Below are positions 1 through 64,000 of a stretch of DNA of 64,000 nt, one piece after another. A program made the position numbers and the translations under genes. This stretch comes from Planktomarina temperata RCA23 (GTDB lineage Bacteria; Pseudomonadota; Alphaproteobacteria; Rhodobacterales; Rhodobacteraceae). Below the pieces are notes generated by a model. The model did no database searches. It saw only the letters and a list, made by a program, of their open reading frames with translations, and was not told the origin of the DNA. Within the stretch, counting starts at the first letter, position 1, and each line of letters opens with the position of its first letter. The DNA lies in assembly GCF_000738435.1 (NCBI RefSeq), contig NZ_CP003984.1:1426001-1490000 (forward strand), in the 5' to 3' direction.

Positions 1-889
1 AGCGGGCTATGACGATCCGATTCTTGTCGGTGCAACCGATGGGGTCGGCACCAAGCTGCGTTTGGCAATTGATACGGGTGATGTGTCAACGGTTGGCATT
101 GATCTTGTGGCCATGTGCGTCAACGACCTGATCTGTCAGGGTGCAGAGCCACTGTTTTTCCTAGATTATTTCGCCACCGGCAAGCTGCATGTGGATCAAG
201 CCACCAAGGTCATCGAGGGCATTGCTGAGGGCTGCCGCCTGTCTTGCTGCGCCTTGATCGGCGGGGAGACAGCCGAGATGCCTGGGATGTATGCCAAGGA
301 CGATTTTGATTTGGCTGGCTTTGCTGTCGGTGCGATGGAGCGCGGCACGCATTTGCCGCAAGCTGTGGCTTTGGGCGATGTGCTCATCGGTCTGCCGTCC
401 AGCGGTGTGCATTCGAACGGGTTTTCCCTGGTGCGCAGAATTGTGGCTGACCAGGGGCTCACCTGGGACAGCCCGGCACCATTCGGCACCGGCACGCTCG
501 GCGCGGCGCTTTTGACCCCAACGGCCCTTTATGTAAAAGCCTGTTTGGCGGCCCTCAAAACAGGCGGGGTTCATGCCATGGCGCATATCACCGGCGGCGG
601 GCTGACCGAAAACTTGCCGCGGGTTTTGCCCGATGATCTGGGTGCCACGATTGATTTGCAGCGCATCCCAGCTTTGCCGATCATGGCCTGGCTGGCGCAG
701 GCTGGCGGAATTTCTGAGGCAGAAATGCTCAAGACCTTTAATTGTGGCATTGGCATGATCCTGGCGGTAGAGCCGGCGCAGGTCACGGCGGTTACGGCCG
801 CTTTGAGCGCGCAGGGGATGAGCCCGGTCCGCTTGGGTGAAGTGATCCCTGGTCAGGGCGTCAGCTACATGGGGCAACTGCCATTTTGA
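1..889 (+). CDS. purM: Phosphoribosylformylglycinamidine cyclo-ligase (AIR synthetase), 5' truncated
   Basis: Catalyses ATP-dependent closure of FGAM to AIR, step 5 of purine synthesis, in the cytosol. The reading frame is already open at base 2, and the first visible residues include the family motif [12 protein letters not shown], so the true start lies upstream of the window and roughly the first 50-70 residues are missing. Further PurM hallmarks are [45 protein letters not shown] and [13 protein letters not shown]. The stop codon overlaps the TTG start of purN by four bases, so the two are translationally coupled. The other purine genes purC, purS and purQ lie 5 kb downstream, on the same strand but in a separate unit. 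Confidence 0.97.
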
Positions 890-1464
890 ACGTTGCGATT
901 CTGATTTCCGGTGGCGGCAGCAATATGCTGCGGTTGCTGGAGGATATGGCCCGGCCGCATCCGGGGCACGCGCGTTTGGTGCTGTCCAACCGGCCCGAGG
1001 CTGGCGGGCTGGTTAGGGCTCAGGCAATGGGCGTTGCGACAGAGGTATTGGATCATCGGACTTTCGGTGAAGACCGAGCCAGTTTTGAAACCGAGCTGCA
1101 CAAGATCCTCATGGCCTATGAGATTGATGTGATATGCTTGGCAGGGTTCATGCGAATTTTGGGCGCGGAGTTTGTCAGCGCTTGGCGGGGGCGGATGCTC
1201 AATATTCATCCTTCGCTTTTGCCAAAGTATCAGGGGCTCCACACCCATCAACGCGCCTTGGCGGCCGGTGACGCGCTTGCGGGATGCTCTGTGCATGAGG
1301 TTGTGCCACAATTGGATGCTGGCCCGGTTCTGGGGCAAAGTGAGGTGCCCATCTTGCCCGGTGATACGGCGCAAGATCTTGCAGATCGTGTTTTGGAGCA
1401 AGAGCACCTTCTCTATCCAAAGGTCTTGCGGACTTTCTTGACCCATTTCGAGCCGCCCAGCTAG
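886..1464 (+). CDS. purN: Phosphoribosylglycinamide formyltransferase (GAR transformylase)
   Basis: Transfers a formyl group from 10-formyl-THF to GAR in purine synthesis. At 192 aa it has normal family length. The N-terminal SGGGSNM loop binds phosphate; LAGFMRILG precedes the catalytic segment [16 protein letters not shown], which carries the active-site His and the Ser-Leu-Leu-Pro signature; the conserved Asp lies in [10 protein letters not shown]. The start is TTG at 886, inside the end of purM, giving the expected N-terminus [13 protein letters not shown]. No ATG fits the family N-terminus. The purM-purN pair is a common bacterial arrangement. Confidence 0.96.
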
Positions 1465-1542
1465 CCTGGGCTATGGCCGCTTTCTTTTCGCGGGGTTTCG
1501 CCATATTGTGCCCCGAATATCTCTCAAACAGCCGGACAGCCT

Positions 1543-2700
1543 ATGCAAACATTGACCACACAAGCCGAGCTTGAAGCCTTTTGCACAAGGGCGCAGGGCT
1601 ATCCCTATGTGACCATCGACACTGAATTTCTCAGAGAGCGCACCTATTATTCTAAGCTCTGTTTACTGCAAATGGCGGTTCCGGGGGAGAATGAGGCGGA
1701 TGCTGTTTTGGTCGATCCTTTGTCTTCTGAGATGTCGCTTGAGCCGCTCTACCGCCTGTTTCGTGACACCTCTGTTGTGAAAGTCTTCCATGCGGCCCGT
1801 CAAGATCTTGAAATTTTTTGGAATGATGCTGAAATTTTTCCGACCCCCCTGTTTGATACGCAAATCGCGGCGATGGTTTGCGGCTTTGGGGAGCAGGTGG
1901 GCTATGAGACTTTGGTGCGCAAAATTGTCAAACAACAGGTGGACAAATCTTCGCGCTTCACCGATTGGTCGCGCCGCCCGCTGACCGAGGCCCAAAAGAT
2001 CTATGCGCTGGCGGATGTGACCCATTTGCGGGGGGTCTATGAGTTTTTAAAAGCGGAGTTGGAGCGCAGCGGGCGCACGGCTTGGGTGGTTGAGGAAACG
2101 CAATCTTTGACGGATCCTGCCATTTATGATGTCGTGCCCTCTGAGGCATGGCGCCGGGTGAAAACACGGACCAACTCAAATAAATTTCTTGCCTATCTTC
2201 GCGAATTGGCCGCCTTTCGGGAATCTTATGCGAAGACGCGAAATATTCCGCGCAATCGGGTGTTTAAAGATGATGCGATGGTCGAATTGGCCTCCACCAA
2301 ACCCACCACACAGGAAGATTTGAGCAAATCGCGCCTGCTGCTGCGCGAAGCGCGCAAGGGTGACATCGCTGAGGGAATTTTGAACGCGATCAAAACGGTG
2401 AATGCCATGGATGCGGACAGCTATCCAAGGTTGCCGAAGGTGAATGACAAGCTCCAGGTCAATCCGGCGTTGGCCGATCTTCTTAGGGTGTTATTGAAAG
2501 CCAAATCTGAACGCTCCGATGTGGCGCAAAAGATGATCGCCAGCACGGCAGAGCTGGATGCTTTGGCCGCCGGGCAACGAGATGTGCCGTCTTTAAAGGG
2601 CTGGCGCATGGATGTCTTTGGTTCGGATGCTTTGCGGCTTTGCGAAGGCAAGGTTGGCTTGGCCGTGAAGGGCAATAAAGTGAAACTGTTTGAGCTGTGA
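1543..2700 (+). CDS. rnd: Ribonuclease D
   Basis: A 3'-5' exoribonuclease of the DEDD family that trims tRNA and other stable RNA 3' ends. The DEDD motifs are visible: TIDTEFLRE (Asp/Glu, about residues 25-33), FHAARQDLE in the second motif and YALADVTHL in the third. The C-terminal half (about 210-290) fits an HRDC nucleic-acid-binding domain. The length of 385 aa is normal for alphaproteobacterial RNase D. It is preceded by a 78-base gap after purN and followed 35 bases later by sufE, on the same strand. Confidence 0.95.
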   Translation: MQTLTTQAELEAFCTRAQGYPYVTIDTEFLRERTYYSKLCLLQMAVPGENEADAVLVDPLSSEMSLEPLYRLFRDTSVVKVFHAARQDLEIFWNDAEIFPTPLFDTQIAAMVCGFGEQVGYETLVRKIVKQQVDKSSRFTDWSRRPLTEAQKIYALADVTHLRGVYEFLKAELERSGRTAWVVEETQSLTDPAIYDVVPSEAWRRVKTRTNSNKFLAYLRELAAFRESYAKTRNIPRNRVFKDDAMVELASTKPTTQEDLSKSRLLLREARKGDIAEGILNAIKTVNAMDADSYPRLPKVNDKLQVNPALADLLRVLLKAKSERSDVAQKMIASTAELDALAAGQRDVPSLKGWRMDVFGSDALRLCEGKVGLAVKGNKVKLFEL

Positions 2701-2735
2701 CGCAGGTCCAGAAGCAAACGAAATAGGAGAGCTCC

Positions 2736-3146
2736 ATGGCGCAAGCCGGGTTTGAAGATCTAGTTGAAACATTTGAATTTCTCGATGATTGGGAAGAACG
2801 CTATCGTCATGTGATTGAGCTGGGCAAGGCTTTGCCGGACATGCCAGAGGCGCTCAAAGTTCCGGCCACCAAGGTTGAGGGCTGTGCGTCGCAGGTCTGG
2901 CTGCATATGACTATTGAAAAGGGCACTTTGACCTTCATTGGCGACAGTGATGCGATCATTGTGCGGGGGCTCATTGCGGTTCTGATCACACTCTATTCCG
3001 GTCTTGCGATTGAGGAGATCGGCAAGGTCGATGTGGCTGGGGAGCTGGCGCGGTTGGGTCTCAATGAGCATCTGTCCTCGCAGCGGTCCAACGGCTTGAG
3101 GGCCATGGTGGCGCGTGTGGTGCAGACGGCGGCAGCGGCCGCTTAA
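2736..3146 (+). CDS. sufE: SufE-family cysteine desulfurase sulfur acceptor
   Basis: SufE accepts persulfide sulfur from the cysteine desulfurase SufS and passes it to the SufBCD scaffold for Fe-S cluster assembly. The active-site Cys is in KVEGCASQVWL (about residue 50). The preceding segment (LDDWEERYRHVIELGKALP) and the later GLIAVLITLYSG and LSSQRSNGLRAM segments are characteristic. Length is 136 aa. A good Shine-Dalgarno (AGGAGAG) precedes ATG 2736. The gene converges with the DUF1638 gene and their stop codons overlap by four bases. The suf operon itself is not in the window. Confidence 0.93.
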   Translation: MAQAGFEDLVETFEFLDDWEERYRHVIELGKALPDMPEALKVPATKVEGCASQVWLHMTIEKGTLTFIGDSDAIIVRGLIAVLITLYSGLAIEEIGKVDVAGELARLGLNEHLSSQRSNGLRAMVARVVQTAAAAA

Positions 3147-3787
3147 GAGGGTGAGGACAGCGCGGCCAAAGCCGGCGCCAAATCTCCGTATCCGGTATAG
3201 CGATACTCATAGGCAAGCCCCATGCGGCGCGCGCAATCCTTTGCTTTGGCCTCAAGTGCAGCATCTTTGAGCTGTGCTTGATAGACTAGGGTGGTGTAAT
3301 TGCCAAAATACATATCGCGCAATTGCGGGTGTTTGTCCAAGCCCATTGGTCGCCAGAAAAAGGCATCAAACTGGCGCACCAAAAAATCGGTGAGGTAAAA
3401 GCACGTCAGCTCCTCGCGGGCTTCAAAGGCGGCATTGCCCTCAAAGAAACTGTAACAATGCGGCCCGGCAATCATTGACACGCCCATCTCATCGCAGAGG
3501 GTTTGCAGCTGCCCCCCGGTGCCGCAATCCGCATAGACGACGAAAATGTCGGAATAATCACCCCGGTGTTTTTCGATATAGCCTTTGACCGCTGGCGTGA
3601 TTTTCTCTGGGGTGTTGTGATAGATGGCGGGCAGGCATTGCAAATCCATATGCTGCCACTCATTTGCCTTTATTAAAGCCAGGATTTCCCGCGCCAAAGC
3701 CCCGCAAGCAATCAGCAGCACCCGGCCTTGATTGCGCAGCTGCATGCCTTCGGTCGCGAGCTGGTCGTCTGAAACGGGGTGTCCCAT
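3143..3787 (-). CDS. DUF1638 family protein, probably linked to corrinoid methyl transfer
   Basis: A 214-aa cytosolic protein matching the DUF1638 family (segments LIACGALAREI, YADCGTGGQL, AGPHCYSFFEGN). The family has no settled biochemical function but often sits near corrinoid methyltransferase genes, as here: a corrinoid protein and a homocysteine methyltransferase precede it on the same strand. Conserved Cys/His residues (AICG-type Cys near residue 29, ADCG, GPHC) could bind a metal or cofactor; that is inference. The start has a strong Shine-Dalgarno (AGGAGA) eight bases upstream. A terminator-like hairpin separates it from the corrinoid gene, so it may be expressed at a lower level. 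Confidence 0.85.
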   Translation of the reverse strand: MGHPVSDDQLATEGMQLRNQGRVLLIACGALAREILALIKANEWQHMDLQCLPAIYHNTPEKITPAVKGYIEKHRGDYSDIFVVYADCGTGGQLQTLCDEMGVSMIAGPHCYSFFEGNAAFEAREELTCFYLTDFLVRQFDAFFWRPMGLDKHPQLRDMYFGNYTTLVYQAQLKDAALEAKAKDCARRMGLAYEYRYTGYGDLAPALAALSSPS

Positions 3788-3813
3788 CGCACGTCTCCTG
3801 CGCTATTGTCACG

Positions 3814-3844
3814 AAAACGGCCCCACCTGAGACAGGTCGGGCCG
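3814..3844 (-). terminator. Rho-independent terminator or attenuator after the corrinoid gene
   Basis: Read on the minus strand: a GC-rich stem CGGCCC/GGGCCG continued by ACCTG/CAGGT around a three-base loop, followed by TTTT. It lies 27 bases after the corrinoid protein stop and 26 bases before the DUF1638 start, so it could end the upstream transcript or reduce read-through into DUF1638. Confidence 0.75.
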
Positions 3845-3870
3845 CATAAGCGCTTTGCTGCGTTTTGTTT

Positions 3871-4578
3871 TTACGCGTTGGCGGCCAGAATGTTGTGTTT
3901 GCGGGCCATGAATTCCTTTGCCGTTTCCACAGCAACCGCGGCATCGCGGCAATAGGCATCGGCACCAATGGCCTTGCCAAATTCCTCATTCAACGGCGCG
4001 CCACCCACCAAAACTGTGTAATCATCGCGCATGCCTTTTTCGACCATCGTGTCGATCACAACTTTCATGTAGGGCATTGTGGTGGTCAAAAGTGCAGACA
4101 TGCCCAGGATATCGGGCGTTTCGGCTTCAATGGCTTCAAGATAGGATTCAACCGAGTTGTTGATGCCCAGATCCACAACCTCAAATCCGGCGCCTTCCAT
4201 CATCATGCCGACCAAGTTTTTGCCGATGTCATGGATGTCCCCTTTGACCGTACCAATCACCATTTTTCCGACGCGCGGTGCACCGGTTTCAATCAGCAAG
4301 GGTTTCAAGATGGCCATGCCACCTTTCATTGCATTGGCTGCAAGCAGAACTTCAGGCACAAACAAAATGCCGTCCCGGAAGTCATTGCCCACGATGGTCA
4401 TGCCGCCGACCAAAGCTTCGGTCAAAATGCGGTAAGGCTCCCATTTGCGTTCGAGCAATATGTTAACGCCTTCTTCGATCTCCTCTTTCAAGCCGTCATA
4501 GAGATCGTCAAACATTTGAGCGACGAGATCTTCGTCATTCAATTCGGATAGGATGATATCGTCTTCTTGGTCAGACAT
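3871..4578 (-). CDS. Corrinoid (B12)-binding methyltransferase protein, cobalamin module of a split methionine synthase
   Basis: A 235-aa cytosolic protein. Residues about 10-95 form the helical cap domain typical of MetH/MtaC-type corrinoid proteins (EALVGGMTIVGNDFRDG, FVPEVLLAANAMKGG). Residues about 105-225 form the Rossmann B12 domain, with the cobalt-ligating DxHxxG motif in KGDIHDIGKNLVG, followed by GFEVVDLGIN and VLVGGAPLNEEF. The neighbouring homocysteine methyltransferase supplies the acceptor half. In the roseobacter Phaeobacter, genetic work has shown methionine synthase to be split into separate homocysteine, corrinoid and pterin proteins. I infer the same role here. The alternative is a methylamine- or betaine-type corrinoid protein. 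Confidence 0.88.
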   Translation of the reverse strand: MSDQEDDIILSELNDEDLVAQMFDDLYDGLKEEIEEGVNILLERKWEPYRILTEALVGGMTIVGNDFRDGILFVPEVLLAANAMKGGMAILKPLLIETGAPRVGKMVIGTVKGDIHDIGKNLVGMMMEGAGFEVVDLGINNSVESYLEAIEAETPDILGMSALLTTTMPYMKVVIDTMVEKGMRDDYTVLVGGAPLNEEFGKAIGADAYCRDAAVAVETAKEFMARKHNILAANA

Positions 4579-4716
4579 TGGCCAGCGCCTTCTTATGGAA
4601 TATCTCTTCCCCCGTATGCGGTCGGTGGATCGATTTGGTCTTCACCGATTGCGACAACAAGGCTGCCGCTACCGACCTTTTGCACAATGCCCTCTGTTTG
4701 TGGCGGTTCGTGCGTC

Positions 4717-5745
4717 TTAGCTGCTGCGCCGCCTGCGGTTTTGCCGCAAGCGGGTGGGGCCCGTGCCATCCGTGCCGTCGCTGCCTGAGGAGAAGCCGCC
4801 CAGAGCGGACTCGATGTCCTGTAAGCTGGGGCGGTCTTGTGGCACATGTGTTTCCAATGCTGTGCGCATGGCGCGCAGATGTTCCGGTGTGGTGCCGCAA
4901 CAGCCGCCAATGATGGTTGCGCCGCAGTCGCGGGCCAAGGTGGCATAATGGGCCATCAGCTCTGGCGTGCCGTCATAATGGATATGGCCGTCGTGATATT
5001 TTGGGATGCCCGCATTGCCTTTTGCAACGATGGGCGTTTGCGTGCCCGTGGCGGAAAATCCCAAGATCGTCCGCAGCAGATCCGACGCTCCCACGCCACA
5101 ATTGGCCCCAAAGGCGAGCGGTTTGTTCGGAATTTTGTCCAGCAGTTTCACCATATCCGGTGCTGTGATGCCCATCATTGTGCGCCCAGCCGTATCAAAA
5201 CTCATCGTGCCGACCCAGGGCATATCTGCCAGGGCAAAGGCCTCAGCTGCCGCGCGATACTCGTCACCGAAAGAGATGGTTTCGACCCAAGCCACATCTG
5301 CGCCACCGGCTTTCAAACCCTCGGCCTGTTCGTGGAAAATTTCCACGGCCACAGCATAGGAGAGCGGGCCCATGGGCTCCATGATTTCGCCGGTAGGCCC
5401 GACGGAGCCTGCGACGATGACCTCACGACCAGAGGCATCGGCCACTTCACGACCAATTTGCGCCGAGATGCGCGACAGCTCTGCCGCGCGTGCTTCAGCG
5501 CCATGAAGTTTTAGCCGGGACCTATTGCCGCCAAAAGAATTGGTCAGGAATAAATCGGATCCAGCATCCACGCTGCCTTTGTAGAGCGCTTTGATTTTAT
5601 CGGGTGCGGTGTCATTCCACAGCTCCGGCGCATCACCCGAAGACAGCCCCATGTTGAACAAATTGGTGCCCGTGGCGCCATCGGCCAATATCCAATCACG
5701 CTTTGCCAGCACGCGTTGTAACGGGCTTTGCGAGATTGCTGACAT
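4717..5745 (-). CDS. bmt: Homocysteine S-methyltransferase (annotated in relatives as betaine-homocysteine methyltransferase)
   Basis: Transfers a methyl group to homocysteine, giving methionine. A TIM barrel of 342 aa begins with the family signature DGATGTNLFNMGL; the zinc-binding cysteines are in FGANCGVG and in the GGCCGT motif near residue 285. LTNSFGGNR and VGPTGEIMEPMG are further signatures. The C-terminal 40 residues are a Gly/Ser/Arg tail outside the fold. It is the first gene of a minus-strand group with a corrinoid protein 138 bases downstream, so the methyl donor is more likely methyl-cobalamin on that protein than free betaine (inference). ATG 5745 has an AAAGG ribosome site. 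Confidence 0.88.
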   Translation of the reverse strand: MSAISQSPLQRVLAKRDWILADGATGTNLFNMGLSSGDAPELWNDTAPDKIKALYKGSVDAGSDLFLTNSFGGNRSRLKLHGAEARAAELSRISAQIGREVADASGREVIVAGSVGPTGEIMEPMGPLSYAVAVEIFHEQAEGLKAGGADVAWVETISFGDEYRAAAEAFALADMPWVGTMSFDTAGRTMMGITAPDMVKLLDKIPNKPLAFGANCGVGASDLLRTILGFSATGTQTPIVAKGNAGIPKYHDGHIHYDGTPELMAHYATLARDCGATIIGGCCGTTPEHLRAMRTALETHVPQDRPSLQDIESALGGFSSGSDGTDGTGPTRLRQNRRRRSS

Positions 5746-5809
5746 GTCATGACCTTTTTGATAATTCAGAGCTTCTATAATGCCCGAAAGTCAAACATGA
5801 GTGAAATTG

Positions 5810-5835
5810 ATTTTTATCATGAAGATTATGAAAAT
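5810..5835. promoter_or_regulatory. Imperfect 26-bp palindrome upstream of the homocysteine methyltransferase
   Basis: An AT-rich dyad symmetrical at 18 of 26 positions, with arms of the form ATTTT-AT-AT and AT-AT-AAAAT. It lies 65-90 bases before the start of the minus-strand methyltransferase and about 190 bases before purC. Its position suits a transcription-factor operator for the methionine genes. No regulator can be named from the sequence. The remaining 5746-6026 intergenic sequence shows no riboswitch I recognise. Confidence 0.35.
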
Positions 5836-6026
5836 TTGGCGATCGGGGCCGGGCCCGCCACCCCCAAATAATACCGGTTCCAAAAGGCCATCCCGTTTGG
5901 ATCTCTCCGCATATGTTTTTTAGCCCTGGGCAAAAAACTTGCCGTATTCCGAGGGTGAGAGCGCCCGTGCCGACTTGCCGCCCGTCGCACATTGCCATAA
6001 GAGGCGAGCAAAGCACGGAGAGTCAC

Positions 6027-6788
6027 ATGGCACGTCGCAAGTTGGTTTATGAAGGCAAGGCAAAGATCCTCTATGAGGGTCCAGAGCCAGGCACTTTGGT
6101 TCAATATTTCAAAGATGATGCCACTGCATTCAATGCAGAGAAGAAAGATATCATTGAAGGTAAAGGGGTGTTGAATAACCGCTTGTCCGAATTTTTTATG
6201 ACCGGTCTCAATACTTTGGGCATTCCGACCCATTTCATCAAAAGCCTCAATATGCGCGAGCAGTTGATCCGGGCGGTTGAGATCGTGCCATTGGAAGTTA
6301 TCGTGCGCAATTATGCCGCTGGCACGATGTCCAAGCGTTTGGGCATTGAGGAGGGCACGGCCCTGCCGCGTCCGATCGTCGAATTTTGTTTGAAAGATGA
6401 TTCTCTGGGCGATCCATTGGTGTCAGAAGAACATATCATCGCGTTCAACTGGGCCAGCCAACAAGATTTGGACGATATGTTGGCGCTGGCGTTGCGCGTG
6501 AATGATTTTCTTTCCGGCGTCATGTATGGGGTTGGCATTCGCGTTGCGGATTTCAAAATTGAAATCGGCCGCGTCTATGAGGGCGATTATCAACGTCTGA
6601 TCATCGCAGATGAAATCAGCCCCGACAGCTGCCGGCTTTGGGATCTCAAAACCGGTGAAAAACTCGACAAAGATGTGTTCCGCCGTGATTTGGGCAGTTT
6701 AACAGATGCCTATGCTGAGGTGGCGCGCCGCTTGGGCGTATTGCCGGAAAATCCAGCGCCCATCAGCAAGCCCACTTTGATCAACTGA
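6027..6788 (+). CDS. purC: Phosphoribosylaminoimidazole-succinocarboxamide synthase (SAICAR synthetase)
   Basis: Joins aspartate to CAIR with ATP in purine synthesis. At 253 aa it is full length. Signatures: [11 protein letters not shown] at the N-terminus, [25 protein letters not shown] and [14 protein letters not shown]. The frame stays open upstream to about 5913, but the family N-terminus [13 protein letters not shown] and a GGAG ribosome site at about 6017 fix the start at 6027. It is the first gene of purC-purS-purQ, with 16 bases between purC and purS. Confidence 0.97.
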
Positions 6789-6804
6789 CCTGAAGGACAA
6801 GACA

Positions 6805-7035
6805 ATGAAAGCTATCGTCACAGTGATGCTCAAGAATGGTGTGCTCGATCCGCAAGGCGAGGCCGTTAAATCGGCGCTTGGAGGCCTTGGCTTTTCCGGG
6901 GTGAATTCCGTGCGTCAGGGCAAGGTGATCGAGCTGGACTTGGCCGAGGGTACAGATCCGGCGCAGATCGATGAGATGTGCAATCGCCTTTTGGTGAATG
7001 CGGTGATTGAAAGCTATCAGCTGGACATCGCATAA
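6805..7035 (+). CDS. purS: FGAM synthase subunit PurS
   Basis: A small 76-aa subunit that bridges PurL and PurQ in the multi-protein FGAM synthase. It begins [21 protein letters not shown] and continues [18 protein letters not shown], both typical of PurS. It lies 16 bases after purC. Its TAA stop shares a base with the purQ ATG (TAATG), so the two are coupled. The presence of purS/purQ means that PurL is a separate short-form subunit; it is not in this window, although purL commonly sits close by in relatives. Confidence 0.96.
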
Positions 7036-7703
7036 TGCGCGCCGCGGTTGTTGTATTTCCCGGCTCGAATTGTGATCGTGACATGGTTGAGGCGCTGCGC
7101 CAATCGGGCGCCGATGTGGCCAAGGTTTGGCACAAGGACGCCGACCTGCCGCAGGGACTGGATCTTGTCGCGATTCCCGGTGGGTTTTCCTTTGGCGATT
7201 ACCTGCGGTGCGGTGCGATTGCGGCGCAATCTCCCATTTGCCGGGCGGTGGTCGATCATGCCCATCGTGGCGGCTATGTCTTGGGGGTCTGCAATGGCTT
7301 TCAAGTCTTGAGTGAAACCGGTCTGGTTCCCGGTGCGTTAATGCGCAATTCTGGGTTGAAATTTCTGTGCAAAACCGTCGGATTGACCGTTGAAACACAG
7401 GACAGCGCTTTTACCGCGGCCTATAGCCAAGGCTCTGAAATACAAGTGCCAATTGCGCATCATGACGGCAATTACTATGCGACGGAAGATGAACTGAAAG
7501 CCCTGGACGGTGAAGACCGGGTGGCGTTTCGCTATAGCGACAATCCCAATGGGTCGATGTCGTCCATTGCGGGGGTCTTATCAGCCAACCGCCGGGTTTT
7601 GGGCATGATGCCCCATCCCGAGCGTGCGATGGATGCGCAGATGGGATCCGCCGATGGGCAGGCGCTTTTCCGCGCGTTGGTGGGGCAAACCACTCAGGCC
7701 TAG
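7035..7703 (+). CDS. purQ: FGAM synthase glutaminase subunit PurQ
   Basis: A class I glutamine amidotransferase (222 aa) that supplies ammonia to PurL for FGAR to FGAM conversion. The nucleophile Cys is in [11 protein letters not shown] (near residue 86); the His/Glu of the triad lie in MPHPERAMD near the C-terminus. FPGSNCDRD and [17 protein letters not shown] are family signatures. The start overlaps the purS stop by one base. It ends 45 bases before the dctB-like gene with no clear terminator between, so some read-through is possible. Confidence 0.96.
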
Positions 7704-7748
7704 GCTTGGCCGCTTGAATGGCGGCGCCGAGCACCGTAACGCTAGTGC

Positions 7749-9512
7749 ATGTCTTCCGTTACAGAAAATTCTGAAACACTCGCACCGCGTGTCGCTAACC
7801 TGTCTTGGCGCGTGCGGATCGCTTTGTTGACAATTTTCTTGATCGCGGTCGGCACAGTCTATTTTACCAACCAATTGCTCACCGCAAGGTTTACGCAATC
7901 CACCCTGCAAAGGGCGCAGCTGCGGCTTGCGCTTTACTCGGGCAATATGGTCAGCGAGCTGCAACGCAACTCGATTGTGCCCAGACTCCTCAGCAGTGAT
8001 GCGGAGCTGGTGGGGGCGTTGAGCTCTCGAGATTATCAGCGGACCTCGCAGCGCTTGCTGTCATTTGTGGACGAGATCGGCGCGGCGGCGATTTTGCTGT
8101 TGGATTTGGATGGCCGCGTTGTGGCGGCGACAGATCGCAATCGCTTGGGTGAAATACAGCGCAATCTGCCACATTTCGTAGAGGCGGCTCGGGCCAGCGA
8201 AACGGTGTTTACCACCCATCAGATGGATGTTGGCGGGTATGATTTTGCCTATTCACGCCGCGTGGTGGCCAATAACAAAACCCTTGGCGTGATCGTGGTT
8301 GAGGTGGATTTGCGAAAGTTTCAATCGGCTTGGGCGGGGATATCTGACGCGGTGATTGTGTCGCTCCCCAATGGTCCGATTGTTTTGGCCACGGAAAAAA
8401 CTTGGATTGGCCTGCCCGAAGAGGAGGCGCTTGCGCTGCGGTCCGCGCCCAGTGCGATTGAGCGCGCCATTCGGGCCACGCAAGATTGGACAGCCCTGCC
8501 GGCGGATGCCTATGTGCAAGGGCGGGCGGTTATGCGGCGCGAATTGCGGGTGCCGTTTCGGGGTTGGACCATGGTTTTATTCACCACCTATGGCGGAATT
8601 CGCCAGAGGGTGAATGCGGTATTGGCCCTGGAGATCATGGGGTTTTCAATCCTGTTTACCTTGGCCTTTTATCAACTGTCGCGGCAAACCTTAACGCGCG
8701 CGCTGTTTTTCCAACAAGAATCTGATGACCTGCGGCAACTCAACCTGCGTTTGCAGCGAGAGATTTCAGAGCGCCAAAAGGTCGAGAAGAACCTGCAAGT
8801 GGCCGAGCAAACCCTGGCGCAGTCTTCGAAATTGGCGGCTCTGGGGGAGATGTCCGCAGCGGTCAGCCATGAGCTAAATCAGCCTTTGGCCGCCATGAAA
8901 ACCTATCTTGCGGGGGCCAAGCTGTTGCTTCAGCGCAAACGTATGGACGAGGCTTTAAGCTCTTTTCAACGGATTGACGATCTTATTGGCCGCATGAGTG
9001 CCATCACCCGGCAACTTAAATCCTATGCGCGTAAGGGCGGCGATGATTTGGTGCCTGTGGACGTGCGCGCGGCTCTCAATGGGGCTCTGGAAATTATGGA
9101 GCCGCAATTGAAATCGCGGCAAGTCTCCCTATCTACATCAGTGCCAAGCACGCCTGTTATGATTTTAGGTGACCAACTGCGTTTGGAGCAGGTCGTGGTT
9201 AATTTGCTGCGCAATGCGCTTGATGCCACTTCGATGATCGACACGCCCGAGATCGAGCTTTTGCTGATCGGCGGTGAGACAGCGACCTTGACTGTGCGGG
9301 ATAATGGGGAAGGAATTTCAGATCTCGATGACCTGTTTGAGCCGTTTTTTACCACCAAGAAGCCCGGCGATGGGGTCGGGCTTGGTTTGGCAATCTCCTC
9401 GGGGATTATTTCCGATCTTGGGGGGCGTTTGGTGGCGCGTAACAGTGACCAATCGGGCGCGGTCTTCGAGGTGACGCTGCCGATTATTGATAACTACAAC
9501 GACGAGGATTGA
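7749..9512 (+). CDS. dctB: DctB-type membrane sensor histidine kinase
   Basis: A 587-aa inner-membrane kinase resembling the C4-dicarboxylate sensor DctB. TM1 lies at about residues 24-42. A periplasmic Cache-like sensor region follows (about 45-285; DLDGRVVAATDRNRLGEIQ and FTTYGGIR are typical). TM2 is at about 290-312 and a coiled-coil linker (QLNLRLQREISERQK) at about 325-350. The HisKA phospho-acceptor is His374 in SHELNQPLAAM. The ATPase domain shows the N-box NLLRNALDAT, the G1 box DNGEG and the G2 box GVGLGLAIS. It sits two bases ahead of its response regulator. No TRAP or DctA transporter gene is adjacent, so the C4-dicarboxylate signal is inferred from family only. Confidence 0.85.
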   Translation: MSSVTENSETLAPRVANLSWRVRIALLTIFLIAVGTVYFTNQLLTARFTQSTLQRAQLRLALYSGNMVSELQRNSIVPRLLSSDAELVGALSSRDYQRTSQRLLSFVDEIGAAAILLLDLDGRVVAATDRNRLGEIQRNLPHFVEAARASETVFTTHQMDVGGYDFAYSRRVVANNKTLGVIVVEVDLRKFQSAWAGISDAVIVSLPNGPIVLATEKTWIGLPEEEALALRSAPSAIERAIRATQDWTALPADAYVQGRAVMRRELRVPFRGWTMVLFTTYGGIRQRVNAVLALEIMGFSILFTLAFYQLSRQTLTRALFFQQESDDLRQLNLRLQREISERQKVEKNLQVAEQTLAQSSKLAALGEMSAAVSHELNQPLAAMKTYLAGAKLLLQRKRMDEALSSFQRIDDLIGRMSAITRQLKSYARKGGDDLVPVDVRAALNGALEIMEPQLKSRQVSLSTSVPSTPVMILGDQLRLEQVVVNLLRNALDATSMIDTPEIELLLIGGETATLTVRDNGEGISDLDDLFEPFFTTKKPGDGVGLGLAISSGIISDLGGRLVARNSDQSGAVFEVTLPIIDNYNDED

Positions 9513-9514
9513 AC

Positions 9515-10849
9515 ATGGCCCAGGCGATGAAAATTGCAATCATAGATGATGAGCAGGATATGCGGCAATCCATCAGCCAATGGTTGGCGCTCTCTGGTTT
9601 TGAGACTGAGACCTTCGCCTCAGCAGGTGATGCGCTTAAAGGATTGAGCGCAGATTATCCAGGCATTATCGTGACAGATATCAAAATGCCCGGCATGGAC
9701 GGCATGCAATTTCTTAGGAAGGTCAAGGGCATAGACAGCAACCTTCCGGTGATTATGATCACGGGGCATGGGGATGTGCCCATGGCTGTAGAGGCCATGC
9801 GCATCGGCGCTTTCGATTTCTTGGAAAAACCCTTTAATCCCGACACAATGACCGATTTGGCCAAGAAGGCGACACGGGCGCGGCGTTTGGTGTTGGACAA
9901 TCGGCAATTGCGCCGTGAGCTTTCTTCGGGCAGCTCCATTATGGAGAAGCTCGTTGGCGCCAACGGAGTCATGGAGCGGTTGCGCGAGGATATTTTAGAT
10001 CTGGGGCAAGCGGATGGTCATGTGCTGATTGAGGGGGAAACCGGCACTGGCAAAACTTTGGTGGCCCATGCGCTGCATGCGGTGTCCGCAAGGGCCCGCA
10101 AGAAATTTATTCTCTTCTCTTGCGCGGGCGAGGAGGAGGAGACGATCATGCGGCGCCTATTTGGCCCTGCGGGCGAAGAGGATCGCCTGCCGGTCTTAGA
10201 GGCCGCAAGGGGCGGAACCCTTGTTTTGGAGGATATTGAGGCGTTGAGCCATCAGGTGCAATCGCGCTTGCTCAAAGCGATTAATGCCCAAGGGGACCCC
10301 TCTGAAACCCGCATTATCGCAATTTGCAATCTGCAAGAGCAGGGCAAGACCTGCGAAGATGTGCTGCGCCCTGATCTATATTATCGCTTGGCGAGTTTGC
10401 GCATTGAATTGCCACCTCTCCGAACGCGCGGTGAGGATATACTAACGCTCTTTACGCGCTATGTCGATCAATTTGCGGAGGAATACGGATGCGACAGCCC
10501 CAGCGTGACAGCGCAGGAGGCGGCGCAATTGCTTCAGGCTCCGTGGCCCGGCAATGTGCGTCAGTTGATCAATGTGGCCGAGCGGGCAGTGCTGCAAAGC
10601 CGCAGAGGCAATGGCACCATTGCCTCGCTCTTGATGGCAGAGGGCGATGATGATCGGCCCGTGATGACCACAGAAGGCAAGCCGCTCAAGGAATATGTCG
10701 AGGCGTTTGAACGTATGTTGATTGACAATACCATGCGCCGGCATCGGGGCTCTATCGCGAGTGTGATGGAAGAGCTCTGTCTGCCGCGCCGGACTTTGAA
10801 TGAAAAAATGGCCAAATATGGCCTCACCCGCGCGGATTATATCGGCTAA
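9515..10849 (+). CDS. dctD: DctD-type response regulator with a degenerate AAA+ domain lacking GAFTGA
   Basis: A 444-aa regulator: receiver domain (residues 8-120; phospho-acceptor Asp55 in TDIKMPGMDG; FLEKPFNPD near 105), AAA+ domain (Walker A GETGTGKT near 174) and a C-terminal Fis-type HTH (RHRGSIASVMEELCLPRR). The segment between LFG and ARGGTL is about eight residues shorter than in classic DctD and contains no GAFTGA sigma-54 loop. The Walker B pair reads ED (LVLEDIE) rather than DE. It therefore probably does not activate sigma-54 promoters; NtrC of Rhodobacter capsulatus is a known precedent for a GAFTGA-less regulator. I chose ATG 9515; TTG 9509 would overlap dctB. Confidence 0.85.
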   Translation: MAQAMKIAIIDDEQDMRQSISQWLALSGFETETFASAGDALKGLSADYPGIIVTDIKMPGMDGMQFLRKVKGIDSNLPVIMITGHGDVPMAVEAMRIGAFDFLEKPFNPDTMTDLAKKATRARRLVLDNRQLRRELSSGSSIMEKLVGANGVMERLREDILDLGQADGHVLIEGETGTGKTLVAHALHAVSARARKKFILFSCAGEEEETIMRRLFGPAGEEDRLPVLEAARGGTLVLEDIEALSHQVQSRLLKAINAQGDPSETRIIAICNLQEQGKTCEDVLRPDLYYRLASLRIELPPLRTRGEDILTLFTRYVDQFAEEYGCDSPSVTAQEAAQLLQAPWPGNVRQLINVAERAVLQSRRGNGTIASLLMAEGDDDRPVMTTEGKPLKEYVEAFERMLIDNTMRRHRGSIASVMEELCLPRRTLNEKMAKYGLTRADYIG

Positions 10850-11339
10850 AATCCGCGCGGCGGACCGGGCAGGGCGTTGGGCGCTGTTTTGTGAGGAAAT
10901 CAGCGAATTGTCCCGCCGGTCCAATCTGCAAAGCGCCGCTGCTTGCAAGAGATTGCGCCGGCAAGTGCATTTAGCCATTGTCTTCCCCCCCGCTTGCCCT
11001 TTACACTCCACTTAGCTCTACGGTTGTAAGATACCCTGGGCGAATGGTTTTTTTCGCAGTCTGTTGCGCGTTATAAAATGCGCGGGGGTGCGACGGAAAA
11101 TGGCTCTGACGAGCCACGAGAGATGACCCAAGTTTTCAGATTTGATCGAAGACAAGGGCAGTTAACAGGCAGGAGAAATTCTGTCACAGAAAGCAACGCG
11201 ATGACACAGGCGCAGGCTATAACATTGGATGAAGGCAGGCCTTTGAGCCGCCCCCATGTTGCGTGCATCGCCCTTAATAGACATCCCTTCGGTTTTGGCT
11301 TCCTTTCAGGGGGCCTGCTGAGTGATGCAAGTGGATATA
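10850..11339. other. 490-bp intergenic region and probable long rne leader
   Basis: No convincing gene. A TATAAA/TAAAAT box at 11072-11079 could be the -10 element of the rne promoter, although the upstream -35 is poor. Downstream lie a perfect six-base-pair hairpin TGGCTC/GAGCCA (11101-11116, loop TGAC) and the palindrome TTCTGTCACAGAA (11179-11191). If the promoter is right, the leader is about 250 bases. RNase E mRNAs in other bacteria carry structured 5' leaders used for autoregulation, so that is a reasonable role; it is inference. Confidence 0.4.
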
Positions 11340-14108
11340 ATGGCAAAAAAGATGCTTATCGATGCCACGCACGCGGAAGAAACCCGTGTTGTCGTGGTCG
11401 ACGGAAACAAAGTTGAGGAATTTGACTTTGAATCACAAAACAAACGACAAATAGCTGGCAACATATATTTGGCAAAAGTAACGCGGGTTGAACCCTCGTT
11501 GCAGGCCGCCTTTGTTGACTATGGCGGAAATCGCCACGGCTTTTTGGCCTTCTCTGAAATCCATCCGGATTACTATCAGATCCCAGTTGCGGATCGTGAA
11601 GCGCTCATGGCGGAAGAAAAAGCCTATGCGGAAGCCATGGCGGCGGAAGCTGAGCAGGAAGCGCAAAAACCCAAACGCACGCGAAAACGCCGGGCAAAAC
11701 CCGCCGCGCAGCACAGCGCGGACCCCATTGAAACGCGGGATGTGGCCGCGGTTGATGGGGTGGTTGATGGGATGGAGACCATTGATCTGTCTGCGGATGA
11801 AGAGGGGCAGGCTGCCGCTCCTTTGCTCGAGGACAATCTGTCTGAGGCTGCCCCAGATGCCGAAGACGCCAATGAAACAGCAGAAGTTGCACCAGAGTCT
11901 GAGCCTGCATCTGCGGGCTCTGAAGAGGTGGTTGAGCCAGAGGCGGCGCTGGACACTGCGGAGGATCCCGATCAAGAAGATGAAGATCAGGCCGATGACG
12001 GGATCGAATCTGTCGCCCAAGAAGATGACAGCGAAGATGTGCGCCCGGTGCGCAAGCCGCGTCCAAGGCGTTATAAGATCCAAGAAGTGATCAAAGTGCG
12101 CCAAATCATGTTGATCCAAGTGGTCAAAGAAGAGCGCGGCAACAAAGGCGCCGCTTTGACGACATATCTGTCGCTCGCGGGGCGCTATTGCGTTTTGATG
12201 CCAAATACTGCGCGCGGCGGCGGAATAAGCCGCAAAATTACCAATGCAGCTGACCGCAAGAAGTTGAAAGAAATCGCCACCACAATCGTTGTGCCCGAAG
12301 GGGCCGGTCTGATTGTGCGGACCGCTGGTGCGAAACGCACGAAGACGGAAATCAAACGCGATTATGAATATCTGCAACGTATGTGGGAACAAATTCGTGA
12401 GCTTACCCTGAAGTCTTCCGCTCCGTCGGCGATTTATGAAGAGGGCGACCTGATCAAACGCTCGATTCGCGACCTTTACAACCGCGATATTGACGAGGTG
12501 TTGGTGGAAGGTGCGGCGGGCTATCGCAACGCCAAAGACACCATGAAAATGATCATGCCGTCCCATGCCAAAAACGTGAAGCATTACATGGATTCAATGC
12601 CACTTTTTGCGCGTTTTCAGGTCGAAACCTTTATGGATGGGATGTTTAACCCCACGGTTCAGCTGAAATCTGGCGGCTATCTGGTCATCGGCATCACTGA
12701 AGCTTTGGTGGCCATTGATGTCAACTCCGGCCGTGCGACCAAAGAAGGCAGCATTGAGCAGACCGCTTTGAACACCAATCTGGAGGCTGCCGAAGAGGTG
12801 GCGCGCCAATTGCGCTTGCGCGATTTGGCCGGGTTGATCGTGATTGATTTCATCGACATGGATGAACGCCGCAACAATATCGCCGTTGAAAAACGCATGA
12901 AAGATAAGCTGCAATCTGATCGTGCGCGCATTCAGGTGGGCCGGATCAGCGGCTTTGGATTGATGGAAATGAGCCGCCAGCGTTTGCGTCCGGGCATGTT
13001 GGAAGCCAGCACGCAGCCCTGCGCCCATTGCCACGGCACCGGCTTGATCCGCTCGCAGGACAGTCTGGGTCTGACCATTCTGCGTGAGCTGGAAGAAGAG
13101 GGTGGGCGTGCCCGCTCCAAAGAAGTGTTGATCAAAGCGCCGATCAGCATTGCCAATTTCTTGATCAACCAAAAGCGCGAGCATATCAGTCAGATTGAGC
13201 AACGCCATGGGATGGCCGTGCGTATTGAAGCTGATCCTTTCTTGATCAGCCCAGATTATACGATTGAGAAATTCAAAACGGCCACGCGCATTGTTCCAGC
13301 GAACTCCACGACCGTGAGCTCGGTTGATTTTGCCTTGATGGAAGAAATTGATGAGCAAGGTCAAGAGGATGATCAGGCTGATGTGATTGAGGCTGTTGAG
13401 ACCCCAGAGGACGGGGATGCTCCGAAGAAGCGGCGGCGTCGTCGTCGGCGGCGGCGGGGCGGCAGCGATGCCTTATCCGGTGATCAGAGCCAAGAGGACG
13501 GATCGCAAGATGAGGCCTCGCCCGACGCGCCTGCTGTTGAAAGTGACGGCGAAGGGGACAAGCCAAAACGCCGTCGCCGTACGCGCGGCGGGGCGAAAGC
13601 CAAGCCGGTAGAGGAAAACCCGCAGGATCGTTCGGAAGAGCTTTCTGAGGCGGGCGAGGTCGCTGTTGCAGCCCCGCCGGAGCCTGTTGCGGATGCTCAG
13701 GATGTTGCGGTTGTGGCTGAGGCGGCGCCCGCCGAGAAACCCAAACGCGTGCGCAAACCGCGTAAGACCAAAGCCCAGCGTGAGGCTGAAGAGGCCGCGG
13801 CCGCGCAAACCACAGCCCCTATAGCTGCGGTTGAAGAGGCGGTTGTGGCAGAAGAGGCGGCGCCAGAGGTTGCGGTTGAAAAACCTGCAGCCAAACCCAA
13901 GCGCGTGCGCAAGCCGGCAGCTAAAAAGGCGGTGGCCGTCGAGGAGACCCCGGCGGATGCGCCAGCGCCAGAAGCTGTTGAACCGTCTCCGGTCCCCGAA
14001 GCGGTCGCAGCGCCTGTTGCGCAGGCAGACCCGGCGCCATTGGCCGCCGAACCTGAGCCAGAGAAACCGGCCGCGCCCAAAAAACGCGGTTGGTGGTCAC
14101 GCGGCTAA
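11340..14108 (+). CDS. rne: Ribonuclease E (alphaproteobacterial type, S1 domain with acidic insertion)
   Basis: The main endoribonuclease and scaffold of the RNA degradosome. 922 aa. The N-terminus MAKKMLIDATHAEETRVVV and S1 core (NIYLAKVTRVEPSLQAAFVDYG) are interrupted at about residues 90-240 by a Glu/Asp/Ala-rich insertion, then resume at YKIQEVIKVRQ. Catalytic Asp460 (AIDVNSG) and Asp503 (VIDFIDM) are 43 residues apart, as in E. coli (303/346). The Zn-link is CAHCHGTG near 560. The C-terminal 230 residues are disordered, with basic clusters (KKRRRRRRRRR, KPKRVRKP twice) that probably bind RNA and partners. GTG 11322 and ATG 11325 are alternative starts in frame; 11340 matches the family N-terminus. 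Confidence 0.96.
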   Translation: MAKKMLIDATHAEETRVVVVDGNKVEEFDFESQNKRQIAGNIYLAKVTRVEPSLQAAFVDYGGNRHGFLAFSEIHPDYYQIPVADREALMAEEKAYAEAMAAEAEQEAQKPKRTRKRRAKPAAQHSADPIETRDVAAVDGVVDGMETIDLSADEEGQAAAPLLEDNLSEAAPDAEDANETAEVAPESEPASAGSEEVVEPEAALDTAEDPDQEDEDQADDGIESVAQEDDSEDVRPVRKPRPRRYKIQEVIKVRQIMLIQVVKEERGNKGAALTTYLSLAGRYCVLMPNTARGGGISRKITNAADRKKLKEIATTIVVPEGAGLIVRTAGAKRTKTEIKRDYEYLQRMWEQIRELTLKSSAPSAIYEEGDLIKRSIRDLYNRDIDEVLVEGAAGYRNAKDTMKMIMPSHAKNVKHYMDSMPLFARFQVETFMDGMFNPTVQLKSGGYLVIGITEALVAIDVNSGRATKEGSIEQTALNTNLEAAEEVARQLRLRDLAGLIVIDFIDMDERRNNIAVEKRMKDKLQSDRARIQVGRISGFGLMEMSRQRLRPGMLEASTQPCAHCHGTGLIRSQDSLGLTILRELEEEGGRARSKEVLIKAPISIANFLINQKREHISQIEQRHGMAVRIEADPFLISPDYTIEKFKTATRIVPANSTTVSSVDFALMEEIDEQGQEDDQADVIEAVETPEDGDAPKKRRRRRRRRRGGSDALSGDQSQEDGSQDEASPDAPAVESDGEGDKPKRRRRTRGGAKAKPVEENPQDRSEELSEAGEVAVAAPPEPVADAQDVAVVAEAAPAEKPKRVRKPRKTKAQREAEEAAAAQTTAPIAAVEEAVVAEEAAPEVAVEKPAAKPKRVRKPAAKKAVAVEETPADAPAPEAVEPSPVPEAVAAPVAQADPAPLAAEPEPEKPAAPKKRGWWSRG

Positions 14109-14123
14109 AGATCTTACAACGAC

Positions 14124-14153
14124 AAAGGGGCTCCGCAATTGCGGGGCTCTTTT
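14124..14153 (+). terminator. Rho-independent terminator of rne
   Basis: Fifteen bases before and fifteen after the centre can pair, three of them as G-U wobbles, around CCGCAATTGCGG, ending in CTTTT. It starts 15 bases after the rne stop. The reverse complement also has an A/T-rich flank and could end the convergent tusA-like transcript. Confidence 0.85.
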
Positions 14154-14177
14154 GCGTTCAAAGGGTGAAATTCAAGC

Positions 14178-14411
14178 CTATCCGCCGCTTTTTCGTATGA
14201 AAAATCGCAGTTCTGCGCCTTCGCTATCTTGCGATATCAGTCTGTGCCCCGCCTCAGCGCAGAAATGCGGCACATCAACGATGGCGGCCGGGTCATCGGC
14301 CCGCATGAGTAAAACAGCGCCCTCAGGCATTGCCATCAAGCGTTTGCGGGCTTTGAGCACCGGTAAGGGGCATAATAGCCCAATGGCATCCAATTCTTCG
14401 TCCCAAGTCAT
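14178..14411 (-). CDS. TusA-family sulfurtransferase
   Basis: A 77-aa SirA/TusA-like cytosolic protein. The persulfide Cys sits in the hallmark GLLCPLPVLKARKRL (CPxP, about residue 14), followed by DDPAAIVDVPHFC and a C-terminal RFFIRKSGG. TusA proteins carry sulfur for tRNA 2-thiouridine, molybdopterin or dissimilatory sulfur pathways. The exact acceptor cannot be told from context. Convergent with rne, from which it is separated by a terminator. Ribosome site AGGGCG precedes ATG 14411. Confidence 0.88.
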   Translation of the reverse strand: MTWDEELDAIGLLCPLPVLKARKRLMAMPEGAVLLMRADDPAAIVDVPHFCAEAGHRLISQDSEGAELRFFIRKSGG

Positions 14412-14614
14412 CGCAGCGCCCTATTGTCGATCATTGCACTCTTAAGCCCACTCCATGCCGTAAAATTTTCGCGCGCGCCAGAGGCAGAGATGCGATTTCA
14501 TCGGTTGCAGGGCATGGTGCGACGCGCGGCGCGGGTAGCTTGATGTGACAAACTTACAGATGACGCCAGCGCTGAGATAGCCTATGACAGTTTAAGACAG
14601 GAAAGGCCGCTGTA

Positions 14615-15367
14615 ATGTTGGGAATTGATCTATGGGATGCCGGGCTGATGCCGGCCATGTTTGTGGCGCTGCTCGGCGGGTTGATCAGCTTTGCCAGCCC
14701 CTGTGTTTTGCCCATCGTTCCGCCCTATTTGGCCTATATGGGCGGGGTGAGCATGGATGATATGAGCGCTACCGCACAGGCCCGTCGGCGTGTGGTTTTG
14801 GCCGCCCTGTTTTTTGTTTTGGGCCTGTCCACTGTGTTCATCCTACTGGGGTTTACCGCCTCAAGTTTTGGCCGCCTGTTTTTGTCCAATCAAGATTGGT
14901 TTGTCAGCGGCGCTGGCATTTTGGTGATGGTGTTCGGCGCGCATTTCCTGGGCGTGATCCGCATCGGAATTTTGGACCGCGAAGCGCGGATTGAGGGGGG
15001 GGACCGCGGTGGTTCGGCCTTTGGTGCCTATATTTTGGGGCTGGCCTTCGCCTTTGGCTGGACGCCTTGTTTGGGTCCTATTCTGGGCACAATCCTCGCA
15101 CTTGCCGCCGATACGGCCAATCCCGCCAAAGGGGTCATCCTGCTCGCCACCTATGCGGCGGGCCTTGGGATGCCCTTTGTGCTGGTGGCGGTGTTCTTCC
15201 CGTCTCTCAAAGGTCTAATGGCTTGGATGAAACGCCATATGATGCGGATCGAACGGATCATGGGTTTGCTGCTCTGGACCGTTGGATTGATCATGGTCAC
15301 GGGGCAGTTTACCCAGTTCAGCTGGTGGATTTTGGAGCAATTTCCCGCCCTTTCAACCTTGGGGTGA
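14615..15367 (+). CDS. ccdA: CcdA-type cytochrome c biogenesis / thiol-transfer membrane protein
   Basis: A 250-aa polytopic inner-membrane protein that passes reducing equivalents from cytosolic thioredoxin to periplasmic thiol proteins such as the cytochrome c maturation apparatus. Six hydrophobic segments are visible. The two redox cysteines are in SFASPCVLPIVPPYL (TM1, about residue 30) and FGWTPCLGPILG (about residue 152), the paired motifs of the DsbD/CcdA family. The 203-base upstream gap holds no recognisable element apart from the expected promoter zone. The TusA-like gene diverges from it. Confidence 0.93.
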   Translation: MLGIDLWDAGLMPAMFVALLGGLISFASPCVLPIVPPYLAYMGGVSMDDMSATAQARRRVVLAALFFVLGLSTVFILLGFTASSFGRLFLSNQDWFVSGAGILVMVFGAHFLGVIRIGILDREARIEGGDRGGSAFGAYILGLAFAFGWTPCLGPILGTILALAADTANPAKGVILLATYAAGLGMPFVLVAVFFPSLKGLMAWMKRHMMRIERIMGLLLWTVGLIMVTGQFTQFSWWILEQFPALSTLG

Positions 15368-15447
15368 TGAATGAGCTGGGACCGGCTGTGCCGGGCTGTG
15401 ATGCTTTGACTGTATAAAGAGATTTAATTCTTGATCGGCATAGGTTA

Positions 15448-15473
15448 GGAGACCTTTATATTTTGAGGTCTCC
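15448..15473 (+). promoter_or_regulatory. Stem-loop that would mask the ribosome binding site of the hydrolase-P450 operon
   Basis: A perfect eight-base-pair stem GGAGACCT/AGGTCTCC with a ten-base AT-rich loop ends three bases before ATG 15476. The GAGG seven bases before the start codon, which should be the Shine-Dalgarno, is in the 3' arm and would be paired. Such placement suggests translational control by melting, a protein or a small RNA. Which one is unknown. Confidence 0.55.
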
Positions 15474-15475
15474 CC

Positions 15476-16669
15476 ATGGGACAGAGTTTTAAACGGAAAG
15501 TATTTTATATTCCCGGGTATGATCCAATTCATCCCCGAAGGTATCGTGAGCTTTATAGGAGAGAGGCTGCGGCACAGGCTGCCATCAGCGGCTATGACAT
15601 CCATCTCAGCGCAAAAACTGGCCCGGGGGGCTATGGCTGGTTTGTGGACAGTGAGATTGACGGCAGATCAACACGCGCGGAATTCGAAGTCATGCTTTGG
15701 TCCGATCTTGTTCGTGCCTCCATGAACAGTGGCATTCTGGCGACCTATTGGCAGATGGTGCGCACCGCTTATATCTATATCATGAGCGGCGCGCTGTGGC
15801 GACTTATGCAGCTGCGCAAAGGGCCGGTGATCGCTGCCCTCTATCCAGTGGTGATGTTGATCGGGCAGGCGGCTGTGGCTGTGGCTCTGGCCTATGCGGC
15901 GGGGGCGGCGTTGAGCCTGTGGCATCCCGGCCTTTTCTGGCTTGGGCTCGTGGTGATCCCTTGGGTCCTGATGGGGTTTCGCCGCTATGACAATCGGTTT
16001 TTTGCCTATTATTTGATGCATGATTACGCCTATTCGGCCGCGGCCCGCGGGGCCAATCCGTCCGAATTGGAGGCTCGATTGGCGCAATTTGCAACGCGCG
16101 TGGTGGCGGCGCTGCGCAGCGATGTGGACGAGGTGTTGCTGGTCGGCCATTCCTCCGGGGCGCATTTGGCCATCTCGCTCTTGGCGGATATCGAGCGCAG
16201 TGGCGCGCATCAAACCGGCGGCCCGGCCCTGTCTTTTTTGAGCCTGGGGCAGGTGGTGCCGATGGTGTCTTTTCTGCCTAACGCCCACCGCTTGCGTCGT
16301 GATTTGAGGCATATGAGCGGGCAGAGGCAAATGACCTGGGTTGATGTCACCGCGCCGGGTGATGGCTGTACCTTCGCGCTTTGTGATCCGGTGGCTGTCA
16401 CTGGTGTGGCCCCGCCGGATCAAAAATGGCCTCTCGTGCTGTCGGCAGCTTTTAGCCAGACCTTATCTGCTGAAAAATGGCGGGCGTTGAAACGGCGGTT
16501 TTTCCGGCTGCATTTTCAATATATCTGCGCATTTGATCGTCCCGCAGATTATGACTATTTCCAAATAACTGCTGGCCCTTTGACGCTTGGCGCGCGCTAT
16601 AAAGATCGTGCGCCCTCTCCTGGAAAAGTCACCCGTGCGGTGTCAAAATACAGGCAGACCTGCCCATGA
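15476..16669 (+). CDS. Membrane-associated alpha/beta hydrolase of unknown substrate
   Basis: A 397-aa protein. The N-terminus has a KVFYIPGYDP strand-loop typical of an alpha/beta hydrolase oxyanion region. Two or more hydrophobic segments lie at about residues 120-165 (ALYPVVMLIGQAAVAVALAY, FWLGLVVIPWVLMGF). The nucleophile elbow GHSSGAH is at about residue 223, and a candidate acid Asp lies in DVTAPGDGC or CDPVAV. It ends by overlapping the P450 start by four bases, so the two are made together. A lipase or esterase working on a membrane lipid is a reasonable reading, but no substrate can be assigned. Confidence 0.75.
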   Translation: MGQSFKRKVFYIPGYDPIHPRRYRELYRREAAAQAAISGYDIHLSAKTGPGGYGWFVDSEIDGRSTRAEFEVMLWSDLVRASMNSGILATYWQMVRTAYIYIMSGALWRLMQLRKGPVIAALYPVVMLIGQAAVAVALAYAAGAALSLWHPGLFWLGLVVIPWVLMGFRRYDNRFFAYYLMHDYAYSAAARGANPSELEARLAQFATRVVAALRSDVDEVLLVGHSSGAHLAISLLADIERSGAHQTGGPALSFLSLGQVVPMVSFLPNAHRLRRDLRHMSGQRQMTWVDVTAPGDGCTFALCDPVAVTGVAPPDQKWPLVLSAAFSQTLSAEKWRALKRRFFRLHFQYICAFDRPADYDYFQITAGPLTLGARYKDRAPSPGKVTRAVSKYRQTCP

Positions 16670-18039
16670 GCCCGCCCCTCCTGCCGCCAAAACCGCCCGC
16701 GCGGCCGGGGCGGGTGTCCTTGTGGCGCTATGTCAAACTGTTCCGGCGCGATTTGCTCTCGGCGCAACCGGCCAAACTTTACCGCGCTTGGATGGCGGAG
16801 TTCAAAACGCCCTTCTTTCGCAGCTATCTGGTCAATCAGCCCGAGCTTGTGGATTTGGTGCTCAAGCGCCGACCGCGAGATTTTCTGAAGTCAAACCGGG
16901 TCAGCGAAGGCTTGCGACCGCTTTTGGGAAATAGCGTGTTTTTGACCAATGGCGCCGAATGGGAGCGGCAGCGCCGGATTATTGATCCTGCATTTGAGGG
17001 GTGGCGTCTGCGCGAGGCCTATCCTGCAATATCAGCCGCTGCCGAGGCAGCCGTGGCGCGTCTTGCGCCTAAGGCCGGAGGCGGTCCTGTGGAGATAGAG
17101 GCGGAGACCAGCTTTGCCGCTGCGGATGTGATCTTTCGCACTTTATTCTCTATTCCAATTGAGGATCGCATGGCGCGGCAGGTGTTTGAGGAGTTCAAGA
17201 CCTATCAACGCAGCCAACCGGTGGTCAATCTTGCCGCATTCTTTAGCTTGCCCAGCTGGGTTCCACGGCCCTTTTCCCGCAGAACCCGGCGCAGCGCGGA
17301 GGTGATACGCCGATTGATCACTGAGTTGACCGATAAGCGCGCAGAGGCGCTGGCGGCTGGCACAGCGCCCAATGATCTCGCGACAAAAATCATGACCACA
17401 AAAGACCCAATTACAGGGCAGCTGTTTTCCGCGTCCGAAATGGTGGATCAGGTCGCTATTTTCTTTTTGGCCGGGCATGAGACCAGTGCCTCTGCCCTGT
17501 CATGGGCGCTTTACCTAATGGCGACGCATCCAGACTATCAAGAGAAAGTGGCCCGGGAAGGGGCCGCTTTGGGGCCGCAGGCGCGATTTGAGGACCTGCG
17601 TGCGCTGCGTGTCACCCGGGACGTGTTTCGCGAAACTCTACGTCTGTACCCACCCGTGCCGATGATGGTTCGAGAGGCGGCCCAGGCCGAAAGATTTCGC
17701 GGACGTGATGTCGCGTCTGGCAGTCAGGTGGTACTGAGTCCTTGGCATCTGCATCGTCACATGCGGCTGTGGGACAATCCCGATGGGTTTGATCCTGAGC
17801 GTTGGCACAGTGAGAACGGAAAACACTGCCAGCGCGCCGCCTATATTCCGTTTTCTGCGGGTCCGCGGGTCTGCACCGGGGCCGGTTTTGCGATGCTTGA
17901 GGGGGTATTGCTGCTCGCGCGGTTGTGTGCGGCTTATGAACTTACACCCATAGCAGAGCAGGTCCCGCAGCCTGTCGCGCATCTGACGGTGCGCGCGCAA
18001 AGTGGAATTTGGCTGAATCTGCGGCCACGTGGGATTTGA
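16666..18039 (+). CDS. Cytochrome P450
   Basis: A 457-aa heme monooxygenase. The I-helix oxygen motif is FLAGHETSASALSWAL (AGHET), the K-helix ExxR is ETLRLYPPVP, and the heme-thiolate Cys403 is in FSAGPRVCTGAGFAM. There is no N-terminal membrane anchor, only a Pro-rich start (PPLLPPKPPARPG), so it is probably soluble. The order of motifs and the overall length resemble CYP102/CYP4-like fatty-acid P450s, which suggests a lipid substrate; that is inference. No ferredoxin or reductase gene is adjacent. Translationally coupled to the membrane hydrolase upstream. Confidence 0.93.
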   Translation: MSPPLLPPKPPARPGRVSLWRYVKLFRRDLLSAQPAKLYRAWMAEFKTPFFRSYLVNQPELVDLVLKRRPRDFLKSNRVSEGLRPLLGNSVFLTNGAEWERQRRIIDPAFEGWRLREAYPAISAAAEAAVARLAPKAGGGPVEIEAETSFAAADVIFRTLFSIPIEDRMARQVFEEFKTYQRSQPVVNLAAFFSLPSWVPRPFSRRTRRSAEVIRRLITELTDKRAEALAAGTAPNDLATKIMTTKDPITGQLFSASEMVDQVAIFFLAGHETSASALSWALYLMATHPDYQEKVAREGAALGPQARFEDLRALRVTRDVFRETLRLYPPVPMMVREAAQAERFRGRDVASGSQVVLSPWHLHRHMRLWDNPDGFDPERWHSENGKHCQRAAYIPFSAGPRVCTGAGFAMLEGVLLLARLCAAYELTPIAEQVPQPVAHLTVRAQSGIWLNLRPRGI

Positions 18040-18044
18040 TCCAA

Positions 18045-18734
18045 TTATGCGGGTCTGGGCAATTTGCGGCTGGCATCCCTGCGGGCAGCGTTGCGGAGTT
18101 TATGGCCATGCGCATCCAAAAAGCCCTGTGCCCGCTCGGGTGACTTTCGTGACAGCTCATAGACCCACTCGGCCACGGCCTGTTGTATGATTTTGGACGG
18201 ATCCTCGGCAAGCCCAGCGGCCCACCCCAGTGCGCGCTCGCGGATCGCCAAATTCGCCGCGTTCGGATTGCGCATTTTGGCCCAGGGCAATGTCATGGCC
18301 AATGCAGCTCTGCGGGTCCATAAATGCGGGCTTTGCGGCCAGGCGGCCATCTCATCCATGCGCGTCACATCCGCGCTCAAGCGCCGGTGCCCAGCCAGGC
18401 AGAGATGATCGCAAATGGCCGCGCAATCGACTTCCGCCAGCCAGGTTTGCAGCAATTGCCAAGCGGCGTTGTCATCGGGACGGATGCGGGCCTGCGTCAG
18501 CAATTTTGCGGCGCAAATGCGGCCCTCATGGGCGTTGCTCGCCCACAGTTCAGCGGCCAATTGCAGGCGATCTGCCAGCGACAGGTCCTGGCGCCATTGG
18601 CGGGCCTGATCGTCCAGCACCGGGGTGGTTAAACCCCAATACACACGCTCAACCTTGTAATAGGCCCGCATTTTTGCCGCCTTGCCGGGGACTTCATGCA
18701 GCTGCAGCATGGCAATGGCATCTTCGATCAACAT
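18045..18734 (-). CDS. AlkD-like DNA alkylation repair protein
   Basis: A 229-aa all-helical HEAT-repeat-like protein of the DNA alkylation repair family (DNA glycosylase AlkD relatives). It shows the KMRAYYKVERVYWGL segment near the N-terminus, then ELWASNAHEGRICAAKLL, ADVTRMDEMAAWPQSPHLWTRRAAL and a late KSPERAQGFLDAH. I chose ATG 18734 because it has a GAGGG ribosome site eight bases upstream and gives the N-terminal length seen in relatives. A longer version starting at ATG 18797 (250 aa) is possible. It converges with the P450, with only five bases between the two stops. Confidence 0.8.
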   Translation of the reverse strand: MLIEDAIAMLQLHEVPGKAAKMRAYYKVERVYWGLTTPVLDDQARQWRQDLSLADRLQLAAELWASNAHEGRICAAKLLTQARIRPDDNAAWQLLQTWLAEVDCAAICDHLCLAGHRRLSADVTRMDEMAAWPQSPHLWTRRAALAMTLPWAKMRNPNAANLAIRERALGWAAGLAEDPSKIIQQAVAEWVYELSRKSPERAQGFLDAHGHKLRNAARRDASRKLPRPA

Positions 18735-18874
18735 ATTCTGGGCCCTCAGGTGCGTGTTCAATCGCAACAGATTCTGTGCTGTGACCCGACAGCTCATGGC
18801 CCATTCACCCCAAGAGGTCCAGTGATCGCGCTCATTTTATCCGCTTGGATAATATTTCTCTTTTAACCTCATCA

Positions 18875-19444
18875 TCACCATAAGGCAGGTTTAGACAGAG
18901 CAGACACACAGTCAAACTTAGTCGGTGTGTCGGAAGTTGTGATTGCATTCAACGTCATTCCCGTCCAACCGACAGGATACGTCAATGGGTATGGTGGAAC
19001 GAATAAACGTCCAATTTCTTCCTTAAAACCGAACCTTTGATAGTAACCAGGGTCACCATAGACCAGTAAAACGCCAACACCATCCTTTGTGAGCATGTCC
19101 ATTCCAAAGTTAATGAGAGCGGAGCCGATACCTTGGCTTTGATATTCTGGAGATACTGCAAGTGGAGAAAGAATATATCCAGAGACGTCAGATGTTGATT
19201 TCAAAAATACGGGGCTATAGCACACATAGCCAATCAGTTTGCCGCCGAGCTCAGCAACCAATGACTTGATCGGGGGGCGCGTGGTCTCTTTGAAAAGATC
19301 AGCAGATAAATCACGAATAAGCTTATTCTCTTCAGCCGCAAACGCAGCTTCAATAACCGATTGGATAGATGCCAAGTCTGTGCCTTGAGCAAGTCTGATG
19401 CTTATCCTGTCCGAGCGTGTGACCGGTACGTTTGTTGGGTTCAT
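18875..19444 (-). CDS. GNAT family N-acetyltransferase
   Basis: A 189-aa acyl-CoA-dependent acetyltransferase. The acetyl-CoA loop is SPEYQSQGIGSALINFG (Q/RxxGxG/A at about residues 100-110). LSPLAVSPEYQ and YGDPGYYQRFGF place it in the YhbS-like subgroup. The substrate is unknown. Its codons and flanks are clearly more AT-rich than the neighbouring genes (for example TTA, AAA, TCA and GAA-type choices), and it stands alone between minus-strand genes, which suggests acquisition by transfer. The 216 bases upstream (19445-19660) hold no recognised feature. Confidence 0.88.
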   Translation of the reverse strand: MNPTNVPVTRSDRISIRLAQGTDLASIQSVIEAAFAAEENKLIRDLSADLFKETTRPPIKSLVAELGGKLIGYVCYSPVFLKSTSDVSGYILSPLAVSPEYQSQGIGSALINFGMDMLTKDGVGVLLVYGDPGYYQRFGFKEEIGRLFVPPYPLTYPVGWTGMTLNAITTSDTPTKFDCVSALSKPALW

Positions 19445-19660
19445 TCTGAAAACCTCAAGTTTTGGTCATGATTGATGTTCGATCTTTTATCTCGCAGCTT
19501 CGTCCTTTTCAAAATGGAAAGAACACGCGTGATTTTGAACTCATATCCTTTTCGGGCCTTGTTTTTTTGTCATCACAGCCATGTGGATACCAACAGTGAG
19601 ATGCAGTCACTTTCACCGGGACAGGCCAATACCCTATACCCGAGGCCTGCATGTTTTCAG

Positions 19661-21484
19661 TTATTCCACTGTGACAGACTTGGCCAGGTTGCGGGGTTGA
19701 TCGGCATCAGTGCCCTTGGCCAGTGCCGTATGATAGGCGAGCAGTTGCGCGGGGATGGCGTAGATGATGGGGGCCAGAAGATCGGGGGTTGTGGGCATCG
19801 TGATTTGTGCCCAGGTGCCCTCCGCCGCTGTCTTTAGCCCTTGCTTGCAGGAGATCAACAGCACTTGGCCAGATCGGGCCATGACCTCTTGCATATTGGA
19901 GACTGATTTGTCGAAAAGAGGATCCATGGGGGCCATGACCACCACGGGCACAGACTTGTCGATCAGAGCGATGGGCCCGTGTTTCAGCTCACCCGAAGGA
20001 TAACCTTCGGCGTGTATGTAGCTGATTTCTTTTAATTTAAGAGCGCCCTCCATGGCCAGAGGGTAGAGCGCACCGCGCCCCAAGAAGATGATATCCTGCG
20101 CTGTTGCTAATTTTTTGGCAATGTCTTGCACAGCGCCGTCAATGCCGAGCGCTTGGCTGATCAGACCGGGCAGGCGGTTCAGCTCTGCGATATGGGTGCG
20201 ATATTGTGCGGCATCAATTGCGCCCCGGGCATAGGCAATTTTGATTGCCAGCAGGGCCAAAACTGCCAGCTGCGCGGTGAAGGCTTTGGTCGAGGCCACA
20301 CCAATTTCGACCCCCGCATGCAGCGGCAAAACAAGATCACTTTCCCGCGCAATGGAGCTTTCGGGCACGTTCACCACCGATAGGATGGTTGCGTTTTGTG
20401 AGGCCATATAGCGCAGCGCGGCCAGCGTGTCGGCGGTCTCACCCGATTGGCTGACAAAGAGGGCGCAGGTTCCAGGGCTGACCGGGGGCTCACGGTAGCG
20501 AAACTCGGAGGCAACATCGACATCGACTGGCACGCGCGCAATCTTTTCAAACCAATATTTCGCCGTCAGAGCCGCATAAAAGGCCGTACCGCAGGCCACC
20601 ATGGTCAGCCGGTCAATATGGGCCAGATCAATATTATGGTCTGGCAGCTCAACCTCTGAGGCATCCGCGTTTTGGTAATGGCTCAGCGTGTTTTTGAGCA
20701 CCGACGGTTGCTCGGCAATCTCTTTGGCCATGAAGTGCTTATAGCCACCTTTGTCGACGCGTGCGGCATCGATGGCGATTGTGCGCATCTCGCGATTGGC
20801 CAGAGTGCCATTTTCGTCATAAATTTCAATAGATGATCGGGTGATCACGGCAAAATCACCCTCTTCGAGATAGGTGATTTTATCTGTCAGAGGGGCCAAT
20901 GCGATGGCATCCGAGCCCACATAGGCTTCACCATCGCCGTGCCCGATGGCCAATGGAGAGCCTTTGCGCGCAGCAATCATCAAGTCATCTTCGCCTTGAA
21001 AGAGAAACGCGAGGGCGAAGGCCCCCTCTAGGCGGGCTATGGTTTTTTGCGCGGCCTCTTGGGGGCTGTGGCCTTGCGACATGTAATATTGGGTTAAAAG
21101 CGCCACGGTTTCCGTGTCTGTGTCGGTCTCATGGGTCAGTCCGAGAGCGTTTAATTCTGTGCGTAATTCCTTAAAATTTTCAACAATGCCATTGTGCACC
21201 ACAGCCACAGGCCCAGCTTTATGGGGATGGGCGTTTAAGGTGGTGGGGGCGCCATGGGTTGCCCAGCGGGTATGGCCTATGCCCGCTTTGCCCGACAAGG
21301 GTTCTTCAACCAAACGGTCCGACAGGTTTACCAGCTTGCCAACTGCCCGGCGGCGTTCGAGATGGCCTGCGTTGACCGTGGCGATGCCGGCGCTGTCATA
21401 GCCGCGGTATTCCAGGCGTTTGAGCGCTTCGACCAAGATTGGAGCGACTTGGTGATTTCCTAATACGCCAACAATTCCGCACAT
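19661..21484 (-). CDS. glmS: Glutamine-fructose-6-phosphate aminotransferase (isomerizing)
   Basis: Makes glucosamine-6-phosphate from fructose-6-phosphate and glutamine, the entry step to UDP-GlcNAc for peptidoglycan and LPS. 607 aa. The N-terminal glutaminase begins with the catalytic Cys of MCGIVGVLGNH, with GHTRWATHGAPT and HNGIVENF following. Two SIS sugar-isomerase domains follow (FVSQSGETADTLAALRY; EGALKLKEISYIHAEGYPSGELKHGP), and the protein ends NLAKSVTVE, as in the family. It lies four bases downstream of glmU in an operon. No glmS ribozyme is expected or seen. Confidence 0.97.
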   Translation of the reverse strand: MCGIVGVLGNHQVAPILVEALKRLEYRGYDSAGIATVNAGHLERRRAVGKLVNLSDRLVEEPLSGKAGIGHTRWATHGAPTTLNAHPHKAGPVAVVHNGIVENFKELRTELNALGLTHETDTDTETVALLTQYYMSQGHSPQEAAQKTIARLEGAFALAFLFQGEDDLMIAARKGSPLAIGHGDGEAYVGSDAIALAPLTDKITYLEEGDFAVITRSSIEIYDENGTLANREMRTIAIDAARVDKGGYKHFMAKEIAEQPSVLKNTLSHYQNADASEVELPDHNIDLAHIDRLTMVACGTAFYAALTAKYWFEKIARVPVDVDVASEFRYREPPVSPGTCALFVSQSGETADTLAALRYMASQNATILSVVNVPESSIARESDLVLPLHAGVEIGVASTKAFTAQLAVLALLAIKIAYARGAIDAAQYRTHIAELNRLPGLISQALGIDGAVQDIAKKLATAQDIIFLGRGALYPLAMEGALKLKEISYIHAEGYPSGELKHGPIALIDKSVPVVVMAPMDPLFDKSVSNMQEVMARSGQVLLISCKQGLKTAAEGTWAQITMPTTPDLLAPIIYAIPAQLLAYHTALAKGTDADQPRNLAKSVTVE

Positions 21485-21488
21485 GGGT

Positions 21489-22847
21489 TCAATCCTTCGT
21501 CTTATTTCGTCTTGCGGCCTTAAGCGCGCGCAATTTTTTCATTAATTTCAAAGCCAATCCAGGTTTATTGTCTTGTTTGGCGCGGGCAATGGCCAGACTT
21601 CCGGCGGGCACATCCTGCGTGATCACCGATCCGCTGGCGGTCATAGCTTCTTGCCCGACGGTGACCGGTGCAACCAGCATTGTGTTTGAGCCGATAAAGG
21701 CCTCTTCGCCTATACTTGTGTGATGCTTCATCACCCCATCATAGTTGCAGGTGACCGTACCGGCGCCGATATTGGCCCTGGCGCCGATGTGCGCATCGCC
21801 AATATAGGACAGGTGGTTGACCTTAGCGCCTTCTTCGAGAGCGCTGGCTTTGATTTCCACAAAATTGCCAATTTTGACATCCTCGGCCAGTTCCGCGCCG
21901 GGGCGTAGGCGGGCATATGGGCCAATGATGCAACCGCGCGAGACATGCGCGCCTTCCAAATGTGAAAACGCGCGGATCTGAGCGCCGCTTTCGACCGTGA
22001 CACCCGGGCCGAAAACCACGTTTTGCTCAATGATTGTATCGCGACCAATGACGGTATCATAGGAAAAATGCACGGTTTCGGGGGCCGGCATAGTCACGCC
22101 ATCCTCTAAAGCCTCCGTGCGGCGCAGATTTTGGAACTCTTTTTCGGCCTGCATCAATTCAACCCGGCTGTTGACGCCAAGCGTTTCGCGCTCTGCGCAA
22201 CGAACTGCCGTGCATGGCAAGCCGCGCGCCACGGCCTTGCCAATGACATCGGTTAAATAGAGCTCCCCGGAGGCGTTGTTCGCATCAATTTCTGACAATA
22301 AATCGAAGAGGAGGCCCGCGGAGGCGGCCATGACGCCGCTGTTGCAAAGGCTCACCGCTCTTTCGGCGGGGCTGGCGTCTTTGAATTCAACAATTCGCTT
22401 CAATTTGTCACCATCTGTGATCAACCGGCCATATCGCGCCGGATCTTTCGCCTCAAATCCAAGCACTGAGACGGCCGAGTCGCTGAGCGTGGCGCTTAAT
22501 TCCTCGAGGGTGCGCGATTGAATAAGGGGGCAATCACCGTAAAGAACAATGACGGTTCCATCAAAATCACTCAATGCGGCGCGGGCTTGATCGACGGCGT
22601 GACCGGTGCCCAATTGGGCTTCTTGCCGCACAACTTCCACCTCTGGATCTTCGGCGCACGCAGCAGCGCTCACCGCCTCAAAGCCATGGCCAGCGATAAT
22701 AATCGTCCGTTTAGGGTCCAAGGCCCGCCCGGCGCGCATAGCGTGGACCAACATGGGGGCACCGGCCACCTCGTGCAAAACTTTTGGCAGCTCAGATTGC
22801 ATTCGGGTGCCTTTTCCCGCGGCAAGAATGATGAGTGCGATATTCAT
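21489..22847 (-). CDS. glmU: Bifunctional UDP-N-acetylglucosamine pyrophosphorylase / glucosamine-1-phosphate acetyltransferase
   Basis: Carries out the last two steps to UDP-GlcNAc. 452 aa. The N-terminal uridylyltransferase (1-230) has LAAGKGTRMQSELPKVLH, QLGTGHAV and YGDCPL. The C-terminal left-handed beta-helix (240-452) shows hexapeptide repeats such as IGPYARLRPGAEL, VGNFVEIK-like IGNFVEIKAS, and NYDGVMKHHTSIG (catalytic His region). Start ATG 22847 is preceded by AAGGACT. It leads glmS in the same transcript and diverges from a phosphatase gene across a 118-base gap that must hold both promoters. Confidence 0.97.
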   Translation of the reverse strand: MNIALIILAAGKGTRMQSELPKVLHEVAGAPMLVHAMRAGRALDPKRTIIIAGHGFEAVSAAACAEDPEVEVVRQEAQLGTGHAVDQARAALSDFDGTVIVLYGDCPLIQSRTLEELSATLSDSAVSVLGFEAKDPARYGRLITDGDKLKRIVEFKDASPAERAVSLCNSGVMAASAGLLFDLLSEIDANNASGELYLTDVIGKAVARGLPCTAVRCAERETLGVNSRVELMQAEKEFQNLRRTEALEDGVTMPAPETVHFSYDTVIGRDTIIEQNVVFGPGVTVESGAQIRAFSHLEGAHVSRGCIIGPYARLRPGAELAEDVKIGNFVEIKASALEEGAKVNHLSYIGDAHIGARANIGAGTVTCNYDGVMKHHTSIGEEAFIGSNTMLVAPVTVGQEAMTASGSVITQDVPAGSLAIARAKQDNKPGLALKLMKKLRALKAARRNKTKD

Positions 22848-22965
22848 TTGCGGATCTAAGTCCTTTATAAATCAGTGGAGCCCTTTTAAGGGTATAAGGG
22901 AAATCGACAAGCTGTTTTGCACAAACTCCGCTTTTTGCAATCGGCGTAACCAAAGAGGCAAGAAT

Positions 22966-23634
22966 ATGCTCAAACCCTGCGTGGTCTTTGACCTGGATGG
23001 CACGCTTGCCGATACAAGTGGAGATTTGCTCAAAGCGGCCAACAGCTGTTTTCGCGGCCTTGGGCTGGGTGATCTGCTGCAGGCGCCACAGGACAGCGGC
23101 ATTGCCTTGCGCGGCGGGCGGGCGATGCTCAGCGCTGGGTTCGAGCGGGCCGGCTGGGCGGATATGTCTGAAATAGATCGGCAATATCCAATTTTATTGC
23201 AGGCCTATGGTGCCGATATCTCGGAGCTGACGGTCTTTTACCCCGGTGCTCTGAACGCAGTGGCCCGGCTGCGTGCCTCTGGATATGCGGTGGCGATTTG
23301 CACCAATAAGCCTGAAGCTCTGGCGGTGCAGTTGATGCAGGCTTTAAACGCCAGCGCCTATTTTGACGCTTTGGTGGGCGCAGATACGCTGGCGCAGCGC
23401 AAACCGGACCCGGCGCCCCTGTGGGAGGCGGTGGAGCGCGCCGGTGGGGATCGCGCGCGGGTCTGTTTGATTGGGGATACGGTCACGGACCGTTCAACCG
23501 CCGCAAATGCTGACATCCCATCGGTGCTGGTGACCTTTGGGCCGGGCGGGGGCGATATGGAGGCCTTGGCGCCCGCAGCTTTACTGCATCACTTTGATGA
23601 TCTGCCCGATGTGGTCGCTCAGCTGATCGGTTGA
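22966..23634 (+). CDS. gph: HAD-superfamily phosphatase, probable phosphoglycolate phosphatase
   Basis: A 222-aa HAD hydrolase. Motif I is VFDLDGTLADTSGDL (nucleophile Asp), motif II CTNKPEALA, the Lys of motif III lies in AQRKPDPAPLW, and motif IV is LIGDTVTDRSTA. This subgroup is usually annotated Gph, removing phosphate from 2-phosphoglycolate; other small phosphates are possible. The frame stays open upstream into the glmU promoter region, but ATG 22966 with AGAGGCA ahead is the natural start. Its end overlaps the convergent MmgE/PrpD gene by 16 bases. Confidence 0.88.
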   Translation: MLKPCVVFDLDGTLADTSGDLLKAANSCFRGLGLGDLLQAPQDSGIALRGGRAMLSAGFERAGWADMSEIDRQYPILLQAYGADISELTVFYPGALNAVARLRASGYAVAICTNKPEALAVQLMQALNASAYFDALVGADTLAQRKPDPAPLWEAVERAGGDRARVCLIGDTVTDRSTAANADIPSVLVTFGPGGGDMEALAPAALLHHFDDLPDVVAQLIG

Positions 23635-24935
23635 GCCAAAAGATCAAGCAAGGGCTGTGCGCTGGCGGTGTGGCCCAGCGTCTCAATGGCGCGGTGGATC
23701 GCTTGACTGCGCGCCTGGCCGAGAACCGGGCCGGCATAGTTAAAAAATTTTGCTTCCAAATCTTCTTTGCTTGGCGGGTCGGTCGGGTCCCATTCCGGTT
23801 CGAACCAGTCCGATTGCAGGCGGTCTCCGGCCGCCAAGGTAATCTCAGCGCGCGCCATGCGCCGGTTGGGAAAGGCTTTATTCGCTGCCGCATCCTCGCC
23901 CATCGTTAGTATCGAAGACAGACGCTGAACCTCCGGGTGGTCCAGTGCTGCCTCAGCGACATGTTCGGGCAAGACGGTGCCATGCACCAAGGCGAGAGCG
24001 CATGGGAAGGAGGTTGAATACTGCGCCTCTTCGGTCGTTGTGACCTGTTTTGTGCCCAATCGCACGGATTCGTGAAAGGATACGATATGCAGCGCGGTGA
24101 TGGCTCGGCTGTCAAAGCCATGGCGTTTTTGCAGGTCCAGCACCGCCGCAATCGGTGCTTGTGCCCAACGGCAGACGGGGTAGGGCTTGAAATATTGTTG
24201 ACAGATCAGCCAAGTGTCTCCCAAATCTCGCCAATGGTCAGTGCTGAGTGTGAGCGCAGGGGCGCCGGTGAAGCCGCGCGCGGCCAAACGTGCCGCAGAG
24301 ACCCCGCACATTGCCCCCCAACCGGAGCCATCCTTGAGCATTGTTGGGTGATCGATACAGCGCATCATTTGGCTCCGGGGGCCGTGATATTCTGCAATCC
24401 CCATGGCATGTGCGGTCTGCGCGCGGTCCAGCCCCATCAGGCGTGCGGCCAGGCCGGCAACCGCCACGGCCACCCAAGCCCCAGAGGTGTGATAATCTGG
24501 AACGCTGGCATGCTGTGCCATAGCGGTGCGGCAGGCCAGCTCATAGCCAAGCGTGAGGCAGAGCAAAAATTCCTGACCCGAGACGTCGCCCAACTCTTGC
24601 GCCAGCCCATAAAGCGCCGGCAGCACGCCGCAGCCCGCGTGCCCTTTGGCCGGGTTAAACCCATCATGGCCATCAAGCGCATCAATGGTCATCCCGCCGG
24701 CAAGCGCCACGCCAGAGACGGAGGCTCCGCGCCCGTCGAACATCATGGGCAGCGCGCCGCCCATATCCAAGGCGCTATAGTCGCGAATAATGCGCGACAA
24801 TTTTGTGCCAGCGCCACCGGCTCCAACGCCGATGAGATCCAGAAGGCACAATTTGCTTTGCCTGCGCACCTGCGGTGGCAGGTCGTCCCAGGTGAGCTCG
24901 GCGATGAAGTCTAAAATCCCCTCTGGTGTCGTCAT
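23619..24935 (-). CDS. MmgE/PrpD family protein
   Basis: A 438-aa protein of the 2-methylcitrate dehydratase / iminodisuccinate epimerase / cis-aconitate decarboxylase fold. Typical segments are LCLLDLIGVGAGGAG, GMTIDALDGHDGFNPAKGHAG near residue 100, GIAEYHGPRSQMMRC, and KPYPVCRWAQAPI. No prpB or prpC is nearby, so a methylcitrate role is not supported, and members of this family act on several small dicarboxylates. ATG 24935 has a strong GGGAGGAG site; the longer frame to 24971 lacks one. It diverges from an aminotransferase gene. Confidence 0.86.
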   Translation of the reverse strand: MTTPEGILDFIAELTWDDLPPQVRRQSKLCLLDLIGVGAGGAGTKLSRIIRDYSALDMGGALPMMFDGRGASVSGVALAGGMTIDALDGHDGFNPAKGHAGCGVLPALYGLAQELGDVSGQEFLLCLTLGYELACRTAMAQHASVPDYHTSGAWVAVAVAGLAARLMGLDRAQTAHAMGIAEYHGPRSQMMRCIDHPTMLKDGSGWGAMCGVSAARLAARGFTGAPALTLSTDHWRDLGDTWLICQQYFKPYPVCRWAQAPIAAVLDLQKRHGFDSRAITALHIVSFHESVRLGTKQVTTTEEAQYSTSFPCALALVHGTVLPEHVAEAALDHPEVQRLSSILTMGEDAAANKAFPNRRMARAEITLAAGDRLQSDWFEPEWDPTDPPSKEDLEAKFFNYAGPVLGQARSQAIHRAIETLGHTASAQPLLDLLAQPIS

Positions 24936-25051
24936 ATCGGCTCCTCCCATGGTCTCAAGCCTGCGCCGCAAGCGCGCAAATTCTGATCTGTTTGCGACAT
25001 GGCGGGCAAAAGTGGATTGACTTTGCCCGCAGCAAGACCAAAACCTGCCGC

Positions 25052-26245
25052 ATGACAGAGATTTTCATGGGCAATTTCACCCAGCAAGAACCCATTTTGG
25101 ACGAATCCATCGCGGCGGCCGTGGCGGTCATGCAGCATGGGCGGCTGCATCGCTACAATGAGGCGGCGGGCGAGGTGTCCGAAACCGCGCTCTTGGAGCA
25201 GGAATTTGCCGCGCAAATGGGCGCGCGTTATTGCCTCGCTGTGGCCTCTGGCGGCTATGCGCTGGCCACAGCTCTGCGTGCTCTGGGCGTGAAGCCCGGT
25301 GATCGGGTGTTGACCAATGCTTTCACTCTCGCGCCGGTGCCTGGGGCCATTGCCTCGGTCGGTGCTGTGCCGGTGTTTGTGGGTGTGACTGAAGGGTTGG
25401 TTATTGATCTTGACGATTTGGCAGCTAAGGCCGATCAAGCCGATGTTTTGATGCTGTCGCATATGCGTGGACATATCGTGGATATAAATGCGTTGATGGA
25501 TCTGGCGCAGGTGCATAATCTCAAGGTGATTGAAGACTGTGCCCATACGATGGGCGCAAAATGGGGCGATACTTGGTCCGGACGTGCTGGGATCATCGGC
25601 TGTTACTCTTGCCAGACCTATAAGCATGTGAATTCTGGCGAGGGCGGCCTCCTGATCTGTGAGGATGATGAGATCATGGCGCGGGCCATTATGCTGTCAG
25701 GCAGCTATATGCTCTATGGCAAGCACCGTGCAGGGCCCCCGATCGAGGCTTTTGAGGCGGTGCGGCTGGTCACCCCCAATATTTCAGGGCGGATGGACAA
25801 TCTGCGCGCCGCCATTTTGCGCCCACAGCTGCGCCAGCTCGAGGCACAATGCGCAGCTTGGAATGATCGCTATCATGTCGTGGACCAGGGGCTTGCCCAG
25901 GTTGCAGGCCTCACGCGTATCAAGCGGCCGCAGCAAGAAAAATTTGTTGCCTCCTCCTATCAGTTCCTATTGCTCGATTGGTCATCGGCGGCGATCCGTT
26001 CTGTTCTGGCGCGCTGTTTGGCCCGCGGGGTGGAGCTTAAATGGTTTGGGGCCCCAGATCCGGTCGGGTTCACCAGCCGTTATGACAGTTGGACCTATGC
26101 GCCCAGCAGTGCCATGCCCAAGAGTGATCGTATTTTGCACGGTGTGATTGATATGAGGCTGCCTTTGACCTTCTCTTTGGATGATTGCGCCATTGTGGCG
26201 CGTATTATCGCCGAGGAAGTGGCTCAAGAGGCAAAGGGGGCGTGA
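25052..26245 (+). CDS. DegT/DnrJ/EryC1/StrS family PLP-dependent aminotransferase
   Basis: A 397-aa fold-type I PLP enzyme of the sugar aminotransferase group. The PLP-binding region shows ASGGYALATALRALGVKPGD (residues about 65-85), IEDCAHTMGAKW (the PLP-pyridine Asp), and CQTYKHVNSGEGGLL with the Schiff-base Lys near residue 200. The frame is open upstream to 24926, but the family N-terminus and ATG 25052 agree. No nucleotide-sugar genes are nearby, so a classic sugar-modification role is uncertain; it could act on an amino alcohol or ketone. It faces away from the MmgE/PrpD gene and may share regulation with it. Confidence 0.85.
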   Translation: MTEIFMGNFTQQEPILDESIAAAVAVMQHGRLHRYNEAAGEVSETALLEQEFAAQMGARYCLAVASGGYALATALRALGVKPGDRVLTNAFTLAPVPGAIASVGAVPVFVGVTEGLVIDLDDLAAKADQADVLMLSHMRGHIVDINALMDLAQVHNLKVIEDCAHTMGAKWGDTWSGRAGIIGCYSCQTYKHVNSGEGGLLICEDDEIMARAIMLSGSYMLYGKHRAGPPIEAFEAVRLVTPNISGRMDNLRAAILRPQLRQLEAQCAAWNDRYHVVDQGLAQVAGLTRIKRPQQEKFVASSYQFLLLDWSSAAIRSVLARCLARGVELKWFGAPDPVGFTSRYDSWTYAPSSAMPKSDRILHGVIDMRLPLTFSLDDCAIVARIIAEEVAQEAKGA

Positions 26246-26251
26246 GACCTC

Positions 26252-26275
26252 TGCCCGGTCTTTTCGGGTTTATTT
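26252..26275 (+). terminator. Weak terminator-like hairpin after the aminotransferase
   Basis: A short CCCG/CGGG stem with a GTCTTTT loop is followed by TTTATTT, seven bases after the aminotransferase stop. A second perfect inverted repeat, CACCGGCC/GGCCGGTG (26278-26285 and 26304-26311), lies just beyond it in the ivd promoter zone. Confidence 0.4.
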
Positions 26276-26325
26276 GCCACCGGCCGGGTGCTTAGGCTGG
26301 ACAGGCCGGTGAAACTTTGCTTAAA

Positions 26326-26341
26326 TTGAACAAGCGTTCAA
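26326..26341. promoter_or_regulatory. Perfect 16-bp palindromic operator ahead of the leucine-degradation operon
   Basis: TTGAAC and GTTCAA surround a four-base spacer AAGC, 15-30 bases before the ivd start codon. Both the form and the place fit a TetR-family repressor operator; leucine/isovalerate (liu) operons of Proteobacteria are known to be controlled by MerR- or TetR-type regulators. No such regulator gene is in the window, so the factor is not identified. Confidence 0.6.
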
Positions 26342-26355
26342 TAAATGGGGGTTCT

Positions 26356-27519
26356 ATGTTTACAGCCAGTATGCGTTTCGATCTAGGAGAGGATATCCAC
26401 GCTCTTCAGACATTGGTGCATCGTTTTGCGCAGGAACAGATTAAACCCTTGGCTGCCGATGTGGATCGCGACAATCAATTTCCTGCGCAGCTGTGGAAGC
26501 AATTGGGGGATCTTGGGGTCCTTGGGGTCACCGTAGATGAAGACTTTGGCGGCGGCGGCCTGGGCTATTTGGCCCATACGGTGGTGATTGAAGAAATCGC
26601 CCGAGCCTCGGCCAGTGTCAGCCTGTCCTACGGGGCGCATTCGAATCTTTGCGTCAATCAGATCAACCTTAATGGAACCCCAGAGCAAAAACGAAAATAT
26701 CTGCCCAAACTTATCTCTGGCGATCACGTTGGCGCATTGGCGATGAGTGAGGCGGGCGCGGGCTCGGATGTGATCTCGATGAGCCTAAGGGCTGAAAAGC
26801 GCAATGGATACTATCGGCTCAATGGCAATAAATTCTGGATCACCAATGGACCAGATGCCGATGTCTTGGTGGTTTATGCCAAAACAGATCCCGAGGCCGG
26901 ATCGCGCGGTTTGACCGCTTTTTTGATTGAACGCGATATGGTGGGGTTTTCCACCAGCGGTCATTTCGACAAGCTGGGCATGCGCGGGTCGAATACGGCG
27001 GAGCTGATCTTTGACAATGTGGAAGTCCCCTTTGAGAACGTGCTGCAACAGGAGGGTGCCGGAGCGAAGGTCCTTATGTCTGGCCTGGACTATGAGCGCG
27101 TGGTCCTGGCCGGTATTGGCTTGGGTATCATGGCGGCCTGTTTGGATGAGGTCATGCCCTATGTGGCAGAACGCAAGCAATTCGGCCAACCGATTGGCAG
27201 TTTTCAACTCATGCAGGGTAAAATCGCCGATATGTATACAGCGATGAACTCGGCGCGGGCCTATGTCTATGAGGTGGCCAAAGCCTGTGATCGGGGTGAG
27301 GTGACACGCCAAGACGCGGCGGCCTGCTGCCTCTTTGCCAGTGAAGAGGCTATGAAACAGGCTCACCAAGCCGTGCAAGCGCTGGGCGGGGCAGGATTTT
27401 TGAACGATGCACCCGTGGCGCGGCTGTTTCGGGATGCAAAATTGATGGAAATCGGTGCCGGGACGAGCGAAATTCGTCGCATGTTGGTTGGCCGAGAATT
27501 GATGGGAAAAATGTTATGA
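26356..27519 (+). CDS. ivd: Isovaleryl-CoA dehydrogenase
   Basis: An FAD enzyme that oxidises isovaleryl-CoA to 3-methylcrotonyl-CoA in leucine breakdown, passing electrons to ETF. 387 aa. Acyl-CoA dehydrogenase signatures: [47 protein letters not shown], and the isovaleryl-specific catalytic base placed in [11 protein letters not shown] rather than near the C-terminus. [35 protein letters not shown] closes the protein. ATG 26356 follows a GGGG site. It is first in an operon with mccB, mccA, hmgL and liuC, which supports the substrate call strongly. Confidence 0.95.
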
Positions 27520-28001
27520 AAAATTTTTTATTGAGCCTAGGATTGGCGGTATTGGCCATGGGGGCACAGGCGGAGACGAAATTGTCGCAAGCGCATGTGA
27601 ATTCGATGGCGTGTTTAGAGAACATGGGGCAAAACACCAGCTGGGGCCAATGTCTGGGCTTGATCTTTGAGCCCTGCGTCAGCTTGGAGGTCGCCTCAGA
27701 CGCGCATTTGGCCTGTCTGCAAAGCGAACGCGAAGGCTGGACCGCGACTATGCGGCTTTTGCAGGAGGATGTGACCGAGGCCATCACGGTAAAATCTGCC
27801 GAAGATTTGGCAGGTATTTTGAGCGGTTGGATCAACTATGTCTCGCAAAAATGCCAGGCCGAAGGCGATCCTGAGGGCAAGCCACGTTTGGCGGCCAAGC
27901 AGCTTGGCTGCCAAATCACAGAGCTCGTCGGTTTGAGCGGTGAATATGCGGCCTGTCTCGAAGGGCGCTCCACCGCAGACTATTGTGTTTTGAAAGAGTA
28001 G
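27516..28001 (+). CDS. Exported cysteine-containing protein of unknown function within the leucine operon
   Basis: A 161-aa protein with a clear signal peptide ([19 protein letters not shown], cleavage after AQA). The mature part carries cysteines at regular positions ([48 protein letters not shown]), probably forming four disulfides in the periplasm. This pattern recalls LprI/DUF1311-like proteins, but I cannot assign it. It overlaps the ivd stop by four bases (ATGA) and ends 12 bases before mccB, so it is co-translated with cytosolic leucine-degradation enzymes. Its reason for being there is unknown. Confidence 0.8.
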
Positions 28002-28013
28002 AGGCGGCGCGCG

Positions 28014-29594
28014 GTGACACAGATGGAAGCTTCAATCGCCAAACAGCTGCATCTGCAGGCTTTGGCGCGGGTAGAGCAGGCCGCAGCGAAGGCTGCGCAA
28101 GGCGGCGGTGACGCGGCGCGAGCCCGCCATCTGGCGCGCGGAAAAATGTTGCCGCGGGACCGGGTTGCCAATCTCTTGGACCCCGGCAGCGCATTTTTAG
28201 AAGTTGGGGCCACCGCTGCCCATGGTATGTACGAGGGCGCGGCACCCTGCGCTGGGCTCATCACAGGTGTCGGCACAGTGCATGGACGCCAAGTTATGGT
28301 GATTTGCAATGATGCTACGGTGAAAGGCGGCACCTATTATCCGATGACCGTGAAAAAACATCTGCGTGCCCAAGAAATTGCCCAAGAGTGCCATCTGCCC
28401 GTGGTGTCTTTGGTCGATAGCGGCGGGGCGAATTTGCCCAACCAAGATGAGGTTTTCCCAGACAGGGATCATTTTGGCCGCATTTTTTATAATCAAGCTC
28501 AGATGTCTGCCAAAGGCTTGGCGCAGATTGCCGTGGTGATGGGGTCTTGCACGGCCGGGGGCGCCTATGTGCCGGCCATGGCGGATGTGTCGATTATCGT
28601 CAAAGAGCAGGGGACGATTTTTCTCGCGGGGCCGCCATTGGTCAAAGCGGCCATAGGCGAGGTGGTGTCTGCGGAAGACTTGGGCGGCGGAGATGTGCAC
28701 ACGCGCCTGTCGGGGGTCGCCGATTACTTGGCGGAAGATGACACCCATGCTCTGGCTCTGGCGCGTGAGGCGGTGCGCCACCTGCCAGCCGCTCCGCCCC
28801 AACCCGCCTTTGCGCCGGCGGGCGACGCGCAAGAGACTGGTATGGATGACATTTTTGATGTGATCCCGAGTGATTTAACCACGCCCTATGACATTCGCGA
28901 TGTGATCTGCCGGTTGACCGATGGCGGGGCGTTCGATGAATTTAAAGCGCGGTTTGGCACCACCTTGGTCACGGGGTTTGCACATATTGAGGGCATGCCG
29001 GTCGGCATTGTTGCCAATAATGGTGTGCTGTTTTCCGAGGCGGCGCAAAAGGGTGCGCATTTTGTTGAACTCTGCTCTCAACGCAAAACACCACTGATTT
29101 TCCTACAAAATATTACGGGATTTATGGTGGGACAAAAATATGAGAACGAAGGCATTGCGCGCCATGGGGCTAAAATGGTCACGGCGGTCGCCTGTACCTC
29201 TGTGCCGAAAATTACCATGATTGTCGGGGGCAGCTATGGGGCAGGCAACTACGGTATGGCAGGCCGCGCCTTTCAACCGCGGTTTTTATGGAGCTGGCCG
29301 ACATCGCGCACAGCCGTCATGGGGGGGGCGCAAGCGGCCGGCGTATTGGCCACGGTCAAACGTGATGCGATTGAGCGGGCGGGAGGCAGCTGGAGCGCCG
29401 CGCAAGAAGCCGCATTCAAACAGCCGACGCTTGAGATGTTTGAGACGCAATCCGATCCGCTCTACGCCAGCGCGCGATTGTGGGATGATGGGGTGATTGA
29501 TCCGAGGGACAGCCGCAAGGTCTTGGCTCTCTCCCTGCGCGCGGCTCTCAATGCCCCAATCGATGAAACAAAATTTGGCGTCTTTAGGATGTAA
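28014..29594 (+). CDS. mccB: Methylcrotonyl-CoA carboxylase, carboxyltransferase (beta) subunit
   Basis: Transfers CO2 from biotin to 3-methylcrotonyl-CoA, forming 3-methylglutaconyl-CoA. 526 aa with two crotonase-like halves: the N-terminal half has [19 protein letters not shown] and [19 protein letters not shown], the C-terminal half [30 protein letters not shown] and [22 protein letters not shown] is followed by the usual HGAKMV. The start is GTG 28014; ATG 28023 is also in frame. It works with the biotin subunit MccA encoded 470 bases downstream. Confidence 0.95.
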
Positions 29595-29598
29595 TGAT

Positions 29599-30069
29599 AT
29601 GCGAGATGAAACGACAGTGACGACCCAGCCGGACAGCTTTGGCCGCCATTGGGTCTATGTCACCGAGGCGCAGGTGCGCGGCCATGCCAAAGGGCGTTTT
29701 GGTCTGGCCATCTGGCTGATCTGCCTTTGGTTTGTTGCTGTTGGAGGCCTTGAGATTGTCCTGGGCAGCAGCGCCTCTCTGCCGCGCCTGGTCTTCGGAG
29801 CCGTGCTGTTTTTGACGGGTGCTGGCCTCGTGCTGCGCAATAGGTTGGCCTATCTGGCGGCCCTATTTGTGCCGATGATTTTTCTGATCCGCTTTTTCAG
29901 TGGGGCCTCGGGCTATGGGGGGCTGTTGAGCGGACCTGCGCAATACTACGATCTGTGCAACGCTTTGGTGGTTGTGGGGGGATGTTTCTATCTCTTTGAA
30001 GGGGATCGTCCCAACTTTATTTTCCGGCGGCGCTACCGCAGTTATCACGCTGAAAGCTTGCAGAAATGA
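29599..30069 (+). CDS. Small integral membrane protein within the leucine operon
   Basis: A 156-aa protein with a polar N-terminus (about 35 residues) and four hydrophobic segments (IWLICLWFVAVGGLEIV, LVFGAVLFLTGAGLVL, LAYLAALFVPMIFLIRFF, LCNALVVVGGCFYLF), ending in an Arg-rich cytosolic tail (FIFRRRYRSYH). I do not recognise the family. It sits between the two halves of methylcrotonyl-CoA carboxylase, four bases after mccB, and overlaps the mccA start (ATGA), so it is certainly co-expressed. It could be a transporter accessory or a membrane tether, but nothing in the sequence shows this. Confidence 0.78.
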   Translation: MRDETTVTTQPDSFGRHWVYVTEAQVRGHAKGRFGLAIWLICLWFVAVGGLEIVLGSSASLPRLVFGAVLFLTGAGLVLRNRLAYLAALFVPMIFLIRFFSGASGYGGLLSGPAQYYDLCNALVVVGGCFYLFEGDRPNFIFRRRYRSYHAESLQK

Positions 30070-31997
30070 TTCAAAAACTGCTGATTGCCAACCGCGGCGA
30101 AATTGCTTGCCGCATTGCCCGCTCTGCCCGGGAGATGGGAATTGCCACCCTGGCCATTGCCTCGGAGGCGGATGAAGAGGCGCTGCATGTGCAGTCTTGT
30201 GATGAGGCGGTGTATCTGGGCGGTCACAGCCCAGCTGAGAGCTATTTGCGCAGTGATGCGATTATCGCGGCGGCCCAAGAGCATGGCGCAGATGCCATCC
30301 ATCCGGGTTATGGGTTTCTGTCAGAAGATCCCGACTTTGCCCAAGCGGTGCAAGAGGCCGGCCTGATCTGGGTCGGCCCGCCCGCTGCGGCCATTCGGGC
30401 CATGGGGCTCAAGGATGCCGCAAAGGCTTTGATGCAAAAGGCCGGAGTTCCGATTGTGCCGGGATATCACGGCGAGACGCAGTCTTTGGAGCGGCTGCAA
30501 CAAGCCGCCGCAGAGATTGGCTATCCCGTGCTCATCAAGGCGGTGGCGGGCGGTGGCGGCAAAGGCATGCGCCGTGTCGACCGGCCTGAGGAGTTTGCGG
30601 CTCATCTGGCCTCGGCACAGTCAGAGGCGCAAGGCGCCTTTGGCAATGCGCGGGTGTTGATTGAAAAATTCATTGCCAACCCACGCCATATTGAAATCCA
30701 AGTGTTCGGTGATGGGCAGAAAGCTGTGCACCTCTATGAGCGGGATTGTTCTTTGCAACGCCGTCATCAAAAGGTGATTGAGGAGGCGCCTGCGCCGCAT
30801 ATGCCAAATGCGGTTCGCGACGCGATGGGGCGGGCGGCGGTGCGCGCCGCTCAGGCCATTGGTTACGCCAGCGCAGGCACGGTTGAGTTTATTGTGGATG
30901 GCAGCGACGCTCTGAACGAAGACAGCTTTTATTTCATGGAGATGAACACGCGATTACAGGTGGAGCACCCCGTCACCGAAGAGATTTTAGGCATAGACTT
31001 GGTGGCCTGGCAGCTGCAAGTTGCGGCGGGGGGGCTTTTGCCGCTGAAGCAAGATGAAATCCATGCGCAGGGTCACTCCATTGAGGCGCGGCTCTATGCC
31101 GAAGATTCCGCGCAGGGTTTTCTGCCTTCGATTGGCCAGTTGCATCATCTGAACTTTGGACCTGGATTGCGTGTGGAGACAGGCGTGGCGCAGGGTGGGC
31201 AGGTCACGCCCTATTATGATCCGATGATCGCAAAGCTTATCGCCACAGGCCCAGATCGTGCCAGCGCGCTCCGGCTGCTGCTGCGGGGCTTGAAATTGAC
31301 TCAAATCGCGGGTCTCAAGACCAATCGTGATTTTTTAATTGCGCTTCTGCAGCACGAGGATTTTGTGGCCGGCAGCTTTGATACAGGGTTGATCGCGCGT
31401 GATATGGAGGGGTTGACCCGCGCGCCGGTACCGGCTCCGGAAGATTGGGCAAGAGCGGCGCTTTGCGCCATGGGGCTGTTGGATACTGGCCGAGATCGGC
31501 AGGGTGATGCGGGTTTCACGCTGTTCACACCGCTGCGCCAAAGCCTGGCTTTGCGCTATCAAGATGAGCTGCAAACTGTGCATGTGAGCCTACGCCCTGG
31601 GGGGCAGACCGTGGTTGATGTGGCCGGGGAAATTTTTGAGCTGGGTCCGCGCACGCTATCGCAGCGGCCTGCGGTCTTGGCCGCTGGCAAAGCCTATCTC
31701 TTTGGTGAGCAAACTCTGGTGTTTGATGTGATTGATCCCTTGGAGCGTACCGCGACGGTTCAAAGCGATGGGGCGATCACAGCGCCGATGCCTGGCTTGG
31801 TCAAACAGGTTTTCGTGCGCGCGGGGCAAGAGGTTGCCGCTGGAGACCCGATTGTCGTGCTCGAAGCGATGAAAATGCAGCATACGCTTTGCGCCGATCA
31901 CGCGGGCCGCGTTGAAAACTTAACGGCGCGGCAAGATCAACAAGTGGATGCGGGTGTGGTTTTGGCTGTGATTGAAGCCGCACAGGAGGACGCGTGA
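30066..31997 (+). CDS. mccA: Methylcrotonyl-CoA carboxylase, biotin-containing (alpha) subunit
   Basis: Carboxylates its own biotin with bicarbonate and ATP. 643 aa. The biotin carboxylase domain (1-450) begins LLIANRGEIACRIARSA, with HPGYGFLSEDPDFA, the ATP-grasp Gly-rich loop GGGGKGMRRV and EMNTRLQVEHPVTEE. The C-terminal biotinyl domain (575-643) holds the biotin Lys in VLEAMKMQHTL. The start overlaps the preceding membrane-protein gene by four bases. BirA, encoded at 50.4 kb, would attach the biotin. Confidence 0.96.
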   Translation: MIQKLLIANRGEIACRIARSAREMGIATLAIASEADEEALHVQSCDEAVYLGGHSPAESYLRSDAIIAAAQEHGADAIHPGYGFLSEDPDFAQAVQEAGLIWVGPPAAAIRAMGLKDAAKALMQKAGVPIVPGYHGETQSLERLQQAAAEIGYPVLIKAVAGGGGKGMRRVDRPEEFAAHLASAQSEAQGAFGNARVLIEKFIANPRHIEIQVFGDGQKAVHLYERDCSLQRRHQKVIEEAPAPHMPNAVRDAMGRAAVRAAQAIGYASAGTVEFIVDGSDALNEDSFYFMEMNTRLQVEHPVTEEILGIDLVAWQLQVAAGGLLPLKQDEIHAQGHSIEARLYAEDSAQGFLPSIGQLHHLNFGPGLRVETGVAQGGQVTPYYDPMIAKLIATGPDRASALRLLLRGLKLTQIAGLKTNRDFLIALLQHEDFVAGSFDTGLIARDMEGLTRAPVPAPEDWARAALCAMGLLDTGRDRQGDAGFTLFTPLRQSLALRYQDELQTVHVSLRPGGQTVVDVAGEIFELGPRTLSQRPAVLAAGKAYLFGEQTLVFDVIDPLERTATVQSDGAITAPMPGLVKQVFVRAGQEVAAGDPIVVLEAMKMQHTLCADHAGRVENLTARQDQQVDAGVVLAVIEAAQEDA

Positions 31998-32887
31998 TGA
32001 GTAAGGCGGTGGAGATTTTTGAGGTTGGCCCGCGTGACGGGCTTCAAAATGAACCGGCCTTTATCTCCTCGGAGGATAAAATCGCCCTGACGCAGGCTTT
32101 GGCGGGCGCGGGCCTTCGGCGGATCGAATGCGCCAGTTTTGTCAGCCCCAAATGGGTGCCGCAAATGGCAGATGCGGCGCAGGTGGTTGAGGGGGTGACA
32201 CCCGGCGCGGCGCAGCTCTATGCTCTGGCCCCCAATAATCGGGGTTTGCAGGCGGCTTTGGCGACCCCGGTCGGGGGGCTTTGTGTGTTCATCGCGGCAA
32301 CCGAAGGTTTTAGCCGCGCCAATACGAATATTTCGCTCGCCGGGGCTGTGGAGCGCGTGCAAGACGTCATTGCGACATTCAGGGCTGAGGCGCCGGAGGG
32401 GGTGCGGCTGCGCGGTTATATTTCCTGCGTCACTGAATGCCCCTATGATGGGCCCGTCGCCCCCTCCGAAGTGGCCCGGCTTGCTGAGCTGCTGCATGGC
32501 GCGGGCTGTGACGAAATTTCCCTCGGCGACACCATAGGCACGGCCTATCCTGAGCAGGTGGCGCGCATGTTGGAGGCTGTGGTGCGGGTCGTGCCGGCCG
32601 AAGCATTGGCCGGTCATTATCATGATACTGCGGGACGGGCCTTGGCAAATATTGATGTGTCCCTCGACTATGGATTGCGGATTTTTGATGCCTCCATTGC
32701 TGGCTTGGGCGGCTGTCCCTATGCGCCTGGAGCGAAGGGCAATGTGGATACGGAATTGGTCTATGCCCATCTTATCGCCCGCGGATATGACATCTCTGGT
32801 GCGCCAGATCGCGCCGGATTGGCGCAGGCCGCGCGTTTGGCACGAAAAATTCTGGGACGCACAGAAGGCGCAATAGATGCAATTTGA
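31997..32887 (+). CDS. hmgL: Hydroxymethylglutaryl-CoA lyase
   Basis: Splits HMG-CoA to acetyl-CoA and acetoacetate, the final step of leucine breakdown. 296 aa TIM barrel. GPRDGLQNEP (catalytic Arg/Asp), ASFVSPKWVPQMAD, DTIGTAYPEQV, HYHDTAGRALANI (metal His pair) and GLGGCPYAPGAKGNV (catalytic Cys loop) are all present. ATG 31997 follows an AGGAGGA site and shares one base with the mccA stop; GTG 31994 is possible. It overlaps liuC by 11 bases. Confidence 0.95.
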   Translation: MSKAVEIFEVGPRDGLQNEPAFISSEDKIALTQALAGAGLRRIECASFVSPKWVPQMADAAQVVEGVTPGAAQLYALAPNNRGLQAALATPVGGLCVFIAATEGFSRANTNISLAGAVERVQDVIATFRAEAPEGVRLRGYISCVTECPYDGPVAPSEVARLAELLHGAGCDEISLGDTIGTAYPEQVARMLEAVVRVVPAEALAGHYHDTAGRALANIDVSLDYGLRIFDASIAGLGGCPYAPGAKGNVDTELVYAHLIARGYDISGAPDRAGLAQAARLARKILGRTEGAIDAI

Positions 32888-33662
32888 TACGATAGACAGC
32901 GCAACAGATGCACAAGGGGTCTGTACGGTTTGGTTGAACAGGCCCGAGAAACACAACGCCTTATCTGCTCAGATGATCGACGAGATGACCGAAATGGCCG
33001 CAAATTTGCGCCACAGTTCGGCGCGGGTCGTGGTTTTGGCCGCGCGCGGCAAGAGCTTTTGCGCCGGTGGAGATTTGCAATGGATGCAAGCGCAGATGCA
33101 GGCGGATCGTGCGACCCGGCAAGAAGGCGCGCGACGTCTTGCGGGGATGCTGCAGTCTTGGAACACACTGCCGCAGCCGGTGATCGGACGTCTTCACGGC
33201 AATGCCTTTGGCGGCGGGGTCGGGCTGGCCTCTATCTGTGACGTGGCCATTGGGGTTGAGAATGCTTGGATGGGGCTCACTGAAACCAAGCTTGGGCTGA
33301 TTCCGGCAACCATCGGTCCCTATGTGATTGCGCGCATGGGCGAGGCGGCGGCGCGGCGTGTGTTCATGTCTGCACGCAAGTTTTCTGCGCAAGAAGCGCA
33401 GAGCTTGGGGCTCTTGGCCAAGACCGTTGCCGAAGACGCGCTTGACCGGGCGGTGACGGCAGAGGTGACACCTTATTTAAGCTGTGCTCCGGGGGCCGTG
33501 GCCGCGGCGAAAAAATTGGCGCGCGCCCTGGGTCCGGTCATTGACGCGCAGACCATTGAAATGACGGTCACAGCTTTGATTGCGCAATGGGAAAGCCCAG
33601 AGGCGGAGGAGGGAATTGCCGCCTTCTTCCAAAAATCTGCGCCAAGCTGGCAGGCCCGTTGA
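32877..33662 (+). CDS. liuC: Enoyl-CoA hydratase, probable methylglutaconyl-CoA hydratase
   Basis: A crotonase of 261 aa. Oxyanion-hole segments are ARGKSFCAGGDLQWM and GNAFGGGVGLASICDVAIG; TETKLGLIPATIGPYV is typical of methylglutaconyl-CoA hydratases, and FMSARKFSAQEAQSLGL follows. Position as last gene of ivd-mccB-mccA-hmgL supports the hydration of 3-methylglutaconyl-CoA to HMG-CoA. The pathway from isovaleryl-CoA to acetoacetate is therefore complete in this operon. A weak AT-rich stem-loop (33664-33692) follows the stop codon. Confidence 0.92.
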   Translation: MQFDTIDSATDAQGVCTVWLNRPEKHNALSAQMIDEMTEMAANLRHSSARVVVLAARGKSFCAGGDLQWMQAQMQADRATRQEGARRLAGMLQSWNTLPQPVIGRLHGNAFGGGVGLASICDVAIGVENAWMGLTETKLGLIPATIGPYVIARMGEAAARRVFMSARKFSAQEAQSLGLLAKTVAEDALDRAVTAEVTPYLSCAPGAVAAAKKLARALGPVIDAQTIEMTVTALIAQWESPEAEEGIAAFFQKSAPSWQAR

Positions 33663-33696
33663 TCGGTTTTGGATAAATTTTTTATAAGACCGGCTG

Positions 33697-33710
33697 GGAT
33701 TGCGCAATCC
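33697..33710. promoter_or_regulatory. Perfect 14-bp palindrome just upstream of the nuo promoter
   Basis: GGATTGC followed directly by GCAATCC, six bases before the putative -35 hexamer of the nuo operon. The position is typical of an activator or repressor site. It could also serve the end of the leucine operon transcript. No matching regulator can be named. Confidence 0.4.
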
Positions 33711-33715
33711 GGGCG

Positions 33716-33744
33716 TTGACCCTTTTGAGCCCGAAGCGTAGTAC
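33716..33744 (+). promoter_or_regulatory. Candidate sigma-70 promoter of the nuo operon
   Basis: TTGACC, a 17-base spacer and TAGTAC lie 44-72 bases upstream of the nuoA GTG, in the only gap large enough (125 bases) before the operon. The -35 matches well; the -10 is weak, as often in this group of bacteria. Confidence 0.45.
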
Positions 33745-33787
33745 AGGCGGCATGTTGTGCCACTAGCGGCGCATGTAAGGAGCCAAC

Positions 33788-34677
<890 letters not shown>

Positions 34678-34681
34678 AGTC

Positions 34682-34888
34682 ATGAAAGTTGAGCTTGGTT
34701 CGGTTGTATATCTAAAGAGTGGTGGTCCGTTGATGACTGTGGAAGAATTGGGTGAACATGCGGATGCGCGCTGCGCGTGGTTTGTTGATTTGGCAGTCCA
34801 ACGCGAATGGTTCGCGTTGGCAGCATTGCAGCCTCAGGATCCGCCGAAAGCCGGCGTCGCCTCTCCTGCAAAGAAAGTTGTGAAATGA
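34682..34888 (+). CDS. DUF2158-like small protein inserted between nuoB and nuoC
   Basis: A 68-aa cytosolic protein ([42 protein letters not shown]) matching the DUF2158/YodC-type fold, a small beta-barrel of unknown role normally not tied to complex I. It lies four bases after nuoB and overlaps the nuoC start (ATGA), so it is made together with the peripheral-arm subunits. Function unknown; it might be an assembly helper, by position only. Confidence 0.8.
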
Positions 34889-35496
34889 CACAGGCGTTAC
34901 AAGAATTGGGTGCGTTGATTGCATCAAAACGGCCCGATTGCGTGCTGTCCTATGATGTAAGTTTTGACGAGCTGACCATTGAAGTCGCGCCGTCCAATAT
35001 CGTTGGGTTGGTTGATTTTCTGAAGTCCAACCGCAACTGCCGCTTTTCGACTTTGGTGGATATCACAGCGGTGGATTATCCGGGCCGCGAGAAACGCTTT
35101 GACGTCGTGTATCATTTGCTCAGCATGTATCAGAACCACCGGGTGCGCTTGCGGGCCTCTGTGCGGGCCGATGACATGGTGGCCTCGATCGTAGAGGTGC
35201 ACCCTTCGGCAAATTGGTTCGAGCGTGAAATATTCGATATGTTTGGCATCCTCTTTTCTGGCCACCCGGATCTGCGCAGATTGCTGACCGATTACGGCTT
35301 TCGCGGCCATCCGCTGCGCAAAGATTTTCCAACCAGCGGCTATACGGAACTGCGCTATGACGAGGCTGAAAAGCGTGTGGTCTATGAGCCCGTGTCCTTG
35401 GTGCAAGAATACCGTCAATTCGACTTTATGTCTCCTTGGGAGGGGGCAAAATATGTGCTGCCGGGTGACGAGAAAACTGATGGGGCCAAGGGGTAA
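34885..35496 (+). CDS. nuoC: NADH-quinone oxidoreductase subunit C
   Basis: A 203-aa peripheral-arm subunit (30 kDa type). Family signature [31 protein letters not shown] is clearly present in pieces ([23 protein letters not shown]), with [15 protein letters not shown] after it. The frame runs open upstream, but MTQALQELG at ATG 34885 is the family-type start and is coupled to the preceding small gene. nuoC and nuoD are separate genes here, and a foreign-looking sulfotransferase lies between them. Confidence 0.96.
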
Positions 35497-35499
35497 GCT

Positions 35500-36396
35500 A
35501 TGGCGGATCCGACACTTTTGATCTGCGTGGGAGCGACGAAGGCGGGAACGTCTTGGATGTATCGCTATTTGCATGATCATGCGGCGTGTCATGTGCGGTC
35601 TGTTAAGGAATGTCATTATTTTTCAAAATTTAATCCTAAGAAATTAATGCGCCAGCTGAAGGTTTTGGACCGTCTTGTGGTGCAATATGAGGCGCGTCTG
35701 ATTGAGGTTGAAGCTGCGGATGATATCATCCGCATTCTCAGCTTGAGCCGCCGGATTGATGATACCAAAGCGCTGATCATGGCGCTTTCGGCAGAGCGCA
35801 GTGACGATTCCGCCTATTTGGAGTATCTGCAGGCTGGGCGTATGGATGAGACGGTCTTGCTTGACGTCACGCCGGCCTATGCTTTGCTTGAGCCCACAGA
35901 GATTGCCCGTATTTCAGCGCTGCCTATTCGCGTAAAGCTGCAATATCTGATGCGCGATCCGCTGGAGCGTCTGTTGTCGCATGTGCGCATGGTGGCCAAA
36001 CGCAGTATGAAAGAGGGGCAGGATTTCTTGCTCACCTGCCAAGATATCTTACAGCGCGTTTTATACAAACAAGAAGAGGCGCATATCGTGATACGGGGCG
36101 ATTATAAGTCGAATATCTCGCGCTTTGCCTCCGTCTTCGATCACTCGCAGTTTCAGATCGGCTTTTCGGAAAATTTGCAGGACGGCCCCAAGTTTGACGC
36201 CATGTGTTCCTATTGGGGGATCGAAGCGATAAGCCCCAGCCAGATCAAGCGCGCGCATGTGGGCCTTGCGGCGCCTTTTCCTGAAGGCCTGCGTCGGGAC
36301 ACTTTGGAGTTTTTAAAGGCGCAATACGACTTTGTTGCTGATAATTTCGCGGAACTGCCGGAGAATTGGCGGAAAAATCGGGAGTTGCTGGCGTGA
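35500..36396 (+). CDS. Sulfotransferase-like protein inserted between nuoC and nuoD
   Basis: A 298-aa cytosolic protein. The N-terminal [19 protein letters not shown] matches the PAPS 5'-phosphosulfate loop (KAGTSW). [16 protein letters not shown], near residue 150, matches the 3'-phosphate motif (RDPxERxxSHY). YALLEPTEI and the C-terminal LREFxxP-like end ([17 protein letters not shown]) also fit. The middle (residues 55-95) is a helical insertion. It starts three bases after nuoC and ends 49 bases before nuoD, in the same direction. Complex I has no known sulfated component, so this is probably cargo or a link to a cell-surface sulfation route. The acceptor is unknown. Confidence 0.8.
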
Positions 36397-36445
36397 TACT
36401 ACAGATCATCATCGGCCAAAACTTTGGCCAAGAAGGAGGTGCATA

Positions 36446-37657
36446 ATGGACGGCTCCAAATTTGACGACGCTTTGACCGGCGAGCAAAAGATTCGCAATT
36501 TCAATATCAACTTCGGTCCACAGCACCCGGCGGCGCATGGTGTGTTGCGTTTGGTGCTGGAATTGGACGGCGAGATTGTCGAGCGCTGCGATCCGCATAT
36601 TGGACTGTTGCACCGTGGCACGGAAAAGCTGATGGAAAGCCGGACCTATCTGCAAAACTTGCCCTATTTTGACCGGCTTGATTATGTGGCGCCAATGAAC
36701 CAGGAGCACGCATGGTGTTTGGCGATTGAAAAACTCACCGGCACTGTAGTGCCGCGCCGCGCCAGCCTGATCCGGGTGCTCTATTGTGAAATTGGCCGCG
36801 TGCTCAACCATTTGCTCAATGTCACGACCCAGGCGATGGATGTGGGGGCGATGACGCCTTTGACCTGGGGATTTGAAGAGCGCGAAAAGCTGATGATCTT
36901 TTATGAGCGGGCCTGCGGTGCGCGTCTCCATGCGGCCTATTTCCGCCCAGGCGGGGTGCATCAAGATCTGCCTGATGCTCTGATCAATGACATCGAAGAA
37001 TGGGCCCAGAGCTTCCCAGCGGTTTTGCAAGACATCGATACGATGTTGACAGAAAATCGGATTTTCAAGCAGCGTAACGCAGATATTGGCGTTGTGACAG
37101 AAGACGACATTCAGAAATATGGTTTTAGTGGCGTTATGGTGCGCGGTTCTGGCTTTGCCTGGGATTTGCGCCGGGCGCAGCCCTATGAATGCTATGACGA
37201 GTTTAAATTCGACATTCCTGTTGGCAAGAATGGAGATTGTTATGATCGCTATTTGTGCCGCATGGAGGAAATGCGTCAATCCGTGTCGATCATCAAACAG
37301 GCCATTGGTAAATTGCGCGAGGAGCCCGGAGATGTCATGGCGCGCGGAAAAATGACCCCGCCAAAACGCGGTGAGATGAAACAGTCGATGGAAGCTTTGA
37401 TCCACCACTTCAAACTTTACACCGAGGGTTTCCATGTTCCCGAGGGCGAAGTCTATGCGGCTGTTGAAGCGCCAAAGGGTGAGTTTGGGGTGTATCTGGT
37501 CGCAGATGGCACGAATAAACCCTATCGCAGCAAGATAAGGGCACCGGGCTTTTTGCACCTGCAAGCGATGGATCACCTGTGCAAAGGGCACCAGCTGGCA
37601 GATGTGGCGGCAATCATTGGCACGATGGATGTGGTCTTTGGAGAGATTGACCGATGA
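36446..37657 (+). CDS. nuoD: NADH-quinone oxidoreductase subunit D
   Basis: The 49-kDa-type subunit (403 aa) forming the quinone pocket with Nuo[23 protein letters not shown] (in part), [30 protein letters not shown] and the C-terminal DVVFGEIDR are hallmarks. A textbook Shine-Dalgarno (AAGGAGGT at 36433-36440) sits before ATG 36446; the longer frame from 36332 belongs to the sulfotransferase overlap and is rejected. The strong site suits a gene that restarts translation after an inserted cistron. A 65-base gap with no feature follows. Confidence 0.97.
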
Positions 37658-37722
37658 GATGCCACGCCGTTCCTTTTGAAATCTATGTCGCGTCTTTGAA
37701 CGCTTAAATTACAGGGCCTTAC

Positions 37723-38529
37723 ATGCTTCGTCGTCTACACGCAGATCAACCCAGCTCCTTTGCTTTCACGCCTGCCAACCAGGCTTGGGCAGAGGCGCAG
37801 ATGACCAAATTCCCCGAGGGCCGGCAGGCCAGCGCGGTGATCCCATTGCTGTGGCGCGCCCAGGAGCAAGAAGGTTGGCTGACGCGGCCCGCGATTGAGG
37901 CGGTGGCTGATCTTTTGGGCATGGCCTATATTCGGGTTTTAGAGGTTGCGACCTTCTATTTCATGTTCCAGCTTCAGCCCGTTGGCCAGGTGGCGCATTT
38001 CCAAATTTGTGGCACCACCACTTGCATGATTTGCGGTGCAGAAGATCTGGTCTCCGTGTGCAAAGAAAAAATTGCCAGCAAGCCCCATGTTATTTCCGAA
38101 GATGGCAAGTTCAGCTGGGAAGAGGTGGAATGTTTGGGGGCCTGCGCAAATGCGCCGATGGTTCAGATTGGCAAAGATTACTATGAAGATCTCACCGCTG
38201 AGAAATTCGCGGATCTGATTGATCAATTGGCCGCAGGCCAGCTGCCAACCCCCGGTTCGCAATCGGGCCGCTATGCCGCGGAGCCAGCCACGGGGTTGAC
38301 CTCTTTGAAAGACCGTGAGCCGGGCAAGGCGGCGTTTAACGCTTCTGTGCAATTGGCTGTGGACTTGGGGGATACGGTCAAACGGATTGACGGCAGTGAA
38401 GTGCCGCTCCTGACCCCATGGTTGGGCAAGGCTGTAAAACCGAAAGCTGCCCCGAAGGCCAAAGCAAAGGCCGCACCAAAGCCCAAAACCGCCAAGGCGA
38501 AAGCTGCCAAGGCGAAAGAGACAAAGTAA
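37723..38529 (+). CDS. nuoE: NADH-quinone oxidoreductase subunit E with a Lys/Ala-rich tail
   Basis: The 24-kDa-type subunit with the [2Fe-2S] cluster N1a. 268 aa. Residues 30-165 are the thioredoxin-like core, with ligands in [14 protein letters not shown] and [15 protein letters not shown]. After about residue 180 the protein leaves the family core and ends with a 40-residue Lys/Ala/Pro tail ([17 protein letters not shown]). Such tails occur in Rhodobacteraceae NuoE, but their function is unknown. Confidence 0.95.
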
Positions 38530-38576
38530 CCGATCGCCTCCTGGCAAAGACAATGCGTTGAAAGACCGAACACAAC

Positions 38577-38804
38577 ATGCACAGCGAAAAAGATCATATC
38601 CAAGCCAAGAAAGGCCGGACAGCTAGTCTGGTCATCGCCGGTGCGATACTGATTTGGCTTGCCATGCAATGGGCCGCTGTGCAGCTTGATATTTCCAGCC
38701 GTTACATGCTGTTGCTGGATTTGGCCGTTATGGCTGCGATGGTTTGGTCACTTATTGTCACTTTTCAAATTTGGCGTGCGCGCCGCGATGCAGATAAAGG
38801 CTAA
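38577..38804 (+). CDS. DUF5337-like small membrane protein between nuoE and nuoF
   Basis: A 75-aa protein with a charged N-terminus, two hydrophobic helices ([40 protein letters not shown]) and a basic tail ([10 protein letters not shown]). It matches the DUF5337 family that I associate with Rhodobacteraceae nuo operons. It ends five bases before nuoF and must be co-transcribed. It is a candidate accessory or assembly membrane protein of complex I, by position. Confidence 0.82.
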
Positions 38805-38809
38805 ATGAA

Positions 38810-40105
38810 ATGCTGAAAGATCAAGATCGTATTTTCACCAATCTCTATGGGATGCATGAGCGCACATTGAAAGGCGCCAAAGCGCGGGGCCATTGGGATG
38901 GCACGGCCGCTTTGATCAAAAAGGGCCGTGATTGGATCATTGATGAGATGAAAGCCTCCGGGCTGCGCGGCCGCGGAGGGGCAGGCTTCCCAACGGGGTT
39001 GAAGTGGTCCTTTATGCCAAAAGAAAGCGATGGCCGCCCGTCCTATTTGGTCGTGAATGCCGATGAATCCGAGCCGGGCACCTGCAAGGACCGTGAAATT
39101 ATGCGTCATGATCCGCATACGCTGATTGAAGGCTGCTTGATTGCCTCTTTCGCGATGAATGCCAATGCATGCTATATCTACATTCGCGGCGAGTATATTC
39201 GCGAGCGCGAAGCGCTACAGGCGGCGATTGATGAGGCCTATGACGCTGGGTTGGTTGGCAAGAATGCCGCCAAATCGGGTTGGGATTTCGACATTTACCT
39301 GCACCACGGGGCGGGAGCCTATATTTGCGGTGAAGAAACCGCGCTTTTAGAGAGTCTTGAGGGCAAGAAGGGCATGCCGCGGATGAAACCTCCCTTTCCT
39401 GCAGGGGCGGGGCTTTATGGATGTCCGACCACGGTGAACAATGTGGAATCCATTGCGGTTGTGCCAACGATTTTACGCCGCGGTGGTGCGTGGTTCTCAG
39501 GGTTTGGCCGTCCCAACAATACGGGCACGAAACTTTTTGCAATTTCTGGTCACGTGAATACACCCTGTGTGGTGGAAGAGGCGATGTCGATCTCATTCGA
39601 TGAGCTGATTGATAAGCATTGCGGCGGGATCCGTGGGGGGTGGGACAATCTCAAAGCGGTTATCCCGGGTGGATCTTCCGTGCCGATGTTGCCCGGCTCA
39701 GTCATGCGACAAGATGCGATAATGGATTTTGACTGGCTGCGCGAACAGCGTTCAGGTCTCGGCACAGCGGCCATCATTGTGATGGATCAATCGACGGATG
39801 TGGTCAAAGCTGTTTGGCGTTTGGCAAAGTTCTACAAGCATGAAAGCTGTGGCCAATGCACCCCGTGCCGCGAGGGCACAGGCTGGATGATGCGGGTGAT
39901 GGAGCGGCTGGTGACCGGTGATGCGGGACCAGAGGAAATTGATATGTTGCTGGATGTGACCAAACAAGTCGAAGGCCATACAATTTGTGCCCTTGGGGAT
40001 GCGGCCGCCTGGCCTATTCAGGGGCTCATCCGGCATTTCCGCGACGATATAGAGCAGCGCATCGCCCATAAACGCCGTCCCTTGCGTGGTTTGGCGGCTG
40101 AATAA
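38810..40105 (+). CDS. nuoF: NADH-quinone oxidoreductase subunit F (NADH and FMN site)
   Basis: The NADH-oxidising subunit (431 aa). The FMN/NADH loop is [35 protein letters not shown] is the second nucleotide segment; ligands of [4Fe-4S] cluster N3 are in [15 protein letters not shown] and HTICALGD. Start ATG 38810 lies five bases after the DUF5337 stop. Length and ends are normal for the family. Confidence 0.97.
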
Positions 40106-40108
40106 CCG

Positions 40109-40543
40109 ATGACCCTGATCGCTTCATATCCTGCTGACATGCGCATCACGCTGAAGGCCGTTGCCTTTGCGCTGTGCTGTGTGCCGGCGCCGGCTATTGC
40201 CGCGAAGGGTTTGGCGCATGAGGTCGAGATCAACGAAGGGCTGATTGCGATTTCTATGGCCAATGTGGTCCGTGAAACCTGTCCTAGTATCTCTGCACGG
40301 CTGCTGAGGGCTTGGTTTTACATTACATCACTTGAGGCAGAGGCTCGATCGCTCGGCTATTCGCCGCAAGAGGTGAGTGCCTTTGTTAAAGATCCTGTGG
40401 AAAAAAGTCGTGTTCTGAGCATTGCTCAAAAGCGACTTGCAGATCATGGGGTTATCCCTGACCAACCCGCGACCTATTGCACCTTTGGGCTTGCTGAAAT
40501 TCAAGCAGGCTCTGCGATCGGAAAATTGCTGAAAGCGAATTAG
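40109..40543 (+). CDS. DUF5333-like exported protein between nuoF and nuoG
   Basis: A 144-aa protein with a signal peptide whose core is [19 protein letters not shown], cleavage after AIA. The mature part has two cysteines ([15 protein letters not shown]), likely a disulfide. It belongs to the DUF5333 group that I know from Rhodobacteraceae nuo operons. ATG 40109 lies three bases after nuoF; ATG 40139 would give a more usual signal peptide. It ends two bases before nuoG. A periplasmic protein co-made with a cytosol-facing enzyme is unexpected and unexplained. Confidence 0.78.
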
Positions 40544-40545
40544 AT

Positions 40546-42564
40546 ATGTCTGACCTGCGTAAAATCATCATCGACGATCAAGAAATCGAAGTAGACGGCG
40601 CGATGACGTTGATCCAAGCCTGTGAGCAGGTCGGGGTTGAGGTGCCGCGGTTTTGTTATCATGAGCGTCTGACCATCGCTGGCAATTGCCGGATGTGTCT
40701 GGTGGAAGTTGTGGGTGGTCCGCCGAAGCCTGCCGCCTCTTGCGCGATGCAGGTCCGCGATCTGCGCCCCGGCCCAGAAGGGCAATTGCCAGTTGTCAAA
40801 ACCAATTCTCCGATGGTGAAAAAAGCCCGCGAAGGGGTGATGGAATTTTTGCTCATCAACCACCCGCTGGATTGTCCAATCTGTGATCAGGGCGGAGAGT
40901 GCGATCTGCAAGATCAAGCCATGGCCTATGGCGTGGATTTCAGCCGATTCCGTGAGCCCAAAAGGGCGACAGAGGATTTGGACTTGGGACCCTTGGTCGA
41001 GACCCATATGACCCGTTGTATTTCTTGCACCCGCTGCGTGCGCTTCACCTCCGAAGTGGCCGGTCTCACCCAGATGGGCCAAACTGGGCGCGGTGAAGAT
41101 GCTGAAATTACCAGCTATTTGGGGCAAACGCTCGACAGCAATTTGCAGGGCAATATCATTGACCTGTGTCCGGTTGGTGCTTTGGTGTCCAAACCCTATG
41201 CGTTTGCCGCTCGTCCTTGGGAGTTGAGCAAAACCGACTCCATTGATGTGATGGATGCACTTGGCTCCAATATCCGCGTGGACACAAAGGGCCGTGAAGT
41301 GATGCGGTTTTTGCCGCGCAACCATGACGGTGTGAATGAGGAATGGCTGGCCGATAAGTCGCGTTTTGTTTGGGATGGCTTGCGCCGTCAGCGCTTGGAC
41401 CGTCCCTATATTCGAGAGGCGGGCAAACTGCGGCCCGCGACCTGGCCGGAAGCGCTTGGAGCTGCGGCCGCGGCTATGGCTGGCAAAAAGGTGACCGCTT
41501 TGGTTGGCGATCTGGTCTCGACAGAGGCAGCCTATGCGCTTCAGCAGGTCATAGCTGGGCTCGGTGGAAAAATTGAGTGCCGGACAGATGGGGCGCAATT
41601 ACCGATGGGCAATCGGAGCGGCTATGTCGGCACTGCACGCATCGAGGATCTCGAAACTGCGCAGATGATCCAGTTGATTGGCACCAACCCGAAGATGGAA
41701 GCGCCGGTTCTGAATGCCCGTATCCGCAAGGCTTGGAGCCGTGGCGCCACAATTGGTTTGATTGGTGAGCCAGTCGATCTGACCTATGACTATGTGCATG
41801 TTGGCACGGGGCGTGCGGATCTGCAGGCCTTGCTTAAGAAAGATTATAAAGCTGTTCTGGAGCAGCCCTCCGTGGTGGTTCTGGGGCAGGCGGCTTTGCA
41901 AGCCGAGGATGGCGCGGCGGTTCTGGCGGCCACGATGGAGCTTTGCGAAAAAACTGACAGCAAATTGCTGATCCTGCACACAGCAGCGGCACGCGTTGGT
42001 GCGATGGATTTGGGATGCACCACCGAAGGGGGTCTTGCCGCCGCCGTTGAAGGCGCTGAGGTCATCTATAATCTGGGGGAGGATGAAATGGACATCGCGC
42101 CCGGGGCCTTTGTGATTTATCAAGGCAGTCATGGCGATAGAGGGGCGCATCGGGCCGATGTGATCCTGCCGGGCGCGGCCTACACGGAAGAAAATGGTAT
42201 TTTTGTCAACACTGAAGGGCGGCCACAATTGGCGCAGCGCGCTGGCTTTGCACCGGGTGAAGCCAAGGAAAACTGGGCCATTCTGCGGGCGCTTTCTGCT
42301 GAATTGGGCGCGACCTTGCCCTTTGATACTTTGGCACAGCTGCGCAATGACATGATTGCAGCGGTCCCCCATTTGGCGGTGATTGATGGGGTGCCAGAAA
42401 ATGAATGGCAGGCGGTGTCGGGCGGAAAAATGGGCAAGGGTGCGTTTGGACAGGCGATAAGCGATTATTACCTCAGCAATCCGATCGCCCGGGCCAGTGC
42501 CTTGATGGCGGAACTATCTGCCAATGCCAAAGCGCGCAATTCTGCGTCTCTTGCGGCGGAATAA
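40546..42564 (+). CDS. nuoG: NADH-quinone oxidoreductase subunit G
   Basis: The 75-kDa-type subunit (672 aa) that carries several Fe-S clusters. N1b ligands lie in [21 protein letters not shown] (in part), N5 in [19 protein letters not shown] with its His ligand, and N4 in [16 protein letters not shown] with LCPVGAL. The C-terminal half is the molybdopterin-oxidoreductase-like domain without its cofactor. It starts two bases after the DUF5333 gene. Confidence 0.96.
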
Positions 42565-42568
42565 TTTG

Positions 42569-42826
42569 ATGGGTTTGGCTTTGATGGATCGTTTGGACAG
42601 CTGTCGCGCACCGGAGTTTGGCGGGACTTTGCAAGGTCACGGGCGCTGCAGCGGGATTGCGGCGTACAGAGCGGTGATTTCATCGAAAAACCATGCAGCG
42701 AAGGCTGGTATTTTTACCCAAGATACGGTTTACAGCCCAACATATGACCCGGCTGACATCTCGGCCGATATTCAGGCGAAAATCAGCACAGCTGAACGCA
42801 AGGAACGAGGGATACCAAAGGTATGA
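42569..42826 (+). CDS. Small unknown protein between nuoG and nuoH
   Basis: An 85-aa product ([19 protein letters not shown] to [11 protein letters not shown]), mostly polar, with two or three Cys, and no membrane segment or signal I can see. Its stop overlaps the nuoH start by four bases (ATGA), and it starts four bases after nuoG. Both facts support a real gene rather than a chance frame. I recognise no family. The frame is open to 42524, but that would overlap nuoG. Confidence 0.6.
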
Positions 42827-43860
42827 ACGAATTCTTTTCCACAAACCTCGGGGTCGCAGTGATCCTTTTGGGCCAAACCCTTGCGGTGGTTGGTTTTGTG
42901 ATGATCAGCTTGCTGTTTTTGGTCTATGGCGACCGGAAAATTTGGGCTGCGGTTCAGATGCGGCGTGGGCCAAATGTGGTGGGTTTTTTTGGCCTGCTGC
43001 AGACCGTGGCCGATGCCTTGAAATATGTGGTTAAGGAAATTGTGATTCCTGCGGGCGCAGATCGTCCTGTCTTTATATTGGCGCCGCTTGTGTCCTTTGT
43101 TTTGGCGATGTTGGCTTGGGCCGTTATCCCCTTCAACGCGACCTGGGTTTTGGCCGATATCAACGTGGCCTTGCTCTTTGTTTTCGCAGTGTCTTCGCTC
43201 GAAGTTTATGGGGTGATTATGGGCGGTTGGGCCTCCAACTCGAAATATCCCTTTCTCGGCTCCCTGCGCTCTGCAGCGCAGATGATTTCCTATGAAGTCT
43301 CGATGGGGTTGATCATCATTGGAGTGATTATTTCGACCGGATCGATGAATTTTGGCGCAATTGTTGCAGCGCAAAATGGCGATTTGGGCTTTTTCAATTG
43401 GTATTTCATCCCGCATTTCCCCATGGTGTTTTTGTTTTTCATCAGCGCCTTGGCAGAAACCAATCGCCCGCCCTTCGATTTGCCTGAGGCAGAGTCGGAG
43501 CTTGTGGCGGGGTATCAGGTTGAATATTCGTCAACGCCTTTTTTGCTCTTCATGGCCGGTGAATATATCGCGATATTCTTGATGTGTGCTTTGATCACCC
43601 TGTTGTTCTTCGGGGGGTGGGCCTCGCCTGTGCCTTTCATTGCCGATGGTCCGGTCTGGATGGTCGGGAAAATGGCAATCTTCTTTTTCCTGATTGCCAT
43701 GGTCAAAGCCTTGGTACCGCGGTATCGCTACGATCAGCTGATGCGTTTGGGCTGGAAAGTATTTCTGCCCTTCTCCTTGGTCTGGGTGGTCTTTGTGGCC
43801 TTTGCAGCGAAATTCGGTTGGTTCTGGGGCGTCTATGCCCGCTGGACAGTGGGAGGCTAA
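42823..43860 (+). CDS. nuoH: NADH-quinone oxidoreductase subunit H
   Basis: A membrane subunit (345 aa, eight or so helices) that forms the quinone channel with NuoB and NuoD. Signatures: [64 protein letters not shown]-type loop (in pieces) and [13 protein letters not shown]. It is translationally coupled to the small upstream gene. Confidence 0.97.
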
Positions 43861-43864
43861 ACCA

Positions 43865-44359
43865 ATGGCAAATATTGATTATACACGTCGGGTCAAATAT
43901 TTCTTACTGCAAGATTTTTGGGCTGCGTTCAAATTGGGTATGAAATATTTTTTCCGGCCTAAGGCGACTTTGAACTACCCGCATGAAAAAGGACCCTTGA
44001 GCCCAAGGTTCCGCGGTGAACATGCTTTGCGCCGCTACCCGAATGGGGAAGAACGCTGTATTGCCTGTAAGCTTTGCGAAGCGATTTGCCCGGCGCAGGC
44101 CATCACCATTGACGCCGAGCCGCGCGATGACGGCAGCCGCCGCACCACCCGTTATGATATCGATATGACCAAATGCATCTACTGTGGCTTTTGCCAAGAG
44201 GCCTGCCCGGTGGATGCGATTGTTGAAGGGCCGAATTTCGAATTTTCAACTGAGACGCGTGAAGAGTTATTTTACGACAAATCCAAACTGCTAGAAAATG
44301 GCGACCGTTGGGAAGCTGAGATTGCCCGCAATCTCGAACTCGACGCGCCATATCGCTAA
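43865..44359 (+). CDS. nuoI: NADH-quinone oxidoreductase subunit I
   Basis: A 164-aa ferredoxin-like subunit with two [4Fe-4S] clusters (N6a, N6b): [15 protein letters not shown] and [15 protein letters not shown]. The frame is open upstream into nuoH, but [13 protein letters not shown] at ATG 43865 is the family-type start and lies four bases after nuoH. Confidence 0.97.
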
Positions 44360-44381
44360 GCGGCCAAGGGAAGGAATTACG

Positions 44382-44987
44382 ATGGGTATCGCGGAACTCG
44401 CGTTTTACGCATTTTCAATGTCCACTTTGATCGGGGGCATTTTCACAGTCGTGGCGCGCAACCCGGTGCATTCGGTTTTGTGGCTGATTTTGGCTTTTCT
44501 CTCGGCGGCGGGCCTTTTTGTCCTGTTGGGTGCCGAGTTTGTGGCCATGCTGCTGATCATCGTCTATGTCGGCGCCGTGGCGGTCTTATTCCTCTTTGTT
44601 GTGATGATGCTTGATGTGGATTTTGCTGAACTGAAAGCAGAGATGGCAAAATATCTGCCTCTTGGGTTGGTGATTGGCGTGATTGTCCTCATGCAGTTGA
44701 TGTTCGCCTTCGGGGTTTGGGACTATTCGGCCGGATACGAGGGACGCTTGGCCGCTGAATTCGGCGCCGGCACCAACACCGGCGAGCTGGGTGCCATTCT
44801 TTATGATGACTATATTTTAATTTTCCAACTGGCCGGCTTGGTGCTCTTGGTGGCCATGATTGGGGCGATTGTGCTCACTCTGCGCCACCGGGTGGACGTC
44901 AAGCGTCAGGACGTGATTGCGCAGATGATGCGTGATCCAGCCAAAGCTATGGAATTGAAAGATGTAAAACCGGGGCAGGGACTATGA
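44382..44987 (+). CDS. nuoJ: NADH-quinone oxidoreductase subunit J
   Basis: A 201-aa membrane subunit with five helices. [22 protein letters not shown] and [20 protein letters not shown] contain the family pi-bulge helix. The C-terminal hydrophilic tail ends VKPGQGL. ATG 44382 follows GGAAGGAA; the open frame upstream is in nuoI and is not used. It overlaps nuoK by four bases. Confidence 0.96.
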
Positions 44988-45289
44988 TCGGACTTGAACA
45001 TTATCTGGCCGTTGCGGCGGCCCTGTTTGTGATTGGCATCTTTGGACTGTTTCTGAATCGCAAAAATATCATTATTTTGTTGATGAGTATCGAATTGATG
45101 CTGCTGAGCGTGAATATCAACTTCGTCGCCTTTTCGGCCTTTCTTGGCGACTATGTTGGGCAGATTTTCACGCTCTTTGTATTGACCGTGGCAGCGGCCG
45201 AAGCTGCAATCGGCTTGGCGATTTTGGTGTGTTTCTTCCGTAACAAAGGCTCGATTGACGTTGAAGACGTCAACGTAATGAAAGGGTAA
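44984..45289 (+). CDS. nuoK: NADH-quinone oxidoreductase subunit K
   Basis: A 101-aa membrane subunit with three helices and the conserved glutamates of the proton path ([19 protein letters not shown] and [14 protein letters not shown]). It overlaps nuoJ by four bases and ends six bases before nuoL. Confidence 0.97.
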
Positions 45290-45295
45290 GGCGTT

Positions 45296-47413
45296 ATGGA
45301 AACTATACTCCTTTTTGCCCCATTGGTGGGGGCTCTGATTGCAGGCTTCGGTCACGGGGTTATTGGCGATAAGGCGGCGCAGGTCTTGACCACCGCGCTG
45401 TTGTTTCTCTCGGCGCTTTTGTCTTGGGTGCTGTTTCTCAGCTTTGATGGGCAGACCGAAAGTATCCATATTCTGCGCTGGATTGAGAGCGGCACCTTGT
45501 CGACCGATTGGGCCATTCGCATGGACCGGCTGACGACGATTATGTTGATTGTGATCACCACCGTCTCGGCCTTGGTGCATCTTTATTCCATGGGCTATAT
45601 GGCCCATGATGATCATTTCCGGGACGGTGAAAGCTATCGTCCAAGGTTCTTTGCCTATCTATCGTTTTTCACATTTGCCATGTTGATGCTGGTGACCTCT
45701 GACAACCTGTTGCAGCTGTTCTTTGGCTGGGAAGGGGTGGGCGTGGCCTCTTATTTGCTGATTGGGTTCTACATCCGCAAACAAAGCGCAGGGGCGGCGG
45801 CAATCAAAGCCTTTGTGGTTAACCGGGTTGGCGATTTCGGATTTTTGCTGGGTATCTTTGGCCTGTATCTCGTAGCCGATAGCATCAAGTTTGAGGATAT
45901 CTTTTTGATCGGTCCACAACTGGCCACGATGGAGTTGCACTTTCTTTGGCGCGATTGGAATGCGGCGAATTTGATTGCCTTCTTGCTGTTCGTCGGCGCG
46001 ATGGGCAAATCGGCGCAGTTGATCTTGCACACTTGGTTGCCGGACGCGATGGAAGGCCCGACCCCTGTGTCCGCCTTGATCCATGCAGCCACTATGGTCA
46101 CTGCGGGTGTCTTTTTGGTGTGCCGCATGTCTCCGATTATGGAATTTGCACCTGATACGATGAATTTCATCGTCTTCCTGGGCGCTTCGACGGCCTTCTT
46201 TGCGGCGACCGTTGGACTTGTGCAAAATGACATTAAACGGGTGATTGCTTATTCAACCTGCTCGCAGCTGGGATATATGTTCGTGGCGGCCGGGCTTGGG
46301 GTCTATTCCGTGGCAATGTTCCATCTTTTGACCCACGCCTTCTTTAAGGCGATGCTATTTTTGGGTGCAGGCTCGGTTATTCACGGGATGCATCACGAGC
46401 AAGATATGCGCAATTACGGCGGTTTGCGCAAAAAACTGCCCTATACTTTCTGGGCTATGATGATCGGCACGCTGGCGATTACGGGTGTTGGTATCCCCCT
46501 CACGCACTACGGCTTTGCCGGCTTCCTGTCGAAGGATGCGGTGATTGAGAGTGCCTATGCGGGGACAATGGGAGGTTATGCCTTCTGGATGTTGGTTATC
46601 GCGGCGATGTTCACCAGTTTTTACAGCTGGCGCTTGATGTTCTTGACCTTCTTCGGCGCGGCGCGGGGCGACAAACACACCCATGAGCACGCCCATGAAA
46701 GCCCAAAGGTCATGCTGGTGCCGCTTGCGGTGCTGGCGGTTGGAGCGATTTTCTCAGGCATGGTCTTTTACAAGCCGTTTTTTGGGGACCACCATAAAGT
46801 GGAAGTTTTCTTTGGCATTGTTGAGGCAAATGCTGGCCATGATGAGGATCATGCTCAGGGTGGATCTAACCTGATTGCGCCCGCCCATGCCGCCACAGCC
46901 AGCGCAGAGACCGATGATGCGGCCGGTCATGGCGCAGGGGATGATGGCGCTGAGGACAAGCCGGGTCGGGGGGCGATCTATATGGCGCCCAGTAACACTG
47001 TGCTGGACGATGCGCATCACGTCCATTGGTTGGTCAAATTGTCCCCATTTATCGCTATGGTCCTGGGCTTTGCAGGGGCTTGGGCATTTTACATGACCAA
47101 GCTGGACCTGCCGCGTCGGGTGGCTGAGAGCAATCCGGTGCTCTATCGCTTCCTACTGAATAAATGGTATTTTGATGAAATCTACGATGTGATCTTCCTG
47201 CGCCCGGCGCAATGGCTGGGGCGGACCCTTTGGAAGGTTGGAGATGGAAAAATCATTGATGGTGGCATCAACGGTCTGGCCATGGGGATCATCCCCTTCT
47301 TCACCAAATGGGCCGGCCGCATGCAGTCGGGTTATATCTTCACCTATGCTTTTGGCATGGTGATCGGAATCGCAGCCTTGGTCACCTGGGTGACCATCGC
47401 GGGAGGTAAATAA
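45296..47413 (+). CDS. nuoL: NADH-quinone oxidoreductase subunit L (antiporter-like), with a His/Asp-rich loop
   Basis: The largest antiporter-like subunit (705 aa). [40 protein letters not shown]-type segment (in pieces) and the long lateral helix at the C-terminus are typical. A hydrophilic stretch at about residues 459-560 has runs rich in His and Asp/Glu ([38 protein letters not shown]), longer than in E. coli. Such loops may bind metal ions or be neutral expansions. It shares one base with nuoM. Confidence 0.96.
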
Positions 47414-48963
47414 TGAGCAACCTTCTTAGCCTAATTACATTCATTCCTTTGGTCGCAGCGGTCATTTTGGCGCTTTTGGCCCGTGGGGATGGTGAGGCCT
47501 CGCAAAGAAATGTGAAATATCTGGCGCTGGCCGCGACAGGGTTCACCTTTCTGGCCTCCCTCATGCTGCTGTCGGGTTTTGAGCCAAATGATACAGGCTT
47601 TCAATTTGTTGAAGAGCGCAGCTGGCTTTTGGGCATGCAGTATAAGATGGGGGTTGATGGGATAAGCCTGTTGTTCGTTTTGCTGACGACATTCACAATG
47701 CCCCTGGTCGTTGCAGCCTCATGGAATGTCACACATCGTCTCAAAGAGTATATGATCGCCTTTTTGGTGCTTGAAAGCTTGATGATCGGGGTGTTCTGCG
47801 CCTTAGATCTGGTGCTGTTTTACATGTTCTTTGAAGCCTGTTTGATCCCAATGTTTTTGATCATTGGGATTTGGGGTGGCAAAGAGCGGATCTATGCGTC
47901 GTTCAAGTTCTTTCTCTACACGTTTTTGGGCTCGGTTTTAATGCTGGTGGCCATGGTGGCCATGTTTGCTGATGCCGGGACCACGGATATGGTGGTGCTT
48001 TTGAGCCATAATTTTGGATCAGACACGCTGACTGTGGCAGGGTTTCACATTATTGGCGGGGCGCAGACGCTGATGTGGTTGGCCTTCTTTGCCTCATTCG
48101 CGGTGAAAATGCCGATGTGGCCGGTGCACACTTGGTTGCCAGATGCCCATGTGCAAGCGCCGACGGCCGGCTCTGTGGTGCTCGCGGCAATTTTGCTAAA
48201 AATGGGCGGCTATGGGTTTCTGCGGTTCTCTTTGCCGATGTTCCCTGTGGCCTCTGACCTGCTGGCGCCTTTGGTGTTTTGGATGTCGGCGATTGCGATT
48301 GTCTACACGTCATTGGTCGCCCTGGCGCAGCAGGATATGAAAAAGCTGATCGCCTATTCCTCGGTGGCGCATATGGGATATGTCACCATGGGAATATTTG
48401 CGGCCAATCAGCAAGGGATTGATGGCGCGATATTCCAGATGCTGAGTCATGGGTTTATCTCTGGCGCTTTGTTTCTCTGTGTTGGGGTGATTTATGACCG
48501 GATGCACACCCGCGACATTGACGCCTATGGCGGCCTCGTAAATCGGATGCCGAGCTATGCATTGATCTTCATGTTCTTCACCATGGCCAATGTTGGCTTG
48601 CCGGGCACATCGGGATTTGTCGGTGAATTCCTCACCTTGATGGGGATCTTTCAAGTCAATACTTGGGTGGCGCTCTTCGCGGCCTCTGGTGTGATCCTAT
48701 CGGCCGCCTATGCTTTGTGGCTGTATCGCCGCGTGGTTTTGGGGGATTTGATCAAGGAAAGCTTGAAATCCATTACCGATATGGCACCGCGTGAGAAGAT
48801 GATCTTTGCCCCGCTCGTGGCGATGACGCTGATCCTGGGCGTTTATCCCGCGCTCATCCTTGACATCATTGGGCCGTCGGTTGCGGCTTTGGTTGAAACC
48901 TATCACAGCAATGTGGCCGCTCACGGCATTGTGAGTTCGGCCGCATCCACTGCGTCCCATTAA
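47413..48963 (+). CDS. nuoM: NADH-quinone oxidoreductase subunit M
   Basis: An antiporter-like membrane subunit (516 aa, about 14 helices). It has the Glu/Lys channel residues in [22 protein letters not shown]-type helix (in pieces) and [28 protein letters not shown]-type helix (in pieces), and [17 protein letters not shown] couples it to nuoL. Confidence 0.97.
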
Positions 48964-48979
48964 AGGGGAATTTTGGAAC

Positions 48980-50422
48980 ATGATCGCTTCAGATTTCACG
49001 ACTGTTCTACCTGAGGTTCTTCTGTCGCTCTATGCGATGCTGGCTTTGGTTGTTTTCGTTTATACGGGCAAGGATCGCCATGCCGTGCTCTCGATTTGGT
49101 TGACCAGCGGTGCGTTTTTGTTTCTGGCGCTGATCTTGGCGATGGGCACGCCAACCGGCACGGCCTCCTTTGGCGGGATGTTCATGGATGACAGTTTTGC
49201 ACGATTTTGCAAGATTGTGATCTTACTGTCCGCGGCTTTGGTTCTGGTGATGGGCCAAGATTACGCGGCCAAGCATGATATGTTGAAGTTCGAATATCCC
49301 CTTTTGGTGGCGCTTTCGGTTGTGGGCATGATGGTGATGGTCTCCGCTGGCAGCCTTTTGACCCTCTATATGGGGTTAGAGCTGCAGTCTTTGGCCCTCT
49401 ATGTGATCGCGGCCTTCCGACGAGACAGTGCCAAATCCACCGAAGCCGGGTTGAAATATTTTGTGCTGGGGGCTTTGTCCTCTGGTCTCCTGCTCTATGG
49501 TACCTCTTTGGTCTATGGGTTTGCCGGAACGGTTGAATTTTCTGGGATTATGGCCGCAACAAGCGGTGGGGATCTGTCCATCGGCTTGCTCCTGGGCCTG
49601 GTCTTTGTGATCGCTGGCATGGGCTTTAAGGTTTCCGCCGCACCATTTCACATGTGGGCGCCAGATGTCTATGAAGGGGCGCCAACCCCTGTCACCGCCT
49701 TTTTTGCCACGGCGCCAAAGATGGCGGCCATGGGGCTATTTGCCCGTGTCGTGAATGATGCATTCGGCGGCGTAACTGCAGATTGGCAACAGGTTGTGGC
49801 GGTTCTGTCGCTGTTTTCTATGTTCCTTGGTGCTGTGGCGGCGATTGGGCAAAAAGACATCAAACGTCTGATGGCCTATTCCTCAATCGCGCATATGGGG
49901 TTTGCTTTGATGGGGTTGGCCGCGGGCACCGTGTTCGGCGTACAAGCCATGCTAATCTATATGGCGATTTATATCTCCATGAACATCGGCATGTTCGCCC
50001 TCATCCTCTCTATGGAGCGTGACGGCCGGCCTGTGAGTGATATTGCCTCCCTCAGCATGCTGTCAAAATACCAACCTTTAAGAGCGCTCTGTGTCGTATT
50101 CATCATGTTCTCTATGGCTGGGGTTCCCCCGATGGTTGGGTTCTTTGGCAAATTCTATGTGCTGCGCGCCGCCTATGAGGCCAATATGGCCTGGCTCGCG
50201 ATAGCCGGGGTCGTGGCCTCTGTGATTGGCGCCTATTACTACATCCGCATCGTGTATTTCATGTATTTTGGCGCGGAAAGTGAGCCACTTGATACGCAAA
50301 CGCCGCGTAGGCTGACTGTGATTTTGGTGGCCTCCACCGCTGTGATCACTGTCGGTGCGGCCTTTAGCCTGTTTGGCATTGAGCCATTGGCGCAATTGGC
50401 GGCGGAGTCTCTTGCAAATTAA
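48980..50422 (+). CDS. nuoN: NADH-quinone oxidoreductase subunit N
   Basis: The third antiporter-like subunit (480 aa), last of the 14 Nuo subunits. [39 protein letters not shown] and [19 protein letters not shown] are typical. It ends within the translation-start region of birA, so the operon probably continues into birA, coaX and rnj. Confidence 0.97.
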
Positions 50423-51155
50423 GTTGCCCTCTGGCGTCAGCGCCAGTTTTCATGCGCGGGCTGGATCCACAATGGATTTGGCCCGCAGTTATGATGGGGC
50501 GCAGGGTTTTCCGCATTGGATTTTGGCTGGCACACAGAGCAAAGCCCGGGGACGGCAGGGACGCAGTTGGTTATGTCCCGCTGGGGCCTTTGCGGCCAGT
50601 TTGGTCATGCAGCCCCGTTGCACCCCCGCAGAGGCCGCGCAACGCTCCTTCGTGGCTGCCTGCGCCTTGCGGCGTGCCTTGTCCAGCCTGGTGGGCGCGG
50701 GGGCCTTGGCTCAGAAATGGCCAAATGATGTTTTGCTCAATGGTGGGAAAGTGGCTGGGATCTTGCTTGAATCCTCTGGGTCTGGCCAGCTGGTGGACCG
50801 TTTGACCATTGGGATCGGTGTGAACCTCGGGCCTGCACCTCAAGATGTTGCACAAGCCAGTTTCCCGCCAATCGGCGTGGCGGATGTGACCGGCGAAAGC
50901 CTTGCGCCCGAAGCCTTTCTTGCAATCCTTGCGGCAGAATTTGCAGCGGTCGAGGCGGTTTTGCAGCAGCAAGGCTTTGCTGAGATTCGCGCCGAATGGA
51001 CCGCGCACGCGGCCCGTTTGGGTGAAGAAATCACCGCACGCACAGGGCGAGAGGAGATCATCGGCCGCTTTGAGGGGCTGGATGTGCAGGGCAATTTGCT
51101 GCTGTTGACGGCAGGCGGCAAGAGGGTCATACCAGCCGCTGATATCTATTTTTAG
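50412..51155 (+). CDS. birA: Biotin-[acetyl-CoA-carboxylase] ligase (no DNA-binding domain)
   Basis: Activates biotin as biotinyl-AMP and attaches it to the Lys of carboxylase biotinyl domains, such as MccA in this window. 247 aa. Catalytic motif [11 protein letters not shown], the [19 protein letters not shown] segment and [10 protein letters not shown] are present. The N-terminal HTH of E. coli BirA is absent, so it cannot act as a repressor. No ATG fits: I chose TTG 50412, with GGAG upstream; TTG 50424 is the alternative. The start overlaps the nuoN end. Confidence 0.9.
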
Positions 51156-51166
51156 GGCCTATCCAG

Positions 51167-51937
51167 ATGCTACTCGCGATTGACTGCGGAAATACCAATA
51201 CAGTGTTCTCTATTTGGGATGGCACGCAGTTTATCGCCAACTGGCGGATTGCCACCTCTCATAAACGCACAGCGGACCAGTATTTTGTCTGGCTCAATAC
51301 CTTGATGACCCTAGATGGCATAGCCAGCGACATCGATGAGATGGTGATTTCGTCGACAGTGCCGCGGGTGGTGTTTAACCTCAGGGTTCTGGCGGATAAA
51401 TATTTTGGCACGCGGCCGCTGGTGGTGGGGCGCACGGATTGCCAGCTTCCGATTGATGTGCGTGTCGATGCCGGCACGGCGGTCGGGCCGGATCGGTTGG
51501 TCAATTCCGTCGCGGGACATGATCTGTTTGGTGGGGATCTCATCATCGTAGATTTTGGCACAGCCACCACCTTTGATGTGGTCGACAGCGATGGCGCCTA
51601 TATCGGCGGCTCTATTGCGCCGGGGGTGAACCTCAGCCTTGAAGCATTGCACCAAGCGGCGGCCGCTTTGCCACATGTGGATATTTCAAGGCCTTCATCG
51701 GTGATTGGCACCAATACGGTGGCCTGCATGCAATCGGGCGTGTTCTGGGGCTATGTTGGTCTTGTGCGGGAAATCTGTGATCAGATCAAAGCTGAACATG
51801 GCAGGCCGATGAAAGTCATCTCTACCGGTGGCCTTGCGCCACTGTTCCAACAATCAGTTCATTTGTTCGACGCGTTCGAAGATGAGCTTACAATGCACGG
51901 TCTCACCGTGATCCATCAATTCAATAAGGAAATTTGA
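51167..51937 (+). CDS. coaX: Type III pantothenate kinase
   Basis: Phosphorylates pantothenate, the first step to CoA. 256 aa, ASKHA fold. AIDCGNTNTVFSIWDG is the phosphate-1 loop; DAGTAVGPDRLVNSV and IVDFGTATTFDVVD are the other two family motifs, and ISTGGLAPLF closes the core. It lies 11 bases after birA and shares one base with the rnj start (TGATG). Confidence 0.95.
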   Translation: MLLAIDCGNTNTVFSIWDGTQFIANWRIATSHKRTADQYFVWLNTLMTLDGIASDIDEMVISSTVPRVVFNLRVLADKYFGTRPLVVGRTDCQLPIDVRVDAGTAVGPDRLVNSVAGHDLFGGDLIIVDFGTATTFDVVDSDGAYIGGSIAPGVNLSLEALHQAAAALPHVDISRPSSVIGTNTVACMQSGVFWGYVGLVREICDQIKAEHGRPMKVISTGGLAPLFQQSVHLFDAFEDELTMHGLTVIHQFNKEI

Positions 51938-53601
51938 TGAGCCAAAAACGTTTAATGTATCTCCCTCTCGGCGGCGCCGGAGAGGTGGGAATGAATTGTT
52001 ATGTCTACGGGTACGGACCGCGCGATAAAGAGCGCCTGATTGTCGTTGATCTCGGTGTGACGTTTCCAGATATGGACAACTCACCCGGGGTTGATTTGAT
52101 CATTCCGGATATTGCCTGGCTTGAGGCGCGCAAAGACCGCATTGATGGCGTGTTTATCACCCATGCACATGAAGACCATGTGGGCGCTGTTGGCCATACC
52201 TATGCGCGTCTGGGTGCGCCCATCTACACCCGCGCATTCACCGCCAATATTGCCAGGCGCAAGCTGGAAGAGCATGGGGTTGCCGCCAATGCGGTGACAG
52301 TCATGAGCGCTTGGCCAGATCAAGTGGCATTGGGGCCGTTTAAGGTGGGGTTCCTGCCGATTAGCCATTCTATTCCTGAAAGTTCGGGTCTGGTGATCGA
52401 CACGCCAGAGGGGCGCGTTGTGCATACGGGCGATTTCAAATTGGACGAGACACCTTTGGTTGGTGAAGGTTGGGATCCTGTCCTTTGGGGCGAGATTGCC
52501 AAACCAGGCGTCAAGGCTTTGATCTGTGATAGTACCAATGTGTTCTCTTTGGCGCCGGGACGGTCTGAGGCAACTTTGGGCGACAATATCACACAATTGG
52601 TGGCATCGGCCGATCAATTGGTGGTGGCCACCACCTTTGCCAGCAATGTCGCAAGGGTCAAAACCTTGGCAGAGGCGGCCCGCCGTGCCGGGCGTTCGGT
52701 CTGTCTGATGGGGCGGGCGATGAACAAAATGGTCGAGGCGGCGCTTGAAACGGGCGTTTTATCAGATTTTCCCCCGGTGATTAGCCCAGAGGAAGCTTTG
52801 GATGTGCCGCGTGGCAATCTGATGTTCTTGGTCACGGGCAGCCAAGGCGAGCGGCGTGCAGCCTCAGCGCAATTGGCCAATGGCAAATATCGGGGGCACA
52901 AGCTGAAAGAAGGGGATTTATTCCTCTTTTCGTCAAAAACCATTCCGGGCAACGAGCGTGGTGTGATCAAGATCATCAACCAACTGTCTGAAATCGGCGT
53001 GGATGTCGTGGATGATTCCACTGGCGCTTATCACGTATCGGGCCATGCCAACCGCCCGGATCTTGAGGCAATGCATGCGTTGATGCAGCCGCAGATCTTG
53101 GTGCCAATGCATGGCGAACACCGCCATCTGCGCGCACATGCGAATTTGGCCAAGGCGAAGGGGATACAATCGGTTGTGGCGGTCAATGGTATGGTGATCA
53201 ACCTGTCAGGCAATGCACCGAAAGTTGAGGAATTTGTTGAGACGGGTCGCACCTATATTGATGGATCTGTGCAAATCGGCGCTTTGGATGGCGTGGTGCG
53301 TGACCGTATTCGCATGTCGCTCAATGGTCATGTGATGGTGAGTGTGATTTTGGATGATGACGGTCCATTGGGTGAACCTTGGTGTGAAATCAAGGGCCTC
53401 CCAGAAATAGGCAGCAGCCGCGCTGGCCTGGCCGAAGTTCTGGAAGAAGACTTGAACCAATTCATGATGCGTGCGGGTCGCAAAACATTGGGTGATGATA
53501 AGAAACTCGAAGACGAGCTGCGCCGTATTGCACGGCAGTCAGCGCAGTCTGAGATCGGCAAAAAGCCAGAAGTCACGGTTGTGATCAGCCGTTTGTCGTA
53601 A
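51937..53601 (+). CDS. rnj: Ribonuclease J
   Basis: A metallo-beta-lactamase/beta-CASP ribonuclease (554 aa) with 5'-exonuclease and endonuclease activity. The HxHxDH zinc motif is in THAHEDHVGAVGH; SHSIPESSGLVIDTPEG, HTGDFKLDETP and CDSTN belong to the same site; the beta-CASP part has LVTGSQGERRAA, HVSGHANRPDLE and PMHGEHRH. ATG 51937 overlaps the coaX stop by one base and has AAGGA upstream. RNase J together with RNase E is the usual alphaproteobacterial set. This is the end of the nuo-birA-coaX-rnj run. Confidence 0.95.
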   Translation: MSQKRLMYLPLGGAGEVGMNCYVYGYGPRDKERLIVVDLGVTFPDMDNSPGVDLIIPDIAWLEARKDRIDGVFITHAHEDHVGAVGHTYARLGAPIYTRAFTANIARRKLEEHGVAANAVTVMSAWPDQVALGPFKVGFLPISHSIPESSGLVIDTPEGRVVHTGDFKLDETPLVGEGWDPVLWGEIAKPGVKALICDSTNVFSLAPGRSEATLGDNITQLVASADQLVVATTFASNVARVKTLAEAARRAGRSVCLMGRAMNKMVEAALETGVLSDFPPVISPEEALDVPRGNLMFLVTGSQGERRAASAQLANGKYRGHKLKEGDLFLFSSKTIPGNERGVIKIINQLSEIGVDVVDDSTGAYHVSGHANRPDLEAMHALMQPQILVPMHGEHRHLRAHANLAKAKGIQSVVAVNGMVINLSGNAPKVEEFVETGRTYIDGSVQIGALDGVVRDRIRMSLNGHVMVSVILDDDGPLGEPWCEIKGLPEIGSSRAGLAEVLEEDLNQFMMRAGRKTLGDDKKLEDELRRIARQSAQSEIGKKPEVTVVISRLS

Positions 53602-53608
53602 CCAGGCG

Positions 53609-53736
53609 AAGACCTCTGCATAACCCAGCCGCCAAGCCAAAACACTTAGCCCGGTGTCATCACCGGGCTGGGCCTGCCTGCCGCCCGGCAGGCGCTTCTC
53701 TTATTTCATGTTGAAATGGCGTTATGCAGAGGTCTT
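53609..53736. repeat. 16-bp inverted repeat flanking tandem hairpins, after rnj
   Basis: AAGACCTCTGCATAAC at 53609-53624 is repeated perfectly in inverse at 53721-53736, 96 bases apart. Between them lie two strong hairpins (53648-53669 and 53676-53693). The whole could fold as a closed multibranch element in RNA or a cruciform in DNA. It is flanked by convergent genes. Confidence 0.7.
53648..53669 (+). terminator. Hairpin terminator of rnj (bidirectional candidate)
   Basis: A perfect nine-base-pair stem AGCCCGGTG/CACCGGGCT with loop TCAT, 46 bases after the rnj stop. It lacks a strong U run directly after, but is followed at once by a second stem, GCCTGCCG/CGGCAGGC (53676-53693), and then a pyrimidine-rich CTTCTCTTATTT. 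Confidence 0.65.
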
Positions 53737-53753
53737 ACACGGGGTAAGACCTC
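53729..53753. repeat. 10-bp perfect hairpin competing with the 16-bp inverted repeat
   Basis: GAGGTCTTAC and GTAAGACCTC pair around the loop ACGGG. The left arm shares GAGGTCTT with the right arm of the longer inverted repeat (53721-53736), so both structures cannot form at once. Confidence 0.65.
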
Positions 53754-53776
53754 CGCCCAGCGTGAGCGCCGGGCGG
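53753..53776 (-). terminator. GC-rich hairpin after the DEAD-box helicase
   Basis: CCGCCCAGCG and CGCCGGGCGG pair at nine of ten positions around TGAG. On the minus strand it lies 25 bases after the stop codon of the helicase gene, so it may end that transcript. A U run is not evident. Confidence 0.5.
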
Positions 53777-53800
53777 GCCTGCTTTGTCCGTAGCCGCGCT

Positions 53801-55465
53801 TTATGCGTGCTCGTCCTGAGAAGCGTTGCCGTCCTCTGGTGCCTCGGTCGTGCTGAGATCTTCGGCGTCACCTGCAATGCTGGGCAATTCATCGCCCTGG
53901 GGCGTGTCCTCGGGCGTATCATTGGCCGCTGATGGATCTCTGCCTTCGGCCTTCAAACGTTCTGTAAAACTCTGCGCAATAAAATTGGGCATGGAGGCGT
54001 CCAGAGTTGCCCCACCACGCGCGTTGTTGCGGGGCTCTGCATCGCGGCTGCGACCACGGCCTCGTCCACGGCCATTGGGCCGGTTTGAGTTTTCTTCGCG
54101 CTCGGGGGCGGTCGGTTGCGTGTTATCCTCGGCTGTGGCGACGATTGCGGGTGCTAAATCTGTTGGCGCCGCTGCCGTATCGATGGCATCGGGCAATGCC
54201 TGCGCGTCGGCAGGCTGCTCGGCTGTTGATTTCTTTGATCTTCCTGCGCGGCTGCGTCTTGCGGGTTTCTTTTCTGCATTTTCTTCTGAGAGAGTTTCGG
54301 GCTCAGCGGTCTTGCCGGACATCGCGTGTTCCATCCGGGGAATTTCCATTTTCACCAGCCCCTCGATGGCGGCAAAGTTCTTTTCATCTCGGGGGCTATA
54401 GATCATCATGGCAGTGCCAGACTTGCCGGCCCGGCCTGTGCGACCGATCCGGTGCACATAGTCTTCCGCATGGCTGGGCACGTCATAGTTGAAGACATGG
54501 CTCACATTTGGGACATCCAGCCCACGCGCCGCCACATCAGAGGCCACAAGAAAACGCAGGGTGCCAGATCGAAAATTATCCAAAGTTTCTGTACGTTTGG
54601 ATTGATCCAGATCGCCATGAATTGGCGCGGCATCAAGGCCGTATTTTTGCATGGACTTGGCCACCACATCGACATCCATTTTGCGATTGCAAAAGATGAT
54701 GGCATTGGTGCAATTTTCCGCTTCGCTCTCAATCATACCGCGTAAGAGCGCGCGTTTTTCGGTGCCTTCGCGATCTTTGCGGCTGGCTTTGAACATCACG
54801 ACCGATTGGGTGATTGTATCAGAGGTGGTTGCAGCGCGGGCGACTTCTATTTTGGCGGGCGCTGAAAGAAACGTGTTGGTGATCCGCTCAATTTCCGGCG
54901 CCATTGTCGCGCTGAAAAATAGAGTTTGACGGGTGAAGGGTGTGAGTTTGAAGATCCGCTCAATATCTGGAATGAAACCCATGTCAAGCATCCGATCTGC
55001 CTCATCCACCACCATGATCTGTACGCCGGTCAAAAGTAATTTGCCGCGTTCAACGTGATCGAGCAGCCGCCCAGGAGTTGCAATCAAGACATCTACACCT
55101 CGGTCAATCAGCTTGTCTTGCTCCTTGAAGCTTACACCACCAATCAGCAGGGCCTTGGTCAGTTTGCTGTATTTTGTGTAGGTGTCGAAGTTTTCGGCCA
55201 CCTGTGCGGCCAATTCGCGGGTCGGGCAAAGCACCAAGCTGCGCGGCATGCGCGCGCGGGCACGGCCGCGCCCCAGCAAGGTGATCATGGGCAGGGTGAA
55301 ACTGGCAGTCTTGCCGGTTCCGGTCTGCGCGATGCCTAAGACATCTTTGCCTTCGAGCGCTGGAGGGATGGCCCCGGCTTGAATAGGGGTGGGGGTGTCA
55401 TAGCCAGCTTCGGCAATGGCTTTAAGGACTTTGGCGTCCAAGTTTAGGTCAGTGAATTTTATCAT
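53801..55465 (-). CDS. rhlE: DEAD-box RNA helicase (RhlE type) with a long basic/acidic tail
   Basis: An ATP-dependent RNA helicase (554 aa). In order: Q motif (GYDTPTPIQAGAIPP), motif I AQTGTGKTASF, Ia PTRELAAQV, II VDEADRMLDMGF, III SATMAPE, V ASDVAARGLDVP, VI HRIGRTGRAGKSG. The core ends near residue 375. The remaining 180 residues are disordered: an Arg/Lys part (KKPARRSRAGRSKK), an Arg/Gly part (RPNGRGRGRGRSRDAE) and an acidic end. It probably helps RNase E or ribosome assembly; that is family knowledge. The 168-base leader carries inverted repeats. Confidence 0.93.
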   Translation of the reverse strand: MIKFTDLNLDAKVLKAIAEAGYDTPTPIQAGAIPPALEGKDVLGIAQTGTGKTASFTLPMITLLGRGRARARMPRSLVLCPTRELAAQVAENFDTYTKYSKLTKALLIGGVSFKEQDKLIDRGVDVLIATPGRLLDHVERGKLLLTGVQIMVVDEADRMLDMGFIPDIERIFKLTPFTRQTLFFSATMAPEIERITNTFLSAPAKIEVARAATTSDTITQSVVMFKASRKDREGTEKRALLRGMIESEAENCTNAIIFCNRKMDVDVVAKSMQKYGLDAAPIHGDLDQSKRTETLDNFRSGTLRFLVASDVAARGLDVPNVSHVFNYDVPSHAEDYVHRIGRTGRAGKSGTAMMIYSPRDEKNFAAIEGLVKMEIPRMEHAMSGKTAEPETLSEENAEKKPARRSRAGRSKKSTAEQPADAQALPDAIDTAAAPTDLAPAIVATAEDNTQPTAPEREENSNRPNGRGRGRGRSRDAEPRNNARGGATLDASMPNFIAQSFTERLKAEGRDPSAANDTPEDTPQGDELPSIAGDAEDLSTTEAPEDGNASQDEHA

Positions 55466-55513
55466 GTACGTCCATCAAGATATGTCGTGGCAAGAGATTT
55501 GCACAACGGGGGT

Positions 55514-55560
55514 TGGACGCAGGTCATTCGCGTCCATCGCAGGGTTGGCCCCATGCCAAC
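55514..55560 (-). promoter_or_regulatory. Inverted repeats in the leader of the DEAD-box helicase gene
   Basis: A seven-base-pair repeat TGGACGC/GCGTCCA (55514-55520 and 55530-55536) and a six-base-pair hairpin GTTGGC/GCCAAC with loop CCCAT (55544-55560) lie 49-95 bases upstream of the helicase start. They may be a structured 5' leader, as is common for cold-shock-type helicases, or operators. Confidence 0.4.
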
Positions 55561-55633
55561 TCCGTCCGTATAGGCGGTAATCTGCCATAGGTCAAACCCG
55601 CATACTGGCATGGCCGCCGCCTAGATTTGGCCC

Positions 55634-57232
55634 TTAAACCATCATTTCTTTCGTCGCGGTTAAGGCCACATCTGGGTAATCGCGCGCCACGCGGTCAATG
55701 TCCCATTGCAGCCGGGTCAAAAACACAATGTCGTCGTCATTGTCGCGCGCCATATGCTGTTTATTGGCCTGTGCGAAGGCATCGACCTTGGCCTGTGGCC
55801 CCGAGACCCAGCGCGCTGAGGTGAATTGACTGGGCTCCATACGCACCGGAAGCCCGTATTCGAGCTCAATGCGGCTGGCCAACACTTCAAATTGTAGGGC
55901 GCCAACCACCCCGACAATGAAGCCTGACCCAATCATCGGTTTGAACACTTTGGCCGCACCTTCTTCGGCAAATTGCATAAGGGCTTTTTCCAAGTGTTTG
56001 GCTTTTAGGGGATCACCAGCGCGGACAGATTGCAGCAATTCTGGTGCAAAACTTGGAATGCCTGTCACCCGCAGTGTTTCGCCTTCGGTCAGCGTGTCGC
56101 CAATGCGCAACTGCCCATGGTTTGGAATGCCAATGATATCGCCGGCCCAAGCCTCCTCTGCCAACTCGCGGTCGGCGGCAAGAAAGAGGACCGGATTGGA
56201 AATCGCCATTTGCTTCTTGCTGCGCACATGCGTCAATTTCATTCCCCGTTTGAAATGCCCGGAGGCCAAGCGCACAAAGGCCACGCGATCGCGGTGTTTG
56301 GGGTCCATATTGGCCTGCACTTTGAACACAAATCCCGCCACTTTGAGCTCTTCCGGGGCGAGAAAACGCGGTTCTGCCCTTTGCGGCTGTGGCTCCGGGC
56401 CAAAATCAGCGATGCCCTGCATCAATTCCTGCACACCAAAGGAATTGATGGCCGAACCGAACCAAATCGGAGTCATGGTGCCATCGAGCAGCGCCTGATG
56501 GTCCATTTTCGGCAATAGTTCTTTGGCCATTTCAATTTCTTCGAGAAACACCTCCAGAAGTTCCGCAGGCACATGTTCCGCCAAGGCAGGGTCATCCAAT
56601 CCATTGATTTTGATCGATCCAGAGACCTTGTTGCGATCTGCCCTGTCCATAAGTTCCAATTGATCGCGCAAGAGATCATAGGTGCCAATGAAGTCCCGGC
56701 CGCGTCCAATCGGCCAAGAGGCGGGCGTGACATCAATCGCAAGGTTTTGTTGTATCTCATCAATGATATCAAATGTATCACGGCTTTCGCGGTCCATTTT
56801 GTTACAAAATGTCAAAATCGGCAAATCGCGCATGCGGCAAACTTCGAAGAGCTTCTGAGTTTGGCTCTCAACACCCTTAGCGCCGTCGACAACCATAACC
56901 GCCGCGTCAACGGCTGTGAGGGTGCGGTAGGTGTCTTCAGAGAAATCTGAGTGACCTGGCGTATCGACCAAATTGAACCGAAAGGTCTTGAAGTCAAATG
57001 ACATGGCGGAGGCCGAGACAGAGATGCCCCGATCTTGTTCCATTTTCATGAAATCTGAGCGTGTTCGTCGGGCCTCGCCCTTGGCGCGCACTTGCCCGGC
57101 CATTTGGATAGCGCCGCCATATAGAAGAAATTTCTCAGTCAAAGTGGTCTTACCTGCATCAGGGTGGCTGATGATGGCAAAGGTGCGCCGGCGCGCAATT
57201 TCTGGCGGAAGTGTGGGGCGGTTGTCTAACAT
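55634..57232 (-). CDS. prfC: Peptide chain release factor 3
   Basis: A GTPase (532 aa) that recycles RF1/RF2 from the ribosome. G1 is SHPDAGKTTLTEKFLLYGGAI-type loop (in part), G2 lies near DRGISVSASAM, G3 DTPGHSDFSEDTYR, and G4 FCNKMDRESRD. Domain II and III segments (FVFKVQANMDPKHRDRVAF, VGVVGALQFEVL) are those of RF3 and not EF-G. The start ATG 57232 gives the family-type N-terminus MLDNRPTLPPEIARRRTFA. It stands alone on the minus strand. Confidence 0.96.
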   Translation of the reverse strand: MLDNRPTLPPEIARRRTFAIISHPDAGKTTLTEKFLLYGGAIQMAGQVRAKGEARRTRSDFMKMEQDRGISVSASAMSFDFKTFRFNLVDTPGHSDFSEDTYRTLTAVDAAVMVVDGAKGVESQTQKLFEVCRMRDLPILTFCNKMDRESRDTFDIIDEIQQNLAIDVTPASWPIGRGRDFIGTYDLLRDQLELMDRADRNKVSGSIKINGLDDPALAEHVPAELLEVFLEEIEMAKELLPKMDHQALLDGTMTPIWFGSAINSFGVQELMQGIADFGPEPQPQRAEPRFLAPEELKVAGFVFKVQANMDPKHRDRVAFVRLASGHFKRGMKLTHVRSKKQMAISNPVLFLAADRELAEEAWAGDIIGIPNHGQLRIGDTLTEGETLRVTGIPSFAPELLQSVRAGDPLKAKHLEKALMQFAEEGAAKVFKPMIGSGFIVGVVGALQFEVLASRIELEYGLPVRMEPSQFTSARWVSGPQAKVDAFAQANKQHMARDNDDDIVFLTRLQWDIDRVARDYPDVALTATKEMMV

Positions 57233-57315
57233 GAGCCGCGTATAGGTTGGGATGATACCATTGGCAAGAAATCCTGTGTCATACAGGAGTCATCGGCGCG
57301 TTTTACTTAGGAGCG

Positions 57316-58272
57316 CTAGTCGATGTTTTTATAGGGCAGGCGACTGGGCAAATACAATGCACGCCGGCTGGGTTTTGCCGGGTGCCATGACGATTGCACC
57401 GCCCGGGGCAATCTTTCGACAGCTTCGCTGTCCCGATCTTCGCCGCGCAAGTGAGATTGCACTGCGATGCCATTGGCAAAAATCAAATGCTCGGTGGCAA
57501 AACGTATTTTAACGCATTCCACAAAACCGGCCTCAACCCAGTCGATGGTTGTGCCATTGCGTAATTCCTCGGCTTTAATGAACCGTCCGCCATAGCTGCC
57601 ATTGGTTTGGGGATATAAAATGCGGTGTTCTGCGCTGAGGATGAGATCATGATCTGTGCCAAAATGGGATTTTGAAATCCTTATTGGACGGTTCTTGCCC
57701 TGCGCACGTTGGGTTTCGATCTCAACGCATGTAACTTTCTGCTGCGCGAAGTCATGGGTGAGAACCTCTTGCCCTGGTTTGAGATCTTCGGCAGCGCATT
57801 GGCGTCCGTCAGCCAGGGTGATTTGCGTACCAGGATAGAAAATTGGATCGCTTAGCTCGGCCAATTTGTGTGGATTAACGTGGCAATCTATTCCAATCAG
57901 GCGATAGTCTGTATCGGGCTGCAACGCAGAGAATGCAGATAGATAGACTTGTTTAATCTCACCCAGCTCAACCTCAACAAAGATCAGAGCGTCGAAGGTT
58001 TGCCCCGCCTCGGACATCAAGGTGACTTGACTGTCCAGATGGACAGCAGCGCCAATGGCGCCAATGGCACTATGGGCCGCAACACGATGCCACCGACCGG
58101 AGGCTTCTTCTTGCAATGTCAATCGGGTGGGTTGGGCATTTGTCTTGAGCCGATAGACGTCATCGAGATAAAGCTCGCCATTGACCGACAACGGACCGCC
58201 ATAGTTTACGCCTTGCACCACCGAAAGTTGCGCGCTTGTATAAATTGTGAAGTCTTGCACGTGTGCCATCAT
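57316..58272 (-). CDS. Hint-domain protein without the usual catalytic cysteine
   Basis: A 318-aa protein of a group frequent in Rhodobacteraceae. Residues 1-135 are a beta-rich N-terminal region of unknown role. Residues about 142-285 are the Hint (hedgehog/intein) fold: FYPGTQITLADGRQ, AAEDLKPGQEVLTHD, the His-bearing block SAEHRILY, and FVECVKIRFATEHLIFANGI. In canonical members the block begins with Cys (CFTPGT-like); here that place is Ile/Phe (DPIFYPGT), so autoprocessing through a thioester looks impossible. A basic tail follows. No signal peptide. Upstream DNA is strikingly AT-rich. MM start: 58272 or 58269. Confidence 0.75.
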   Translation of the reverse strand: MMAHVQDFTIYTSAQLSVVQGVNYGGPLSVNGELYLDDVYRLKTNAQPTRLTLQEEASGRWHRVAAHSAIGAIGAAVHLDSQVTLMSEAGQTFDALIFVEVELGEIKQVYLSAFSALQPDTDYRLIGIDCHVNPHKLAELSDPIFYPGTQITLADGRQCAAEDLKPGQEVLTHDFAQQKVTCVEIETQRAQGKNRPIRISKSHFGTDHDLILSAEHRILYPQTNGSYGGRFIKAEELRNGTTIDWVEAGFVECVKIRFATEHLIFANGIAVQSHLRGEDRDSEAVERLPRAVQSSWHPAKPSRRALYLPSRLPYKNID

Positions 58273-58469
58273 TTGAAAATATTTAGGTGTTAAAAATCTA
58301 CCAAAGTATAATTGATCTCATATATGTGAGAAAAATTTTATATATGCAAACTCAAATTTACATTTTGGTAACTTTTTCGGTAAAGCTGTTCATATTTCTT
58401 GTCGATAGCTAGTGTCATGCGCCCTTCTCCAATGCTAGGCTTGGGAAATTCTTAACAAGGAAACAGACA
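58273..58469. other. AT-rich divergent promoter region between the Hint gene and the SDR gene
   Basis: About 200 bases, far more AT-rich than the flanking genes, with several TATA-like runs and a near-perfect 16-base palindrome TCTCATATATGTGAGA (58316-58331, 14 of 16 positions symmetrical). It must hold promoters in both directions; no factor can be named. Confidence 0.4.
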
Positions 58470-59249
58470 ATGGATATGGGAATTTCTGGCAAGAAAGCTT
58501 TAGTGTGTGCCTCTTCAAAAGGTCTTGGACGGGGCTGTGCTGAGGCTTTGGCCGGTGAAGGGGTTCATCTGGTGATCAATGGGCGGAATGGTGATGTGTT
58601 GGCCGCCACGGCCTCTGAGATTCGCTCTAGCTATGGGGTATCTGTCACAGAGGTGGCCTGCGATGTCACCACGCCCGAGGGGCAGGAGATGTTGCTGAGC
58701 GCAGCCGGGGATGTCGATATTTTGGTGACCAACGCCGGAGGGCCGCCGCCAGGGCTGTGGTCCGACTGGGATCGCGCTGATTTTATCGCAGCTCTTGACG
58801 CCAATATGTTAACCCCGATTGCTTTGATGAAAGCCTGCCTGCCGGCAATGATGGCCCGCGGTTGGGGCCGGGTGGTGAATATCACCAGCCAGTCGGTCAA
58901 AGCGCCTATTGGGGTTCTTGGCCTGTCCAATGCCGCCCGCACGGGGTTGACCGGATATGTTGCAGGAACGGCACGACAAGTGGCCGAACATGGCGTTACG
59001 ATTAACAATCTTTTGCCCGGCATCCATGCCACGGACCGGGCGGTCTCACTCGACAGTGGCATCGTAAAGGCCCAAGGTATCACAATGTCGCAAGCACAAA
59101 GCCAGCGACAGGCTACGATTCCTGCGCGCCGCTATGGCACTGCTGAAGAATTCGGAGCGGCCTGTGCGTTTTTATGCTCGCAACATGCGGGATTTATGGT
59201 GGGGCAGAATATTTTGCTTGATGGCGGCGCGACAAACGCCACAATTTAA
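58470..59249 (+). CDS. SDR-family oxidoreductase-like protein lacking the YxxxK motif
   Basis: A 259-aa Rossmann protein. The dinucleotide loop is CASSKGLGRGCAEALAGEG, NAGGPPPG is the NNAG-type motif, and ITSQSVKAP carries the catalytic Ser. Where Tyr-x-x-x-Lys is expected the sequence reads LGLSNAARTGLTGYVAG, so the catalytic Tyr and Lys are absent. A whole subgroup annotated as FabG-like or YohF-like shares this LSN-AR form, so it is not a local mutation. The reaction is unknown; it may be non-redox or use another base. Confidence 0.85.
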   Translation: MDMGISGKKALVCASSKGLGRGCAEALAGEGVHLVINGRNGDVLAATASEIRSSYGVSVTEVACDVTTPEGQEMLLSAAGDVDILVTNAGGPPPGLWSDWDRADFIAALDANMLTPIALMKACLPAMMARGWGRVVNITSQSVKAPIGVLGLSNAARTGLTGYVAGTARQVAEHGVTINNLLPGIHATDRAVSLDSGIVKAQGITMSQAQSQRQATIPARRYGTAEEFGAACAFLCSQHAGFMVGQNILLDGGATNATI

Positions 59250-59368
59250 CCGGATCACGCCGCATCGAGCTTTCCTTTTTCAAGCGAATGTCCAAAGGTA
59301 TGACTGGGCATGCGCGGTAAGCAATGCGCGGCGGATTTTGAAATGAAACGTATTGAAGGGCTTTATTG

Positions 59369-60409
59369 ATGAAACATGAAAACGTGCAAGAATATTATGG
59401 CAAAACCTTGCAGTCTTCCGCTGATCTTCAAACCAATGCCTGCTGCGAGCCGGCCGAAATGCCCAGCTGGTTGAAGAAAATCCTAGCCCAGCTGCATGAT
59501 GAGGTGCTGATGCGCTATTATGGCTGCGGTTTGATTGTGCCCGAAGCCCTCAAGGGCGCGCGGGTATTAGATCTTGGCTGCGGCGCGGGCCGGGATGTTT
59601 ATGCGCTGTCGCAAATGGTGGGCGAAGAGGGCTTTGTGGTCGGTGTGGATATGACCGACGCGCAGCTCGATGTCGCCCGAAGCTTTCAAGACTATCATCG
59701 GGAGGCATTTGGATATCGTGCATCAAATGTTGCGTTTCACAAAGGTTATATTGAATCGCTCGGAGATTTACCGCTGGATCCGGACTCTTTCGACGTGATT
59801 GTCTCCAATTGCGTGGTCAATCTCGCGACCGATAAGCAAGCGGTGTTGCGGGGGGCTTATGAGCTGCTCAAACCTGGTGGCGAGATGTATTTTTCGGATG
59901 TCTATGCCGATCGCCGCGTGCCAGAGGCTATGGCGCGCGATGAGGTGCTCTACGGCGAATGCCTGTCTGGAGCTCTGTATTGGAATGATTTTCTTAACCA
60001 TGCGAAAGTGGCAGGCTTCACAGATCCGCGTTTGGTCACCCATCGCCCCATCACCATTGAAAACCCGGTGCTGGAAGCCGCGGTAGCGCCGCTAAAATTT
60101 ACCTCCGCCACCTATCGCCTATGGAAATTGGCGAATTTGGAAAGTGATTGCGAGGACTACGGGCAGGCGGTGATCTACAAAGGGACAATTGAAAATTGCC
60201 CTCATGGTCTGCCGCTGGATGGGCATCATTGGATCGAAACGGGGAAGGTCTTCAAGGTCTGTGGGAATACTTGGAATATGCTGGCGCAAACGCGATTTGC
60301 GGCGCATTTCGAGTTCATCGGCTCATTTGATACGCACTATGGCATTTTCGAAGGCTGCGGCGCTGCGTCTCCTTTTGAAGCTGATGCCGCAGAGGCCAGC
60401 TGTTGCTAA
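59369..60409 (+). CDS. arsM: ArsM-like arsenite methyltransferase
   Basis: A SAM-dependent methyltransferase (346 aa) close to ArsM. Start region EYYGKTLQSSADLQTNACC is characteristic. The SAM-binding loop is VLDLGCGAGRDVYALS, and DMTDAQLDVAR follows. ArsM arsenic-binding cysteines fit NACCEP, SNCVVNLATD and GECLSGALYW. It ends in a further Cys pair (ASCC). These suggest conversion of As(III) to methylated arsenicals. No arsR, arsC or arsB lies nearby. ATG 59369 has GAAGGG upstream. A related role on another thiophilic metalloid or a lipid cannot be excluded. Confidence 0.85.
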   Translation: MKHENVQEYYGKTLQSSADLQTNACCEPAEMPSWLKKILAQLHDEVLMRYYGCGLIVPEALKGARVLDLGCGAGRDVYALSQMVGEEGFVVGVDMTDAQLDVARSFQDYHREAFGYRASNVAFHKGYIESLGDLPLDPDSFDVIVSNCVVNLATDKQAVLRGAYELLKPGGEMYFSDVYADRRVPEAMARDEVLYGECLSGALYWNDFLNHAKVAGFTDPRLVTHRPITIENPVLEAAVAPLKFTSATYRLWKLANLESDCEDYGQAVIYKGTIENCPHGLPLDGHHWIETGKVFKVCGNTWNMLAQTRFAAHFEFIGSFDTHYGIFEGCGAASPFEADAAEASCC

Positions 60410-60464
60410 ATCACCGCATGCCACATACATAAGCCTGAGTGTTTTTGTCAGTTAGGCGCTTCTG

Positions 60465-61541
60465 TTGTCGAATCCGAGACTTGAAATCCGAAACTTGTCG
60501 CGCCGCTTTGCCGGTCAATTCGCGGTGGATGATGTCAGCCTGCGGCTTGAACCGGGGCAGGTGACGTGCCTGCTGGGCCCCTCGGGATGCGGGAAATCGA
60601 CCACGTTGCGCATTGTGGCAGGGGTTGAGCGGCAAGATAGCGGCGAGGTGTTGATTGACGGAGCATTGGTCTGTGATGGCACGCGCTCGCAACCGCCTGA
60701 GCTGCGCAACATCGGCATGATGTTCCAAGATTTTGCACTTTTTCCACATCTATCTGTTTGGGAAAATGTTGCTTTTGGCCTGAAAGGCGCAAAATCTATC
60801 CGCCGTGCGCGGGCCGAAGAGCTTTTGGAGCGGGTCGATCTGGCCGGCTATGGCGCTCAGATGCCCCATGAATTATCCGGCGGGGAGCAGCAGCGGGTGG
60901 CATTGGCCCGCGCGGTGGCGCCGGGACCCAGAATCATGCTTCTTGATGAGCCATTTTCTGGCCTAGATGATCGCTTGCGCGATGGAATCCGTGATGAGAC
61001 GCTCGAGGTTCTGCGCGAAGCGGGCACGGCAGTTTTAATGGTGACGCATGATCCTGGCGAGGCGATGAAAATGGCCGATGAGATTGCCCTGATGCGAGAC
61101 GGCAAAATTGTGCAAAAAGGCGCGCCCTATACAATCTATAATTCGCCGATCGATAAAGATGCTGCATCATTTTTTAGTGATATCAATGTCATGGTAGGAA
61201 AAGTTGAAGGCGCCCTGGCCAAAACGCCCTTCGGCGAATTCTTCGCGCCCGGTCATGCAGATGGCACGATATTGGACATCGTCATCCGCCCGCAACACAT
61301 TCGCATTGATTTTGACCGTGCCGGCCAAGGCCCCAGCCCGACCGATGCCATGGGCCATGCGGCGCGCGCCAAAGTGCTGCGGTCGCGTTTTTTGGGGCAG
61401 AATTCATTGGTCGATTTTAAGCTTGAGCAGGGCGCGGCGCTGACCGCTTCGGTGCCCTCAGTGTTTTTGCCAAAGCCGGACACGCTGTTTTGGTTGCTGG
61501 CGCCACGCAAGAATTGCTACGTCTTTCCCCGCTCTGAATGA
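60465..61541 (+). CDS. ABC transporter ATPase, Fe(III)/FbpC type, without its partner genes
   Basis: A 358-aa cytosolic ATPase. Walker A GPSGCGKSTT, Q loop MFQDFALFPHL, signature LSGGEQQRVALARAV, Walker B IMLLDEPFSGLDD, switch His MVTHDPGEAM. The C-terminal 110 residues look like a TOBE regulatory domain. FbpC and PotA share these traits; the order resembles Fe3+ importers. No permease or binding protein is adjacent, so it may serve a transporter encoded elsewhere. TTG 60465 is the only start that fits the family N-terminus; its ribosome site is weak. Confidence 0.85.
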   Translation: MSNPRLEIRNLSRRFAGQFAVDDVSLRLEPGQVTCLLGPSGCGKSTTLRIVAGVERQDSGEVLIDGALVCDGTRSQPPELRNIGMMFQDFALFPHLSVWENVAFGLKGAKSIRRARAEELLERVDLAGYGAQMPHELSGGEQQRVALARAVAPGPRIMLLDEPFSGLDDRLRDGIRDETLEVLREAGTAVLMVTHDPGEAMKMADEIALMRDGKIVQKGAPYTIYNSPIDKDAASFFSDINVMVGKVEGALAKTPFGEFFAPGHADGTILDIVIRPQHIRIDFDRAGQGPSPTDAMGHAARAKVLRSRFLGQNSLVDFKLEQGAALTASVPSVFLPKPDTLFWLLAPRKNCYVFPRSE

Positions 61542-61554
61542 CGCCCAAGCGCGG

Positions 61555-62238
61555 TTATGACCGATGGCGTGTGCGGTCGGGATGTTTGCTCCACGCCAAA
61601 TAATCGACCAAGGATTTGCCGGGCTCCTCAACAAATACGGCTGGCATGGCGTCAAGCCGCGTGAATTCATCCACCCGGAGGGTGACAAACCCCTGCGTGC
61701 TTTCACACCAAGCGGCTAGGGTCCACAGCCGCCCCCAATAATCCAGCGCCAAAGGTCGCAATCGCAGTATTTGGGAGCCAATCGTAATCTGCATCAACTG
61801 TTTCGAACGAATGGCCTGTCTGAGTTTTGGCATATGCTGAAAGCCGCGGGCGGCATCGGCGAAAGGGTAGGTGGCAAAGGACCAACCCGAGGCCGCAGCG
61901 CTATCTTCGGGCAAAACCCCGTCAATGCGCCGCGACAGGGCTTTTGCGGCGGCCGAAAGCTCGGCATCTTCACTTTCCCCCACGGCCGCCAATCCCAAAT
62001 GCAGCGCCTCCAGCTCAGTTTTCGTCAAATTGAGCGCCGGCAGCGTATAGGCGGCGGTGATTTGATATCCGAGGCCGCGCTCACCGCGAATGGGCACGCC
62101 AGAAGCTGCCAAAGTGTCCATGTCGCGATAAAGCGTGCGGAGCGACACGCCAACAAGCTCTGCCAAATCGCAAGCCCGGTAGAGATTTCCATCGCGTAGG
62201 ATTTGAATCAGGGAAAAAAGACGGTCTTTGCGTGCCAT
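61555..62238 (-). CDS. YafY-type transcriptional regulator (HTH plus WYL domain)
   Basis: A 227-aa regulator. Residues 1-55 are a DeoR-like winged HTH (MARKDRLFSLIQILRDG, DLAELVGVSLRTLYRDMDTL). Residues 130-215 are the WYL region (LRPLALDYWGRLWTLAAWCE) that binds a ligand, often nucleic acid or a small molecule. It sits beside tatA in the opposite direction and ends 13 bases after the convergent ABC ATPase stop. Its target is unknown. The frame extends upstream to 62367, but the family start is at 62238. Confidence 0.86.
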   Translation of the reverse strand: MARKDRLFSLIQILRDGNLYRACDLAELVGVSLRTLYRDMDTLAASGVPIRGERGLGYQITAAYTLPALNLTKTELEALHLGLAAVGESEDAELSAAAKALSRRIDGVLPEDSAAASGWSFATYPFADAARGFQHMPKLRQAIRSKQLMQITIGSQILRLRPLALDYWGRLWTLAAWCESTQGFVTLRVDEFTRLDAMPAVFVEEPGKSLVDYLAWSKHPDRTRHRS

Positions 62239-62354
62239 ACTGACATAATAATGGCAGTTGAGTGTCCACACAACGGCAAAATGTTGCGAACCTGCTTTCT
62301 GCTCCGGCTCAACTGGCTTAGAAACAGCCAACACTTCATCTAAGGATACACGAT

Positions 62355-62582
62355 ATGACCCCTGCATTTCTCACAAACATCCCTCCGATGGGCTATTTGA
62401 TCATAGCCCTTGTCGTCTTGGTTCTATTTGGCCGCGGAAAAATCTCTGCCATGATGGGCGAAATGGGCAAAGGCATCACCGCCTTCAAAAAAGGCGTCAA
62501 TGATGGCCAGCAAGAGATTGAGGAAGCCGCATCCGAAGGCGCAAAAGATGTGACGCCTGACACGGAAAAAGACAAATCCTAA
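62355..62582 (+). CDS. tatA: Sec-independent protein translocase subunit TatA
   Basis: A 75-aa inner-membrane protein, one N-terminal helix (YLIIALVVLVLFG) and the conserved hinge FGRGKISAMMGEMGKGITAFKKG, then an acidic tail. Multiple copies form the pore for folded twin-arginine substrates. First gene of tatABC; a 35-base gap with AAGGAAGG precedes tatB. Confidence 0.96.
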   Translation: MTPAFLTNIPPMGYLIIALVVLVLFGRGKISAMMGEMGKGITAFKKGVNDGQQEIEEAASEGAKDVTPDTEKDKS

Positions 62583-62617
62583 TCACTATTACCTCTTTGA
62601 CATAAGGAAGGGTCTCG

Positions 62618-63190
62618 ATGTTTGGATTGGGATGGGCTGAGATACTGGTCGCGGCTGTCGTGGGGCTGATTGTCATCGGTCCTAAAGAATTGCCCGGCGT
62701 GTTTCGCAAAATTGGTCAATTTGTCGGTAAAGCCAAGGCCATGGCCCGTGATTTCAGCCGGGCGATGAACGACGCTGCTGATGATGCGGGCGTGAAAGAC
62801 GCGATGGACTCGGTCAACTCTCTCAAAGATGGGGTGCGCAGCGTCTCGGATCCGACCACCAAGTGGAAAGATTTCGTACCGGGATCTGAAATTGGAAAAC
62901 TGTCAGAAGAGCGGGCTGAAAAAGCCAAGAAAATGCATGATGCCATGGCTGAACGAGCGCAGCAGCGCCTTGACGCGGAAAAAGTGACAAAGGCCGCGGC
63001 GGCCCAGGAGACCCAGAAACCTGCGGCAGCAAAAAAAACCGCGCCGGCTAAGAAACCTGCGGCAGCCAAGAAACCAGCGGCTGCGAAAAAATCGGCGGCT
63101 GCGAAAAAATCGGCGCCTGCAAAAAAGTCGGCGATGCCCAAGAAACCTGCGGCTAAAAAGGCTGCTCCAAAACCTGGTAAAGAGACATGA
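62618..63190 (+). CDS. tatB: Sec-independent protein translocase subunit TatB with an Ala-Lys-Pro tail
   Basis: A 190-aa protein: N-terminal helix [19 protein letters not shown], hinge [20 protein letters not shown], an amphipathic helix up to about residue 115, then a 60-residue repetitive tail of [12 protein letters not shown] units (63000-63180). The tail is low-complexity, basic, and common but variable in this group. It overlaps tatC by four bases. Confidence 0.95.
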
Positions 63191-64000
63191 GCCGCGAAGA
63201 CGAAAGCCTAGACGATTCTTCTGCCCCTCTGATCGAACATTTGACAGAGCTGCGCACATGCCTAATCCGGGCTGCGCTTGCCTTTATCGTTGGTCTGTTC
63301 GCCTGTTTCTTCGTGGCGGAATATATCTTGAATTTCCTGGCTGAACCCATTGCCGAAATTTTACGCCGCCGCGGTGAACTCGCACAGTTGATTTTCACGG
63401 CGCCCCAAGAAAAATTCTTTGTTTTGATCCGCATATCGGTGATTTTTGGCCTCGGGGTCTCCTCGCCTGTGATCGGCTATCAACTTTGGCGCTTTGTCGC
63501 GCCGGGCCTATATAAGGCCGAAAAAAATGCCTTTTTGCCCTTTATCATCGCCTCGCCTGTTCTTTTCCTGATGGGGGCAGCTTTTGCCCATTATGTTGTC
63601 AGTCCGCTGGCTCTCAGCTTCTTTATTGGATATGCCGATATCATGCCGACGGTGACCGCCTTATTGACGGGAACTGAGGTGCAAGTGGCTGATACTGCCT
63701 TGAAGACGCGGTTTCTCGGGTCAGTCCGCGAGACTTTGGATATTGTTTTAAAATTCATCATGGCCTTCGGCATATGCTTCCAATTGCCAGTTTTGCTGAC
63801 CTTGATGGGCAAAGCGGGCTTGGTCTCTGCGGTGGGCCTGCGGGCTGTGCGCAAATATGCTATTGTTGGTATTTTGATCCTCGCTGGGATCGTCACGCCA
63901 CCGGATGTGGTGACTCAAATTATTCTTTTCGTGGTGGTTTATGGGCTTTACGAAATATCGATTTGGTTGGTTGTCTATGTGGAGCGTAAACGCAACGCGT
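63187..64000 (+). CDS. tatC: Sec-independent protein translocase subunit TatC, cut off by the window end
   Basis: 271 codons of the multi-spanning Tat receptor, open to the last base; the family is about 250-290 aa, so only a short tail is missing. [15 protein letters not shown] at the N-terminus, the cytosolic [13 protein letters not shown] loop, [17 protein letters not shown] and the end helix [22 protein letters not shown] are hallmarks. ATG 63187 overlaps the tatB stop (ATGA). Confidence 0.96.

Follow-up and report, generated by a model that had tools for sequence, protein, structure and literature searches.

The window analysed here is a 64,000-nucleotide stretch of the Planktomarina temperata RCA23 genome, and within it a gene for a PAPS-type sulfotransferase (ST) lies on the forward strand at positions 35500–36396, an intact frame of 298 aa running from ATG to TGA. 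It is flanked on the same strand by two complex I genes, with nuoC, encoding the 30 kDa subunit, upstream (34885–35496; PF00329, 157 bits) and nuoD, encoding the 49 kDa subunit, downstream (36446–37657; PF00346, 401.6 bits). The ATG of the ST stands 3 nt past the nuoC stop and its own stop codon 49 nt ahead of nuoD. The first-pass annotation had described a complete ST frame with both PAPS motifs between nuoC and nuoD and in the same direction, a description borne out by the open reading frame and its Pfam-typed neighbours. A small accessory gene of the DUF2158 (YodC-like) family stands between nuoB and nuoC (34682–34888, forward strand; PF09926, 39.2 bits, above the cut-off), and a DUF5337 gene between nuoE and nuoF (38577–38804) and a DUF5333 gene between nuoF and nuoG (40109–40543) are further non-subunit genes in the nuo operon of the window. 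These three resemble the ST in being non-subunit genes inside the operon but are small and without predicted enzyme activity, whereas the ST is a full enzyme domain. No description of an ST inside a nuo operon was found in the open-access literature searched, although subscription papers and record annotations may mention one. Upstream of nuo, at 28014–33662, the open reading frames read as an acyl-CoA carboxylase pair with HMG-CoA-lyase-like and enoyl-CoA-hydratase-like genes, as in leucine breakdown.

The base composition of the ST (GC 0.517, GC3 0.602) is near that of nuoC (0.529, 0.623) and nuoD (0.531, 0.611) and gives no sign of foreign origin. A phage origin was likewise considered, and the phage collection gave no match. 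Among plasmids, nine records carry distant relatives of the ST, at 25–29% identity.

Family, fold and active site

The window protein matches two Pfam families beneath their curated cut-offs, Sulfotransfer_3 (E 4.9e-4, 20.9 bits, cut-off 27) and Sulfotransfer_1 (E 6e-4, 19.7 bits, cut-off 22), and 72 of 74 relatives match Sulfotransfer_3 at E <= 0.001. A profile of the 74 relatives reaches solved sulfotransferases, including that of Alicyclobacillus acidocaldarius (PDB 3rnl, E 2.1e-17) and the heparan sulfate 3-O-sulfotransferase 3-OST-3 (E 6.8e-8). NCBIfam gave no match for the window protein, and one relative among the 74 matches NoeE, the nodulation sulfotransferase (E 1.2e-5). Two PHROGs matches, at E 0.055 and 0.21, are weak and carry no known function. 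The AlphaFold2 model has a mean pLDDT of 92.6 and a pTM of 0.89, and all 31 Foldseek matches in the PDB with E <= 0.001 are sulfotransferases. By VIA-align the predicted fold lies closest to the NDST1 domain, the 3-OSTs and 3rnl (Z 17.4–18.4), with the curacin and olefin synthase sulfotransferase domains as the next step down (Z 13.2–13.9), followed by TPST (Z 11.6–12.2), the cytosolic SULTs (Z about 10–11) and the mycobacterial Stf1 and Stf9 (Z 9.8–9.9). With profile and predicted fold in agreement, the predicted kind of protein, a sulfotransferase, is not in doubt. A tyrosylprotein ST is less likely, given the less close fold, with Z about 12 for TPST versus 18 for the glycan-type folds.

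The A. acidocaldarius enzyme is both the top sequence match of the profile and among the top folds (Z 18.0), and its GAAKCGTS and KEAHFF segments align with the window ST, although the two proteins share just 19–20% identity. The 3-OSTs and the NDST1 domain align across 225–238 residues, and the KELHYFD segment of the window ST aligns with AEPHFFD of 3-OST-3, the Glu of which is the catalytic base. The heparan sulfate 3-OSTs and NDSTs are animal Golgi enzymes that act on heparan sulfate, whereas no signal peptide is visible by eye in the window ST. We use the term glycan-type for likeness of predicted fold to these enzymes and claim no membership; likeness of fold does not tell which acceptor is used.

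Conservation was followed across 162 distinct ST sequences from nuoC–nuoD junctions. The 5'-phosphosulfate loop, GATKAGTSW in the window, retains K14 in 154 and both G16 and T17 in 160 of them, and the 3'-phosphate site residues R152 and S160 are each kept in 160. In the K-E-x-H segment the counts are 160 for K36, 161 for E37 and 149 for H39, while P125, Y127, P154 and Y276 are invariant. K14, E37, R152 and S160 occur together in 151/162 sequences, the window copy among them; it has L159 at a position where W stands in 152/162. The phosphosulfate loop, the 3'-phosphate site and the predicted fold together point to a PAPS-dependent sulfotransferase, which would be catalytically active.

A source of PAPS is at hand. 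The P. temperata genome has one APS kinase match, in the same frame as an ATP-sulfurylase-like part, which reads as a fusion of the two. Absence of a PAPS route, which the first-pass annotation had named as a refuting result, is thereby ruled out. Across 80 genomes of our own choosing, an APS kinase match was found in 46/48 ST-bearing and 32/32 ST-less genomes (the match in G070 being weak, at 22.8 bits), and its presence in both therefore does not discriminate between them.

Distribution and position

The family is taken here as Rhodobacteraceae in the broad sense, with genomes drawn almost one per genus. A profile of nine nuo-located copies matches 173/394 family genomes at E <= 1e-15, non-nuo relatives included. 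In a class-wide draw 10/385 genomes match, three of them in the same family; the other seven matches have no nuo genes within their 1.5-kb flanks, one of these (L314) lying at a contig start. For a survey independent of the ST, nuoD was located in 141/149 family genomes, eight having no nuoD match, and with G064, G083, G103 and G151 set aside (junction cut off or unfetched) this gave 137 complete nuoC–nuoD junctions. An intact ST is present at 28 of these, a broken one at two (G123, G068) and a remnant at one (G108), and 106 have none. The gap at these 106 is <=60 nt in 49, 61–300 nt in 32 and >300 nt in 25; ST remnants in ST-less gaps of >60 nt were clear in G108 only, with a faint match in G131 (E 0.021). 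The synteny of nuoC–nuoD junctions had been put forward as a test of whether the gene is a strain-specific insertion, and with 28/137 junctions occupied this origin is ruled out, the more so with the named relatives described below.

Named relatives, the best 80 of at least 487 confirmed ones as ranked by likeness to the window protein, show the order nuoC–ST–nuoD on one strand in 79 cases, the exception being L265. Their genera include Planktomarina, Yoonia, Loktanella, Marivivens, Rhodovulum, Pseudorhodobacter, Pacificibacter and Oceaniglobus. Spacing in these 79 loci is close, with a median of 4 nt from the ST stop to the nuoD start (<=60 nt in 77/79) and a median of 6 nt from the nuoC stop to the ST start (<=25 nt in 50/79, a count that includes three values, -900, -900 and -197, that are stop-finding artefacts). 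Tandem ST pairs occupy the junction in 3/79. When ST domains covering at least 240 profile positions were pooled and identical ones dropped (239 to 199, with four G006/G007 loci omitted), 162 lay at nuoC–nuoD, 33 elsewhere, three elsewhere in or beside nuo and one at a contig edge. The junction share falls with score, from 132/134 at >=250 bits to 11/21 at 150–200 bits and 4/21 at 100–150 bits. The named set gives the fairer figure because the pool mixes loci fetched by nuoD with loci fetched by the ST.

Elsewhere by nuo, STs stand between nuoB and nuoC in G112 and G295 and divergently beside nuoA in G162 (loci L166, L342 and L171). G082 has a close ST on another contig, with no nuo genes within 1.6 kb, and its own nuoC–nuoD gap is 18 nt. 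Further occurrences were noted by reading or annotation. At L012 (700–2385) an ST relative lies in one 561-aa frame behind a part that by eye resembles an alpha/beta hydrolase, and on the Sulfitobacter plasmid NC_019364.1 (match H1) the gene matching this frame is annotated alpha/beta hydrolase. In P. temperata itself, genome positions 2633771–2634421 (L021) read as a large TPR-like protein whose C-terminal part is a sulfotransferase domain, and an ORF close by reads as integrase-like.

Phylogeny

A FastTree phylogeny was built from 116 of the 199 pooled sequences, comprising 79 of the 162 junction sequences and all 37 others. Its main group holds 60 junction rows, one edge row and two others (support 85), with an inner group of 55 rows (support 95). 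A second group contains 10 junction rows out of 11 (support 96), among them several upstream partners of the tandem pairs, and the remaining nine junction rows lie dispersed among STs from outside nuo. To explain the junction label, this tree requires 9 changes versus 31.6 in shuffles. The G162 copy falls among STs from outside nuo, which suggests that it arrived separately; the G295 copy clusters with junction copies, and its place may reflect no more than a move within the operon.

A phylogeny of the ST had also been suggested in the first-pass annotation as a check, and its answer is mixed. For 66 of 72 named loci, those with nuoB, nuoC and nuoD and a distinct junction ST, distances in the ST and nuoBCD trees are correlated (Mantel r 0.61, with 0/2000 permutations as high; Spearman 0.37), 31/66 loci have an identical nearest neighbour in both trees, and the nuo tree also contains 16/24 supported ST splits. 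The ST thus partly tracks nuo, but 6/24 supported splits conflict with supported nuo splits, and with agreement only partial some exchange is likely. On the nuoBCD tree of the 137 junctions, which is weakly resolved, presence of the ST (28 intact, two broken and one remnant pooled) changes 23 times, at least six of these forced by supported branches. In our reading the ST settled here long ago, was lost many times and was exchanged to some extent; repeated gains may also have occurred.

Selection and decay

Ratios of dN/dS, calculated with a Nei-Gojobori script and including several saturated dS values above 1, are 0.087–0.303 for the ST in 11 Planktomarina pairs and 0.065–0.335 in 15 pairs of other genera. 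In the same two sets of pairs nuoC gives 0.021–0.066 and 0–0.184, and nuoD 0.019–0.036 and 0.006–0.115; the neighbouring DUF2158 gene is as relaxed as the ST (0 to 0.386). The ST is therefore under purifying selection, as judged from 26 pairs. Within Planktomarina, however, it is decaying. The copy in G007 is a pseudogene with frameshifts and stops, and G018 keeps both gene ends around an internal deletion, its 5' piece scoring 48 against G000 (best of 500 shuffles 38) and 44 against G007 (best shuffle 37), and its 3' piece 54 (33) and 63 (34), respectively. The PAPS site is substituted in G003 (R152N) and G001 (K14E). Alignment of seven ST-less Planktomarina gaps gave no signal above shuffles in five, and G009 shares just the stretch ahead of nuoD. 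In view of the pseudogene, the deletion and the PAPS-site changes, the enzyme may be idle in this genus.

A model for the sulfotransferase of the complex I operon

We propose, with a probability of about 0.55, that the ST is a PAPS-dependent enzyme of glycan-type (heparan N-/3-O-sulfotransferase-like) fold and a long-resident, dispensable accessory gene of the complex I operon that acts on a glycan-like acceptor. The model draws on what was computed, namely where the gene lies and how closely it is spaced, its motifs and predicted fold, the purifying selection on it, its inheritance in part along with nuo, and the source of PAPS. Translation of the ST is probably coupled to that of the complex I genes, and with putative co-transcription from nuo this would tie its dose to complex I and to growth. 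In the cytosol the enzyme would take up PAPS, held by K14 and the R152/S160 site, and with E37 as the putative catalytic base it would sulfate a hydroxyl or amino group. The acceptor is most likely a sugar-containing envelope precursor or similar, rather than complex I itself. Among the flanks of non-nuo relatives, 2/54 scanned ORFs (of 83 extracted) match glycosyltransferase family 2, and the first 25 of 41 families listed give no consistent pathway as a clue to the substrate. Being useful but dispensable, the gene would often be lost, as is now seen in Planktomarina. Were the ST to act on the envelope, it would represent growth-linked sulfation in abundant marine bacteria, by an enzyme of sulfate transfer that sits inside the well-studied complex I operon at about a fifth of the surveyed family junctions (28/137).

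The nuoC–nuoD junction may instead simply be permissive, the ST being one insert among many, retained for a benefit of its own or for no nuo-linked reason, a reading that we consider doubtful. Gaps exceed 60 nt at 57/106 ST-less junctions, and many of these hold unrelated ORFs, which form clusters of 30 (a small membrane protein), 12 (Lumazine_bd_2/SnoaL-like) and 6 (GFA-like), as at L066, L140 and L126. Long gaps are also found at other nuo junctions of the named loci, those above 150 nt numbering 13/74 at nuoA–nuoB, 12/76 at nuoB–nuoC, 49/75 at nuoD–nuoE and 47/47 at nuoE–nuoF, where the figure includes unaligned nuoE tails. These gaps and alternative ORFs favour a permissive operon and weigh most against a special role in respiration, and the decay in Planktomarina would also suit a passenger. 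However, a mere passenger sits poorly with purifying selection, with the retention of active-site residues and with a main ST clade found almost exclusively at one junction. One of the inserts seen elsewhere in the operon is a CHASE4-GGDEF diguanylate cyclase gene lying antisense between nuoA and nuoB (L239, 510–1934, minus strand), which belongs to a cluster of seven ORFs in the named loci.

A direct link to respiration, in which the ST sulfates a respiratory-chain component, whether a hydroxylated quinone or its precursor, a subunit of complex I or a bound lipid, and co-expression is the point of the arrangement, is unlikely. It would account for the strict position and close spacing, for the STs elsewhere in or beside nuo and for the tandem pairs, and it has a precedent in Stf3, a sulfotransferase that acts on a respiratory quinone by sulfating menaquinone in Mycobacterium tuberculosis (PMC7404182), although the stf3 gene adjoins a P450 gene and is not inside nuo. 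Stf3 is absent among the 50 fold matches listed for the window ST, which alone carries no weight. Against such a link, the predicted fold is nearer to the glycan STs than to the solved mycobacterial Stf1 and Stf9 or to TPST, and G082 keeps its close ST away from nuo. Furthermore, a supernumerary subunit should be present wherever this complex I is, whereas the complex I genes stand without an ST at 106/137 junctions. The more specific proposal of a lineage-wide ST, closely spaced and probably co-translated with complex I subunits, that modifies a respiratory quinone, lipid or subunit such that PAPS supply sets or tags electron entry, is less probable again. Should the respiratory chain prove to be the target, this would be a new kind of control, and with the gene inside nuo in many relatives the idea that respiration and sulfation are linked can be tested. 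The first-pass annotation had offered a choice between cargo and an undescribed respiration-sulfation link; neither of the refuting results named there appeared, the gene standing at 28/137 junctions with a tree that partly tracks nuo, and a PAPS route being present, but no result identifies complex I or respiration as the target.

It is very unlikely that in P. temperata itself the gene is a functionless relic in the course of being lost. The loss series within Planktomarina, the L159 replacement and the faster evolution of the ST relative to nuoC and nuoD would fit a relic, but the window copy retains K14, E37, R152 and S160, and its dN/dS is 0.087 versus its nearest relative G004, 0.102 versus G002 and 0.112 versus G003.

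Ribosome site and hairpin ahead of nuoD

Ahead of nuoD the window has a strong Shine-Dalgarno sequence, AAGGAGGTG, at 36433–36441 on the forward strand, with an anti-SD duplex energy of -13.0. The first-pass annotation had found this site unusually strong, as if to restart translation after the ST. Its strength is real, as it ranks first among the 101 of 137 junctions that could be scored (the others lack a start codon where one was inferred) and among 16 scored sites of the window, of which those for nuoI and nuoJ are not real start codons. Its connection with the ST did not hold up, since ST-bearing junctions have a median of -6.55 (n=26) versus -7.8 for ST-less ones (n=75; one-sided p 0.99), and ST-less Planktomarina members have nuoD sites of -6.3 to -11.8. 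As the ST-bearing junctions are not stronger as a group, restart after the ST is unsupported and does not hold as a general rule. A short hairpin with a GGCCAA/TTGGCC stem (36414–36429, forward strand) lies after the ST stop and ahead of this site. Different yet paired stems occur in G000, G007 and G011 and in the ST-less G018 (L008, L007, L219), and the hairpin is possibly a conserved mRNA element.
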